64,000 nucleotides of DNA, from the NCBI GenBank assembly GCA_033065855.1, contig JAVXUO010000256.1:186001-250000 (forward strand). The letters are read 5' to 3'. Positions 1 to 64,000 of this stretch are shown here, piece after piece. Source of the stretch: Escallonia rubra (taxonomy: Eukaryota > Streptophyta > Magnoliopsida > Escalloniales > Escalloniaceae). The notes beneath the pieces were generated by a model. The model was not told the DNA's origin. It did not search any database and saw nothing but the letters and a program-made list of their open reading frames with translations. The position numbers were made by a program, and so were the translations under genes. Every line of letters begins with the position of its first letter. Position 1 is the stretch's first letter.

Positions 1-959
1 TCGGCCCACAACTTGCACCCTCGCTTAGTTGGCGTGATATTAGTGGTAGTCTAACATCACGTAAGCTGATGACGTGGTGGTAGACAACCACTAAATATTT
101 TCTCCATTACTAGTAGTATTTCTTTTGCGTGGACAGTTAATGAAAGACAATTGGGCTTTGGCTAGTACGTAACTAGTTTGGGTTCTCCAGTTTGCTCCTC
201 GATGAAGTTAGTCATCTGTTGCAAAACAGCTAAGTACTCTTGCTTTTGCATACTTTTTAAGTACTCTTCTTTTATGGAGGCACCTTTCTGATACACTGGA
301 GCACTTGATATGATCTGACTCAATTTCTGCACTAGGTTTCTTATAAGACAACAATGTTGGCACCGTCTTCATCGCATTTCAAAATTATTCCGGCTCTTCT
401 AACATTTTTCCTTTTTTGATGCCCTAATGCTGGAGAGAAGTGGGCTTCTTTGTTACACGTATTGTACAGAAAATAGCATTGTGCTAAAGGCAACACTCTG
501 GATGCATCATGCATGCATGCTCGATGTATTTGCCAGCACGACTAGATGCTTGAATAATATTACAGAGTGATCGACTTTTGGTGCTCAAAGCACCTGTTGA
601 ATTAAGTTTTCAAAAGTAACTCGTGTGTCATTGAGATACGCTATGTTGAATTGCTCAGTTTACTCCAAGTATACCTTGCTGTCAAGTCAGGACACATGCC
701 GTTAAAGTTATACTGCTCAAGTATCTGGCATCGTTCAATCCTTGATGATTGGTCAAAAAATGACAAGTAATGGAGATGTTTCATCATAGACTGTTAAATG
801 AGCAAGCACTTGAATTCTAACCAAGTAAATTAAGCACTGAGTTATGTTCAACTTAAATGAAAGATACATATACTCTTTGCTGCTAGCATGAAAAAGCAAG
901 AGTTGGGGTAGATAGAAATAATAGTAAGAAGTACGCATAATTAGCAGAGTGTCACCCCT
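1..959. other. intergenic, no confident gene
   Basis: No complete gene is visible here. The only coding-like stretch is a short minus-strand frame at 162-338, listed separately. A sequence reading atgaaagacaattgg occurs near 140 and again just downstream of the intact protease gene near 2394. The left edge may therefore carry decayed flanking sequence from a further local protease copy. Confidence 0.4.
162..338 (-). other. candidate terminal exon, unidentified
   Basis: A minus-strand frame of about 58 codons ends in TAG at 162-164. It has coding-like composition: an amphipathic, Gln/Glu/Lys-rich peptide containing SAPVYQKG and NFIEEQTGEP. A plausible splice acceptor (gtgcag before AAATTG) lies near its 5' side. 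I found no upstream exon between 338 and 959 and recognise no family. It may be the last exon of a lost gene or a chance frame. Confidence 0.2.
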
Positions 960-1545
960 TTAATCTTGGACAGTTGAACTGTATACAGTCGGGTATGAAG
1001 CTTGCATGGCAATGCCACAAAGGTTTTGGCCTTCCGGTGCGTCAATACCTCTTTGCATCCCAATGCACTCTTCTTCACCCCATCCCGTGCCCCACGAGTT
1101 CTTCACCAGCCAATACTTAGTTTCATCAGCAACGGTGCAATAGCCAACAGCTGTAACACCGTGGTCTAGGTCAGTGTCGCATTGTCCAGTAAAGACACCA
1201 CTAGAGTAGAATTGGAAGTCAGATCCCTTAGCATCAATGTCAACAGAGATTGGTTGCTTCGCAACGACTTTCAATGGTGTAGCCTCACTATGGCTGACAC
1301 TATTGGCTGGCACATCTTCGTGACCGCTTATCTTGGCCTCATGATTTGCTGCCTTGTTGGTGTTACAAGTACTATCAACTCCATCATATGGATAGTTGGC
1401 TTCTACAGAGAGGCCCTTTTTTGATGAAATCAAATGCGTTATCCATGAGAGCGCATCACAGCCTTGATCTTCACCACTTGTATCATAGTCTCCCAACTCT
1501 TGTTCTGATAGCGAGATTAACTTACCTATTTTTAGTTGGTTTGAG
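960..1545 (-). pseudogene. papain-type cysteine protease pseudogene (exon 2 remnant)
   Basis: This is a decayed copy of exon 2 of the protease gene at 2411-3558. It keeps the catalytic His context ([11 protein letters not shown]), the Asn motif ([12 protein letters not shown]) and the C-terminal QASYP block. The catalytic-Cys exon start (CGCCWAF) and all of exon 1 (signal peptide, inhibitory propeptide) are absent. The VDCDTSG motif of the intact gene reads GDYDTSG, so a disulfide cysteine is lost. Around 1430-1455 the frame is locally scrambled relative to the intact copy (ALSWITHL in place of GGLMDNAF). The C-terminus is extended past the usual end. Homology continues upstream of the longest open frame to about 1545 ([10 protein letters not shown] is still readable). 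It looks like a dead tandem duplicate and cannot make an active protease. Confidence 0.85.
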
Positions 1546-2410
1546 CGTGTGATTTATAATTTGCTTAAGAAGGGCCCTTACTCCTTTTGTCTCTTTAATT
1601 AGTCTGTATCATTAGTATGCGTGAAAGGATCTCTGTTGTTTAGTATAGAGTTGAACACTTCGTTTAGCTTCAACTGTTTTTACCGTGACGTTTTGTCCAT
1701 CCCTGTTGAGTTATGAATTGTACAGGAAGACTCTCGACGTACACTGCCGAGAGCTGTAACAAAATAAGTTTTTGGGTGCTTCAAGACGAGATCGATGACA
1801 CAGAAAGTATTCAAGATAGTTACACTCGTGAAGCTTAAGCATGGGGTGTGCCTAATACTAGTTGATTACTTGTTCTTTTAGTCCATAAAAATAGAATAGG
1901 ATTACTCGTGCTTGTTTATCATGAAGCGTACTCAATAATAGCAACATAATACATCTAAATTACAATCAGGGTAAATTTTGTTGATGTAGTGGTCCACCCA
2001 CAAGTTTGTCTAATTTACAGTCGTGGTAAATTTTGTTGATGTTAGGGTCCAAAATTTTGTCTAGATTGCAAGCCTCGATGGCGAGCTTTAAGATTCCTGC
2101 ATTCAGCCGTCGCACAAGCTATGTGGAGGAACGCTTTGACTTTTCGTGCCCCAAAGATGATCTATTCCACCCACCAACGCAACGTAATGTGGTCGTTAGT
2201 GTTTTGGACCATTATCTTGCTATAGGGTTTGTTGTGCAGACTATGTCATTCATGCATTTCTTTCAGTTTCTCGATACTTTTTAGTATCGTGTTTTACTTC
2301 ATAAACTCAAATACGTATTAAACAACTTAATGAACAGTCATTATCAAAATCGGATGTAAGCCGAGCTAGTATTACTTGAAAGTGGATAGTAGATGAAAGA
2401 CAATTGGATT

Positions 2411-3558
2411 CTATGCAATGGGGTACGAAGCTTGCATGGCAATGCCACAAAGGCCTTCTGGTGCATCAATACCCCTTTGCATCCTTATGTAGCCTTCTTC
2501 ACCCCATCCGGTGCCCCACGAGTTCTTCACCAGCCAGTACTTAGTTCCATCATCAGCAGTGCCATAACCAACAGCTGTAACACCATGGTCTAGATCAGTG
2601 CCGCACTCTCCTGTAAAGACACCGCTAGAGTAGAACTGGAAGTCGGATCCCCCAGCATCAGTGGCAACAGAGACTGGTTGACCGGCAACAGCTTTCAGTA
2701 GGGCAGTCTCACTATTGGCAGGCACATCTTCATGACCAGTTATCTTGGCTGCGTGGTTTGCTGCCTTGTTGGTGTTGCAAGTACTATCAACTCCTTGATA
2801 CGGATAGTTGGCTTCTGTAGACAGGCCGTGGTTCTGTTGGATGAAATCAAAGGCGTTGTCCATGAGACCGCCCTCACAGCCTTGATCTTCGCCACTTGTG
2901 TCGCAATCTACCAACTCTTGCTCAGAAAGCGAGATTAGTTTACCTGTTTTCAATTGCGTGATTCCTTCCATAGCTGCCACAGCCGAAAATGCCCAGCAAC
3001 ATCCTATATGTGAAATCAGTAAAAGGTAAGAACATTGTGGTATGGATGTGTATAAATTTGTCTCTGTGAGTTTGTGTGCGCTGGCGCACACAAGCTTGTG
3101 TGTTTTGGATACTTTGGTCTCTTACCACACTGGCCTTGATCCTTGATAGGTGTAACAGCTCCTTTCTTTCTCCAGTCCATGGAAGATGGCACGGCGGAAA
3201 AATTTTCGTACTTGAAGGACGTCGTTGATGTAGCGCACACATGGCTCTTGAACCTATTCCTCGTGGTCTTGAACTCTTCATTAGTGAGGTCCGCAAATTC
3301 GTTGATGCTTAGCTTGTACGACTTGTCATTGGCTCTGTTGAAGGATTCAATGTGTTCAACGTTTTCCTCGAATATCTTGAAACGCTTGTTCTTCTCATCG
3401 ACATCTTTGTACACACGACAATAACGAGCCATCCACTGCTCATGCTTCTTATGCATGGCTGCCTCAGGAAGCGAGCGAGCTGTAGCTTGAGAAGCTAAAG
3501 CTGCCAATAGGAAGAGCATTGCAAGGGAGATGCATTGGATCTGGGTTTTGGAAACCAT
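2411..3558 (-). CDS. senescence-type papain-family cysteine protease (SAG12/SAG39-like)
   Basis: Two exons are read: 3558-3126 and 3003-2411. The 122-nt GT-AG intron (3125-3004) is phase 1 and gives a 341-residue protein, the usual length for this family. Residues 1 to about 27 form a signal peptide. The I29 inhibitor propeptide follows with an ERFNIN-type helix and the [11 protein letters not shown] segment. The mature enzyme starts near VPSSMDWR. The exon junction falls inside the active-site motif QGQCGCCWAF, with catalytic Cys about residue 147, His about 284 (DLDHGV) and Asn about 305 (KNSWG). The Cys-Cys-Trp form is normal for the SAG12 branch. Known family members are papain-like endopeptidases of the secretory pathway and vacuole, active in senescence and remobilisation of protein. 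A broken copy lies 0.9 kb downstream on the same strand, which indicates a local tandem array. Which SAG12-clade member it corresponds to is not settled. Confidence 0.93.
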
Positions 3559-6185
3559 GGTGTACTACTACTAGCAATTTAATGGATGAGCTTGAAGATA
3601 CGGTAGGCACAAGTACTTCAGCATTAGTCATGCGCTTTAACTAGGAACTTCTTTTTGTCCATTACTTAAATTTACATCCTTAAAATACATGATTCCTAAC
3701 GTGCCTGATAAACTGTTCTGATATGAATGTCTGTGTGCTTGTGTGTGTGTGTGACACGGCGATTTGATTGACATGGTTTTTTGCTCTTCTGCACTTGCCT
3801 CTCTTGATTCTTGTTCTAGGTTTCTGTTTACTAATATGGAATTGGGCGTTACCTCTGGCTTCACTTGCTTTCACCGTAACTTCTCATTAATCCGTGTCCA
3901 GTGATGAAACAATTTTCTATTTATCTTTGCTCTGTTTTCTTGGGTTTCTCGCAACATGTTCTAATCGATAAATTTACAAGGAAGAGATGAAGCTCGTACA
4001 ACTTGCTTTAGCTGAGAGTAATTATTCTTGATGTCACAAAAACAAAGCTGAAAACAGGCTTTGAAGCTCAAAATAGAAAGCAACAATCTGAATAAGGAAG
4101 AAAATACCATTTTCAGCCTAGGATGGCGTCCGGTAAACCACTGTGAAGGCACAAAGTCCAGCTCTCATAGGTTCTCTAAGTAAGTTCATGCACATAAGAG
4201 CCCGACGCACAATTAGTTTCTTAATATCTTGGCTGAGCAGGCTTGCATGCATAACCATAAGCAATAGGCGATGGTGGCTAGGTCGTAGTCTTCGGAGCTT
4301 AGAGATGAAAGTGTGCTCCCTGATACTGCTGAATGCAAAAGACCAGTTCATCTCCCGCTGGCTTGGCTGATTCCTCTATGGAACAGGATACCAAAAGAAT
4401 GGAGCAGCTAGCCAGGTAAAGAAGCTCATACATCTAATCCTTCTCAGACTAACAATGATAACAATCACCTGCATTGAGTAACCTCTTTAGCTTTCAAAAG
4501 TTACACCCGTATTATGTTCTTCTCCCGAAGCTCGCAATTGCTTTCCATCGACAAGCGAATTTATGACAACTAGTAAACTGTAGCAATTTCCCAGCATGAT
4601 AAAATTGGATAAAGCAATTATTATTGAGAGACAGAGTACAATAAAAAAAAGGAGAATTGGCGGACACGTCCAGAGACTATGAAAATACTTGGTTCTCTCA
4701 ACATCTAATACCTCCCTAATGATCCTGCTTAGGTCGACATTGAATGTTACTCCAGGGCTCTACACCACCACACTCTTATCAACCATGTACACGAGATCAC
4801 CTCCCCATCATTCCATCAAACTTTGCAGTGCATAGAAAAAGATTCACTAAGTACAGTAATGTGCAACTTCGTCAAGATACATGGAAGCGTCATCACAAAT
4901 AAAACCCCTCGCCCATAAAAAAAAAGACTGTCAGATCGTGGATGACACATAAATCCAGCGCACCAGCGAGCACGTGAACGTCTCTGCATGTCCCTGTTTT
5001 TGTCAATTTAACAATGTCTACCAGTAATGCTAACAAGTTGTGCCCACTAATGCCAATTTATCCACATTCCTCTACAAGCAATTAGCTAGACGGGATGATT
5101 TGCTGAGATCAGTATCTATACTACTGATACTTTTGCTGTACGAATTGTAAATATGAGCTTTTCAGGCTTAAAAAGGACATAAGCAGAAACTAACATGATT
5201 CTCAGTTATCTTGCCTATTCCCAGAGCAGATGACTTAATAGGCGACGGCATTCAGTATTCCAGCAATAAGAAGCAATAAAAGTAACAAGTTGATCATGAT
5301 TACCAACTTGACCTTTCCTATACCTTGCTGTACGTGGCTTGCATTCCCTTTCACAGTACCATCTGTGCATCCTAATGATACATAGTGGAAAATCGTACTC
5401 ATTGCATAATAATTAATTAGACAACCCCATAATGCGGTAGAACTATTCTAGGAGGTTAATCGTTTTATTAGACCATTAATCTACTAAATGTAGCATTTTC
5501 TCTTTCCAAAAATAAACAATTTGCGTTGTATTAATAATAAATTCTCGTGTATCAATGGTGTGTTTATATGTAGCAAAAGTAAACTTACTGACTGTTATTC
5601 AAATATGCCCTTTCTTTCGACATCTCCAGAAACTAATGCCGCTGTTTTAAAATCCATACACTAGAAAAAATGGGGCTAACATGCTAACAGTGAAGTATTA
5701 TATACGCTTATAGCACTTTGATCTAGAAAACTAGAACTTTAAAGTAACTCTTTTGAGGCTACACTTGCTAGACTACCTCAGGTAGGATGATCCCTCTACT
5801 ATGAATTGGCTTAAGATCTAAAAAACGTAACCTGAGGAAAAGTATCAGCTTTAAACTCCCTTTTTTTAATAACAATGCTCTAAGTTCTGAAAGTAAGGGC
5901 ATTGGACCAAATCAGCTTAAAGTATTCTGCTCTTAGAAGAGAGAGAGATCTCTAATGCGCCAGTGCAAGCAACTCTTAACTGTCAGTGTGAGAAAGGTAA
6001 CTAAACAACGGTAAGATTTGAAGTTAATTAATGACAGTAATTGGTTCCATGTATCTTAGAAGCAAAAAGATAAACACGAAAACATAGCTGCTAATTATCA
6101 ATTTGCCTGATCTTGATACTCTTCTCCGCTTGATCCTTCAGTTTTGCTAGAATCCAACTCTTCTTCCCCCTTGCAGGCCTAACGA
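3559..6185. other. intergenic, no gene seen
   Basis: This is AT-rich DNA between the protease start (3558) and the F-box stop (6186). It includes the protease promoter on the right-hand side of 3558 and the 3' flank of the F-box gene. A (GT)n run sits near 3736-3752. Short open frames here have no recognisable domain or splice structure. Confidence 0.5.
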
Positions 6186-7307
6186 TTACAAGTATTCTGC
6201 AACTCCTCGTTCCAGAAGAGCAAGGCTTTCCGTGTAAGTATCAACATAAAAGGAGCGTATGTTCCCCCGGACACCAAGGTACTTGATCTCCTTTTTGTTA
6301 GGATCATAGGAAACCAGCTCGTTGCTAGCCAACGACAGCATTACTTCACCATTCTTCCTAAACCCTATTGTCCTCCTTAAAATACCCGGTAAATCTATAC
6401 TGAATAACTTAGTCCAAGACTCCGCAACCCCGTACTCTTTCATCACCCACACGCAACAAGTCCCTATTTCCTTATTGTATTTCAGCATCGCAAGAGACTC
6501 CCCGCGTACAGCAGCAGACAAGTTCGACACAAGCTCACTGCACAAATCATCCGGCAGCACCATCTCACCAAACACCTCATTCCTAATATCAAACCGCACA
6601 ATCAAATTTCGGGGACAAACCTTAGAATACGCAACCCAGTGCACGAACCCACTCACAAAAGCCTGAGACCACGTGAATTCAGTCAAATAACACGGGGGAG
6701 CAGCAGTTTCAACCGCGCTTCTCCAAGTTCCCGAGCTGAGCGCGTATACCTCAACCTTAGGAGGCGCAATAAATCTATTCCTATGTGTTGCATCCCTCAC
6801 ATACACAATTCTAACCAATTTGGCGTCATGAGTGACCGGGCAGACCCCGAATCCAAGAACAAACATGTGCGGCAACCGCAGGTTAATTCGCATAGCTACA
6901 TTAACAGCTTTCCTAATCGACGGATTCCATAAAGTAATCGTATTAGCGTCACCAAACAAGTCATCACACAAGCACAACAGCCCGTTACAACTACCAACAA
7001 TTCGAACATACCCAAGTACGCTCTTGAACGGAAAATTAAGCGCCGAAAACTGATCGCCGAAATTGTCGTCGTCCCAGCGCAGCGAGTACTGCTCTTCCTT
7101 GGAGGTCTTATCGTAGTACCTGACGAGAAGCCTTTGGCTTTTGTGTTGGGTGTTTGCAATTGTTTGATTGAGGTGTGCGTTGATGAAACTAGGGTTCTTG
7201 ATGTGGGAGTACCATGATTTGCAGACGGCTGTGAAGCGTAGCAGGGATTTGACGGGGAGTTTCGTAAGGATTTCCTTAATGATTTCGTCAGGCAAATAGT
7301 CTGACAT
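6186..7307 (-). CDS. F-box protein with F-box-associated (FBA-type) C-terminal domain
   Basis: This is a single-exon gene of 373 residues. Residues about 3-48 form a typical F-box (LPDEIIKEILTKLPVKSLLR then FTAVCKSWYSHI), the surface that binds the SKP1/ASK adaptor of SCF ubiquitin ligases. The rest matches the FBA architecture seen in CPR1/CPR30-like plant proteins: a GSCNGLLCL motif near 108, WNPSIRK near 128, a GFG-V-P block near 151, VEVYALSSGTWR near 186 and SGFVHWVAY near 220. The start ATG at 7307 immediately precedes the F-box, and upstream codons do not extend it. The C-terminal domain should choose the substrate, which cannot be predicted because this family evolves rapidly. No intron or break is seen. 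The ATG is preceded by a telobox-like aaccctag. Confidence 0.92.
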   Translation of the reverse strand: MSDYLPDEIIKEILTKLPVKSLLRFTAVCKSWYSHIKNPSFINAHLNQTIANTQHKSQRLLVRYYDKTSKEEQYSLRWDDDNFGDQFSALNFPFKSVLGYVRIVGSCNGLLCLCDDLFGDANTITLWNPSIRKAVNVAMRINLRLPHMFVLGFGVCPVTHDAKLVRIVYVRDATHRNRFIAPPKVEVYALSSGTWRSAVETAAPPCYLTEFTWSQAFVSGFVHWVAYSKVCPRNLIVRFDIRNEVFGEMVLPDDLCSELVSNLSAAVRGESLAMLKYNKEIGTCCVWVMKEYGVAESWTKLFSIDLPGILRRTIGFRKNGEVMLSLASNELVSYDPNKKEIKYLGVRGNIRSFYVDTYTESLALLERGVAEYL

Positions 7308-8255
7308 TGTTCGACGATTTTCTAGGGTTCTTTTTGAGACGGTGGCGATAAAATTCTAGGGTCTAGTTCGGTGGTTTGAGAGAAGCTTTCTGACAACCAC
7401 ATTGGGCGGACGTAGAAGGGGTAAATTTGTAAGATCTGACCTTGAATAAATCACAAATGATTAGTGCAATAGCTATAAACCCTCACCGCAAGAATGATTG
7501 CTAAGTATAGTTAATAACATTTTACAGACAGTAGGATTAAACTAGGATCATGATGCTTATAGATACAACTAGGATCATGATGCTTATAGATACAAATGGT
7601 TGATCAAGAAATGGGTTGATGGGGGAAGATGGAGTCCAATAGATGGAAGGGCAATAACTCCTTTCCGCGAGAAATTTTGACTTTTCTTTTTTATCAGTCA
7701 CTATTAACATGTCGCTAATCATATTAGTTTGTGAGGTTGTGACCAGATTTTTTGCAATTACAAATAAAATCATTATCAAGTCGTATCTAAGTATGCAATA
7801 CCATTGAACTTGGATTAATTAAGCATAAAACCTCTTAGTTAGGAACCATGTGAGCAAAACACCATTGTGTTTCAATTTTGACACTTACCACCCGAAGCTT
7901 CTCGAGTGGTGTTGTATGTACCAATTGACAGTACGGAGTCATGTGTTTGGATGTCTAGTTAATTCGAAAGGGCAAAAAATTAAAGCCGCCCTCAAACTCA
8001 TTGGTCTTTCTTTAGTTGTTGCTGCCATTATCGAGACGGTTGCATAATGAATTATTGCACTTTAAACCTTGAGTTTTCAAAAAAAATCGCACCAAAAATG
8101 TTGACGTTTAGCTATTAGCTCTCAAAACCTCGTAAATATGTGTTGTTGCAATCACTACAAATCACTAGCAAATGTTAAATATTTCGTAAAAATATAAGGT
8201 AAAACATTTCATACAAATCCTTTCAACAAAAAACCCACTTCATCTCCCTCCCTGG
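7308..8255. other. intergenic with F-box promoter
   Basis: This is the upstream region of the minus-strand F-box gene, followed by unassigned AT-rich DNA. It holds the small 27-bp tandem repeat at 7540-7593. No recognisable gene is present. Confidence 0.45.
7540..7593. repeat. 27-bp tandem duplication
   Basis: Two perfect copies of a 27-bp unit (aactaggatcatgatgc plus ten further bases) lie head to tail, beginning at 7540 and 7567. Perfect identity suggests a recent slippage duplication. Confidence 0.9.
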
Positions 8256-9378
8256 TAGAGGTGTCAAAAGGTCGGGCTTGGGCCGGCCCAGCCCGAGCCC
8301 AGAGGGCCAGAAAACGGGTCGTGCCAAATAGGGCTTCGGGCATGAGAAACTGGGCCGGGCCGGGCCAGGCCCGGGCCCAAATTTGGAAAATCCAAGCCCA
8401 AGCCCTAGGCCCTAATTTTAGGGTCAGGCCGGGGTCGGGCCCTTTTTTTCTTATATTCTTATTTTGTGTTGCAAAAATATTAACACATAAAATAAATTTT
8501 TTGATAGACCCTCCTCCTTTTATGCGGGATTGAAACCGGCTGCTTGTAATTTTGGGAAAACAATAATGATTAGCAGTTGATTAGTTAAGCATTTTCATCT
8601 AATCCATCTGCTCCTACTTTCTCTTATCAAACATTTTGCATTTTCTCTTGACAATTCCATTTAATTTCATACCACTGCTTTTTGTTATCTAAACTCTACA
8701 ATGGATGCCTACAAGGCTACAAAACTTTTTCCAATGATATCTCTAAAATTTTCACTCAAACATAGCTCTAGCTTTGCATTTTACGTAGTAGAAGCATGCA
8801 TCATTAGACCATTTTTACTATGAACTTTTCCGTACTTTCTGGAGTTATGTTCCCCATTTCTATTACCTAAATTGTTTTGTTTCTAGTTCCTAGAAAAATA
8901 AATATATATTTTCTCTTCATAATTCCATGAAACTAGTACATAAGAGGATGGCAAGTAAAATTTGATAAAGAAGTAGGAACCATCATCATGAGCTGAAAAG
9001 AAATGTGCATGTCCAAAAAGTTAAATAAAAAGAAAAACATATGAGGTAGAGAGTGAGAGTGAGTGAGTGAGTGAGTGAGGCATGAGAAAAAGGGCGAAAG
9101 AAAAAAAAGTGACTCAAAATGGTTTAGGGCCAGATTTAAGGCCAAAGGGATGGGCCAGAATATGGCCGAAAAGAGGGCCAGAAACCTGGCTGGGGCTGGG
9201 CCTAACCCGGGCCTTTTTAGGGCCGGGCCGAGACGGGCTTTTTTGAAAATTTTCATGGCATGGTCCTGGCCCTAGCCCTTGGCCCTATGGACTAGGGCCA
9301 CATTGTTCACCACTTAGGGCGGGGTCAACCCGGTCCATTTTAGGGCCAGGCCGGCCCTTGGCCCTTTTGACATCTCTA
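8256..9378. mobile_element. hAT-type MITE
   Basis: The 1,123-bp element has terminal inverted repeats (TAGAGGTGTCAAAAGG at the left, its near complement at the right). A perfect 8-bp target-site duplication, CTCCCTGG, lies at 8248-8255 and 9379-9386. An 8-bp duplication and the GGTGTCAAAA end are the hallmarks of non-autonomous hAT elements in plants. The inner arms are GC-rich and rich in the words gggcc and ggcccg. No transposase is encoded. Open frames inside are composition artefacts. Confidence 0.88.
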
Positions 9379-9761
9379 CTCCCTGGCCCTCTCCCACGTC
9401 ATATAAAACTATAGGGATTAATTGCATTTCTAATCCCCCACATATTACTAAAAGAATTATATGTCTATGTGCATTAGTACTAGTACCATATTTATACGGA
9501 AATTAATAAATTTTCATACATTTGTAAATCCTATCATCATTTACTTCTTATTTTCGGGCATGCTCAGTATATTATAAACTTATATCATTAATTGTTACTC
9601 ACTCGTTACTATCTTCTATACATAAATGAAAGTTTTGTAAATGAAATCAACTAGAGAGGAAAAATATTAGCGAAACTCTATATTTACATGAGATCGAGTT
9701 AGAATTTATAACTCTTCTCGAAATATAAGCTCTTAGTGAGAAAAGTGGAATGTGAGAATTA

Positions 9762-10255
9762 GGGTAAGTTTGACAAAACTTTTTTTTAGTTTTCAGTTTT
9801 CAAAAAAACTTTTTTTAAGTTTAATTTTTTTTTTACAAAAACAAGTGGGTGTTTGATAACCCAGTTTTATTTTGAGTTTTTTTTGTGGTGGTTTACGGTG
9901 GCGGTGGTGGGGCGTAGCAGTGGCTGCCGGCGGTTGACGCCGGCAGTGGTCGCCGGAGGTGACTACTGGCCACCAGTGGCCGTCGGCAGTCACCGAAGGA
10001 GGCTGCCGACCGCTGGAGGTGGCTACCGGCAGTCGCCAGCGGTGGTCACCTGAGGTGGCTGCCGGTGGTGGTGATCTAAAAAAAAAACTCATTTTTGGAG
10101 TTTTTTTTTTCTTCTTCAGTTTAAAAACTGGTTTTTTAAACTGGAGAAGAAAAAAAATGGTTACCAAATTGGAGAAGAAAAAAAATGATTTAAAAACTGG
10201 TTTTTTTTTATAATTTCTAAAATTGGGTAGAAAAAAAATGAGTGTCAAACGGGCC
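9762..10255. mobile_element. MITE with GC-rich core (GTTTGACA family)
   Basis: The ends are inverted (GGGTAAGTTTGACA at the left, the complement of GGCCCGTTTGACAC at the right). Flanking trinucleotides are TTA and TAA, compatible with a PIF/Harbinger-like TWA target but not proof. The centre (about 9890-10070) is a GC-rich tract of gccgg/ccggc words flanked by A/T-homopolymer arms that can pair with each other. Related copies occur at 23807, 27657 and 33960. Confidence 0.65.
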
Positions 10256-10911
10256 TAAATTTAAGAGTAAATTTGTAACTTTCCGAAGTATATGTTAGGA
10301 TTTTCCAACTTTTTAACTTGGCTTTAACCAAATGCACGTATGTGAAATAAGTAATCTTTAGTAGCAAATATGGGGGGAGACCGTCGTCCCCCCGGCCCTG
10401 CTATAGTTCCGCCCATGCACCTCCACCATACCCCACCCCATAGCCAACCACCACTGAGCCCATGACCACCCACCACCATCCCCATAGTGGACCACCACTG
10501 AACCCGCAGCTAACCCCCACCGAACCCACGACAATGGCCACCACCATACTCAAAGCCAAACATACCATAGCAAGTGGAGTTTGGTGACGACAAAGAGATC
10601 TATGTGTATTCATTTATGTGGGTGTCTGTGGGAGAGAAAGAGAAAAGAGACCCATATTGTCCACTAGCAGTGTCAACACCACAACCAACAAACTCACCAC
10701 CACCACCACCTACAGACCCGCCATCACCTTACCCACCTTATGGTTATTTGCCCCACCACAACCTTGGACACCACCGACATCATTAATAACCAACTACGGT
10801 CGACATCATAATACTTTAATCAATCCCATAATTTATCGCCACAACAAGCAGGCCACCTCTGTCACCAACTCTGATTATGTCAATGACCACCACCAACTTC
10901 TAAGTTAAAGG
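10256..10911. other. intergenic, CCA-rich DNA
   Basis: The sequence is rich in cca/cac words and gives spurious proline-, threonine- and histidine-rich frames. A segment resembling the ttccgcccctg end of the hAT-like family (near 10408) suggests a degraded element. No gene is seen. Confidence 0.4.
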
Positions 10912-12003
10912 CTAGGGGTGTCAATCACAACCCAAACCAATTAACCCGCCCAGAACCATCCGTTTAAATGCCACCCAAACCCACCCATTTAACAATTGGG
11001 TCTTAATGGGTCAGCTATTTTTATAACCCAATAACCCACTGGTTTAAATGGGTTCTAAGTGGGTGCCCATGAAACCATTTAAATTAACTGTGTTGATCAA
11101 TTAGTCTCGGCCATCCCATGAAGGCAACAACGGATTGGTTGTCGCCACTCGTGCCCCGCCGGCGCTGCCGCCATCAGATGCCGGAGTTTTAACTCTCTGC
11201 CGTCCTCATCACCCTGTCGCCACCACAAGAAATAGTACACCACCCACAACCAAACACCATCCTCAATCCAGAAGCTTCAAACATGTCATCTCTTGAAAAT
11301 TCTGGCGAAGTCCTCGAGTGAGATTCTCGAATCAGAGCCATCTAGGCTCAGATCTATTGTAGATCTAGGTTTTCAAGGTAATGATGGCCTCCAAACTACT
11401 AACGGGTGGCTCAAATGGAAGCAGGGGCGGTGGTGTTGAGAGTGGTGGTCGTCGTCGTCGACGTAATGGCGGTAGCAGCCCCGACGAGGCTCAGATCTGC
11501 GGTGGGGCTGTTTGGTAGATGTGCATATTTTTGGTTTGGCGGCGGGGCTGTGGTCGCGTTAGGTATGGTGGTGGTTGACCACGGAATGGTCTCAGATCTG
11601 CGGCGGGGCTGTTTGGTGGATGTGCATATTTTGGTTTAGCGGCGGGGCTTTGGTCGCGTTCGGTATGGTGGTTGTTGACCGCGGAATGGTGGTAGCAGGT
11701 TGCTTGATGTAGTTGTCGCTAGTGTGACAGCGGCCGGGGTCGCCGGTGCGGCCACGGTTGCTGGTCTGCGGTGATGATGAAGATGCGGAAAGAGTGTGGA
11801 GCATTAACTTGAGCCCATTTCCACAGCTTCAAATCGATACATATGGGTCATTCTGCTTGATGGGTGAAACTAACCCAATTAATGGAGGACCCATTTAACC
11901 CACAATTAAATGGGTTTAAATGGGTAAGTCACCCATTTATACCCAACCCATTTAATTCACACCCAAACCCAACCCAACCCACCCACCCAGTTTGCCACCT
12001 CTA
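10912..12003. mobile_element. hAT-type MITE (AGGGGTG family)
   Basis: The 1,092-bp element has the ends CTAGGGGTGTCAA and TTTGCCACCTCTA. An 8-bp target-site duplication with one mismatch lies at 10904-10911 (gttaaagg) and 12004-12011 (gttaaagc). The outer 150 bp on each side are made of aatgggt/acccatt words. The GC-rich centre contains a near-duplicated stretch of about 110 bp (about 11500-11560 and 11600-11660). No transposase is present. Confidence 0.85.
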
Positions 12004-12167
12004 GTTAAAGCCAGTAGGTGTTAAATCTCGCACCACCACCACCATGGCCCTCCACTCACAGACCAAACTACCCATCCTCATATCATTCATCTCCATCTCT
12101 AACAAAAACCAGTCAAATTGCCATCTATTCAATGATTAAGAAATTGTTTGTGTGTGTGTGTGCACGC

Positions 12168-12195
<28 letters not shown>
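12168..12195. repeat. (GA)n microsatellite
   Basis: About 14 GA units follow a short (TG)n run (12149-12162). A separate (CA)n run lies at about 12383-12400. Confidence 0.95.
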
Positions 12196-12199
<4 letters not shown>

Positions 12200-12519
12200 C
12201 GACTGAGCGAATTGAATAAACTAAAGGCAAATTTGGAAAATTTTGCAAAAGTTGCTAACCTCCCCTCTTAGGGACGGTTAGTCAAAATTTTGTACAAAGA
12301 AAAAACGGCACGCCAGCCATCCATTACGCAACGTGGACAGTTGCGATACGTTAGATAGCGAAAAATTCAACGCTGGCCAAATACACACACACACACACAC
12401 AAACACAGAGACACAAAGAGAAAGAATGAAAGAGGCATATTCTAAGATATAAGGGAATAAATGAAAAAAGAAGAGAGAGAGAGAAGGAATGGACCCATTA
12501 TTATGTATGTACGTAGAAC

Positions 12520-13562
12520 TAGGGGTGGCAAGATGGGTGGGTGGGTTGGGTTTGGGTATAAGTTAAATGGGTTGGGTATAAATGGTTAATGGACCCATTT
12601 CATCCATTTATTAATGGGTTAATTGGATCAACTCATTAAATAGGTTGGTTTCACCCATTAACCCAATAATGACCCATTTATGCTTCTTATACAAGAACAC
12701 AGCACAAATTTCCAATTTCTCTCATTCTCTTCATCTTTCATCCACCAATTTCAGCCCTACCGCGCCACCACACCATACTGCCGCGACATGTACAACCACC
12801 ACTTTCATGCCACAACTACAACAATACCCACAACTACAACCACTGCTACACCACAACTACCACCACAAACGGCACAACCATGTAAACAACCACAGCCTGC
12901 CACCAGTTTAAACACACAAAAGAGGGGGAAGCTGACTCAATTATTAGGTAATGGTAGAAACCTAGATGGATCTGGTGATTGACGGAAATGGCGGGGATAT
13001 TGGGTAATGGTAGATCCAATCTCCAGCGTCACGGAGATGGCGATTAATGGGCTGCGAGGCGACGGTGATCAACCGGCTGCGAGGCCACGACGATCAACGA
13101 ACGACGAGGAAACCGTGATGACTGTGCAACAACGGTTAACAGGCAGCGGCGACGAACCGGGAGCGACGTCGACAACGGCCGACTGTCCCGCTACAATACC
13201 TATTAGCACCGTAGCCAACGCTACAGCCACTACCGCACCTTAACCCACCATCATCAAACTATTTAGAACCGCCGGCTACGGTGACGCAACCCTTCGTCGC
13301 TCGCATCAAGGTGGTCTAGATCAGAGAGAGAATGACGAAGACCGAGTCAGAGGGAGGAAGGCAGTTTATTACACATATAATGCATTAGAGTTATAAATGG
13401 TTAAATGGGTAACCATTTAAAACCCACTTAAACTCGTGGGTTATTGGGTTTTAAAATAAGTGACCCATTTAAGACCCAATTATTAAATGGGTGGGTTTGG
13501 GTAAATTTTAAATGGGCGGATTTGGGCGGGTAAATGAGTTTGGGTCACAATTGCCACCCCTA
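12520..13562. mobile_element. hAT-type MITE (AGGGGTGGCAA family)
   Basis: The 1,043-bp element has perfect terminal repeats, TAGGGGTGGCAA and its complement. A perfect 8-bp target-site duplication, CGTAGAAC, lies at 12512-12519 and 13563-13570. The subterminal aatgggt arms resemble those of the element at 10912, so both belong to one family. The GC-rich interior (about 12960-13330) has long open frames but no domain I recognise. Confidence 0.92.
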
Positions 13563-13967
13563 CGTAGAACATTTTGCAAAAAGACTCTCATAAATATTTT
13601 ACTTGAGAGAAAGGCTGGCTGTGAGAATTCCTAAATTAGCCAAAAAATAATTTGCACAAAATGGACCATTTTACCCTTTTCTAATTATTTGACATATGTT
13701 AAAAATTCCTAAAGATTGTAACACCATGTAAACCATGAGGCTTTGAGAGCTAATACGGATTTATTAGGGGTTTTGGTGTAATTCTTTGGAAATATGTCTT
13801 GCAGGCAGTTATGTCTTTGTAAATATGTCTAGCAGGCAGTTATGACAATGAAGGTTGTCGGATAGTGTAAGAGGGCTCATTGGCCATTCTGTGGAATAGG
13901 GTCGAGTTGTATCTGGTTTTGTCAAATGGAGGAGGCCAGCTGTTAAGGGTAATTTGGTGGTGGTGGA

Positions 13968-14839
13968 CAGGGGCGGACCTATGTTGTGGCAAGGGGGGCT
14001 GAAGCACCCCCTCACTTCTGGAATTTTTTTTTTTTGGTTTTTGGGCATCGCACCACCCCGTTCTCGAGACGACGTTCCCCCATCCCTGATACCCCGTTCC
14101 CCGAGACCACAACTCAGCGCTCTCTCTCCGGTGGACAGTGGACGTAACGACCGGCGATTACTGAACGGTCTGAACCCACCTTGTAGATCTCCGACCGGCG
14201 ACCAGATCTTGAAGAAACAGCACTCCGCCGGCGACCAGATCTCCGAGTCTTTGTTCGACGTCCGACCACGCAACCAGTCACCAGATCTGCTTGATAGAGT
14301 GCCTCACCCAGTCACCCTGCCGGCTACCGCGAGCTGCTGCATGGACAATTGCTGGGAATTTGTCTGTTGTATGTTGCTTCATCACAATTTGTGGTGGAGC
14401 TGCATCCAGCCGTGGTGAATTTGTCTATTGTTTGTTGAGTGTTGTCTAGTTGAGACTTGAGTGCTTGACGGAGTGGCCCATTGTTTTGGTAAATTATCGA
14501 TAATTTATTGTTATTATTTATTTTATATTTGTATGTCGATGTTTATGCTACATACTTGGGTTATTTTGCATGTATATATATGTCAATACAAATATATTTG
14601 TACATTAAAAGTATCATAAACTTAGAGTTTAATTCTAAAATTTTGAGTATCGAAACATTGGTATAGTTTAATTTCAGTGATTATATAGAGATTTAGTAAA
14701 GTTCTTAAATTGCGTTTAATTTGGTGATTATATAGAGATTTAAAAAAATATCTATATAATATTATTTTACTATAATTTTTTTTTGTGCATTCGATAGAAT
14801 TTTTGCACCCCCTGAAAAAAATTCCTGGTTCCGCCCCTG
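13968..14839. mobile_element. hAT-like MITE (CAGGGGCGGA family)
   Basis: The 872-bp element has the ends CAGGGGCGGACC and GGTTCCGCCCCTG. The flanking 8-mers at 13960-13967 and 14840-14847 match at 7 of 8 positions. However, both lie in ggt-rich sequence, which weakens this evidence. No transposase is present. Confidence 0.78.
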
Positions 14840-16070
14840 GTGGTGGTGGTGGTGGGTTAAGGAAGCGAGCTGTAAAGACTGATTTGGTGAGGGGAAGAAG
14901 GAAGATGTGGTGAAAGACAAGGTATAGAGGCAAGCAAGATGGCATGAGGAGTGATCGTTAGGTCAGATGATAATGAGAGTTGTAACAAAGGGTGTTTGGA
15001 GGCGATGGGGCAGCACCATGGTTAGGTGAGACTGATGGAGGATAGGGCAAAAGTGTTTACAGTGGGCAGCATCATAGAAGGATGTAGATTGGTTTGAATA
15101 TTGAGGAGGATGGCAGTGGTCACTGACATGGTGTGACAATGTAAGATGAAGAAGATCAGTGGTTGTGGGCTTGGTGGAAAAAACTATGGTATATCTTGAA
15201 ATTATGATCTTGTATGGGTACTATAGTCATTTTCATGCTTTTGTTCAATTAATTATATAGAAGATTAACAAATTGATAAGCTCCAATAGTTCAGGGTGCT
15301 AGGGGTCAAAAGTGAAACTCCAGGGTGTTTTTGTGCACATGACCACAAAGTACTTTGTATTTTAATGCACAATTAACCCTTTCTAACTTTTACGTCTTGT
15401 TTAAACTTTGTACCCTATTGACATACCATTTGTTGGAGTGAGAAAAACCGTTACTGTTGTCAAAATAAGACTAGTTTTGATCCCATGCGTTACACACGGG
15501 AGTAACAACTATCAAAATACTTATTGAGAGATCTCGTATTTGTATGCCTAATAACAATTACAAAATTGGTAGTGACAATAAGATAATTTGAATAATAATT
15601 GTTAGTTTTTAGTGACTAATGAAGATGAAAAATAGTGTATGAAATAAGCGAAATAGTCTCTACAAACTAATGGCAATTGCAGTGATAATAGTAGCAATAA
15701 TAACCCGTGTGTTGAGGTTGTATTATTCAAGACTACAAAAAAAAAAGAGTAACAATACATAATAAATGATTGGAAAAAAATGGGAGGGCAAACAATATAT
15801 GAAACTTGTAATGAAATAAAAGGAAGGAGATTATGGTGGTTTAAGAGAAAAACTGATCGAGATATTCTTGTGCTTTCCTAAATAATGAAAAATATTTAAG
15901 ATTAAAAAGGAATATATAGAGAATTATTTTTATCAAAATCTAAGAATTAATGGAATTGTAAAGATATCAATAAAATTTTTGAGTGAGCCATGTTGACATA
16001 GAAGAGAGAGATATGTAAAATCTATATAATTGGTTGAATTTCAAATGGAAAGAATGAATTCAAATCAAAT

Positions 16071-16074
<4 letters not shown>

Positions 16075-16137
<63 letters not shown>
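16075..16137. repeat. compound (TG)n(AG)n microsatellite
   Basis: About 15 TG units pass directly into about 17 GA units. Confidence 0.97.
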
Positions 16138-16139
<2 letters not shown>

Positions 16140-16258
16140 CAAATCATTAAAAATAAAGGTAAGTAAATTTAAAATATTTTAAAATAGGAAAGTCCACGTG
16201 GCGAAGTAAGAGATTATTCAAGTAAACGATGACTGGATAACATTCTCTCAGCTTCGGC

Positions 16259-16262
<4 letters not shown>

Positions 16263-16320
<58 letters not shown>
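16263..16320. repeat. (AT)n microsatellite
   Basis: An uninterrupted run of about 29 AT dinucleotides, self-complementary and likely variable in length. Confidence 0.97.
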
Positions 16321-16325
<5 letters not shown>

Positions 16326-16699
16326 GATTTCCATTATTTCTGTTGTTTTTTAATTTTAGAAGGCATTGGAGATATGAAAGAAGCTGCTGATTTTTCTAAA
16401 TAATATTTATGTATGCCGTTGATTTCTGTTATCCTTTTTTTTTTCTTCAGAGAATTAGATAGCTACTCTTAGGACATTTGTATTCATATATTGTTATGAG
16501 AAGGACCAAAATCTAAGGAGAAAGAAACCAGCCAGTACTGTGGTTCAAAGTGAAGCAAGAGTACTTACCATATGCTATATATGGCATGATTAAGGACATG
16601 TTTGGTGGAACAATGGTTCGATCAAAGATCCACACTAAAAGCTCATAATATGATCCACTAAGAATTCTTAAGATGGGTATCCACGGTATATGTTAATTA

Positions 16700-17276
16700 A
16701 ATCTATGAGACTATAATAGAGCTGAATGTGAAGTTAGAAAAAATTTAGAGTTAAAGGGTAGGACTAAAATGAAGTATTTGGCATGCAATACTAGTAAGAC
16801 ATGGATGACAAGTCAAGGTTGCATAAAAAAGGAAATTCACGAGAATTTATAAAAATTGTGCCATTAAATAAGACCAGTTAGAATAAAACATGAGGAAATT
16901 CACAAGAAACTGAGGTGGCACTGCTTGGTTGGAAGTTACGCAAAGATGTCTTGAGATGGTTTGGTCATATTCACTGCAGGATTTTAGATGGCCCAATTTT
17001 TTACCTAATTCTCGATATTGCACTAAAGAAAAATACATCTTTTTTAGGCGAAATCCCTGGTAAGCGATGAGTGGTCAGTCTTGTCGCAACTTATGTATTT
17101 ATTATCGCCTTCATTGGCTAACGTGATAGAACCCCTGATTAGAGACTTGGACCTTTGTAATGCCAAAAACAAAACTCAGAGGAGGAATTGTGAGTGACTC
17201 CCCTTTTGACAATGAGAAAGAATAATTTTTGCCAAGTAGATGGGCTCGAAGGAGGTGAAGGTGGACCAATAAATTA
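16700..17276 (+). mobile_element. LINE reverse-transcriptase C-terminal remnant
   Basis: Translated fragments include ELNVKLE near 16721 and LGWKLRKDVLRWFGHIHCRI across 16920-16990. These match the tail of plant non-LTR reverse transcriptases, in which the LRWFGH motif is very conserved. Stops and frame changes are frequent, so it is a fossil. The left breakpoint of the tandem duplication (16960) falls within the LRWFGH codons. The second unit therefore begins in mid-LINE. Confidence 0.7.
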
Positions 17277-18506
17277 GGGCTAATTACACCCATGTCCCTG
17301 AGGTTTGGGGGTAATTACACGCAAAGACACGAAGTTTCAAAATGTAACACTTATGTCCGTTGACAAACGGAATACAAAAATACTTAACGGTTTTGACAAA
17401 AAGACTTGATTGCCCCTGAAATTTTCAAATTAGGTTTATCTCTCCAATTTTTTCTCCAGATCTGCCGCCGACTCCCTCACTCCACGCCGTCGGCAGCCCA
17501 AGCCCTATCCCTCGCCCTACGCCGCCGGCAGCCCAGCCCCGTCCCTCGACCCATGTCGCCGGTAACCCAAGCCCCACCTCGTCGCCGCCGCAACAGATCT
17601 TCCTGTGCAAAGAGTGTCCTCCTGCGCCGGGATATACGTAGGCCTATCTTCCTGTGCAACAGATCTTCCTGAAAGTAGCTCTAACTGTCGGTAATGGCTT
17701 CATCAGCCTTCTCTCCGCTCGAGCATCACCATCTGACGATTCAATTCATTGATTCATCTATCTATCGGATTAGTGGCTCAAGCCGTTTCCTACGTATGAC
17801 TGAATGCTTTAGAGAAAAAAGAGCAGAATCACAAAGCTTAACCTCTTCATAGACACATGGGCGATGAAACGATATGAAAGTGAAAGCGTAGTCCTCGATC
17901 CATGGCTTGCCTTTGTAACCGTTTCCTAGCTCGCCGTTCGAAATCTTGCTTCTCCGATAACCCGTCGACAAGGCTTCGGGGGTAACTACTCTACTCTAAC
18001 ATCACGTAATCGGAACATGTCCCCGCTGAGCAAGGAAGTGCTGGGGCTGTGGGAGGGAGGCGCCGGCGGGGTGGTGACAGAGAGGCGCCGGCGGCTAGGT
18101 AGGGGATGACTTAGATTGAAGAGTAACCCTAAATTAAATTCCAAATCAGGGTTTTAAAGCCCTAATTTGCCAATTAGGGTTTTGAAACCCTAATTGGCAG
18201 ATTGAGACCCTTTGAGAAATTGCAGATTGAATTGAAGCTCTAATTTGTAAATTAGGGTTTTGAAACCCTAATTGGTATATTAAAATTTTAAAATGTTATG
18301 TATATAAAGTACAAGGGTAGTATTGCCATTTAGAAAATACGCATAGATGACATCAGCAAAAAAATACATTTTTTGGACGGAACCCTGACGGATGGACACG
18401 GGTGATACATTTGAAACACGTTTGGTCACGGAATGTTACATTTTGAAACTTTGTGTCCTTGACTGTAATTACCCCCTAACCTCAGGGATATAAGTGTAAT
18501 TAGCCC
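17277..18506. mobile_element. Mutator-type MITE / possible Pack-MULE
   Basis: The 1,230-bp element has terminal inverted repeats of about 75-90 bp (GGGCTAATTACACC and complement). A perfect 9-bp target-site duplication, AATAAATTA, lies at 17268-17276 and 18507-18515. The empty site is preserved in the other unit near 27601-27615. Nine-bp duplications and long terminal repeats are diagnostic of Mutator-like elements. The GC-rich interior contains an unidentified coding-like frame on the minus strand (17971-17762). It also has several aaaccctaa telobox-like words in both orientations (18130-18290). Confidence 0.88.
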
Positions 18507-18547
18507 AATAAATTACTTGGGGGAAGCTGTTTGAATAGAATTGAAAA

Positions 18548-19640
18548 TGGCTAATTACACCTATGTCCCTGAGGTTATAGGGTAATTACAGTCAAGGATA
18601 CTAAGTTTCAAAATGTAACATTCCGTGACCAAAAGTGTTTCAAATGTATCACCCGTGTCCATCCGTCAGAGTTCCGTCCAAAAAGTGTATTTTTTTATGA
18701 TGTCAGCAATACGTATTTTCAAAATGACAAAACTACCCTTGTACTGTATATACTGAGTAATTTTTATTGTATATACTGAGTATTTTGAACAAAAAAATGT
18801 CATTTAATAATTAGAATAATTATTTTGTCTTCCCCAGCTAACTCGCCGACAGCCCCCTCCCGTTGCCCCTCTCCCCACGCCGGCAGCCCCTTCCCCTCGC
18901 CCCACGCCATGGCAGCCCCACTACCGGCCGCACAAGCGATCGCTGGCGACTAACTCCGTTCCCCACGCCTTCATCGAAATGCCCTTTCATCGTGCCTCTG
19001 CGAGCATCGCGCCGATGCCACCGTGCCGCTACCACTGCAACCGTCCGATCGATGTTGCCGGCCTGGCGAGTCAAGGGCGACTTGATGAGTTAGAGCCGAG
19101 TCTTGGTGATGTAGATCGGGAAGGTGGTGGTTTTTGCCACCATGGCGGATAGCGAGGCCAGTGCGACGGATATCTTCTTCGCGGGAAGCTTCAGAGCATT
19201 GTCACGGCCTTCCATGGAAATGGATGTTTTCTTCGTCGGAACCGGGAGGCCGGTGCTCTGTCTCACTCTTCTGGCCAATGCATAGTCGCCGGGGAAGGGG
19301 AGGTAGGCGAGGTGCGGCGTCGGGAAGGGGAGGAAGACAGGAGGGTAGGTGACGGGGAAGAGGGATGCAGATGGGGTGGGCGGGGGTTGGGGGGAGGGGT
19401 CGGGGGGTGGGGCGTGGGGGGGTTAAGAGTAAAGTAAAGTCTTTCTTTTCTTTTTTTTAATGAAGTAATGGCACTAGAAAAAAAATAAGGTTCCAACTCA
19501 GGGGCAATACAGTATTTTCATCAAAACTGTTAGGAATTTTAGGGTTCCGTTTGGTCAATGGACACAAGTGTAATTTGTCCAAACAATTGTCATTGGCTGT
19601 AATTATCTCTAAACCTCAGGGATATAGGTGTAATTATTCC
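18548..19640. mobile_element. Pack-MULE-like element with uncoupling-protein fragment
   Basis: The 1,093-bp element belongs to the same terminal-repeat family as the one at 17277 (GGCTAATTACACCTATG at the left, degenerate complement at the right). A 9-bp target-site duplication, AATTGAAAA, lies at 18539-18547 and 19641-19649. The equivalent site in the other unit lacks it (aattgaaact near 27637). The interior is strongly GC-rich against an AT-rich background, as is usual for host sequence captured by Pack-MULEs. It contains the uncoupling-protein fragment listed at 19090-19200. Confidence 0.85.
19090..19200 (-). pseudogene. captured fragment of a PUMP3/UCP-type mitochondrial carrier gene
   Basis: On the minus strand the peptide includes KISVALASLSAMVAKTTTFP followed by ITKTRL. 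This corresponds to the first transmembrane helix and carrier signature of plant uncoupling-protein-like SLC25 carriers, where family members read roughly SLSAMVAETTTFPIDLTKTR. The usual acidic residue after TFPI (part of the P-x-D/E-x-x-K/R signature) is Tyr here, and a stop follows KTRL. The rest of the carrier is missing. The fragment is flanked by the element's terminal repeats, so it is captured rather than a resident gene. Which SLC25 member was the donor is uncertain. Confidence 0.72.
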
Positions 19641-21106
19641 AATTGAAAATGGGGTGAAGGTAGACTAATACTCTCTCACAACATATTACAAGTAGCGCAT
19701 CTTCTGTTACAATCCTAAAATCTTACCACGTGGACTAATAATCAAACGGTATCCGACACTCGCAGTCCCTTTTTCATATATACTCTTATCTTTTCATCTG
19801 ATTGCCCATAAACAATAACCATTTGCTCATTTTTATGCCCTCTTAATTTGGTTGGTTCAATATCAATTTAGATGACATGGAAATCACAAAATTCACAAAA
19901 TTCCTCTAAAAATATATATCATTTACCTCTAGCCTCAATCGTCACCCCGCTAACAGTCCTCAACTCCACCTTCACGATTAATCCACCTCCATTATGGAAG
20001 CAGAGTACCATGTCACCATACACACTGATTGACAAATGAAATCAAATATTTCAATTCTTTATCACAAAAGGAGCATTATTACTTACAGAAATGTCGTACG
20101 CACCTACTATAATGCATATCTCTCTGGCTTAACTACAATTTTCTTTGAAGAAGCTAAAATCAAATGCTTTTTTGCAGAATCGTCTAATCTCCCCCCCACC
20201 AAGCTCCGCAAAGAATGGAACCACACATCTAAAAAAAACATCCCATAAAAATAGACTGAAGAGACAAATAAAGAATGAAGGAAGTTGTTATAGAATATCA
20301 ATTCTGAATTACAGGTATGTAATTTCAGGTATGTATGAGAGAATAACTAAACTACCTCTCTTAATCCACTTGTTTAATGGCAACTGAAAGTTACTTTCTA
20401 TTATTGTAGCCCTAAAATTTGTTTTTTACACAAAAAGTGATACAGAAGAAAAAAAAAAGATGGCGGTGAGTGTGCATGTGTCAGCAAAATGAGAGACCTG
20501 AAAGTTTGACTTGGTACTAATGGCATAGTGAGTAATTCTTTTTTTTTTTCTGGTAAAGAGTAAAATTATATACCAAGGATAAATGAGGGATACACCATGC
20601 CCAAATGCAAGTAACAAGATTCATGGATGATATTCTCATCTGATAGGAATCGTAATAAAAGGATAACATATTTCTAAAGCAAAAAATATAACAGACTAAA
20701 AAGCTGTATATACATACAAAAGAAAGGAATAAATATTTTGATTGTTTTTTTTAGAGATACTCTAACCAACTAAATATTATGCTTATGACGATAGTTGATT
20801 CAAGAAGTTCAACCGATTAGTTCTTTTTGTTTTGCTAGTATTTGTTTCTTGCTCGATAGTATTGTTTCATCCTTCCATTTTGTTACGATTTACATGTGTT
20901 GTAATAATTTTGTGTTATTTGTGTTCTTTTTTTAATGTGATGAACTAATAATGTATTCTTGCATATACATCAAACTGATCCATTAATACAATACGATTGT
21001 TTGATATTCTTTCCGTAGTGTCTTAACCACCTTTTTGTAACTAAAACCACGAACGTTGCCTTTATTTTTTCTCGATCTTCCAATGAAAAACCCGTCCTAC
21101 CAAGAA

Positions 21107-21119
21107 GGGGGGGGGGGGG
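21107..21119. repeat. poly-G tract, unit 1
   Basis: Thirteen G residues. The matching tract in unit 2 (32136-32153) has eighteen, so the homopolymer has changed length since duplication or was hard to sequence. Confidence 0.9.
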
Positions 21120-21836
21120 TGGAAACAAAGATGCAAGAAAGAGAGACTAAACAACAGTAGTAAAAAGTAAAAATGGATCAGCTACCTACTTTTGCTTGTC
21201 AAAAACAAAAATTCAAGTCTCAACAAACTGGTACAAGCAAGCACAAGTTATGAAATAATCTCATCAACCTGCTATATGTATCAAGCCTTTTGTTCATGAT
21301 GCATGGGAGTATAGCGCATAATGTTTCAACTATTCACCAAAAGCAAAAGAGAACACTTTGATCCCAAGTTGGCATCTTTTTTTCAAATCTTCATAATCTT
21401 AGGACGTGAGTTACCCACATTTTAAGGAGTTGTTTCCTCCTATCACAGCTGTTAACTTTCTTCTAAAATCAAAGTTCATAGGCCAATAAGTTTTGTAACG
21501 ATTAAACTTTTAGGTCAACTTGGGCTCATCCTATACATAGGTACGCCTTTTGTTGACACTTGACTCTCTTCTATCTCTCACATATATGGTATTAGAGCCT
21601 AAGATTGACAACATAACCCAGGCTGACTCTTGCGGTGATGTCAATCAGAAGAATGGTGGTTCTTAGCCGAGCAAGACTCTGTGGGGGAATTGAAAATTAC
21701 ATTAGTGAGAGATTGTCATGGCGAATGCTGAGTTCTGTCAGTCTTCCACATTGATTAAGTTTAAAATAAATTGGGCATACATTCATGATTAGACCCAAAA
21801 CTTATTGGTTTAAGCTTTTATGTCAAACTAGTACAG

Positions 21837-23017
21837 AGCATGTGCGTTGCACGTAAAAATAGTCGAGAATAATATTTGAAGTGATATTATTATCTTTTTT
21901 GGGATCAAAATAATGTAATTTAATTATATTCTTATTTCTTTTGTGACTTGTTTTAGAAAATGTATGTTTGATATTCGCAATTGTAATCAGTTCAACGTTT
22001 AGAAATATTATTTATAGGCTTCTTGATTGAAGAAATGTTTGATGGTACTGTTGAAATATAAAAGCAAATGGATGTGAGAAATTAAAAGAATGAATCTACT
22101 TTTTTGTTTTTGTAATCTGTTAAATTGGTTTATGGCTAAGATTTATAATTTTTAAGACAAGGTGTTTTACATTTCATCAATAAGAAATTCAAAACACCCT
22201 TCTTCAACTGTAATAACCGAACATATTTTCAGTTCAAATTGACATCATATTTAAGCTTTGTTTTTTATGCATATTTAACCCTTTTTCATTTTTTTCTGTT
22301 TTTTGTTTTTCCAACAATTTTTTGTTTCTTAATTGATTCTCACGTATTTCAGTTTCTTTATTTTGTTTTCTAGTCTTTCAATTGGTTAATTGTTTGCTAA
22401 CCTAAAAATGCAAGAAAAAAAAATCACACTTCTCATTAACCAGTTCAATATCTAATGTTTATTTCATTTTAACCAAATTAAAAAGAGAATAATAAAGGAA
22501 TTTCTTTGTTGTGTTTTTCTTTCTCATCATATTTTTTTATTTTTCAATGTATAGAATAGATTCATTACCTAATGTTCTTTTAATTTAATTAAAATTTAAA
22601 AGGGAGCAAAAAAAGAAGGATAAGAAAGTAATTGACGTAATTAACAGAGGACATAATCGTCCAAAAATTATTTACAACATTCATACTTTTATAGATAGTA
22701 TACACACGCGCACGCGCGAACACACACACATAAATATATTTTTTGCAACCACACATTTTGTTTCGCAATGTGTAAATTTAGGTTGAGATTAAATTTATGA
22801 TCTACTGTTCATTAAACGCATTACAAAAAAAAAACTAATTAGGGAAGGGTAGGTTGTCATTAGAATAACTAACGGATGGCAAAATCAGAAATGATTGCAA
22901 AGTTAGTAATTAATAATAGTATTTATGAAAGGGTAGAATTGTTATTAGAGTGATTAACGAAGGGCAAAAACGGAATAAAATTATTTACAAGATTCATACT
23001 TTTATAGGTAGTATAGA
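21837..23017 (-). mobile_element. non-autonomous Helitron
   Basis: Read on the minus strand, the element starts TCTATACTACCTATAAAAG at 23017, preceded by A. It ends CTAGT at 21837, followed by T. The 3' end is preceded by a small GTGC-AAC-GCAC hairpin about 10 nt before CTAGT. A 5' TC, a 3' CTRR-type end with hairpin and insertion between A and T are the classic Helitron marks. A second, near-identical copy of the 5' terminus lies inside at about 22680-22705, so it may be a composite of two related elements. There is no Rep/helicase. A related copy in the opposite orientation is at 48017-50192. Confidence 0.75.
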
Positions 23018-23806
23018 TTTAGCTAAAATGGGCATAAACTATTTTAGCTAGAATGTTAATTAGGCCGCCTTTGTTGCATATATTATACATATTTCTTCAA
23101 AAAAATGTTGAAATAGTTGGTCACATTCAGCTCTCACGTTGAAAACATTCGAGATTAACTCTGCTCTTTTGACTTTATAGCACTAACAATGCCAATAACC
23201 GCTAGAAATCAATGGTGAAGTCATCAAGAGCGTTGCCCTAAGTTAGGCCACTCAGCGAAAAATCAACGCCACGCTTCATCAACGTGACATGATCCTTTGT
23301 TTGGTTGTACATATAGACGAGACACAAAGCTTTGCAGACATCATTTCGTTGAGGAAATAATCATTTATGTTCACATTTGTCGCAAATTTTACCTTTACCA
23401 TTTTTTAATAAGTATGAAATTAATTAAACAGATATTTCATAAGTTGTCATGTGGAATTCGTTACAATTTATGGAACCGCGTTTTTTGAAATTAAGTGACA
23501 GAAATACGCAGCAAGCTTTTAGTCAGTGGTGCGTACATAAAGTTGCATTTTTTACATATTTTGATGACCCAAAAGATATCTAAATAAATTCTTCAAGTAT
23601 CTTAAATGGAAGATAATTCAACTGTGAGTTGAACTAACTTGAACATTTGAAATCCGACATAGGATGATTTAAAAATACTCAAATGAAGTTGAAAACGAAA
23701 TAAGAAATAGAAAGCATAAACATGTGACAGGTGGCAAAGTGCAATGAATGAAAAATATTCTTTAACTTTGAAATGCAAAAAATGAAAAAGCACTTTGAAG
23801 TACTTA

Positions 23807-24286
23807 GGTAGCGTTTGGTAACACTTCCAGTTTTGATTTTCTATTTTCAAAAAAAACAAAAATCAAAATCAGTTAATTTTTTTTTTTTTTACAAAAACAA
23901 ATGAGTGTTTGATTACCTAGTTTTTATTTTGAATTTTTTTATTTTGGGTGTTTGATTACCCAGTTTTTATTTTGAGTTTTCCTTTGGTGGTGGTTGGCGG
24001 TGGCGGTGGTGGGGCGTGGCGGTAGCCGCCGGCGGTGGCTGCTGGCAGTCGCCGGCGGTGGGCAGTGGCTGCCGGCAGTGGGAGGGTGGTGGTGATCTCA
24101 AAATAAAAATCAAAATTGAAAACCGAAAACTCCTTTTCGGAGTTTTAAAAAACAGTCCAGTTTTAAAAAGTGATTTTCAAAACTGAAGGGAAAAAAAAAT
24201 GAAAACTGTGCGCCAAATGCATTTATTTTCTCTAGTTTACAAAACTGGAGAAAAAACTGAAAAAATAAACGTTACTAAACGGAGCC
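23807..24286. mobile_element. MITE with GC-rich core (GTTTGGTAAC family), unit 1
   Basis: The ends GGTAGCGTTTGGTAAC and the complement of GGCTCCGTTTAGTAAC are flanked by TTA on both sides. This fits a 3-bp PIF/Harbinger-type duplication. The GC-rich centre (about 23990-24090) is flanked by A/T arms that are inverted copies of each other. It is inherited in unit 2 at 33960-34444. Confidence 0.72.
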
Positions 24287-24702
24287 TTATATGTTGTAGC
24301 TTATTTTATTTTAACTTTAAAAGAGTTGTATTCAGCTTATAACTTGTGGCCTAAAAATGCTTTTAATTTTTTTTTTCAAGCATAAGCTATAAGCGCCCAA
24401 AATAAGTTCGACAAACATGGTTTAATACTTATTAGGCATATTATGCAAATTAAGCCTTCCATGTTATCAAGACTTTGTTTATTTATTTTGTTCTCATAAG
24501 TGGCTCTTTTATCAGCTCCCGTCACCTTCTCGATTTTTTACGAATATAAAAAGGCATACGTGAGAGTAGCACAAGGAACGACTTTATTTTAATTAGAAAA
24601 AAAGACAACTCTCCTAACAAAAAGGAAAAAAATTAATCATGATTCAACTTATTGTACAAACTCAACTCTCACATGTAGCCATCGTAAACTAAACCGGTTA
24701 CA

Positions 24703-24726
24703 CCCCCCCCCCCCCCCCCCCCCCCC
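24703..24726. repeat. poly-C tract, unit 1
   Basis: About 24 uninterrupted C residues. The unit-2 counterpart (34859-34893) is longer and interrupted by A. Confidence 0.9.
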
Positions 24727-24732
24727 GGCGTG

Positions 24733-26513
24733 ACCACCACCACCGACACTGTGATTGTCAAACCCATCAAACTTGCCATCATTATCACCCCCTGTCAAAC
24801 CCACCACCAAATGCAACTACCATCATTAACCAAATCCAACGCCCAAGCTATGAGCCCATCATATCGACCACAAAATTAGATTTGCCAGCACCGCAATGAT
24901 TTATGGACCAAAATGAACATTCGGAATTTTCTCTAGAAACCTTTGGGCACGAGCCCAGTCGTTTTCTTCCTTAGGAGTTAGTTGTTGATTACCAGTTGGG
25001 AATTCAAGGTCAAACGAACTTCCTGAAAATTACCCTAACCATTGTCTTACTGTGAGAATGCAGATTGAAAGCACGACTGCGATTAACCTAGTGTCCATCA
25101 TTGCCCAATGGGATGGGATTCGCAAAATCTGCTAAAGTTGTGCAATCACTGGCCAAAAAACACCCGAATGAAGTACAAAGTGTACACACACGAAGCGACG
25201 AGAGAGAGAGAGAGACTTTGCAGCATCCTCCCCTGTTACTGTCTTATTGCATGAAATTAGAATCACCATCTTGCTGGTCTACTACCCCCACACCAATAAT
25301 CGTGCCCAAACTTGGTACCCACCACCACCGACACTGTGATTGTCAAACCCATCAAACTTGCCATCATTATCACCCCCTGTCAAACCCACCACCAAATGCA
25401 ACTACCATCATTAACCAAATCCAACGCCCAAGCTATGAGCCCATCATATCGACCACAAAATTAGATTTGCCAGCACCGCAATGATTTATGGACCAAAATG
25501 AACATTCGGAATTTTCTCTAGAAACCTTTGGGCACGAGCCCAGTCGTTTTCTTCCTTAGGAGTTAGTTGTTGATTACCAGTTGGGAATTCAAGGTCAAAC
25601 GAACTTCCTGAAAATTACCCTAACCATTGTCTTACTGTGAGAATGCAGATTGAAAGCACGACTGCGATTAACCTAGTGTCCATCATTGCCCAATGGGATG
25701 GGATTCGCAAAATCTGCTAAAGTTGTGCAATCACTGGCCAAAAAACACCCGAATGAAGTACAAAGTGTACACACACGAAGCGACGAGAGAGAGAGAGAGA
25801 GAGAGACCGACTTTGCAGCATCCTCCCCTGTTACTGTCTTATTGCATGAAATTAGAATCACCATCTTGCTGGTCTACTACCCCCACACCAATAATCGTGC
25901 CCAAACTTGGTACCCACCACCACCGACACTGTGATTGTCAAACCCATCAAACTTGCCATCATTATCACCCCCTGTCAAACCCACCACCAAATGCAACTAC
26001 CATCATTAACCAAATCCAACGCCCAAGCTATGAGCCCATCATATCGACCACAAAATTAGATTTGCCAGCACCGCAATGATTTATGGACCAAAATGAACAT
26101 TCGGAATTTTCTCTAGAAACCTTTGGGCACGAGCCCAGTCGTTTTCTTCCTTAGGAGTTAGTTGTTGATTACCAGTTGGGAATTCAAGGTCAAACGAACT
26201 TCCTGAAAATTACCCTAACCATTGTCTTACTGTGAGAATGCAGATTGAAAGCACGACTGCGATTAACCTAGTGTCCATCATTGCCCAATGGGATGGGATT
26301 CGCAAAATCTGCTAAAGTTGTGCAATCACTGGCCAAAAAACACCCGAATGAAGTACAAAGTGTACACACACGAAGCGACGAGAGAGAGAGAGAGAGAGAG
26401 ACCGACTTTGCAGCATCCTCCCCTGTTACTGTCTTATTGCATGAAATTAGAATCACCATCTTGCTGGTCTACTACCCCCACACCAATAATCGTGCCCAAA
26501 CTTGGTACCCACC
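24733..26513. repeat. local triplication of a ~590-bp block
   Basis: Three head-to-tail copies begin at the shared word caccgacact at 24741, 25326 and 25921 (periods 585 and 595). They look identical except for the length of an internal (GA)n run and a nearby ccg. Unit 2 has one copy only (34907 to about 35490), so the expansion happened after the 9-10 kb duplication. An ACCACCAC word at the junctions is a likely homology for the slip or unequal exchange. The open frames in this block are repeated with it and are not host genes. Confidence 0.9.
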
Positions 26514-26901
26514 AACAAAATCCAAGGCAATCTCTCAAAAGGTCTGATCGGGGCTCGTAGAATGTTTGCAACCCCATCATCTGGTCAACTGGTTTAGATC
26601 TGCAGCAAAGAACACACTTATTATAGAGCCGAGTCATATCTGGTTGCATCTTTGGCCAAAAACATCATATGTGCAGAGTTTCAAAAGAATTTTCTCTACT
26701 TCCAAATATCCTGCCATCTATGAGATAAGAGCCAATTTGATACACCTAACTTTGTGAGCTTCCTTTGGTACACACAAAATCGCTCTTTCACCGCATGCTC
26801 CGTATTCTATCTCCTTTATCCGCCAAGTTAGCACCACTGTCATACACCTTGACATACTCCATGTAACTGAAAAGCAACCAATAAGTCGTTCACGGCTACC
26901 A
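24733..26901 (-). mobile_element. fossil Ty3/gypsy pol (integrase region), unit 1
   Basis: Minus-strand fragments resemble the integrase zinc-finger and core region of plant Ty3/gypsy polyproteins (for example CVLCCRSK near 26600 and SCNKTVTGEDAAK near 25850 and 26440). The element is clearly broken, without recognisable LTRs. It was present before the tandem duplication, because a counterpart lies in unit 2, and part of it was triplicated in unit 1. It is old relative to the duplication. Confidence 0.6.
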
Positions 26902-27289
26902 GAGTACCAGTGGCGGAGGGAGTGGGGGGCACTGGTGGGGTGGGCCGGTGCCCACCGCTTCTCCAGAATTTTTGCCCTATCCCCCAAGATTAAAATGTCC
27001 ACATAAAAATTTGAAAAATACTTAAAGATGATGTATTTGTGGTTATTTTACATTTAATGTATCTAAAAGTTTCAAGGATGGTTAAAAAAGATATTCTTTA
27101 AGTCACTTAAAATACTAAACTTATACAAATAAAAGACTTAGTTTACGCATAAAGTCAACACAAAAAATTATTTTTGTTCTAACTCTCTACGGTTCCCAAA
27201 GTCTCAATACTTTTAAGCACATATGCGGACAAGAGAACACTGCCTCGTTCGCAGTTCCCTCACCGCACACCGACCTTACCGCACACCGG
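26902..27289. mobile_element. hAT-like MITE, truncated by duplication junction
   Basis: This is the left part of the element that is complete in unit 2 (35896-36721). It begins beside ggctacca and cagtggcggag and is cut off at the unit 1 / unit 2 junction (27289). The truncation shows that the rightmost duplication breakpoint lay inside this element. Confidence 0.8.
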
Positions 27290-27656
27290 TTTGGTCATAT
27301 TCACTGCAGGATTTTAGATGCCCCAATTTTTTACCTAATTCTTGATATTGCACTAAAGAAAAATACATCTTTTTTAGGCGAAATCCCTGGTAAGCAACGA
27401 GTGGTCAGTCTCGTCGCAACTTACGAATTTATTATCGCCTTCATTGGCTAACGTGATGGAACCGGAACCCCTGATTAGAGACTTGGACCTTCGTAATGCC
27501 AAAACAAAACTCAGAGGAGGAATTGTGAGTGACTCCCCTTTTGACAATGAGAAAGAATAATTTTTGCCAAGTAGATGGGCTCAGACGAGGTGAAGGTAGA
27601 CTAATAAATTACTTGGGGGAAGCAGTTTGAATAGAATTGAAACTAGGTTGAAGGTA

Positions 27657-28274
27657 GGGGCCGTTTGACATCATTTTTTTTCTCTTTTTTTTTTCAGTTT
27701 TAAAAATTGGAAAAAATAGGAGCGTTTGGTAACCATTTTTTTTTTCAATTTAAAAAACCACTTTTTAAATTGTAGAGTAAAAAAAAATAGGAAAAAGATA
27801 TTTTTTTCACTTAAAATTTTTTTTTTTTTAGACCAACGCACCCACCGCCGGTAGCCACCAATAGTCACCTCCGGGCGGCGGTGGGCTGTGGCCACCACCG
27901 CTGGCCGGAGGCCACCTCCGGCCACCACCGCCGGCAGCCATCGCCGCCCGACAGCCACCTCCGGCCACCGGCAACCACCACCGAGCGGCAACCACCGACA
28001 TCCACCTCCGGCCGCCGGCAGCCACCACCGAGCGGCAGCCATTGCCGGCGAATGCCGCAACAACCGCCGGCCACCACCATCGTCGACCACCGCTACGCCC
28101 CACCACCGCAAACCACCACAAAAAAAAGTCAAAATAAAAAGGGTTACCAAACACCCAAAAAAAAAAACTAAAAAAAAAAAAGGCTTATCAAACATCCGCT
28201 TGTTTTTGTAAAAAAAAATACATTAAGTTGCTCTTTAAAAAAAAAAAAAAAAAAAAACTCTGTCAAACAAACCC
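27657..28274. mobile_element. MITE with GC-rich core (GTTTGACA family)
   Basis: The ends GGGCCGTTTGACA and TGTCAAACAAACCC are inverted. The GC-rich core (about 27840-28100, gccggccacc words) lies between long A/T-homopolymer arms. The corresponding place in unit 1 (near 19664) lacks it, so it inserted after duplication. A clean target-site duplication could not be read, since a few bases differ at the left edge. Long Gly/Arg- or Pro/His-rich frames are composition artefacts. Confidence 0.72.
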
Positions 28275-29409
28275 TAATACTCTCTCACAACATATTACAA
28301 GTAGTGCATCTTTTGTTACAATCCTAAAATCTTACCACGTGGACTAATAATCAAACGGTATCCGACGCTCGCAGTCCCTCTCTTTTATATACTCTTATCT
28401 TTTCATCTGATTGCCCACAAACAATAACCATTTGCTCCTTTTTATGCCCTCTTAATTTGGTTGGTTCAATATCAATTTAAATGACATGGAAATCACAAAA
28501 TTCCTCTAAAAATATATATCATTTACCTCTAGACTCAATCGTCACCCCTCTAACAGTCCTCGACTCCACCAACTCCACCTTCACGATTAATCCACCTCCA
28601 TTATGGAAGCAGAGTACCATGTCACCATACACACTGATTGACAAATGAAATCAAATATTTCAATTCTTTGTCACAAAAGTAGCATTATTACTTACAGAAA
28701 TGTCGTACGCACCTACTATAACGCATATCTCTCTGGCTTAACTACAATTTTCTTTGAAGAAGCTAAAATCAAATGCTTTTTTGCAGAATCATCTAATCTA
28801 AAAAAAACATCCCATAAAAATAGACTGAAGAGACAAATAAAGAATGAAGAAAGTTGTTATGAATTTTATAGAATATCAATTCTGAGGTATGTGATTTCAG
28901 GTATGTATGAGAGAATAACTAAACTACCTCTCTTAATCCACTTGTTTAATGGCAACTGAAAGTTACTTTCTATTATTGTAGCCCTAAATTTTTTTTTTTA
29001 CACAAAAAGTAAAACATAAGAAAAAAAAGATGGCGGTGAGTGTGCATGTGTCAGCAAAATGAGAGACATGAAAGTCTGACTTGGTACTAGTGGCATAGTG
29101 AGTAATTCTTTTTTTTTTTCTTTTTCTGGTAGAGAGTAAAATTATAGAGGAAACTACCCCGGTGGTCCCTGTACTATACGCGTTTTGCCACATTAGTCCC
29201 TAAACAAAAATTTTATCTATTTTAGTCCTTAAACATTACGCCGTTTGCCATATTGGTCCTTTTCTCAACTTCCGTCCAAAAATATCCGTTTGTGGACCCC
29301 ACACGAGGGGCACAAAGGACCTTTCCCTTCCTCTACCCGTCACCGGCCAGAAACCCTCATTTCAGGTGGGCAGAAACCAATTCCTCCTTCCAAAAACACA
29401 AGGCTTCGA

Positions 29410-29735
29410 TCGGGGCCTGTGGAGCGATACCGCCGTGGGTTGCTTTGATGATCAGTGGGTCGGTCAGAGGCAAGAAGGACTCATTGACGACGCTTTACAA
29501 GCTTTGTTCGGCAAGAGTGAACAAGGAGAGGGCGGTGACCGCCGGTGCTGTGAGGTCTCTGGTGGCGATGGTGGAGGAGTGGGGGACCGGGCTGGCATAG
29601 AAGGCGATGGTGGTGCTGAGCAGCCTGGCCGGGATCAGGGAAGGGAAGGAGGCGATCGTGGAAGAGGGTCGTACGGCTGCATTCGTGGAGGCGATCGAGG
29701 ACGGGACGGCCAAGGGACATGCCGAAGCATGCAGC
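29410..29735 (+). pseudogene. captured ARM-repeat fragment (plus strand)
   Basis: The translation gives GAIPPWVALMISGSVRGKKD, then LTTLYKLCSARVNKERAV, then VVLSSLAGIREGKEAIVEEG and VEAIEDGTAKGH, with one stop between. This is the repeating Armadillo signature of plant PUB/ARO-type ARM proteins (ALTTLYKLCS, NKERAV-AGAV, VVLSSLA, AIVEEGGI-ALVEAIEDG). The fragment covers about two to three repeats and lacks both gene ends. Confidence 0.75.
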
Positions 29736-30013
29736 TGTGCTTTCACTTGCGGTCCAGGGCGAGGGCCCAGTCCAGGTGCTTGGACAGGTCGGAGGCGATG
29801 CGGCGAAGGGGGGAGCTCGTAGAGAGACTGGGTGGATGAGGCGAGGTGGACGGTGAAGCAGATGAGGTGGGCGAGCTGGGTGGTCTGCTTGGCGAGCTCA
29901 GAGCAGTCGGGCTTGGAGGATTCGGTCTCCTAGGCTGGTTTGATGACCCAGTCGGCGAGCAGCAGGATCAGGAGGGAGAGCTCGTGGATGGATTTTTCTT
30001 CTTCGGCGGCCAT
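29736..30013 (-). pseudogene. captured N-terminal fragment of the ARM-protein gene (minus strand)
   Basis: It starts at an ATG at 30013 with MAAEEEKSIHELSLLILLLA. It continues, with stops and a frame change, through CSELAKQTTQLAHLIRFTVH, ASSTQSLYELP and RRIASDLSKHLDWALAL. This matches the conserved N-terminal helical region of plant ARO-type ARM-repeat proteins (CSEL-KQ-L--LLR-VRLA-S--SLY then RRI-ADVSKNLERAL-LVRKC). It meets the plus-strand ARM fragment tail to tail near 29735, so both probably come from one donor gene. Confidence 0.65.
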
Positions 30014-30459
30014 GGCTGAGGGAGCGGCTGCTGCGGCTACGGCTACGGCTGCTGCTGCTGTTGCTGCTGAGTGAATTGAACGCAGAATGACGAAGAGAGG
30101 GGAAATGTCCTTGGTGCCCCTCGTGTGGGGTCCACAAACGGACATTTTTGGACGGAAATGGAAAAAAGGACCAATATGGCAAACGGCGTAATGTTTAAGG
30201 ACTAAAATAGATAAATTTTTTGTTTAGGGACTAATGTGACAAAACGCGTATATATATCAAAGATAAAGGAGAGATACATCATGCCCAAATGCAAGTAACA
30301 AGATTCATGGATGATATTCTCATCTGATAGGAATCGTAATAAAAGGATAACCTATATCTAAAGCAAAAAATATAACAGACTAAAAAGCTGTATATACATA
30401 CAAAAGAAAGGAATATATATTTTGATTTTTTTTAGAGATACTCTAACCAACTAAAAAAC

Positions 30460-31805
30460 AAGATAAAACCAACTACAAACTGGATATTACTAGTTACAAC
30501 AGGACAGACCTAACAAAATCAACCAATAAAAAACCAACACCAATCTGCAGCCGCAAATTCAAAGCTTAGACACCTGTCACCATCGCAACAACATCACCTC
30601 AGTCCCCGAGCAACCTCACCGATGTCGGAATCTCTACCATTTCAGTCCATAACACCGCCGCTGAGCTCCAGAGGGAGGGCGCCAACCAAAAAATGATTTT
30701 GTCCTCGCAACTGACTTAATCAGATCTCCCCTACCCAAGACCCCATCGGACTACCAACAACAACCTTTGCAGCCCCAAAAACTGCCATGACAACCTAGAC
30801 CTAATTAAGAACTTACGAAGGGAGTAGAATCTCCAACGTCACCATGAAATTAACCTACAATACCTTCCTAGAACATCGCCGGGGGGGGGGGGGGGGGGGG
30901 GGGAAGCACTATAAAAAAACCCTTGAAACTAGACTCACCCATCATCTCCTAACCATGTCGGAACTGCACTCACTGTCCGGACGAAGAAACCCACAAGACG
31001 CACCACAATCCAATCTACAAGCACCCAAATGCCCCAAACAACTTAATTCCAAATCAAACTCATAGCCATCACCAGCGTCGAATCCTTTAATTGGTTGGAC
31101 AATAATTTCGTCACAACGATCGTCAGCCAGCCGCCTTACCGTCACGACCTAGATCCAAAGAAACAACCCTAAAAACAGACATACAAGTCTCCTAACAACG
31201 ATGATCTACTCTACCACATCACCACCCACTGGAGAAAGCCGACGGCTGTCGTCACTTCAACGTATTTTTGTGAGTTATTTCTTTTGAAAGCATGGACAAT
31301 ACAAAGATAACTTGAGATTGATGGCATGGTGTGTGATTTTTTAAAAAGTATGGACAATGTATCATTACGGATTTTGATGAGCTTTGGCACTTTGACATAT
31401 GTGTATAAATAAATGATTGTAAAATAAAGGAAGAATATAAGAAAGATAAAAGTGGAAAAGTAGAGTTAAGGCCAGACGGCAGACGTATATTAACCGAATC
31501 CATAAAGTAGTTTGCATTTTCTTTTAACCTTGATCTATCATGGTGAATCTCAAGATGTTATTCTAGTGCAATTTACTTGTAATCTGTTTATAATCTCAAG
31601 ATGGTATTCTTGTTTATGATCGTGACCTCATGGTCACGATAATAATCATCATAATGATCATGGTGATTGTAATAATCTTGGTCATGATAATAGTTCAACT
31701 TCTAACCATGGATTAGCGCACGGTCATGATTCTGATTTTGGTCATAGTCAGATAGAATCATGTATTTGGTGTTAGTCATGGTTCTATTTTGATAACAATT
31801 GTTTT
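30460..31805. other. unit-2-specific block, unclassified repeat DNA
   Basis: This block is absent from unit 1, where ctaaatattatgctt bridges the gap near 20773. It holds a 23-G tract (30881-30903) and a degenerate catgat/catggt-rich tract (31610-31800). The tract plus the sequence that follows resembles 50340-51350. No terminal repeats or gene recognised. It could be an insertion in unit 2 or a deletion in unit 1. Confidence 0.45.
30881..30903. repeat. poly-G tract
   Basis: Twenty-three consecutive G residues directly after cgcc. Confidence 0.92.
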
Positions 31806-32135
31806 GTTTATGCTTATGACGATAGTTGATTCAAGAAGTTCAACCGATTAGTTCCTTTTGTTTTGCTAGTATTTGTTTCTTGCTCGATAATATTGTTTTG
31901 TCCTTCCATTTTGTTACGATTTACATGTGTTGTAATAATTTTGTGGTATTTGTGTTCTTTTTTAATGTGATGAACTAAGAATATATTCTTGCATATACAA
32001 CAAACTGATTCTTTAGTACTATACAGTTGTTTGATATTCTTTCCGTAGTGTCTTCACCACCTTTTGTAACTAAAACCACGAATGTCGCCTTTATTTTTTT
32101 CTCGATAAACAAAAGAAAAAACCGTTCTACCAAGA

Positions 32136-32153
32136 GGGGGGGGGGGGGGGGGG
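32136..32153. repeat. poly-G tract, unit 2
   Basis: Eighteen G residues, counterpart of the thirteen-G tract at 21107. Confidence 0.9.
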
Positions 32154-32829
32154 TTTGGAAACAAAGATGCAAGAAAGAGAAACTAAACAACAGTAGAAAA
32201 AAGTAAAAATGGATCAACTACCTACTTTTGCTTGTCAAAAAAAATAAAAATTCAAGTCTCAACAAACTGGTACAAGCAAGCACAAGTTATGAAATAATCT
32301 CATCAACCTGCTATATGTATCAAGCCTTTTGTTCATGATGCATGGGAGTACAGTGCATAATGTTTCAACTATTCACCAAAAGCAAAAGAGAACACTTTGA
32401 TCCCAAGTTGGCATCTTTTTTACAAATCTTCATAACCTTAGGACGTGAGTTACCCACATTTCAAGGAGTTGTTTCCTCCTATCACAGCTGTTAACTTTCT
32501 TCTAAAATCAAAGTTCATAGGCCAATAAGTTTTGTAACGATTAAACTTTTAGGTCAACTTTGGCTCATCCTATACATAGGTACACCTTTTGTTGACACTT
32601 GACTCTCTTCTATCTCTCACATATACAGTATTAGAGCCTAAGATTGACAACATAACTCATGCTGACTCTTGCGGTGATGTCAATCAGAAGAATGGTGGTT
32701 CTTAGCCGAGCAAGACTCTGTGGGGGAATTGAAAATTACATTAGTGGGAGATTGTCATTGCGAATGCTGAGTTCTGTCAGTCTTCCACATTGATTAAGTT
32801 TAAAATAAATTGGGCATACATTCATGATT

Positions 32830-33158
32830 AGGGAAGGGTATGCCCAATTTATATTTTTGCAACCACACATAAATATATTTTTTGCAACCACACATTTTGT
32901 TTCTCAATGTGTAAATGTAGGTTCAGATTAAATTTATGATCTAATGTTCATTAAACGCATTACCAAAAAAAAAAACTAATTAGGGAAGGGTAGGTTGTCA
33001 TTAGAATAACTAACGGATGGCAAAATCGGAAATGATTACAAAGTTAGTAATTAATAATAGTATTTATGAAAGGGTAGGATTGTTATTGGAGTGATTAACG
33101 AAGGACAAAAACGGAATAAAATGATTTACAAGATTCATACTTTTATAGGTAGTATAGA
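32830..33158 (-). mobile_element. Helitron remnant (5' part), unit 2
   Basis: The 5' terminus (TCTATACTACC read on the minus strand from 33158) and adjoining sequence match the unit-1 Helitron. The 3' portion with the CTAGT end is missing. Because the duplicated flank joins directly at ggaagggtatgcccaa, a deletion in unit 2 is the simpler reading. Confidence 0.6.
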
Positions 33159-33959
33159 TATAGATATAGATTTAGCTAAAATGGGCATAAACCATTTTAG
33201 CTAAAATGTTAATTAGGCCGCCTTTGTTGCATATATTGTACATATTTCTTCAAAAAAAATGTTGAAATAGTTTGTCACATTCAGCTCACATTGAAAACAT
33301 TCCAGATTAACTCTGCTCTTTTGACTTTATAGCACTAACAATGCCAATAACCGCTAGAAATCAATGGTGAAGTCATCAAGAGCGTTGCCCTAAGTTAGGC
33401 CACTCAGCGAAAAATCAACGCCACGCTTGATCAACGTGACATGATCCTTTGTTTCGTTGTACATATAGACGAGACACAAAGCTTTGCAGACATCATTTCG
33501 TTGAGGAAATAATCGTTTATGTTCACATTTGTCGCAAATTTTACCTTTACCATTTTTTAATAAGTATGAAATTAATTAAACAGATATTTCATAAGTTGTC
33601 ATGTGGAATTCGTTACAATTTATGGAACCGCGTTTTTTGAAATTAAGTGACAGAAATACGCAGCAAGCTTTTAGTCAGTGGTGCGTACATAAAGTTGCAT
33701 TTTTTTACATATTTTGATGACCCAAAAGATATCTAAATAAATTCTTCAAGTATCTTAAATGGAAGATAATTCAACTGTGAGTTGAACTAACTTGAACATT
33801 TGAAATCCGACATAGGATGATTTAAAAATACTCAAATGAAGTTGAAAACGAAATAAGAAATAGAAAGCATAAACATGTGACAGGTGGCAAAGTGCAATGA
33901 ATGAAAAATATTCTTTAACTTTGAAATGCAAAAAATGAAAAAGCACTCTAAAGTACTTA

Positions 33960-34444
33960 GGTAGCGTTTGGTAACAATTCCAGTTTTGATTTTCTATTTT
34001 CAAAAAAACAAAAATCAAAATCAGTTAATTTTTTTTTTTTTTAAAAAACAAATGAGTGTTTGATTACCTAGTTTTTATTTTGAATTTTTTTATTTTGGGT
34101 ATTTGATTACCCAGTTTTTATTTTGAGTTTTTTCTTTGGTGGTGGTTTGCGGTGGCGGTGGTGGGGCGTGGCGGTAGCCGCCGGCGGTGGCTGCTGGCAG
34201 TCGCTGTTGGTGGTCGCCGGCGGTGGGGAGTGGCTGCCGGCAGTGGGAGGGTGGTGGTGATCTCAAAATAAAAATTGAAAACCGAAAACTCCTTTTTGGA
34301 GTTTTAAAAAACAGTCCAGTTTTAAAAAGTGATTTTCAAAACTGAAGGGAAAAAAAATGAAAACTGTGCGCCAAATGCATTTATTTTCTCTAGTTTACAA
34401 AACTGGAGAAAAAACTGAAAAAATAAACGTTACTAAACGGAGCC
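33960..34444. mobile_element. MITE with GC-rich core (GTTTGGTAAC family), unit 2
   Basis: Paralogous copy of the element at 23807-24286, duplicated with the unit. It has the same ends and TTA flanks. The GC core differs by a small insertion (extra ctgttggtggtcgcc-type words near 34203). Confidence 0.7.
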
Positions 34445-34858
34445 TTATATGTTGTAGCTTATTTTATTTTAACTTTAAAAGAGTTGTATTCAGCTCATAA
34501 CTTGTGGCCTAAAAATGCTTTTAATTTTTTTTTCAAGCATAAGCTATAAGCGCCCAAAATAAGTTCGACAAACATGGTTTAATACTTATTAGGCATATTA
34601 TGCAAATTAAGCCTTCCATGTTATCAAGACTTTGTTTATTTATTTTGTTCTCATAAGTGGCTCTTTTATCAGCTCCCGTCACCTTCTCGATTTTTTACGA
34701 ATATAAAAAGGCATACGTGAGAGTAGCACAAGGAACGACTTTATTTTAATTAGAAAAAAAGACAACTCTCCTAACAAAAAGGAAAAAAATTAATCATGAT
34801 TCAACTTATTGTACAAACTCAACTCTCACATGTAGCCATCGTAAACTAAACGGGTTAC

Positions 34859-34893
34859 ACCCCCCCCCCACCCCCCCCACCCCCCCCCCCCCC
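34859..34893. repeat. C-rich homopolymer tract, unit 2
   Basis: Runs of C separated by two A residues, homologous to the 24-C tract at 24703. Confidence 0.9.
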
Positions 34894-34896
34894 GCG

Positions 34897-35895
34897 TGAC
34901 CACCACCACCGACACTGTGATTGTCAAACCCATCAAACTTGCCATCATTATCACCCCCTGTCAAACCCACCACCAAATGCAACTACCATCGTTAACCAAA
35001 TCCAACGCCCAAGCTATGAGCCCATCATATCGACCACAAAATTAGATTTGCCAGCACCGCAATGATTTATGGACCAAAATGAACATTCGGAATTTTCTCT
35101 AGAAACCTTTGGGCACGAGCCCAGTCATCTTCTTCCTTAGGAGTTAGTTGTTGATTACCAGTTGGGAATTCAAGGTCAAACGAACTTTCTGAAAATTACC
35201 CTAGCCATTGTCTTACTGTGAGAATGCAGATTGAAAGCACGACTGCGATTAACCTAGTGTCCATCATTGCCCAATGGGATGGGATTCGCAAAATCTGCTA
35301 AAGTTGTGCAATCACTGGCCAAAAAACACCCGAAGGAATTCCAAAGTGTGCACACACGAAGCGACAAGAGAGAGACCGACTTTGAAGCATCCTCCCCTGT
35401 TACTGTCTTATTGCATGAAATTAGAATCACCATCTTGCTGGTCTACTACCCCCCACACCAATAATCGTGCCCAAACTTGGTACCCACCAACAAAATCCAA
35501 GGCAATCTCTCAAAAGGTCTGATCGGGTCTAGTAGAATGTTTGCAACCCCATCATCTGGTCAACTGGTTTAGATCTGCAGCAAAGAACACACTTATATAT
35601 AGAGCCGAGTCATATCTGGTTGCATCTTTGGCCAAAAACATCATATGTGCAGAGTTTCAAAAGAATTTTCTCTACTTCCAAATATCCTGCCATCTATGAG
35701 ATAGGAGCCAATTTGATACACCTAACTTTGTGAGCTTCCTTTGGTACGCACAAAATCGCTCTTTCACCGCATGCTCCGTATTCTATCTCCTTTATAGCTT
35801 CAATTTTTTTATCCGCCCAAGTTAGCACCACTGTCATACACCTTGACATACTCCATGTAACTGAAAAGCAACCAATAAGTCGTTCACGGCTACCA
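34897..35895 (-). mobile_element. fossil Ty3/gypsy pol (integrase region), unit 2
   Basis: Counterpart of the unit-1 fossil, with a single copy of the ~590-bp block. It is interrupted by the hAT-like element at 35896-36721. Similar sequence resumes after that element (about 36722-36800). It is broken and without LTRs. Confidence 0.55.
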
Positions 35896-36721
35896 GAGTA
35901 CCAGTGGCAGAGGGAGTGGGGGGCACCGGTGGGGTGGGCCGCTTCTCCAGTATTTTTGCCCTTTATATGGTATATTTTATCTCCAACGGTTAAAATGTCC
36001 ACCTAAAATTTTGAAAAATACTTAAAAGAGATGTATTTGTGGTTATTTTACATTTAATGTCTCTAAAAATTTCAAGGATGGTTTAAAAAGATATCCTTTT
36101 AGTCATTTAAAATGTTAAACTCATACAAATAAAAAACTTAGTTTACGCATAAAATCAACACAAAAAATTATTTTTGTTCTAACTCTCTACGGTTCCCAAA
36201 ACCTCAATACTTTTAAGCACATATGCGGACATGAGAACACCGCCTCCTCCTCAGTTCCCTCACCGCACACCGGCCTTACCTCACGACGGCACGCCCTCAA
36301 CAACCAACGTCACTACTTCCACTTGCCGGTCCAACTCTGGCAGTTCACGGGCTCATGAGTCACGGCACCCAAAGCCCAAACGTCACGGCCTCACGTGCTC
36401 AGGCAGGCTGCAGGGCCGATTCACAGGCTATCGGTAATAGCGCTCGCGGGCGGCAGTCGCCAGGTCAATTTCTTGTCTACGACACTAATGGTTGCCTCAG
36501 TTTGTAAAAGTAAGGGAAGATCCAATGATTGATTCTTAAATTTTCTACTTCTCGGAACCCTTCATTTTTTGTATCAATTTAGGATGTGACAATTGAGTTT
36601 TGGAACTTGTAATTTACAATTAGGAATTGATAAAATTTCAAAATTGCTATTAGTGGGATTGTTAATTTCAGATTGAGATTTTGGTGCCCACCTTAAAAAA
36701 AATTATGACTCCGCCAATGAT
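35896..36721. mobile_element. hAT-like MITE inserted in the gypsy fossil
   Basis: The 826-bp element has subterminal inverted words cagtggc(a/g)gag and ctccgccaatg. An 8-bp direct repeat, GGCTACCA, lies at 35888-35895 and 36722-36729. The 8-bp duplication supports hAT. Extra bases between the duplication and the inverted words leave the exact ends uncertain. There is no transposase. The unit-1 copy is cut at the duplication junction. Confidence 0.72.
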
Positions 36722-36729
36722 GGCTACCA

Positions 36730-37964
36730 TAGGCCTTCTGAATAACTTGGGATCGATAACCACATCCCATTTTTTACCGTAAGCATTAAATATCAAAGAG
36801 TGGTACAAAGAGGGCATTAAAGCGTATTATCAGAAAATTCTTGGCAACAACAATGCAATGCTACTTAGTGTAGTATGATTACCAACCCGTAAGAGTGTGT
36901 TTGCATGAAGAATATTTAGACACTGCGGAGTTTGAAATTCATTTATTTCAAAATTTTTGATTGTAAATCCCAGAGTTCGCTTAGTTTAATTTTCTTGGCA
37001 AATTTTGTGAATAAGTATTTTATGAATATAATTGGCCGTAAAATGAATAAGTTATAACTGAGTTGCTGGAAATAAAGACAACTTAGATGACCGGGATTAA
37101 AAAAGAATGAACGGTTAGAAAAGTAGAAACAAATGTGATGCAAAATAAAGGTTGATTTATGGAAGGTAGTTCTCCAATATATTGGGCAAAAAACTAGTCG
37201 AGAACAATTATTTAAATTGGGAAGTTTTAACTTCCAAATTCTTCTTTTGAACGCCTCGTAGAAGGTATTTCAACTGAAAACTTCAATTTTATTGAGGATT
37301 TAAAAGTACCTTAGATGAAATTCACTAATTGGTAGTTACAAAAGCAAATTTGTGAAAATTTAGAAGAGATTTGAAGTAGAAATTTGAGAGACGAGAATTT
37401 CCGGTTGAAATAACCACTCCAAGAACTACTTTTTACAATTCAAGCCTTTTTTTGTGTCACATTGCACTCAAAATTTTCAACTGTTCATCTCCCTCTCCCC
37501 TTCTTCTCTAATCTTAATCATTTATTTTTCATCTTTTATTTTAGTAATATATTATTTGATAATTTTTTATAACCGTACAATACTCATCCGCAAAAGTTAT
37601 CAAACATTAAACTTTACAAACTTTAAAATTTTAAAAATATAAGAATTTTAAAATGAAGGAATTTTAGACTTTTTAGTTTTTTGAAATTCTTCATCTACTT
37701 TTAAATCCTGGGTAAAAGTAAAATCCACCAGAAAATACATGATAAAAAAGTACTCTAATAAATATGTGATATTTTGTTCTTCGGAAATTATTCTGGCACT
37801 CGTGAGTAGCCATTAAACGTCGGTTTTGCGAGTGACAAAATTGACTCGGCAAGTTCAAGATTGGAGTAAGCTTCTCTCCCGACCCGCGTAGCAGTGCAAA
37901 CCAACCGAACGAGAGATTTGATGACTTAGCTCCACTTTGCTTGATAGATTGATTTTGCAAGAGA
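36730..37964. promoter_or_regulatory. presumed GAUT10-like promoter and 5' leader
   Basis: AT-rich DNA between the last transposon and the first coding exon at 37965. The promoter role is inferred from position only. I cannot point to a convincing TATA box or transcription start. Confidence 0.35.
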
Positions 37965-40900
37965 ATGAGGCGAAGGGGCCCCGATTTTCGGCGGCCAGGA
38001 AGGCGAAGATTTTCGAATGTGTTCTGGTTCACGGTGTGTGGATTTTTGGTTCTGGTATTCATAGTCTTGCTTAGTCGGGAGACCCAACAACCCACATCCA
38101 GATCGGCGGTATCTAAGGTAAACTGATCTACTCTTAACAGTTCGGCTTGAGTTGCACTTTTTCATGATCTGGTTGGTTGCTAAAATGCTTATGCAAATGA
38201 AAAGATTTCTTTTGGTGTTCTAATTGCCTGCTCAACTAATTGTTGGCCTCAGCGCTTGTGTCTGGTCCACGTGTGAGGATACGTATACGGCGCTTTGAAA
38301 GCAATGCCGACACTTCTTTTATGCATGCGAAGTCTTGTATGCTTTCAGTGATTTTGAATTTGTTGTAGTATCTGTGTTTTCGAAACTGTGATCACATCTC
38401 TTTGTGCATCATTTTCTTGTTATGAGTTGATGGAAGCATAAAAAACTGGCTTGGTGTCAAAAACATGCTAAGGGAAGGATCTTATTTCTAGCAAATGTGG
38501 GATATATTTTTATACCCGCCCACACGTGGGACGTGGGATTAGGTGATGGCAAAGGACTTTGGGAACCCATTCCCAATCATGGCTTGCGGATTTAGAATAA
38601 GACCATGTCACGAATTGATATGTTAAGCGGCGAGTTGCTTTAAAAGTTTAAGCTATCAGAGCATGGGTGCAACATGAATATCGTTGCTTTAACACTCCCC
38701 CTTCCGTGGAGAGACGAATTAATGAGATATCAGATCTTTGGTTATCTGGAGATAAGGGAGGATGCTTGTAGGAAGCCCTTATTTTTTGTATTTTTCTGTA
38801 CGGGGGATTTTTGTTACTCAACGTGAAGTTCCATAGAGATTCTGGAGGATTAAAAAATCTTTTGAAGACTGAGAAACACACGTCTAACCTTTTAGATGGA
38901 TAGATCACTTAATCATCTGTATACATATTGACTGTATAGGAGACGAGATTGTACTTTGAAGTATTGACTGTATAGGGGACGAGATTGTACTTTGATACGT
39001 GAAAGCTCTGGAAGAATGAGAGGCTTTGTATGCAAAGGTAGTTCAGGGTACACTGGCAGCTCTAACATATAGGTAATGAAAGGGCAAATAGTTAATTGTA
39101 TCAAAGTTTACAGGGACAGAGGGTCTCATTATAGTAATCATTCAGTTTGAAGAGACTCGAGCCTTTAAACTTTAAAGCTTTCCTCAAATGTATCCACTGG
39201 CCAGATCTTTATAATGGCAAGTATGAGGCCATGCTGTACTGATAGATAGTTTGATATATAGGAAGATGTTATTAGATATACATTTTTCCTAAGAAGAGGT
39301 GAGGAAAAGTTAGGCATCTAGGGACTAGTTGGTAGCCTGATAGAATCGTTGTGGACAAATCTATTTGGATGAATAGAAAATGTTATATGTGAAATAGATG
39401 ACTTGCATCATCAAGTGCGAGAAACAGTTGTGGATGTGTCTGATAGAATGACGAGATCTTCTAAGAAAGTTCACATTGGAGGAATAGATTCTAAATGGCA
39501 GTTTAAGAGCCTATTATATGATATATTGGCGTAGATTTAGAAGATTCAGATTGTCCCTTACCATAAGGCAATCTTTAACTAAGGCTGCAACTTGGTTTCA
39601 TTGACACTGTATGCTCCCTTGCATCTGAATAGAAGGAGAATGGTTATTTTTCAGGTGTTTGTGATTGTTGCACACCAAAGACCAAGTGATTCTCTGGTCT
39701 TTATTTTGCATACCAAAGCTCCCTTATCATATAGCCAATGAATGAAGAAGTATGAAAAATAATGAAGGATTTAATGGATGATGATACGATTGTTAATTTA
39801 TTATGTAACATTTAGTGCCAGATAGCACAGATATGGACACCGCGTCTGACACCGACACTGACCGGGACACTGGACACCGCAATTTTCCAGAAACCGAAAT
39901 TTGGACACCTCGGGATACCACTGAATTTTGTCTACATTATACACACGCACACGCACACGCACATATATTTATGTGTGCGTGTGTGTGTGTCTTTCCACGT
40001 TTCAAGCACAATCCACATCTAAAATTGCACTACTAAGTTGTGTTTCATCCACCTTGTGGAGCCTTGCTGCACTTTGTTAAAAATCTCCACAAATGTTTAC
40101 CTGGGTTGTCTGCGTTAGTTGAACTTACTACAAACGACTAGTATCACTTCAATCCATTTCTGACATTAAGTACGAAGCAAATTCCAGCCCCAATTTCAAA
40201 AGTTTAAGGAAGGAGAGAAGCTAAAAATTTAAGAAGTTGATTGGAAAAAAATTAGAAACATAGTTGTCTTTCTTGTTTACTACAAAAGAAAGGACAGGGA
40301 GAGAGGAAACAAGGGGGAAGAACGAAAAAAAATAGAAATAAGTAACAAAGTAACAGTTCATTAGAACGGAAAAAGAGAAAGAGATGAAAATGAAAAGAGA
40401 AGGAAAGAAGTAGCAAGCAAAATCCCGTCTCATTCTTCGTCTCCCTCTCGGAGAGGCTGCACTGCAGTAGCCTAACACAGGAAGGGATATACGATCTGTC
40501 GATATTTTAGAGTTCTGTTAATTTTTTATTCCTAAAAGGAGCTCCAACTTTTTCTCATATATCATCCCAATCCCCGTTGTAAGTTTCAAATATTCATTTC
40601 CGCTTATACCTGTCCAAGCTTCTACATGAAGTGTCCGAACTTCTTCATGAAGTTTCTGACAATTTTGGAAGAAGTTTCCGACACAGTGTCTGATAATTAG
40701 AAAATAATAAAAAGTTTGGACAGCTCCGAGAGGTGTCCGACACGTGTTCAAAGATGTCGGCGAGGTGTCAGGGTGTCGGTAAGTTCGGACACAATACCTC
40801 GACCCATGAGAGGTGTCCGTGCTTCATAGATTTGGTGCAACTGAAATGAGTTCAAATGTAGAGATCGCCAGTCCAGTTGCACCAACTGGAAATACTTGGA

Positions 40901-43900
40901 TAATCTAGAATACAGCTGCAGGATCCGTTAGGAAGGCTACGAATCTTCCCAAGGTTCGCAAATTTGTTAGGGTTTCAACGAGGAAGACGAAGCAGACCAG
41001 TTATAAGCCGATCTGCTTTTGGTTCTGATATTTATTAGATGGAGCACATGGGATTTGGTCGAACTTTCCATGGTTTTGGTAGGGCCAGATCAGGCTCTTC
41101 TATTGTTGGCCAATTTGGAAGCTACTTGGTCTATTGGCCAAGGTAATAAAAAGGTCGCTTCTTGAAGTACTTCATGCATAAAATTGAGTTTTTGTGGAAC
41201 TATATATCATAGAAACCAAACGAAAACTTATATATGCGTAAATCTGTATACATGTTTAACAGAATTGATATAGACAATAATTAATTATTTAAGCTGCTCC
41301 CAACTCGGACTCTCCTAGGTGCTCACGCTTCTCCAGTCCTGCCCACTTTACCGCTTCCGCTCCCGCTCCCTTCACCGCCACCAGCCCCAGCCCTGGCCCC
41401 ACTCCTACTGTGTAACTTAGATCTAGAATGGCAGGTGTTCTACTGATATCCTGACAAATTTTCATACTTGTGTAGTATTTTCTGACTTGGTTCTATAGGC
41501 GGTCATCTAGATAGTACTCCCTCCGTTCGAGAATAATCGATCATGTTGACTTGCACAATGTTAAAAGAATTTTGTCAATTGTCTTGATTTTCCTTTTATA
41601 CCCTTTGTCTTTAAGATCAGTTAAATGGACCACTCCGTTCACTGTTCTCTTCATCTTCTTCTCCGGCCACACAGTACTTCTTCTCTGGCCACACAGTACT
41701 GTTCTCTTCTGGCTTTGTATTCTTCTTTCCATTGTAAAATTGGTTTTCATTCATGAAGATTCCTACTTACATTATATGGTAAATTAGGTTTGCAAACCCT
41801 GACCTAATCTCAGTTGATCACGGTGCACAGGCGACTGAAAGAAAGAGAGAGGGGGATGACGGAGAAAGAAATCAGAGTAGAGGGGAGGAGAGAGAGAAAT
41901 GTTTGGTCAGTGGAGGGGGGGGGGGGAGAGAGAGAGAGAGAGAGAGAGTAACTGGTCGATCCCTATGTGGGTAATTGGGGAGTGAGAAGGAAAATAAAGA
42001 AAGTGGACAAAGGGTAAAAATGAAAAAAAAAATACAAGATCTTTCCTATTTTGGAAAGTGAGTAATATTTTTGGAAAAGTGAGCAACTAAACTGGGACGG
42101 AGGGAATTGCTTAAATTGAGAAATCGAGATTGAGAAGATAGTCCTGTTATCGCCATACGAATTAACCTCATTTTGATGGGTAGAGGACGTGTTATGAACC
42201 CTCTACCAGGATTGAGCTGGTATGGTTGCTCCATTCGATCTAGACAAGGGGCTTTGAAAAGCAGAAATAACCTTTGCACTAGTGGGGTAAAGTTGCATGC
42301 ATCAGCCCTCCTCAAAACGTGCAATGGCCTCATGCTAGTTGATCGTACCTTACTTGTAAATTGCAATTTTGAAGGCTATGATTCTTATCAGAAGTTGAAT
42401 GCATCTTTGTGATTCCAGTGGGCCAAATTCTCTACTGGTTTGGTCAATAGTGGACTAAGACATAAATGTCCATGTGGACGGCTTCCAAGGAATATAATCA
42501 ATGTTTGGACCTGGAAAGCATTTGCACTAGTTAGTGAATTACAACTTTATTGTACCGCAATCGGCAAATTGATCTCTGCGTCTTAATGCTTTCTCTGGTT
42601 GGTTAGACCTTAGTTGCAGGATTCTTGTGGTAGGCAAAAATCTTTCCGAGATTCTCGAATTTGTGCTCCCAACTTGGGAGCTTAATGGCAGTGAGATCCC
42701 ACGTGGGTTGGGATTTGCAAACTTAAGTAGACTCAGACTCTTCCCTCTTGATGGCACAAATTTTCTTACGGGTCATCGTCAATGTAGGTTTACGCTATTC
42801 TGAGAGAGAGGAAGACGACGCCGACCAGGCGTGGGCTAAGAGAAAGCCAAGATGTTCTTGATCCTGATATTTACTTGGGCTAGTCACTTAGCTAGGAGCC
42901 AGATAGCACGTAGGAGTGGGTCTTGCATACTCCTTTTGTCAAAGGATACACGGATGTGGGGTGGCCACATTAGGCTCTTATATGACTCGTCTATCAGTCA
43001 AAAAGCTTTGCGCAAGTACTCCGCAAAATATTAGATTTTCTGCTGAACGAAAATAGGTAGGTACAATAATATTAACTAAATGACAATTAATATGTGTATG
43101 TGTGTATTTACTCTATGCATATAATGTACATAATATAATTTGTTAATTGTATAAAAGTATGATTAATATTCATTCAGCAAAGCCGCTCCCTACTCCAATT
43201 CTTCCAGGTGCTTACGCTTTCCCGCCCCCGCTCCGTGCAATTTGACCTGCCAAAAAGCTGCTCCTAAATGGCTTGGTTTCAACATCTAGAATATTTGGTG
43301 AAAGCATTTTGTTTCAGGTAGAATTAGAATGTTTGAACCTGCAACATATGTATACTTTTAGATACAAATATATGGGTTTCAAGGTGATACAATTATGAGG
43401 CTACATACTGCAGATGTTGGATCTGGTATTTTTTCTGGTGGCTATTACTTTGGGTTGGGTATATAGTTAATTCGTTTCACTTTTTTGGTATATTACTCAT
43501 AGAATAAACGTCGAGATGAAGAACTTGATATGCATTAACAAGGTTGTCATAGTCTATAATATATGTATCACCATGAGTCAATATTCAATAGCTTGGTGAT
43601 TTGTCCCCTAGCTTAAGATGGTTCAAAGGCCGCTAATGGCCATATACATTCGTCATGATCACAAAAATGGATATTTCTGCACCATAGAAGTTGAGGATGA
43701 GCCGGCCTATAATCACCGTACGCCGTAAATTCCAGTTTGATGAAGACTATCAGCATCTTGTGATTTTAATGAGCTCTTGAACCCCTCCTTTTCAGTTGTA
43801 CGAATAATTTGGTTTCCATTTATGGCATCAATTGTACTTACCAGGGATGGTATTCGGCATTAATCTATATAATTACTTCAGATGATGCTAAAAAAATTTA

Positions 43901-46861
43901 GGTAGACCTGACAAACGGGTACCCACGGTTAAACCATCGTGTGTCCGGGTCTGGCAGGTATGGGTAGGATTTACCCGGGGTTTTACAGGCAGCATTTTCT
44001 TGGACCCATGCCCGACCCACCTTGGACCGGGTATGCCTGCGGGTAACCCAAGCCCCAAGGTTTTCCCCCCTTTCTCCTTTGCTTTTTCTTTGTTTTCCTT
44101 TCTAGCCTATACAATAACAACCTTCACTTTCATTAATTTTAAACTTTCATGAAACCTTAAGCTTTAAGCATTATGTTTTCAACTCAACAAAATTTAGACA
44201 AGTAAGATTATAAAAGAAGCATTAAAACGACTTCACCAAAATAGAACCAAATAAGTCTTAATCATAATATCTAACCATGAATTGGAAACACAATCCATAA
44301 AAATAAAAAAACACACACATACAATCCTATGAAATACTTAGTCATTAAATTGAAATTCAAACGGTATATCTTCACTGAAGAACATTCAAGATGCTTTCTC
44401 AAATTTAAAGATCTATGAGAACGCTTTATGGAATATGTAATAATGTTACATGACTTGCACCTTCCCCTATCATCATCTTTGTAGAATTAGAGCTCTTTGA
44501 AAAGCTTATGCTCATGATCCCAAGTATTGTACCCGTGAGTGTGCCCATGCCGGACCCGCACTTACCTGACCAATGCGGTATGGGGAAAAAAATACCCGGA
44601 AATTTACGGGTAGGCAAAATCGATGCCCATACCTATTTTCGTGGCCCTGGGCCGGGTCTACCTGCTGGTCATAGGTATGCTTTGCCAGGTCTAACTTTAG
44701 TTAACCTGTCGTTGAACCTATGCTAAATTTCAAACGTCTTCATGCCAGAGAAGGAGACCGCTTTGGGTTGGGCACAGGGGGCGTGATTTGAGATGATTTA
44801 AATTAACTCGGTTGGTGGATCAGATTTAGTTGAAACGTGGAAGTCATACAGGAGTTTTCCACTTTAGTAGGCTTGCGTTAAGAGCTCTTGCATCAGCTTA
44901 GCATGTATTGCGGATAAAGGTGATATGGAGGTGACACGGACAACCCATCTGCTGTATCTCAGGAGTTTGCCTTGGGATCTTATCCCACTGTTTCAAGTTG
45001 CTTTGTTTTCAGTTTGCCTTCTCTGATCTATTAATATATGGATCTGTTTTAGATTTATTATCCCCGTATCAGTCTCTTTATGTAGGATCCTGTGCTATCA
45101 TTATCAAAACTGCTGGGTACAACAGAACCTGTGCCTGGCTTTAATTAGGTGAGCCTGCACTCGCCTTGTGACTTTTGAATGGTCCCTGCCTAGGCAAAGC
45201 ACTTATCCTGCCCCTGGGCGAGGCTTAAACTACTATGCTGGAGTCCTCTAGTGATATCTTTGTTCTTCCGCTAGTGTTGAACCCTGTATGATTCCTTAGG
45301 ATATCTTTGTTCTTCGGCTTGTATTTGATTGTTGTGATTTTCACTTTGGTTTTCTCTTCAATTATATCCATGAAAATTTGGCATTCATACCCGAGACGCT
45401 GTTCTGCAGAGAGCCTACAGGCATGACAGACTTATAGAAGGCCTTAACATCACAGAAGAAATGATGAGCCCCGACTCAATCACAAGGCAACTCAGTGATC
45501 AGCTTTCACTTGCCAAGGCATTTGTTGTGATTGCGAAAGAAAGCAACAACCTGCAATTTGCATGGGAGTTAAGTGCCCAGATTCGTAACTCACAGGTCCT
45601 CCTTTCAGATGCTGCTCTTAGGCGAACCCCTTTGACGCTTGGAGAATCAGAGACTGCTGTTCGTGATATGGCAATTCTGCTTTACCAAGCCCAGCAACTA
45701 CATTATGACAGTGCAACCATGATTATGAGACTTAAAGGCAGGATTCAGGGTCTTGAAGAACAGATGAGTTCATTGAGTGACAAGAGTTCGAAGTATGGAC
45801 AAATAGCTGCTGAAGAAGTCCCAAAGAGCCTGTACTGTCTCGGTGTTAGGTTGACAACTGAATGGTTCAAAAACTTGAATTTACAGAGGAAACTCAAAGA
45901 GAAAAAGCAAATAGCCATGAGGCTGAAAGATAACAATCTCTATCACTTCTGTGTCTTCTCCGACAACATTCTTGCAACTTCAGTTGTTGTTAATTCAACT
46001 GCTTCAAATTCCAAAAGTCCTGATAAGGTTGTTTTCCACCTTGTAACTGATGAAGTGAATTATGCTGCGATGAAGGCATGGTTCTCCATGAATAGTTTCC
46101 GTGGGGTGACTGTTGATGTTCAAAAGATAGAGGAATTCAGCTGGTTAAATGCTTCTTATGTTCCTGTTCTTAAACAGCTCCAGGACTCCGACACTCAAAA
46201 CTACTATTTTTCTGGCAACAACGATAATGGCCGAACTCCAATCAAGTTCCGGAACCCCAAGTACCTATCTATGCTGAACCACCTCAGGTTCTATATTCCA
46301 GAAGTTTTTCCTGCGCTGAAGAAGGTTGTTTTTCTTGATGACGATGTCGTGGTAAAGAAGGATCTATCGCCTCTGTTCTCCATAGATCTGCATCACAACG
46401 TCAATGGTGCAGTCGAGACATGCATGGAGACATTTCATAGATACCACAAGTATCTGAATTATTCCCACCCCCTGATACGATCTCATTTTGATCCTGATGC
46501 ATGTGGTTGGGCCTTCGGGATGAATGTTTTTGATTTGGTCGAGTGGAGGAAAAAGGATGTGACCGGCATCTACCACTACTGGCAGGAAAAGAATGTAGAC
46601 CGGACCTTGTGGAAACTTGGCACGTTGCCACCCGGGCTATTGACCTTCTATGGATTGACGGAGCCATTAAATCCTTCGTGGCATGTGTTAGGACTTGGCT
46701 ATACAAACGTCGATCCTCAGTTGATAGAGAAGGGGGCTGTGCTGCACTTCAATGGGAACTCAAAGCCTTGGTTGAAGATTGGAATGGAGAAGTACAAACC
46801 CGTATGGGACATGTATGTTGATTACAGTCATCCTCTACTGCAACAGTGCAATGTTCATTAG
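37965..46861 (+). CDS. GAUT10: GAUT10-like alpha-1,4-galacturonosyltransferase (GT8)
   Basis: Two exons are read. Exon 1 is 37965-38117 (51 codons) and exon 2 is 45410-46861, with a phase-0 GT-AG intron of 7,292 nt. The product has 534 residues, matching Arabidopsis GAUT10 in length and order. Exon 1 encodes a basic N-terminus (MRRRGPDFRRPGRRRF) and a signal anchor at about 19-38, a type II Golgi membrane topology. Exon 2 opens RAYRHDRLIEGLNITEE and continues into a stem region with AKAFVVIAKESNNLQFAWEL. The GT8 catalytic domain has the metal/UDP-sugar motif FLDDDVVVKKDL (DDD at 361-363) and the LHFNGNSKPW motif (His about 497). Family role: transfer of galacturonic acid to homogalacturonan in pectin synthesis. 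Exon 2 alone lacks the membrane anchor, so exon 1 is needed for Golgi targeting. GAUT10 rather than GAUT11 is chosen from the N-terminus and the QQCNVH end; this needs a tree. Confidence 0.9.
38927..38998. repeat. 36-bp tandem duplication
   Basis: Two copies of a 36-bp unit beginning attgactgtatagg, at 38927 and 38963, with few differences. Confidence 0.88.
39819..40829. mobile_element. MITE, probably Mutator-type (GCACGGACAC family)
   Basis: The ends are imperfectly inverted: agcacagatatggacacc at the left and, complemented, gaagcacggacacctctc at the right. Flanking 9-mers ATTTAGTGC (39810-39818) and ATTTGGTGC (40830-40838) match at 8 of 9. It lies within the GAUT10-like intron. Another start of this type (gaagcacggattccga) is seen near 63478. 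Confidence 0.6.
41517..42106. mobile_element. Stowaway-like (Tc1/mariner) MITE
   Basis: The element begins CTCCCTCCGTTCGAGAAT after TA and ends GGGACGGAGGGAA. These are the canonical Stowaway terminal words. The right TA is not preserved (TT is present). It is about 590 bp with an internal G/GA-rich tract (41915-41950). It lies in the GAUT10-like intron. Confidence 0.75.
43913..44703. mobile_element. hAT-like MITE (GGGTACCC-rich)
   Basis: The ends TAGACCTGACAAACGGG and complement of TTAGACCTGGCAAAGC are inverted. Flanking 8-mers aatttagg and actttagt match at 6 of 8. The arms are rich in gggtac/tacccg words like other plant hAT MITEs, around an AT-rich middle. It lies in the GAUT10-like intron. 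Confidence 0.68.
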
Positions 46862-48016
46862 ATCCTTTTATGGAGGTTTGCTTAGTCCCTTCCACATTGT
46901 AAGTTTGTGAATTTTTTACCCGAAAATCCTCAAGCAAAGTTCGTACGTTGGCCAAGAAGAATCGAGATTGTAACATGGGCAGCTAATTTATATCCAGATT
47001 TGTTGTTGTAGTATAAACTTTAGTATTTAGTTTCAGCGTTACGAAGGTTCTGTTGTAGCGTTAAGTTCGGCTAGTCTGAAGAAAATGATCGGTTAATTTT
47101 ATTCCTCGGCAAAATCTGTAGCCACTGCTAAAATTCGTTTCGATTTCTATGCCAGTTAGTTTGGCTTCTCGGTTCTGCTAGTGTTTTCAGCTATGATATT
47201 GTGCCGACTTACGAGATAGATGCAAAGAAGAGAAAATATATAGAAATTCAAGGAATAAACGTGTAGATATGCCATGAAACAAACATACACAAATTGAGAA
47301 GATATTATGGTATGGTAAAGAAGCAAACTAAGCAACATATAGTTGTTCTTTTTATATAAATGTTAGTCACCGTGATGCACCCGATATGCGTGTAAAAATA
47401 AACTTATGAATATGAATTTTGTTAATTATAATCAAGCATCACGAATAAGTGCTAATTGTCTCATTCAGTAAAATGAGTTAAATTGTAAAAACGAAACGTA
47501 TCCTTATATGTAGTTATCCGTTTGACATAAATTGATCTTTTTTTTTTACACGCAGAGAGGACATATATTCTGTGTTTCTCATTCTACCCTTTAGACAAAG
47601 GACGAGAAGAAAGTAGACCAGGAGAAAGAAAATGAGTTAGTGAAGTGTTAAATATGGAAAGAAAAATAGAATAAGAAATTGTAAGAAAGTGAGTCAGGAG
47701 AGAGAAAAATGAATTGATGGAGAGTTAAATGTCGAGAAATAAGTTGAATAAAAAAAGAATAAAAAGGGTAAATATATAAAAATACCTACAAAATATTTTT
47801 TAATTTGAGAATGAGTAATTTTATGGGACGATCCAAAGAAGAAATATGATCAATTTTTATGGGACGGAGGAATTGTTATTTAAATATTTGTATTTTGTGT
47901 TATTTTCTAAGAACTTTTTAATGATACCAATTGTCAACATTTTAAATAAATAGTTACGCCGAAAAAGGGTGTTACACCAAAAGAACTATTTTCTTTATAT
48001 ATAGTATAGATATAGA
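46862..48016. other. GAUT10-like 3' flank with a Stowaway remnant
   Basis: The first 300 bp should include the 3' untranslated region; no clear polyadenylation site can be fixed. From about 47575 to 47872 the sequence ends in tttttatgggacggagga, the right terminal word of a Stowaway-like MITE whose left end I could not place. No gene is seen. Confidence 0.45.
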
Positions 48017-48874
48017 TCTATACTACTTATAAAAGTATGAATGTTATAAATCATTTCTGAACGATTTTGTCCTCCGTTAATTACTTTAATAACATTTTTA
48101 CCTACACTTTATGACTCCCTTTTAAATTTTGTTGAAATTAAATGAACATTAGATACAATGAATCTATTCTAAACATTGAGAAATAAAAAGTATTATGAGA
48201 AAGATATATAGAAATCCATTTATTACTCCCTTTTTAATTTGGTTGAAATGAAATAAACATTGGATAATTAATTGGGTAATAAGAATTGTGATTTTTTTCC
48301 TTGCAAAAGCTGAAAAACAAACAAACAAACTGAAATACGTGAAAAATCACTTCATAAACAAAAAATTGTTGAAAAAAAAACGAAAAACAAGGTTAAATAT
48401 GCATAAAAAATGTGGGTGGGGGGAGGCTTAAATATGGCCTCAATTTGAACTTAAAATCTATTCAGTTATTGCAGTTGAAGACCAGATGCTTTGCATGATG
48501 TACAACATTCGTATTTTGAAATGCAAAGTACCAACTGGTCTTGAAAATTACAAATACCATACACCATTTTAACATATTACAAAAATGGTTAATTACAAAA
48601 CTATCATCTGAGATTTACACGTTTTTGCACTTTGTCCCCCGCATTTTAAACTTTTACATAATAATGTCCCTCTAAGTTGACAAAACCGTTGCAAATAGCT
48701 CCAAAATTGGACGTCCGTTTAATTTTGGACGTTAAGTGATCATGTGCAGTGCACATGCCATTTTGGCATGGGCAAATTTATAATTTTCCTTACATCATCT
48801 TCGCCACTGTGAAATTTGGAAAAAAAAAAGAATAAAACCCATTTGAAATGTAAAGGGCATTAGTATGTAAAGGT

Positions 48875-48979
48875 ACCCTCTTTGTCCTCAATTTTGGACT
48901 TGAGATTCTCAATGGTGTCGCCAGATTCCACCTCCATATTGATGGTCTTGCCGGTGAGAGTCTTCACGAAAATCTGCAT
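48875..48979 (-). pseudogene. captured ubiquitin 5' fragment
   Basis: Starting at the ATG at 48979 the minus strand reads [20 protein letters not shown] and then [15 protein letters not shown]. These are the first 35 residues of ubiquitin with several substitutions (for example NM for TL after KTI). After EGT the frame leaves ubiquitin and stops. The Lys48 and C-terminal Gly-Gly regions are absent, so it cannot be conjugated. Some 5' leader sequence of the donor gene appears to be included upstream of the ATG. Confidence 0.9.
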
Positions 48980-49080
48980 TTTCTCTTCTCTGCCGATTTC
49001 TCAAGGTTTTAGGGTTTATGTGACTAGGCACCTTACTCCGACCATCAAACGCCTTTGCTTCATCTTTCGTGGAAGATGCC

Positions 49081-49600
49081 GACGACATCGCTCCAATCAC
49101 CGGACCACGTGATTTCTTCAGGGAATTTGCCGTGGAGTCCAAGAAGCTTTAGTACCTCGCTGGCCCGACCATCTTCACCGGCGTCTGTCACTACTCGCTC
49201 GACGCCGTCACCCAGATCGACCTTCGCCGGCAATGTCAGCACCCTGGCGCTGGCCGCCTTCTCCATCGAGAACTCCATCATCGCCAGCTTCTCTTTCGGC
49301 ATCATGGTATAAAATCTTTAATCCCCTGTCACTTTTCATCCACGGGTTAAAGTTCATGTCATGGATTAATGGCTGTTTCGGCTACTCCTGCCGTAGTCTT
49401 AAAATAGAAATGTTTATCCAAAAAGGCCCAAACACTTTACTTATGATACTACCAAGTTAACTACTTGATCAAAACTTTTTCGAAACGTTCCTGTTTCTGA
49501 AGGCATGTTTTTGGATTTTGTGTGATAAATCACGTTGAAATCTTACCAGCTCGTCATGGGGAGCACACTCGAGACATTGTGTGGACAAGCATACGGAGAG
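49081..49600 (+). pseudogene. captured MATE (DTX) transporter fragment with intron
   Basis: The plus strand reads DDIAPITGPRDFFREFAVES and KKL, a stop, then YLAGPTIFTGVCHYSLDAVT. After a frame change it reads FAGNVSTLALAAFSIENSII and ASFSFGIM (to 49305). A GT-AG intron (49306-49549) follows, and the next exon reads LVMGSTLETLCGQAYGE. This is the N-terminus, first helices and the MGSALETLCGQAYG motif of plant MATE/DTX efflux carriers, with the exon boundary where the motif is normally split. The rest of the transporter is missing. Confidence 0.85.
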
Positions 49601-50192
49601 AGAGATGAACACAGTGGGGCCTTAGCCTATGATCTTGAGGGTTTTGCCGTATGAGAGAGAGAGAGATGAATAGAGAGATAAGAACATAATGGGGAAGAAG
49701 AGGTAGGAAAATTACAAATTTGCCCATGTCAAAATGGCATGTGCACCGCACATGATCACTTAACATCCAAAATTGAACAGACGTTCAATTTTGGAGTTAT
49801 TTGCAACGGTTTTGTCAACTTCGAGGGACATTATTGCAAAAGTTGTAAACACGGAGGGCAAAGTGCAAAAACGTGTAAACTTCAGGGAACAATTTTGTAA
49901 TTAACCCTTACAAAAATAAAGATACAGATTCATTCTTTTAATTTCTCCATTTACTCTTTTTATCAGGAGTACCATCAAACATGTCTTCAATTCAGAAATC
50001 TACAAAGAAGATTTTCAAACACTGAATTCATTACAATTACGAATATCAAATATACATTTATTCTAAAACAAGTTAAAAAAGAAATAAGAATATAATTGAA
50101 TTATATTATTTTGATCACAAATAAGCTAGTGATATTACCTCAAAAATTACTCTCGACAACATTTTCGTTCAACGTACGTGTTTCGTACTAGT

Positions 50193-51424
50193 TCAAATAG
50201 ATGGATAGATATAGATTATATTATGCTTAACCACGTGCTTAGCACTTAATCATGTGCATCAAAGATTCAAAGGTAACAATAAGACCATTACTTCTCGCGG
50301 TGGTGCGGTGGCGCCGGCGGAAGCTGGGTAACGCACACCTTGATGGCGGTTCTTGTAATCATCAATGTCATAACCATCATGGTAATGGTCGTCCATCATA
50401 ATGGTCATGGGGATAATCATCATGATCATGATCATGGACGTTAATGACAATAATATTCAGGTTCATCATAACTATGCGCATGTTCATAATTATAGTTCTG
50501 ATTAGGGTCACAATCCTGGTCTTATTTGTGGTCAGAGGTGCTTACTGGGATTAAGCCATACTGAATAGAGAGTCAACTGACCTGATATATGCTAGTTTCT
50601 TTTTTTCAATCATACGGACTTATAATTTTTGATCCAAATTGATTACAATTTGGTTATTTTGTATAGTTAAACCATTCTTTTTAAGAAGTTAACTTAGATT
50701 TACTTTTTAATTTTTTTATTTATTAAAATTAGCTATGAATGAGTGTTTGAAGAGATGGAGAGGAAAAATAATAATGGATCCCAGTGATGGAATTACGGCT
50801 ATCTTTGAAAAAAGATAGATACTTAAAACTTAACAAGACTGTTGCTAACCACCGTTTGTGATGGTAGATCATGAGACCGTTTGCGATGGTAGCTCATGAG
50901 GGAGAGAGAGGACTGAGTGTCTACATATGTCGTAAGTTATTAGGGAGCTAGGGTTAGCAATTTACTTCTATTGTCGTCAAAGTATTGTTATATATACTTA
51001 GTAAACAATATTTTTGCCATTAAAAAAAAGTACAATAGACTCCAATAATTCGGTTTTTAAGGTTGAACACAAAACAGAAAATCTCAATGCAAAAGTAGAA
51101 CCAAAAGACGAAAATTTCTATAATTTCAGTTGAAAATTTGAACATTTCAGATGAACCCAAATAATAAACACCCTAGTCATGGTTCTCGTTTTCATTATAG
51201 TGCTTTAGCCATACTCATGGTTATATTTTATTAGGGCGATTGAATCGATCGGTCCTTTTGTTTTGCTACGGTTCTTTCCAAACATCATTTCAATGACCAT
51301 TTTATTTCATTTGCTATCTGATACATAAATTGCGTAATTTCACATAAACAAAATTGTTTATCATCTTATGTTTCCACATGTTATTATAACTAAATCAGAA
51401 AATATGCTTATTCAGATCAACCAA
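50193..51424. other. intergenic, degenerate repeat related to unit 2
   Basis: A catgatcatgatcatgg-type tract (50370-50450) and the segment 51174-51330 resemble 31610-31960 of unit 2, including ccttttgttttgcta. It is a diverged third copy of a dispersed repeat. No gene is seen. Confidence 0.45.
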
Positions 51425-51496
51425 GTCGTTGTAGTATAGTGGTAAGTATTCCCGCCTGTCACGCGGGTGACCCGGGTTCGATCCCCGGCAACGGCG
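51425..51496 (+). tRNA. trnD-GUC: tRNA-Asp (anticodon GTC)
   Basis: The 72-nt gene folds into a full cloverleaf. The acceptor GTCGTTG pairs with CAACGGC and is followed by the discriminator G. The D-loop contains AGTGGTAAG. The anticodon stem CCCGC/GCGGG encloses loop CTGTCAC with anticodon GTC. The T arm has GGGTTCGATCCCC, including the B-box GGTTCGA. There is no encoded CCA and no intron. Nuclear type, transcribed by RNA polymerase III; a CAA-rich upstream flank (caaccaa) is typical of plant tRNA genes. Confidence 0.97.
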
Positions 51497-51509
51497 TTTA
51501 ATTGTTTTT
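51497..51509 (+). terminator. Pol III oligo-T terminator of tRNA-Asp
   Basis: A run of five T residues at 51505-51509, nine bases after the tRNA 3' end, fits the polymerase III stop signal. Confidence 0.7.
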
Positions 51510-52239
51510 GGATAATAGCACCTTGTTTCAAGTTCCAATTAAGAGGAAAAGAAATTTCCCCTACTTTCTTAGGTCCCCAAAAACATCTTAAATGGTTCTT
51601 CTCCTCCTACAGTTTTTTGGTTACGACAAATAACAAGTGACCAAGTAGTCTAAAGACTAGAAACTCCCGAAATAAACTATGAAAAGCATGTATTCTTTGT
51701 TGACGGAAATATTATAAAGTGATACTTAGAGAGAAAAGCAATAATACTAAATAATAATATGATAGACTCAGCTTCTACCATATTAAGTTTTCATATTCAT
51801 GTTTTCGGGTAGATATAGATTTTGCTCCAATGATCTCTCATTAATAACTTATATAGCTAAATATCTTATACCAATCATTGTTCGGCACCTAGTATTTCAA
51901 GTCAACGTGGTGAACTCGGAAATAGGTAATCCATTCATTTGAAATTAGGTTTAAAACACTTATCCCGAAGGATAAGAACCAAATTCCGACCGTCATTCCA
52001 AAATTATTAGGGTCTTGATCCTCTCTCATGTATGTAAACAACTACCCACGCAGAATCACAACCGCCAGTATATCTTTTTTAGAGGTTTATCACGTAGCTG
52101 TGTTGCTCTGACTTAAGTATCGGAAAGTTTTGCCGTAGGAACCCCACATGGCGCTCACTCTTTTTCAGTCTTGCAGGTTATTGTTCTAGATGTGGTTTTG
52201 AATGACTTGTCTACTAGCAATAGGTTGGCACCATCCATG
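51510..52239. other. intergenic, no gene seen
   Basis: AT-rich DNA between the tRNA and the gypsy fossil. The right part may be leader or LTR sequence of that fossil, but no LTR pair is recognisable. Confidence 0.35.
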
Positions 52240-53500
52240 GGACCATGACAGGAAACATGGCCAACAACATGTTGTCTAACAAATCTCAAATCATGCGAAC
52301 CAACGGGGATCTCCACCAGTAATTAAGCCATACTCGTCGAACCGATTTTTCTCACGATCAGCACGCAATGCCTACCCGCCAAAACTAATTGAACCACCGG
52401 TTCGACGGAAGACCATCACATCAATGTGACGTCCATCATTCGAGAGGACGATGGCCTCATTAGAGCCGTTTGCTAACTCCTTGTTTTGCACAAAGATGAC
52501 TTGCTCCATTGTTTCAACCACAAGTTGTTCAAAACTCCACATGCATGCTGATCAAACTAAGGAGATCCATCAACTGAAGGACGACATGATCAACATCTCT
52601 AGAGAACGTTAACGATACATGTTGCTGCAACTTTTATGTCAACCAATGTTCTCATCGTAATCCATTCGATCACCCCCTCCACCTCCTTGCGATCAAGCTT
52701 CAATAGAAGGTACAACTCAAAGTATGATCTAACTTGTCTCCCAGACGAGGAAGAAGACAGACATACAACTTAAAGCGGCTCTTGCTACCGCAAAAAAGCC
52801 ATTCATAAAAGATGGTTCTTATTCTTTGCCACCCTAGTCTCACCATCCTTAAGGACTAAGGAGTTAAGGATGAGCCCTGCCTAGGTCGTTTATCGCAGCA
52901 GGGTATCCCTTGTCAAAATCCATCAAATTAAATAGGCCAATATTTTTACCAAATTTCAAGTTGCCTCAATGCGACCTGTATGACGCCATCGACGATTCAT
53001 GGGAGCATAAATTGAGACCAACATGATGATGTTACAAGTATCGGATGTTGTCATGTGCGGGGCCTTCCCAAGGATACTAAAAAAGGTCGCACGTGCATGG
53101 TTTAAGTCTCTACCTCCCCGGTCTATCCATTCCTTCTCTCAGCCATCAAACCTCTTCCATATGTACTTTGTGAGCAACCGACCTTGACGAAAAAAATTTC
53201 TACTAGTTTTTGCTTGACATAGTTCAAGAAAAGAACGATTGAGTTTTTGTTCCAATACCTTGGTCGTTTCAATGCGGCAATGCTTGAGGTGGACAATTTG
53301 AATGAATTGGTTGAATAAAAGGTTTATGTTTGAAGACGTCATTTGCTTTTTCGGTGAACAAAAGTCCTCCTGACAATATGATAGAGCTCTTGGAGGAGGC
53401 CAACAAGTATATTCAAGCAGAAGAATATCTTCAAGCACATCTTGATGGGCTAAAGACAAGAATAAAAACAAAATGAAAGCCCATGAGAAGACGACAGCGT
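52240..53500 (+). mobile_element. fossil Ty3/gypsy gag region
   Basis: Plus-strand fragments match the retrotransposon gag domain of plant Ty3/gypsy elements, notably VARAWFKSLPP near 53090 and IELLEEANKYIQAEEYLQAH near 53390-53450. The element is broken in several places. Neither LTRs nor a pol gene are recognisable, so its true ends are unknown. It looks old. Confidence 0.65.
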
Positions 53501-54094
53501 AAAAATAATAATGCCTTCAAGCATAAAAAAAAGCAATGAACGACGTCCCAAGAAACCACTCATCAACTTAAAGATATTGACGCCTTCGAACAATCGTGCC
53601 TTTTAAATTTTACAATAAACTCGAGATTAGGAAAATCCCCGACTCTCGGTCAAGAAAAGTCACCTTAATAAGAACTCGAGATTTTCGAGGATGTTTGATC
53701 AAGTTCCTCAAGCTATAAAGCTATAACTTACTGGTGGGGGTGGGGGGGCTAAAGAAGTTTTATCACAAGAGCAGATGTGGTAGCAATAAGGTAGAAACAC
53801 CTTCTTTGATGTATCCATGCAATCTGTCTTCACGAAATTCCTAAACCAAGTATGAATACGCCTCTAGAAGGAAAGTTGTTTAGATTGAGTAAAAGAAAAA
53901 AAGTACAGTAGATAGAAACATAAACCTTCAAGTAATAATCCCTTTGGGGTGTCGTGAGCAATAACTCGACTAAGTTTGATAGCATGCACAAACTCATCAC
54001 CTCAACCTTCTAGGACATTTGAATGAACTTTATGTTACATTAACTACCAACACATTTACACGACCGCTAAATCTTTTCTGCTCTCTTGAGTACT
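53501..54094. other. unassigned, possibly more of the gypsy fossil
   Basis: No confident feature. The first part may continue the gypsy element. A short G-rich run is present near 53733. Confidence 0.3.
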
Positions 54095-54950
54095 TTTTTT
54101 ATTTTTTGATAGAAATAGAGAATTGCATTGAAAATTTCAAAAGATTACAGAGATTTCCAGATCAAGCCATCGCGGCTTTAACAAGAGAGTCAAACATTCA
54201 ACAGGAAGAACGTTCAAAAGCCAAAGTACAACGTAGCAAATAATTTACACAAAATAGAAAAGTCAGATCACATTGCAGCAAGATTCATCGACCCAGTCCT
54301 GATATACGGCGATGCGGGCGTGACACGCAAAAGCTGCAGATGATCTGGCCTCCTTCACCACCAGTCCTGCTAATACTAAAGTAATGCAGATCGGTAGTAA
54401 TATAACATATATCATACATAATCGGTGCCACTGTATCAGCGATGTCTTCAGAGTTGGTCATCTGCGAGAGTAAAAATTTTGAATAAGTAACAACTTTAAT
54501 ATGCAGTAACTTCTTCTTATGTGCCCAACATAATACTGTTAATAGCGCCTTTGCATAAGCAGTCATTTCGTCAGATGCCATAAACGAGATAGCAGCTGAC
54601 CCACATCTATGATTCCCTTGAGATAGGCAAGTGAGGCCAAGTCCGGCTTTGAGTAGCTCCTTATCAAAACAAACAGCCAAACAAATGGTCACAAGCCTTT
54701 TACTCCTACATCTGCACTCGTGTGTAGTCTGGTGTACCAGAAAAGGTGGGTCAAGCATACGTGACTGTTTAAAAGGCAGTGGTGTAACAGGTTTTTTCGA
54801 AATGAGGGCTTGTATTTGTGCTGAAAGAGAGCCTATAGATTGGATTACACAGCTAGGAATGAAAGGTTCTAACTGAAAAATATGTTTGTTTCTATGAATC
54901 CAAATACCCCAAATTGTCGTGACCATAAAAATAGTTTGCAACCAAACATA
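54095..54950 (-). mobile_element. 5'-truncated L1-type LINE, RNase H end of ORF2
   Basis: A 218-codon minus-strand frame (54941-54285) contains IWGIWIHRNKHIF, the usual bridge before the RNase H-like domain of plant LINEs. It continues with an RNase H-like domain (GLGLTCLSQGNHRCGSAAIS, then AYAKALLTVLCWAHKKKLLH). Downstream on the same strand a gcaattctctatttctatc-like tail and an A-rich end (the T run near 54096-54105 on the plus strand) look like a LINE 3' terminus. The reverse transcriptase is missing, as expected from 5' truncation. A host RNase H-like gene remnant is the alternative. Confidence 0.65.
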
Positions 54951-55658
54951 TTACTCATCTTTATCTCTGAAACTGAGAAGCAAGCAACAAAACTGGAAAA
55001 TTCCATATATCCATATTCGTTAGTAGTCACAATAAAGATATATGGTGTTCTCTAACATGTTATACGTGCTGCTATAACTAAATTCATAAGAAAATCTAAA
55101 TTCGCATTCCTAGTCGATAACATAAATGTAATGCATAGAGAGAGACATTCTATTTCCATGGTAGAGAAAGACTTTTACGTAATAGTAATAAATATGACGT
55201 GAGATAACGAAAATGAGTGCAGTCTAATGAAAGAACGTTAGACGGAATTAATTATTTTCTAATCTGATCCCTTGATTGTGCCACGTGTTACAATCGCCAA
55301 AAGTTTCTACTGCCAAAATTTTCAAATCATCCCTCAAAGCGAATCATTGACACGTGGCAAATGCCCATCACTGCCACCAGAAAACTAAGACGCCGGCTGA
55401 GCAGATCACCCGATCGAAAGCCTCAAACAACGACATCGTTGTTGTCTCCTGCTACCCGACGTCTCTCTCGCTCTCTCAGCTCCAATAACTACTTTCACAG
55501 TCAACACTAATCTCAATCCCTCCAAACCCGCCGGCAAAGAATCTACTTTGCCGCCACTTTTCATCACCTCGTTTGTTTTTCCCCTTCATCCCTATCCTTC
55601 CATTAACAACCAAATCCCCATTTCCATTTCTGTCTCACGAATCTCTCTTTCTCCCTCT

Positions 55659-58130
55659 ATGTCTGCAATGAAGACAAACGGCGGCGATATGGCGGTTTCT
55701 GGCAAACACCGCCGGCCAAAATCCCGAGAAGTCAGCTCTCGCTTCCTCTCACCGGCTTCCACGCCTTCTAGTGCTCCACCTCCTCCGGCCCACACTCTGT
55801 CTCCGCACCGCCAAAAGCCCCGTAAGTCCACCGACTCCCGGTCCCACCGGAGCCAGGACGATTCCGGCTTCATCCGCCGGCTCTGGCCGGCTTCCTCTCC
55901 AAAACCGTCGCATAACCAATCACTACCCACACTCGCCGATCACCTCGGAGACGAGCGATTGAATGAGCTCGCGGAAAGTAAGAACAATGAAAATCCCGAC
56001 AATTCCGCATTTCTAAACAGGAACAGAAGCTGTACCGAGTTTAGTAGGTTCGAAAACGAGAAAGAGAGTAGCAAAGAGAATCACAAGCCGTTTTTCGGTG
56101 GTTCGATGAGGTATACGGGAAAATTTAAGTTTCCCGGCCGGTCATCGACTTCTTCAACGTTGAATTCATCAAAATCGAATTCTTCAGCCATTTTAGATGA
56201 TCATATACTTCCAGGAAGGTTTTCGGTAGACGAAAATGCACTTCGCCGGAAATCATTCGGACGGAAAACGGATTCCTTGTCGGACACGCAAGACTCGGAG
56301 TCTGAGTGTAGTGACTCATGCTCTGGTGGAACGAGTTTTGGTTCACAAAAGAATATCCCTGCTTCGTACATGTTACCGACGGTGAGTTCTAGGAAGTCCG
56401 GCGTAGAGGTTTCGTCTAAGTACTTGCTGGACAAGCCTCGGCGATCGACGTCGGATTTGAGCGTTCAGAATCCGACATCGTTCGAGAGTTCTCCAAAGAA
56501 GTTCACTTTGAAGAACGCGATGAGGAGGGCAAACTCGCTGACGACCCACGGGAGCGTGACGTCCAAGTGGGCCATGTCGCCCGGGCGGTCGGGGTCGCCG
56601 CCGATGTCGGTGGAGAACAAGGGTGTTCCGGCATCATTTTCGAGCTTGAAGCCTCCGACGAGTCCGTCGAGGGCCAAGGGTGTGGGGACTCTGCTTACAA
56701 TGGGGTTGGATTTGTTCAAGGGTGGCAAGAAGTCTTCTTCGGCGGCCTTGTCGCCGTTAGGACCGGGGACGGGAGAGAGTGTTCATCAGCTGAGGTTATT
56801 GCATAACCGGTGGGTGCAGTGGAGATATGCTAATGCCAGAGCTGTGGTGGTGAAAGGAAATATCAGCAATCAGGCTGAGGTATGTACAAACGGTTGCATG
56901 TTTGTGTCAGCTTGGCCACTTTAGTACAATTGTAAATAGTTAGACTAGTTGAGCATGGATTTTGCTAAGGCTTGCGCGCAGCTTAATTATGTGGTTTATA
57001 AGTTCTGTAGCAAAGATCTGCATGAGACTTGTGTTTAGGCATGCACTTAGTCTCTTTTTATACTCGTGCAGAGCAACTTGTTATATGCATCGGATGGGCT
57101 GAAGAAGCTACAACATTCTGTATTGCAGAAGAAACTGCAGCTAGAAAAAGAGAAGCTACAGATGAAGCTGGATATGATAGTTCTTTCTCAAGTTAGTTAA
57201 TTGAATTATGCCCTTTCTCTAGTACACAGTGATATGAGATTGTGGCGCATCAGCATCTGATATGCGGCTTTGAATCTGCAGATTAAGCCATTAGACGCCT
57301 GGGGAGATATGGAAAGGCAACACTTATCAGCACTTTCCATGACCAAAGATTGCTTGCACTCTGTCGTTTGCAGGGTACCTCTTATAGAAGGAGCAAAGGT
57401 AGTGTTTTTTGGCTTTTTAAACAGTTGTTTAAGTCCATTGATATGAGGCTTGTTTTTCCTTATTACATATCTAACCCAAATCAAAGTCAAATGGTACTCA
57501 AATTTGGGACGGAGAACGTGTATAGATAAATATTCCGGTCGTAGCTTAGAGGCACTAAGAACTAACACAATAAAGCATGTAGGTGGAACCACAAGCAGCT
57601 TCTGTCGCGCTACGACATGCATCAGATCTTGCAGCATCCCTCAAATCGATGTTATCTAATCTTTCTCCCATGGTAGGCTGCAGTTTGCTGATTAAGTTTG
57701 TCCGCATCACTTATGTTGGATGAGTACCCTCAGCTTTTTTTTGCTCTGTTTACAGGCTGAGCAGACAGTCTTACTACTCTCAGAACTAGCAGAAGTAGCG
57801 GCACAAGAAAAGTCCCTCTTGGAAGAATGTCTGGAGCACTTCAAAATCATTTCAACATTAGAGGTAAAGTTGAAAGCTGCAATGTAAATAAGATTTAGCT
57901 TCCAATTTGTTTCACATTCACCGTTTATAGTATGAATAACTTTGTGCAAGTACTTCATATCATTAGTCTTGATTTTGTTGTCTTACATGAAATATTTGAT
58001 TTTTTTTCTCTTTAAATTTCTTGAATTTTGATGTGGGCAGATTGAAGAGAGGAGTTTGAAGTGTAACATCATTCAGATGAAAACATGGCAACAAGAGCAG
58101 CACCAACACCAACAAGGGATCCCTGCATAA
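55659..58130 (+). CDS. QWRF-motif (AUGMIN subunit 8-like) microtubule-associated protein
   Basis: Six exons are read: 55659-56879, 57072-57191, 57282-57398, 57583-57672, 57756-57863 and 58041-58130. All introns are phase 0 with GT-AG ends. The product has 581 residues. The N-terminal half is basic, serine-rich and disordered, opening near the conserved RRPKSREVSSRFLSP motif. The C-terminal half holds the family motif with Tyr for Phe (WVQWRYANARA, Q387-Y390). Predicted helices follow (SNLLYASDGLKKLQHSVLQ, LDAWGDMERQHLSALS, ALRHASDLAASLKSML, LLEECLEHFKI). Related proteins (EDE1, SCO3, AUG8) bind microtubules and the augmin complex in spindle and phragmoplast assembly. An in-frame ATG at 55548 would add 37 residues with no family resemblance, so the ATG at 55659 is preferred. 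Translation past exon 1 stops in the intron at 56922, as expected. Confidence 0.9.
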
Positions 58131-58789
58131 CTTGCTTCCTTCTGACTAAACATAGCATTAGGTGTCGTGGCAAACGTCACAATCGGTGGACATACACGAA
58201 TTGGAGAGAACACGAGAGAGGAGCTATTTTGAAGTTTCATTCAGAACCGTAACTGTTAGCTCTGTTTAATGTTCTGTCGATATGCAGATTTACTTAATGC
58301 ACTATCTGATGGAACTAGTTTTGCACACATGAAGGTGTATATATATACATTTCTAGATGATCCGCATGGTCATTTTGGAGATTGATTTCCATGTTCTGTT
58401 GATAATTGTGTTCTCTGATTTAGAATTGAAACTAACAAGGAATATTAGTCTGGAGAAGATAAGTAGTACAGATTCAGAGAGAGATTCAGAGGGGTTGAGA
58501 GAGAGAGAGAGAGAGTTTCCTTATGTTTCTCCTCCTTGAACGGCTGTCCTTCCGATGTATTGGTTGGCCTAAATCAAACAATCATTACTAGCCTCAAATT
58601 ATTCTTCAGCCTAACCAAACAAGGAACCAATTACTGTCTTGATGTAGCCTTTTCTTTTCACCTTCTCTTCTTCCTCCGATATACCTTGCAACTCTACACC
58701 CTGGAGAGAAGAAGGAAGGTCTAGAGAAAAGGAAAAAAAATTCTCACAAGCAAAACAAATACCACATTTGCACAACTGCAGCAGCCAAG
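58131..58789. promoter_or_regulatory. QWRF 3' flank and presumed syntaxin promoter
   Basis: The 659 bp between the two co-directional genes hold the QWRF 3' untranslated region and the syntaxin promoter. A tatatatatacat stretch near 58337 and a (GA)n run at 58498-58514 are possible core-promoter elements; their role is inferred from position. Confidence 0.35.
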
Positions 58790-59713
58790 ATGAACGATCT
58801 TTTCTCGAACTCATTCAAAAGGTACCAAGACCTAAAGCGGCAGGCCTATATGGACGACTTGGAGGCCGGTGGCAGCAAGTCGGGAAATGAGACAATTGAT
58901 CTCGATAGGTTCTTCCAAGACGTGGAAAATGTTAAAGAAGACATGAAGGCCGTGGGGAATCTGTACAGAAGGCTGCAGGAGTCGAACGAGGAGAGCAAAA
59001 CGGTTCACAATGCAAAAACCATGAAAAACCTGAGGTCTCGAATGGACTCGGACGTGGAACAGGTCTTAAAAAAGGTCAAGATCATCAAGGGAAAGCTTGA
59101 AGCGCTAGAAAGGTCCAACGTAGCGCATCGGAAAATTCAAGGGTGTGGGCCCGGGTCATCGGCTGACCGGACACGGACGTCGGTAGTCAGTGGATTAGGG
59201 AAGAAGCTCAAGACCATGATGGATGACTTTCAAGGGTTCAGGGCCAAAATGACTGCTGAGTACAAGGAAACTATAGAAAGAAGATATTTTACCATAACGG
59301 GCGAAAAGGCCAACGATGAGTTGATTGAGAACTTGATCTCAAGCGGGGAAGGTGAAAATTTCCTTCAGAAGGCGATTCAGGAACAAGGGCGAGGTCAAAT
59401 TATGGATACAATTTCCGAGATTCAGGAGCGGCACGATGCTGTGAAAGAAATTGAGAAGAATTTGATAGAACTTCATCAAATTTTCTTAGACATGGCAGCC
59501 CTAGTGGAGGCACAAGGGCAGCAGCTAAATGACATTGAGAGCCACGTAGCACATGCTAGTTCGTTCGTGAGACGAGGGACGGACCAGCTCCTGGAAGCGC
59601 GAGAGTACCAAAAAAGCTCGAGGAAATGTACTTGTATCGCCATTGGACTTGGCATTGTTGCCCTCATCCTCATTCTTTACCCGGTATGGTCAGCAAAGTT
59701 ACTTAAGATGTAG
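58790..59713 (+). CDS. plasma-membrane syntaxin, SYP12 class (SYP124-like Qa-SNARE)
   Basis: An uninterrupted 307-residue frame. The start [16 protein letters not shown] is the SYP123/124/125-type N-terminus. An Habc helical bundle follows ([30 protein letters not shown]), then a linker with [31 protein letters not shown] and [20 protein letters not shown]. The Qa-SNARE motif spans about 205-267 ([20 protein letters not shown] onward), with the zero-layer Gln in VEAQGQQ. The tail anchor is near 285-302 ([18 protein letters not shown]). Length and order are standard. Known SYP12 proteins drive vesicle fusion at the plasma membrane; SYP124/125 act in pollen-tube tip growth and SYP123 in root hairs. 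Expression cannot be read from sequence. It lies 659 bp downstream of the QWRF gene on the same strand, without evidence of co-regulation. Confidence 0.93.
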
Positions 59714-60529
59714 GTCATGGCAAAAATTTCCATGCCAGAAAGAGAGCTTCTCTTGGTGCTTTTGAAAACCAAAAACAGGTTCATGTTCCGAATTTCAGGA
59801 TCCTTTTGGCATGGTTGGCCATTGTAACAATTTTCTTTCTTTGTCACGTACGCCTTAATTGATTGTTGACGCATATTCGAGGATAGTCAATCATACAAAA
59901 TACGGTTTCATGTGACGCGATAGTGATACTCTTAACAGGGATTTTCTACCAGCAGTCAACTCCATGTTCAGTTGTATAAATTGTACCTCCTGATAGTTTT
60001 AACTCGATGATCGTATACCTGGCTCTTTTTCCCTCTTGTCTGTTGTAGCTCTTTGGCATTGTGACAAAACCAAACCATATTGATATGCAATTATGTCTGG
60101 TAAGTAATCCAGAATATGGTTATCTGGAGTTTCTGTCAAATTTTCCTGAGATTATTGGTCCTACCAAGGAAATTCGTACCGTCTCATAAGTAGTGATACT
60201 TCCTGCTGGGTCTGCCCTCAGAACTGAAGCATGCTTGAACATAAAGAACCTATTAAGAAAGCCTATCAGACATATATATAGGACCTCTTGAGACAATTCA
60301 TCCTATGCAACTATATCTTTTAGAACAAACCAACTTATGTTTCTCCGAATCATGTTGGCCAGCTTCTCCTCGTTTAATTATTAGTACTTGAACATGAGTT
60401 ATATTGACAATTTGTTGGGTTAGTTTCCCAGAATTACGCCTTCTGCATATTTAGGTACGGCCTATATCCTCTTTCCTGATCTCCCATATATACAAAAAGT
60501 AAGTGTAAATGTTCTCTCAGTCACCTGTG
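59714..60529. other. syntaxin 3' flank, no further gene seen
   Basis: Contains the 3' untranslated region of the syntaxin gene and AT-rich DNA. No coding structure is recognised. Confidence 0.4.
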
Positions 60530-61043
60530 ACTTGGTGCACCCCAGACAACCTTATGGACATGCCTCTCGAAGTGCAAAGAATTGGCCTACTTTGTTGCTT
60601 ATTTCTTCTCTGGTGCTTCTATCAGCATAGTTAAACGACAAATTAAGCTTGAATCCATAAAGGTGTCTGATTGACATCCATTTCAGAAGGTTGAGTATCA
60701 CCATCTTATTCTTTTAAGATCAACATTTGTTTGTCACAAGACCATGGCCTTCCGAACATCACCAGTTGTTTATCTGTAAGGCTTGAGAATTGAATGATAA
60801 CAGGTTATGCCCTATTGCTTTTATTTTTGATTTCTTGCCCGATCGCCCCGCGATCGTCATGGTATTCTTTATTGCTTCGAAGTTGTATGGCCTTCTCGTC
60901 AGGACTTCTCCAACCAGACACATCGATGCCGTGCTTTTCACATCATGATCCACGTCCTTCGTGAATTCAACCTCCGAGGCTTCCTCTGATGTAGATTTGA
61001 AGCCCTTCCACATACTAATGAAATATTCATCCATCTCAATCAA
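60530..61043 (-). mobile_element. LINE ORF1 (DUF4283-type) fossil
   Basis: The minus strand from the ATG at 61043 encodes MCLVGEVLTRRPYNFEAIKN and TMTI, then IKAIGHNLLSFNSQ. With frame changes and stops it continues through WSCDKQMLILKE, DGDTQPSEMDVNQTPLWIQA and LGCTKSQV. This matches the DUF4283 domain at the start of plant L1 ORF1 (SLVGK-LT-RPFNFEALK-TM, WSFDK-LLILKEYDGDTQPSEM). It is broken in at least two places, and the zinc knuckle and ORF2 are not found beside it. Confidence 0.72.
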
Positions 61044-61851
61044 CCCACAAAGTAATCAATCTTGCACAAGTACAAAAGAAAAAAGAAAAAAAAAAACCAA
61101 AAGCACAACCATAAACACACAATCTGATTAGAGATTACACAAAAAAGGTATTAAATCTAAGTGACGGGGATAAGAGTAGATGGGTAAAGGTAGGTGAATT
61201 AGGCAAAAGACAAAACCCTAATCATCTTGAGGGAACGTGAGAGCGTATAAAGTTGCTTTATAACACAACAATGTCAAAATAATAATCAAATAACTTTCTC
61301 GTAACCATCGCTTCAGAAATAACTACCAATTTACAACACTGATTATATTGTAGGCTATTGTTCATCGAATGGTAAAGCTGACTTTACGATGTATCTTTCA
61401 TTAGCTAATATTAACATGAATACATGAGCTTATTTTTGTCAACCGGAAGAGTTGGTTGAGACCTCAATAGATTGAACCATGGTTTAGTCACAATCAATAT
61501 TAAAGCTATTCTGAAACTACCCATACCATCAAAATTAAACCAAAAAAGGGAAAAATAATTTTCTTGGTAATACCTAGGAATGATAAAAAAATTTAAGGAA
61601 AAAGACCACGGGAGGGAGGCAACTGTAACTAAACACTCTTTTACGGGCCTCTACCATGATTAGACACAAGAAGAGGGGGTCTCTAGTAAATGTAAAAGAA
61701 AGAAGCTTTATGTAGCTAAACGCCGTCGCTTCGTCTGAGTAGTGCACACATTCTCCAAAGACTCTCCCCCATTGTTCCCATTTTCCCCTCGTCGATCTCT
61801 CTCTCTCTCACATAGCAGACAAAAACGCGATTCACAAAAAGGTTCAGAGCC
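61044..61851. other. intergenic and presumed promoter of the 61.85-kb gene
   Basis: AT-rich DNA. A CT-rich stretch (61796-61810) just upstream of the ATG is likely leader sequence. No gene is seen. Confidence 0.35.
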
Positions 61852-62151
61852 ATGGCTTCTGCGTGGGCAGCTCGTCAAGCTCTAACTCTAGCTCGGCTCT
61901 CATCTCCTAGGTCGGCTTCCCAGGCCTCTTCCCTAGTTCAGCGCCGTGGTCTCGCCGGCGCCGCCGGTAAACAATTCTCCTCATTTCAAGCCTAATTGAT
62001 TCATATCTTAGCTGTCAGTGGCGTTTGGGTGTGTGTGTGAGAATGGTGATGATTTAACGATTCGGGATTTGATGTAACAGATCACCATGGGCCTGCAAAG
62101 GTTAACATTTGGCAAGACCCACTGAGCCCATCTAAATGGAAGGAAGAGCAC
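61852..62151 (+). CDS. small predicted mitochondrial protein, 5' exons only
   Basis: Exon 1 is 61852-61966 (phase 1) and exon 2 is 62081-62151, with clean GT-AG sites (GCCGCCG|gtaaac, gtaacag|ATCACC, GAGCAC|gtgagt). The protein begins MASAWAARQALTLARLSSPR, then SASQASSLVQRRGLAGAA. This is an Arg/Ser/Ala-rich presequence typical of mitochondrial import, with a likely cut near RRGLAG. It continues DHHGPAKVNIWQDPLSPSKW and KEEH. I recall small single-membrane-span plant proteins of this form, some labelled ESSS/NDUFB11-like complex I subunits, but the match is from memory. The next exon, expected to hold the membrane span, was not found up to 64000; it either lies beyond the window or escaped detection. 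Confidence 0.72.
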
Positions 62152-64000
62152 GTGAGTCTTCTTTCTCTCTTGTAAAATAAAAAAATAATTATTTGATGTC
62201 CTTTATTTTCGGCCCCAGATTGCTTCCTTGGTAGATTTACTGGAAATGCTTGTGATTTCACATAAATTTTTGAGCGTCACGTCATTTGACAACTGATTTA
62301 GCATAAATGCGCTCTTGACTAGTGATTCGTGTAGTATATGCTTTTTTTGGGCGAGCCGCGGGCTACTTTTTTCATGATGCTCATTTGGACCTCTAACATG
62401 TGGAAGTGTCATGTTTAGTAAGGTTTGAAGTAGCAACTAGGAGATGGTGGAGATTGATTGTGGAGGATGCTAATAATTGGTCGTCTTTGCTATATGATTG
62501 GCTACCCTTAAGTATTGGTTAAATGAAGAGAAAAGGTGGATCTGACTTGTATATGCGTAGCTTCTAGTTTATGTATGTTGTACTCCTAGACAACCAATCT
62601 CCTTGAATGTGTTGTTCAATGAGCAACTTGACTGCGATCAGTCCAACTGTTGTATGTGCCGAAAGATTGAGTTCTAATGTTAATGGAGGTGAATATGAAT
62701 GGAGCTGGTCTTAATCGAAGAAATGCTCCAATTTGGTTGGAGCTAGATGTTTTCTCTTTGCTGAGTAAGAGAATGAAAATGAGATAGCAAATTTAGAAGA
62801 AGATGGATGATATATAAGCAGCTTCTACAATGCCATAGATTTTCAAGTTTCTCAATTTGTGCCAAGCCAAGTCTGATTTATGTTCCACGGCTTAGGTAAT
62901 TGTGAAACGTTCGTGTAGATACAAATGTACTTGACTGGAAGATGTTGAAATGGATGCTAAAAACCAATGAAAAAGTAAACAAAAAGTTTATGGGTTAGTG
63001 AAATGGTTCAGCTGGGTCAAAAACGAAATGCTCTGCTGAGACCTTTAGGTTGATATGAAACTTATGGACATGTGAGAAGATGGAGGTACTGTGAATATAC
63101 AAAAAGGTGAAACTGTCTATGAAGATGACATGTTCACGTGAAATGAGGCTAGAGAATGTTATCGGTGAAGAGGAGATGATGAGTAGGGGTCTGGGGGAGG
63201 GTAATAGAGTGTGGGATATGGTGGTACTTTTCTGAAACCATTACAAAGTCTTACCAAACAATCTAGGACGAGTCAAGGTGGCCTAGACTTGGTTTCGAAC
63301 TGTGATATTGGGATGCGTAACAGATGTGGTCAATATGTAACGATACAGGGAGTTTCAGGTATCAAATATTTGGAATGGTTACTGTAGCTGTGTTTTTTTT
63401 TTTTTGGCAAACACGAAACATGTTTTGACCTTTAAAGAGCATTTGGCATGTAAGCTTTGGCTTAGGTGAGCTGCTAAGAAGCACGGATTCCGATGCGCGT
63501 GCGGATGCGATACGGGTGCGGATATGTCGATACGTCATTTTCTCAAAAAATAGGATACGGGTGCGGCGGGGATATGGCAAAAATTAATTACATATATTAT
63601 TTGTATATAACAAAGATAATATTATTTTAGACAAACAATAAGATATTTTGTTAATTTGGTGGGCTGCTTTGGAAATATCGAAAGTGCATAGCCAAGTGTG
63701 ACAAAGTTAGTAGAAGTTGTATTGTTTTTTTAAAAGTAGTGGGGCTATTTTGCAAGATTGTCAATAGACCTGGGAGTTAAACATAATAAAGATGAAGTTT
63801 CATAGAAACCCTATCCCTATCTTATAACACAGCCGTCAGCCGTCAGAGACATAGAAAACATCACAGCAAGGAGTGGCCGTCGCCTCTCCTGCCGGAAGTC
63901 CCTCGCCGGTCCGGCGGAGTTATTTCTTCTCTTCTCCTTCTTCCCTTTCTTTCTCTCCTTCTCTTCTCCTTCTCTTTCTTCTTCTTCTTCTACTCTCTGC
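62152..64000 (+). other. long intron of the mitochondrial-protein gene, with repeat start at 63478
   Basis: The donor at 62152 has no acceptor and matching exon that I can identify. From about 63478 the sequence gaagcacggattccga, followed by alternating gcggatacggg-type words, looks like the left end of a MITE related to the one at 39819. Its right end is not in the window. The last 180 bp are CT-rich and include cggaagtccctcgccgg; they could be element interior or the start of another transcription unit. Confidence 0.4.

What the first reader, a model, noticed from the sequence alone, without database searches (positions are those of the whole stretch)
48017..50192. Three-layer nesting: a Helitron holding a Pack-MULE that holds ubiquitin and MATE gene pieces
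The outer element has the TC start, CTAGT end and A/T flanks of a Helitron. Inside, an element with ~200-bp inverted arms and a perfect 9-bp duplication (TTACAAAAA) carries the first 35 ubiquitin codons on the minus strand and an intron-containing MATE transporter N-terminus on the plus strand. Fusion of a ubiquitin leader to a transporter fragment inside one mobile unit is a possible source of chimeric transcripts or antisense RNA. Gene capture by Pack-MULEs is established; this combination and the nesting are read here.
Basis: partly seen in the sequence, partly recalled or inferred. Interest (0 to 1): 0.72.

Follow-up and report, generated by a model that had tools for sequence, protein, structure and literature searches.

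The report
Gene-carrying plant transposon inside another transposon
A small jumping gene, carrying broken pieces of a ubiquitin gene and a transporter gene, has landed inside an older jumping gene of a different type; the structure is real and well supported, but it is an ordinary kind of thing and cannot make a ubiquitin-transporter fusion protein.

Summary
The anatomy is confirmed. A non-autonomous Helitron (48017-50191) contains a Pack-MULE (48586-49907) with ~224-bp inverted ends and a perfect 9-bp duplication. Nine relatives of the Helitron, one of them in this window, have the target site uninterrupted. The host genome (566 Mb) holds 12 copies of the ubiquitin-MATE element at 10 independent sites, so it has transposed as a unit. 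Candidate donors for both pieces lie on separate contigs: a divergent ubiquitin-L40-like gene (exon 1 plus the start of intron 1) and a DETOXIFICATION-type MATE gene (inside exon 1, intron 1, start of exon 2). Eight further elements with the same ends carry other pieces of that MATE gene, and no ubiquitin match was seen in any of the eight, which suggests that MATE was captured first and ubiquitin added in one branch. The 'fusion' reading fails: the pieces lie head to head on opposite strands, the MATE start codon is missing, the window copy has a stop, and 10 of 11 full copies carry a 4-bp frameshift. No clear coding constraint was seen; expression could not be tested. This is a well-documented new member of a known kind.

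The parts
48017..50191 (+). Outer non-autonomous Helitron (A|TC ... CTAG|T), interrupted by the MULE
   Evidence: 39 of 44 matching stretches, window included, start at query base 1-3 (40 of 1163 candidates scored); 8 fetched relatives: A|TC in 6 of 8, CTAG in 6 of 8 plus CTAA in one; base check
48577..48585 (+). Left copy of the 9-bp target site duplication TTACAAAAA
48586..49907 (+). Pack-MULE with ubiquitin and MATE pieces
   Evidence: TIRs, TSD, empty sites, 12 copies in the genome
48586..48811 (+). Left terminal inverted repeat
48808..48876 (-). Start of ubiquitin donor intron 1 (GT splice donor kept)
   Evidence: 215 of 231 columns identical to C2066 for the whole ubiquitin piece; splice donor in copies
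48877..48979 (-). Ubiquitin exon 1: codons 1-34 and first base of codon 35
   Evidence: Pfam ubiquitin E 1.3e-9
48980..49034 (-). 5' leader of the ubiquitin donor, ending at a CTT that the MATE donor also has
49035..49306 (+). Part of MATE exon 1 without the donor start codon; TAG at 49150-49152, 4-bp insertion near 49216-49219
   Evidence: 247 of 268 aligned bases identical to C1843
49307..49549 (+). MATE intron 1, GT-AG kept
49550..49598 (+). Start of MATE exon 2
49599..49684 (+). Tail, unassigned in this copy; the MATE match runs further into exon 2 in C1852, C1109, C489, C358 and C1195
49685..49907 (-). Right terminal inverted repeat
49908..49916 (+). Right copy of TTACAAAAA
21826..22705 (-). 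Second copy of the Helitron family in this window, without the MULE; empty site at 22107-22115

Best explanation
A Mutator-like transposase acting in trans moved a 1.3-kb non-autonomous Pack-MULE into TTACAAAAA inside an older Helitron; repair of the staggered cut made the 9-bp duplication. The cargo was built earlier. A MULE with these ends took in the 5' part of a MATE (DETOXIFICATION) gene as genomic DNA, intron included; in one branch a second capture joined exon 1 and the start of intron 1 of a ubiquitin-L40-like gene, head to head, in place of the first part of the MATE piece. That composite then spread by transposition to about ten sites. The cargo of this copy is decayed passenger DNA with no demonstrated product. 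Shown by computation: ends, duplications, empty sites, copies, donor matches, orientation, frame damage. Inferred: trans-acting transposase, capture by template switching, order of capture, lack of function.
For: Nine MULE-free Helitron relatives have the target uninterrupted, TTACAAAAA in eight and TTATAAAAA in one. Twelve ubiquitin-MATE copies (29 of 29 candidates scored), 10 independent sites after two pairs with related flanks are merged. The 9-bp duplication is perfect and abutting at 7 of the 10 sites, perfect but set off by one extra T at C950, 8 of 9 at C358 and 7 of 9 at C1852. Donor matches: C2066 (215 of 231 columns) and C1843 (510 of 619 columns; 247 of 268 in exon 1), neither with these TIRs in the 6.5 and 6.0 kb read. 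CTT shared by both donors at the junction. Eight further elements with the same TIRs carry pieces of the same MATE gene between donor positions 2042 and 2723. MATE-bearing elements that cover them share states against the donor at 2253, 2254, 2290 and 2434, whereas AA at 2235-2236 is in 11 of 11 of the ubiquitin branch and in none of the 5 others that cover it. Coding decay. MULE transposase domains, many in long open frames, are abundant in the genome (150 of 3309 candidates scored).
Against: No autonomous partner with these TIRs was found; only one transposase locus was read (L087, 4.7 kb) and it has no matching ends. Ubiquitin-derived columns outside CG/CHG context vary less than the rest (25 of 186 against 156 of 709, Fisher p 0.01; in CG/CHG context 20 of 33 against 174 of 236, p 0.15), which could hint at constraint, although ubiquitin coding and non-coding parts behave alike (10 of 86 and 15 of 100). 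Counted per copy, ubiquitin exon changes are 21 synonymous and 16 not, but shared changes count repeatedly there. Shared differences from C1843 may be changes of the donor after capture (at 2369 a degenerate paralogue agrees with the captured state). C1957 and C1853, two MATE-only elements, show no clear 9-bp duplication.
Confidence: 0.93

Rival explanations
1. The cargo works as a source of antisense or small RNA: read-through from the ends makes RNA against the ubiquitin-like donor and the MATE donor.
For: Each of the 11 full copies shares 58-118 perfect 21-mers with the ubiquitin donor and 38-109 with the MATE donor. In the head-to-head layout, reading from either end makes one piece antisense. 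A passage of an introduction says Pack-MULEs possibly encode small RNAs (PMC8277862, passages).
Against: Two loci with canonical ubiquitin (L044, L045) share 0-3 and 0 such 21-mers with each of the 11 copies, so ubiquitin in general would not be hit.
Confidence: 0.12
2. The cargo makes a new spliced protein of about 111 residues: an internal ATG (49076) reads exon 1 out of frame until the 4-bp insertion restores the MATE frame, then splices to exon 2.
For: A spliced frame of 109-111 residues with GT-AG is open in 5 of 11 full copies (window, C1370, C950, C847b, and C489 with a different tail) and in the truncated C847a; Pfam MatE E 1.1e-7 for the window version.
Against: Not in the other 6 of 11: early stops in C1504, C1852 and C1195, splice acceptor lost in C1359, C358 and C1195, out of the MATE frame in C1109 (sites read from one alignment). 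Wrong-frame reading of G+C-rich DNA is often open.
Confidence: 0.03
3. The MATE pieces were taken up in several separate captures from one hot donor gene rather than once.
For: MATE pieces in related elements have many different boundaries.
Against: Elements that cover them share states against the donor at 2253, 2254, 2290 and 2434, and the ubiquitin-MATE junction is the same in the 11 full copies and C847a. But those states could be those of the donor at the time of capture.
Confidence: 0.1
4. The outer element is not a Helitron and its ends are chance.
For: No significant 3' hairpin fold in this copy (z -0.37) or in window copy B (z -0.22); the exact hairpin sequence is in 4 of 8 relatives only.
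Against: Relatives share the start and end bases (6 of 8 A|TC, 7 of 8 CTRR followed by T); 39 of 44 matching stretches start at query base 1-3.
Confidence: 0.03

Closest known systems
Pack-MULEs (multicopy, of rice and other plants)
   Same: Long TIRs, 9-bp TSD, captured gene fragments with intron, no transposase, donors on other contigs, spread to several sites. [quoted passage not shown]
   Different: The particular pair of genes, and the insertion in a Helitron.
Pack-TYPE elements with cargo from several loci
   Different: Here the second piece is confined to one branch of a family whose other members seen carry only MATE pieces.
Non-autonomous Helitrons of plants
   Same: A|T target, TC 5' end, CTAG 3' end, and in some relatives a hairpin near the 3' end (family features recalled; sites seen).
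   Different: The hairpin is decayed in this copy, and the element is split by the MULE.

Membership tests
Pack-MULE | Long terminal inverted repeats of one MULE family | tested here: met
   226- and 223-bp arms, 86%; right arm gave 1665 first-look candidates in the genome, 40 scored, 40 matches
Pack-MULE | 9-bp target site duplication | tested here: met
   Window copy perfect; at the 10 family sites 7 perfect, 1 perfect with one-base offset, 2 imperfect; empty sites
Pack-MULE | Captured host gene fragments, no transposase | tested here: met
   Donor matches C2066 and C1843; longest ORF in the interval 85 aa
Pack-MULE | Moved by a MULE transposase whose element has the same ends | tested here: inconclusive
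   MULE transposase domains abundant, but the single locus read lacks these TIRs
Helitron | Insertion between A and T; 5' TC, 3' CTRR | tested here: met
   Window copy; relatives 6 of 8 at the 5' end, 7 of 8 at the 3' end
Helitron | Short hairpin just before the 3' end | tested here: inconclusive
   CGTGCAACGCACG exact in 4 of 8 relatives; no significant fold in the window copy or copy B
Helitron | Rep-helicase of an autonomous relative | not tested
   Element is non-autonomous; partner not sought
Ubiquitin-transporter fusion gene | Both pieces in sense in one reading frame | tested here: not met
   Opposite strands; MATE start absent; stop and frameshift

The most novel reading that the evidence does not exclude
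The ubiquitin-MATE composite is a multicopy trans-acting silencer: its roughly ten head-to-head copies give rise to small RNAs that tune the divergent ubiquitin-L40-like gene on C2066 and the MATE gene on C1843, and the low variation of the ubiquitin part reflects that role.
Probability: 0.06. Interest if true: 0.5.

Novelty: new member of a known kind. Interest (0 to 1): 0.24.

Why it matters
It is a clean worked case of stepwise gene capture by a Mutator-like element: donor matches, empty site, sibling copies and relatives that look like other stages are all in one genome. That makes the order of capture testable. It does not create a plausible new protein, so its wider importance is small.

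Tried and rejected
Fusion protein: rejected by strand and frame. Coding constraint on ubiquitin exon 1: 25 distinct changes against the donor in 11 copies, 10 synonymous and 15 not, with 73% non-synonymous expected under neutrality (per copy 21 and 16); C1852 has a 1-bp deletion; no clear signal. Lower variation of the ubiquitin part at non-CG/CHG sites is noted but is not specific to coding. Autonomous partner: one MULE transposase locus was read, no matching TIR. L086 (C1749), fetched as a possible longer element, holds three arms of this family, no MATE match and no ORF over 120 aa. MATE paralogue as outgroup: C2121 is degenerate and usable at one diagnostic site only; another weak MATE match, C2122, was not examined. 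The sigma-70 scan is for bacteria and was ignored. Ubiquitin exon 1 was first translated one base out of frame and redone; the first spliced translation used a wrong exon-2 start and was redone. Paper searches and look-up gave nothing useful. In print: the listings of searches show no title on a ubiquitin plus MATE Pack-MULE; most listed papers were not opened, and of three papers only passages were seen.

Full report
Observation. The inverted arms (48586-48811 and 49685-49907) align at 86%, far beyond shuffled arms (score 161, maximum of 300 shuffles 23). Both are flanked by TTACAAAAA (48577-48585, 49908-49916). The outer element begins A|TCTATACTAC at 48017 and ends CTAG|T at 50191.

Empty sites. 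The same window holds a second copy of the outer element on the minus strand (21826-22705) without the MULE; the two aligned halves overlap by exactly nine bases. Eight further copies, chosen from the best-scoring places, also have an uninterrupted target: TTACAAAAA in 7 of 8, TTATAAAAA in L081. Of these eight, A|TC at the 5' end is seen in 6 and CTAG in 6, with CTAA in one; CGTGCAACGCACG shortly before the 3' end is exact in 4 (L076, L078, L079, L080). That is the Helitron pattern (recalled: A/T target, TC start, CTRR end, 3' hairpin). In the window copy and in copy B the hairpin does not fold better than shuffles.

Family. The host genome (G000, unnamed, 566 Mb, 3222 contigs; taken to be a flowering plant from its gene and transposon content, an inference) holds 12 copies with the ubiquitin-MATE junction (29 of 29 candidates scored): C142 (window), C1370, C950, C847 twice, C1504, C1359, C1852, C1109, C489, C358 and C1195. 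C847a/b (right flank 98.6%) and C1109/C489 (flanks 80% and 94%) are segmental duplicates, leaving 10 independent sites. The 9-bp duplication is perfect and abutting at 7 of 10 (window, C1370, C847, C1504, C1359, C1109/C489, C1195), perfect but offset by one T at C950, 8 of 9 at C358 and 7 of 9 at C1852. No match to this Helitron was found in the 13 other loci checked. The element therefore moved as a unit, and the nesting is one insertion.

Donors. The ubiquitin piece matches C2066:108337-108563 in 215 of 231 columns. That locus encodes [35 protein letters not shown], a second exon, and LRLRGG followed by a diverged L40-like tail. The captured part is exon 1, which ends at the splice donor in codon 35 as in two loci with canonical ubiquitin (L044, L045), nearly 70 bases of intron 1, and about 55 bases of leader. 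The MATE piece matches C1843 in 510 of 619 columns including intron 1, and 247 of 268 bases in exon 1. The part of C1843 read as peptide (300 residues from two exons) matches Pfam MatE (E 1.1e-33) and Protein DETOXIFICATION structures (7dqk, E 3.7e-60). The donor ATG is at 2108 and the captured part starts at 2191. Both donors have CTT at the junction.

What it can encode. Ubiquitin is on the minus strand and MATE on the plus strand, their coding parts about 55 bases apart. No transcript can join them in sense. The window copy has TAG at a tryptophan codon of the donor, and 10 of 11 full copies carry a 4-bp insertion (C1109 differs). A spliced frame of 109-111 residues from an internal ATG, with GT-AG, exists in 5 of 11 full copies (window, C1370, C950, C847b, and C489 with another tail) and in the truncated C847a, not in the other six. 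Ubiquitin exon 1 shows no clear constraint.

History. One search (32 of 32 candidates scored) listed other MATE matches. All eight of these with fetched loci (C1957, C1853, C2130, C1639, C898, C1626, C442, C1035) lie between the same TIRs. Nine more rows carry only a ~55-bp piece; one of the nine (C1392) was fetched and also lies between these TIRs. The pieces of the eight fall between donor positions 2042 and 2723; in three (C898, C1626, C442) the match begins upstream of the donor ATG, in sequence that the ubiquitin branch lacks. No ubiquitin match was reported in any of the eight: the six were searched with the ubiquitin piece, C1957 and C1853 with the whole element (stretches over 50 bases shown), C1957 again, and neither of these two shares a 21-mer with the ubiquitin donor. 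MATE-bearing elements that cover the sites share states against the donor at 2253, 2254, 2290 (10 of 11 in the ubiquitin branch) and 2434, while AA at 2235-2236 is in 11 of 11 of the ubiquitin branch and in none of the five others that cover it. The simplest history is one MATE capture, later reshuffling, and addition of ubiquitin in one branch. Loss of ubiquitin in the others is not excluded, and the donor may have changed since (site 2369).

Verdict. Pack-MULEs with several copies and Pack-TYPE elements with cargo from several loci are described (PMC8277862 passages; PMC8903248 passages), and nested insertions are common, there of other elements inside MULEs (PMC3903597 passages). This is a new member of a known kind.

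Noticed in passing
window 21500-23400 (-) and 31400-33500 (-): Two paralogous segments about 10 kb apart; only the first carries Helitron copy B, so the pair may show a loss or gain of that element.
   Followed up: partly
window 22702-23021 and 32873-33180: Helitron 5'-end-like sequence (TCTATACTACC...) lies again some 300 bp upstream of copy B, and at a similar distance in 16 of 20 fetched loci, the window's own included: the common element seems to have a doubled 5' end.
   Followed up: partly
window 47517-47868: Arms beginning TCCGT and ending ACGGA, 30 nt long and 292 nt apart, look like a small inverted-repeat element beside the Helitron.
   Followed up: no
L074 (C2066) about 1049-2509 (-): The ubiquitin donor is a divergent ubiquitin-L40-like gene with several changes in otherwise near-invariant ubiquitin and a poorly conserved L40 tail.
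   Followed up: partly
G000, C1749:327737-329484, C1673:123056-124569, C1452:383302-385049: Neighbouring head-to-tail copies of the Helitron family.
   Followed up: no
G000: Many MULE transposase matches with 777-783-residue open frames of near-identical score, suggesting a recently active family.
   Followed up: no
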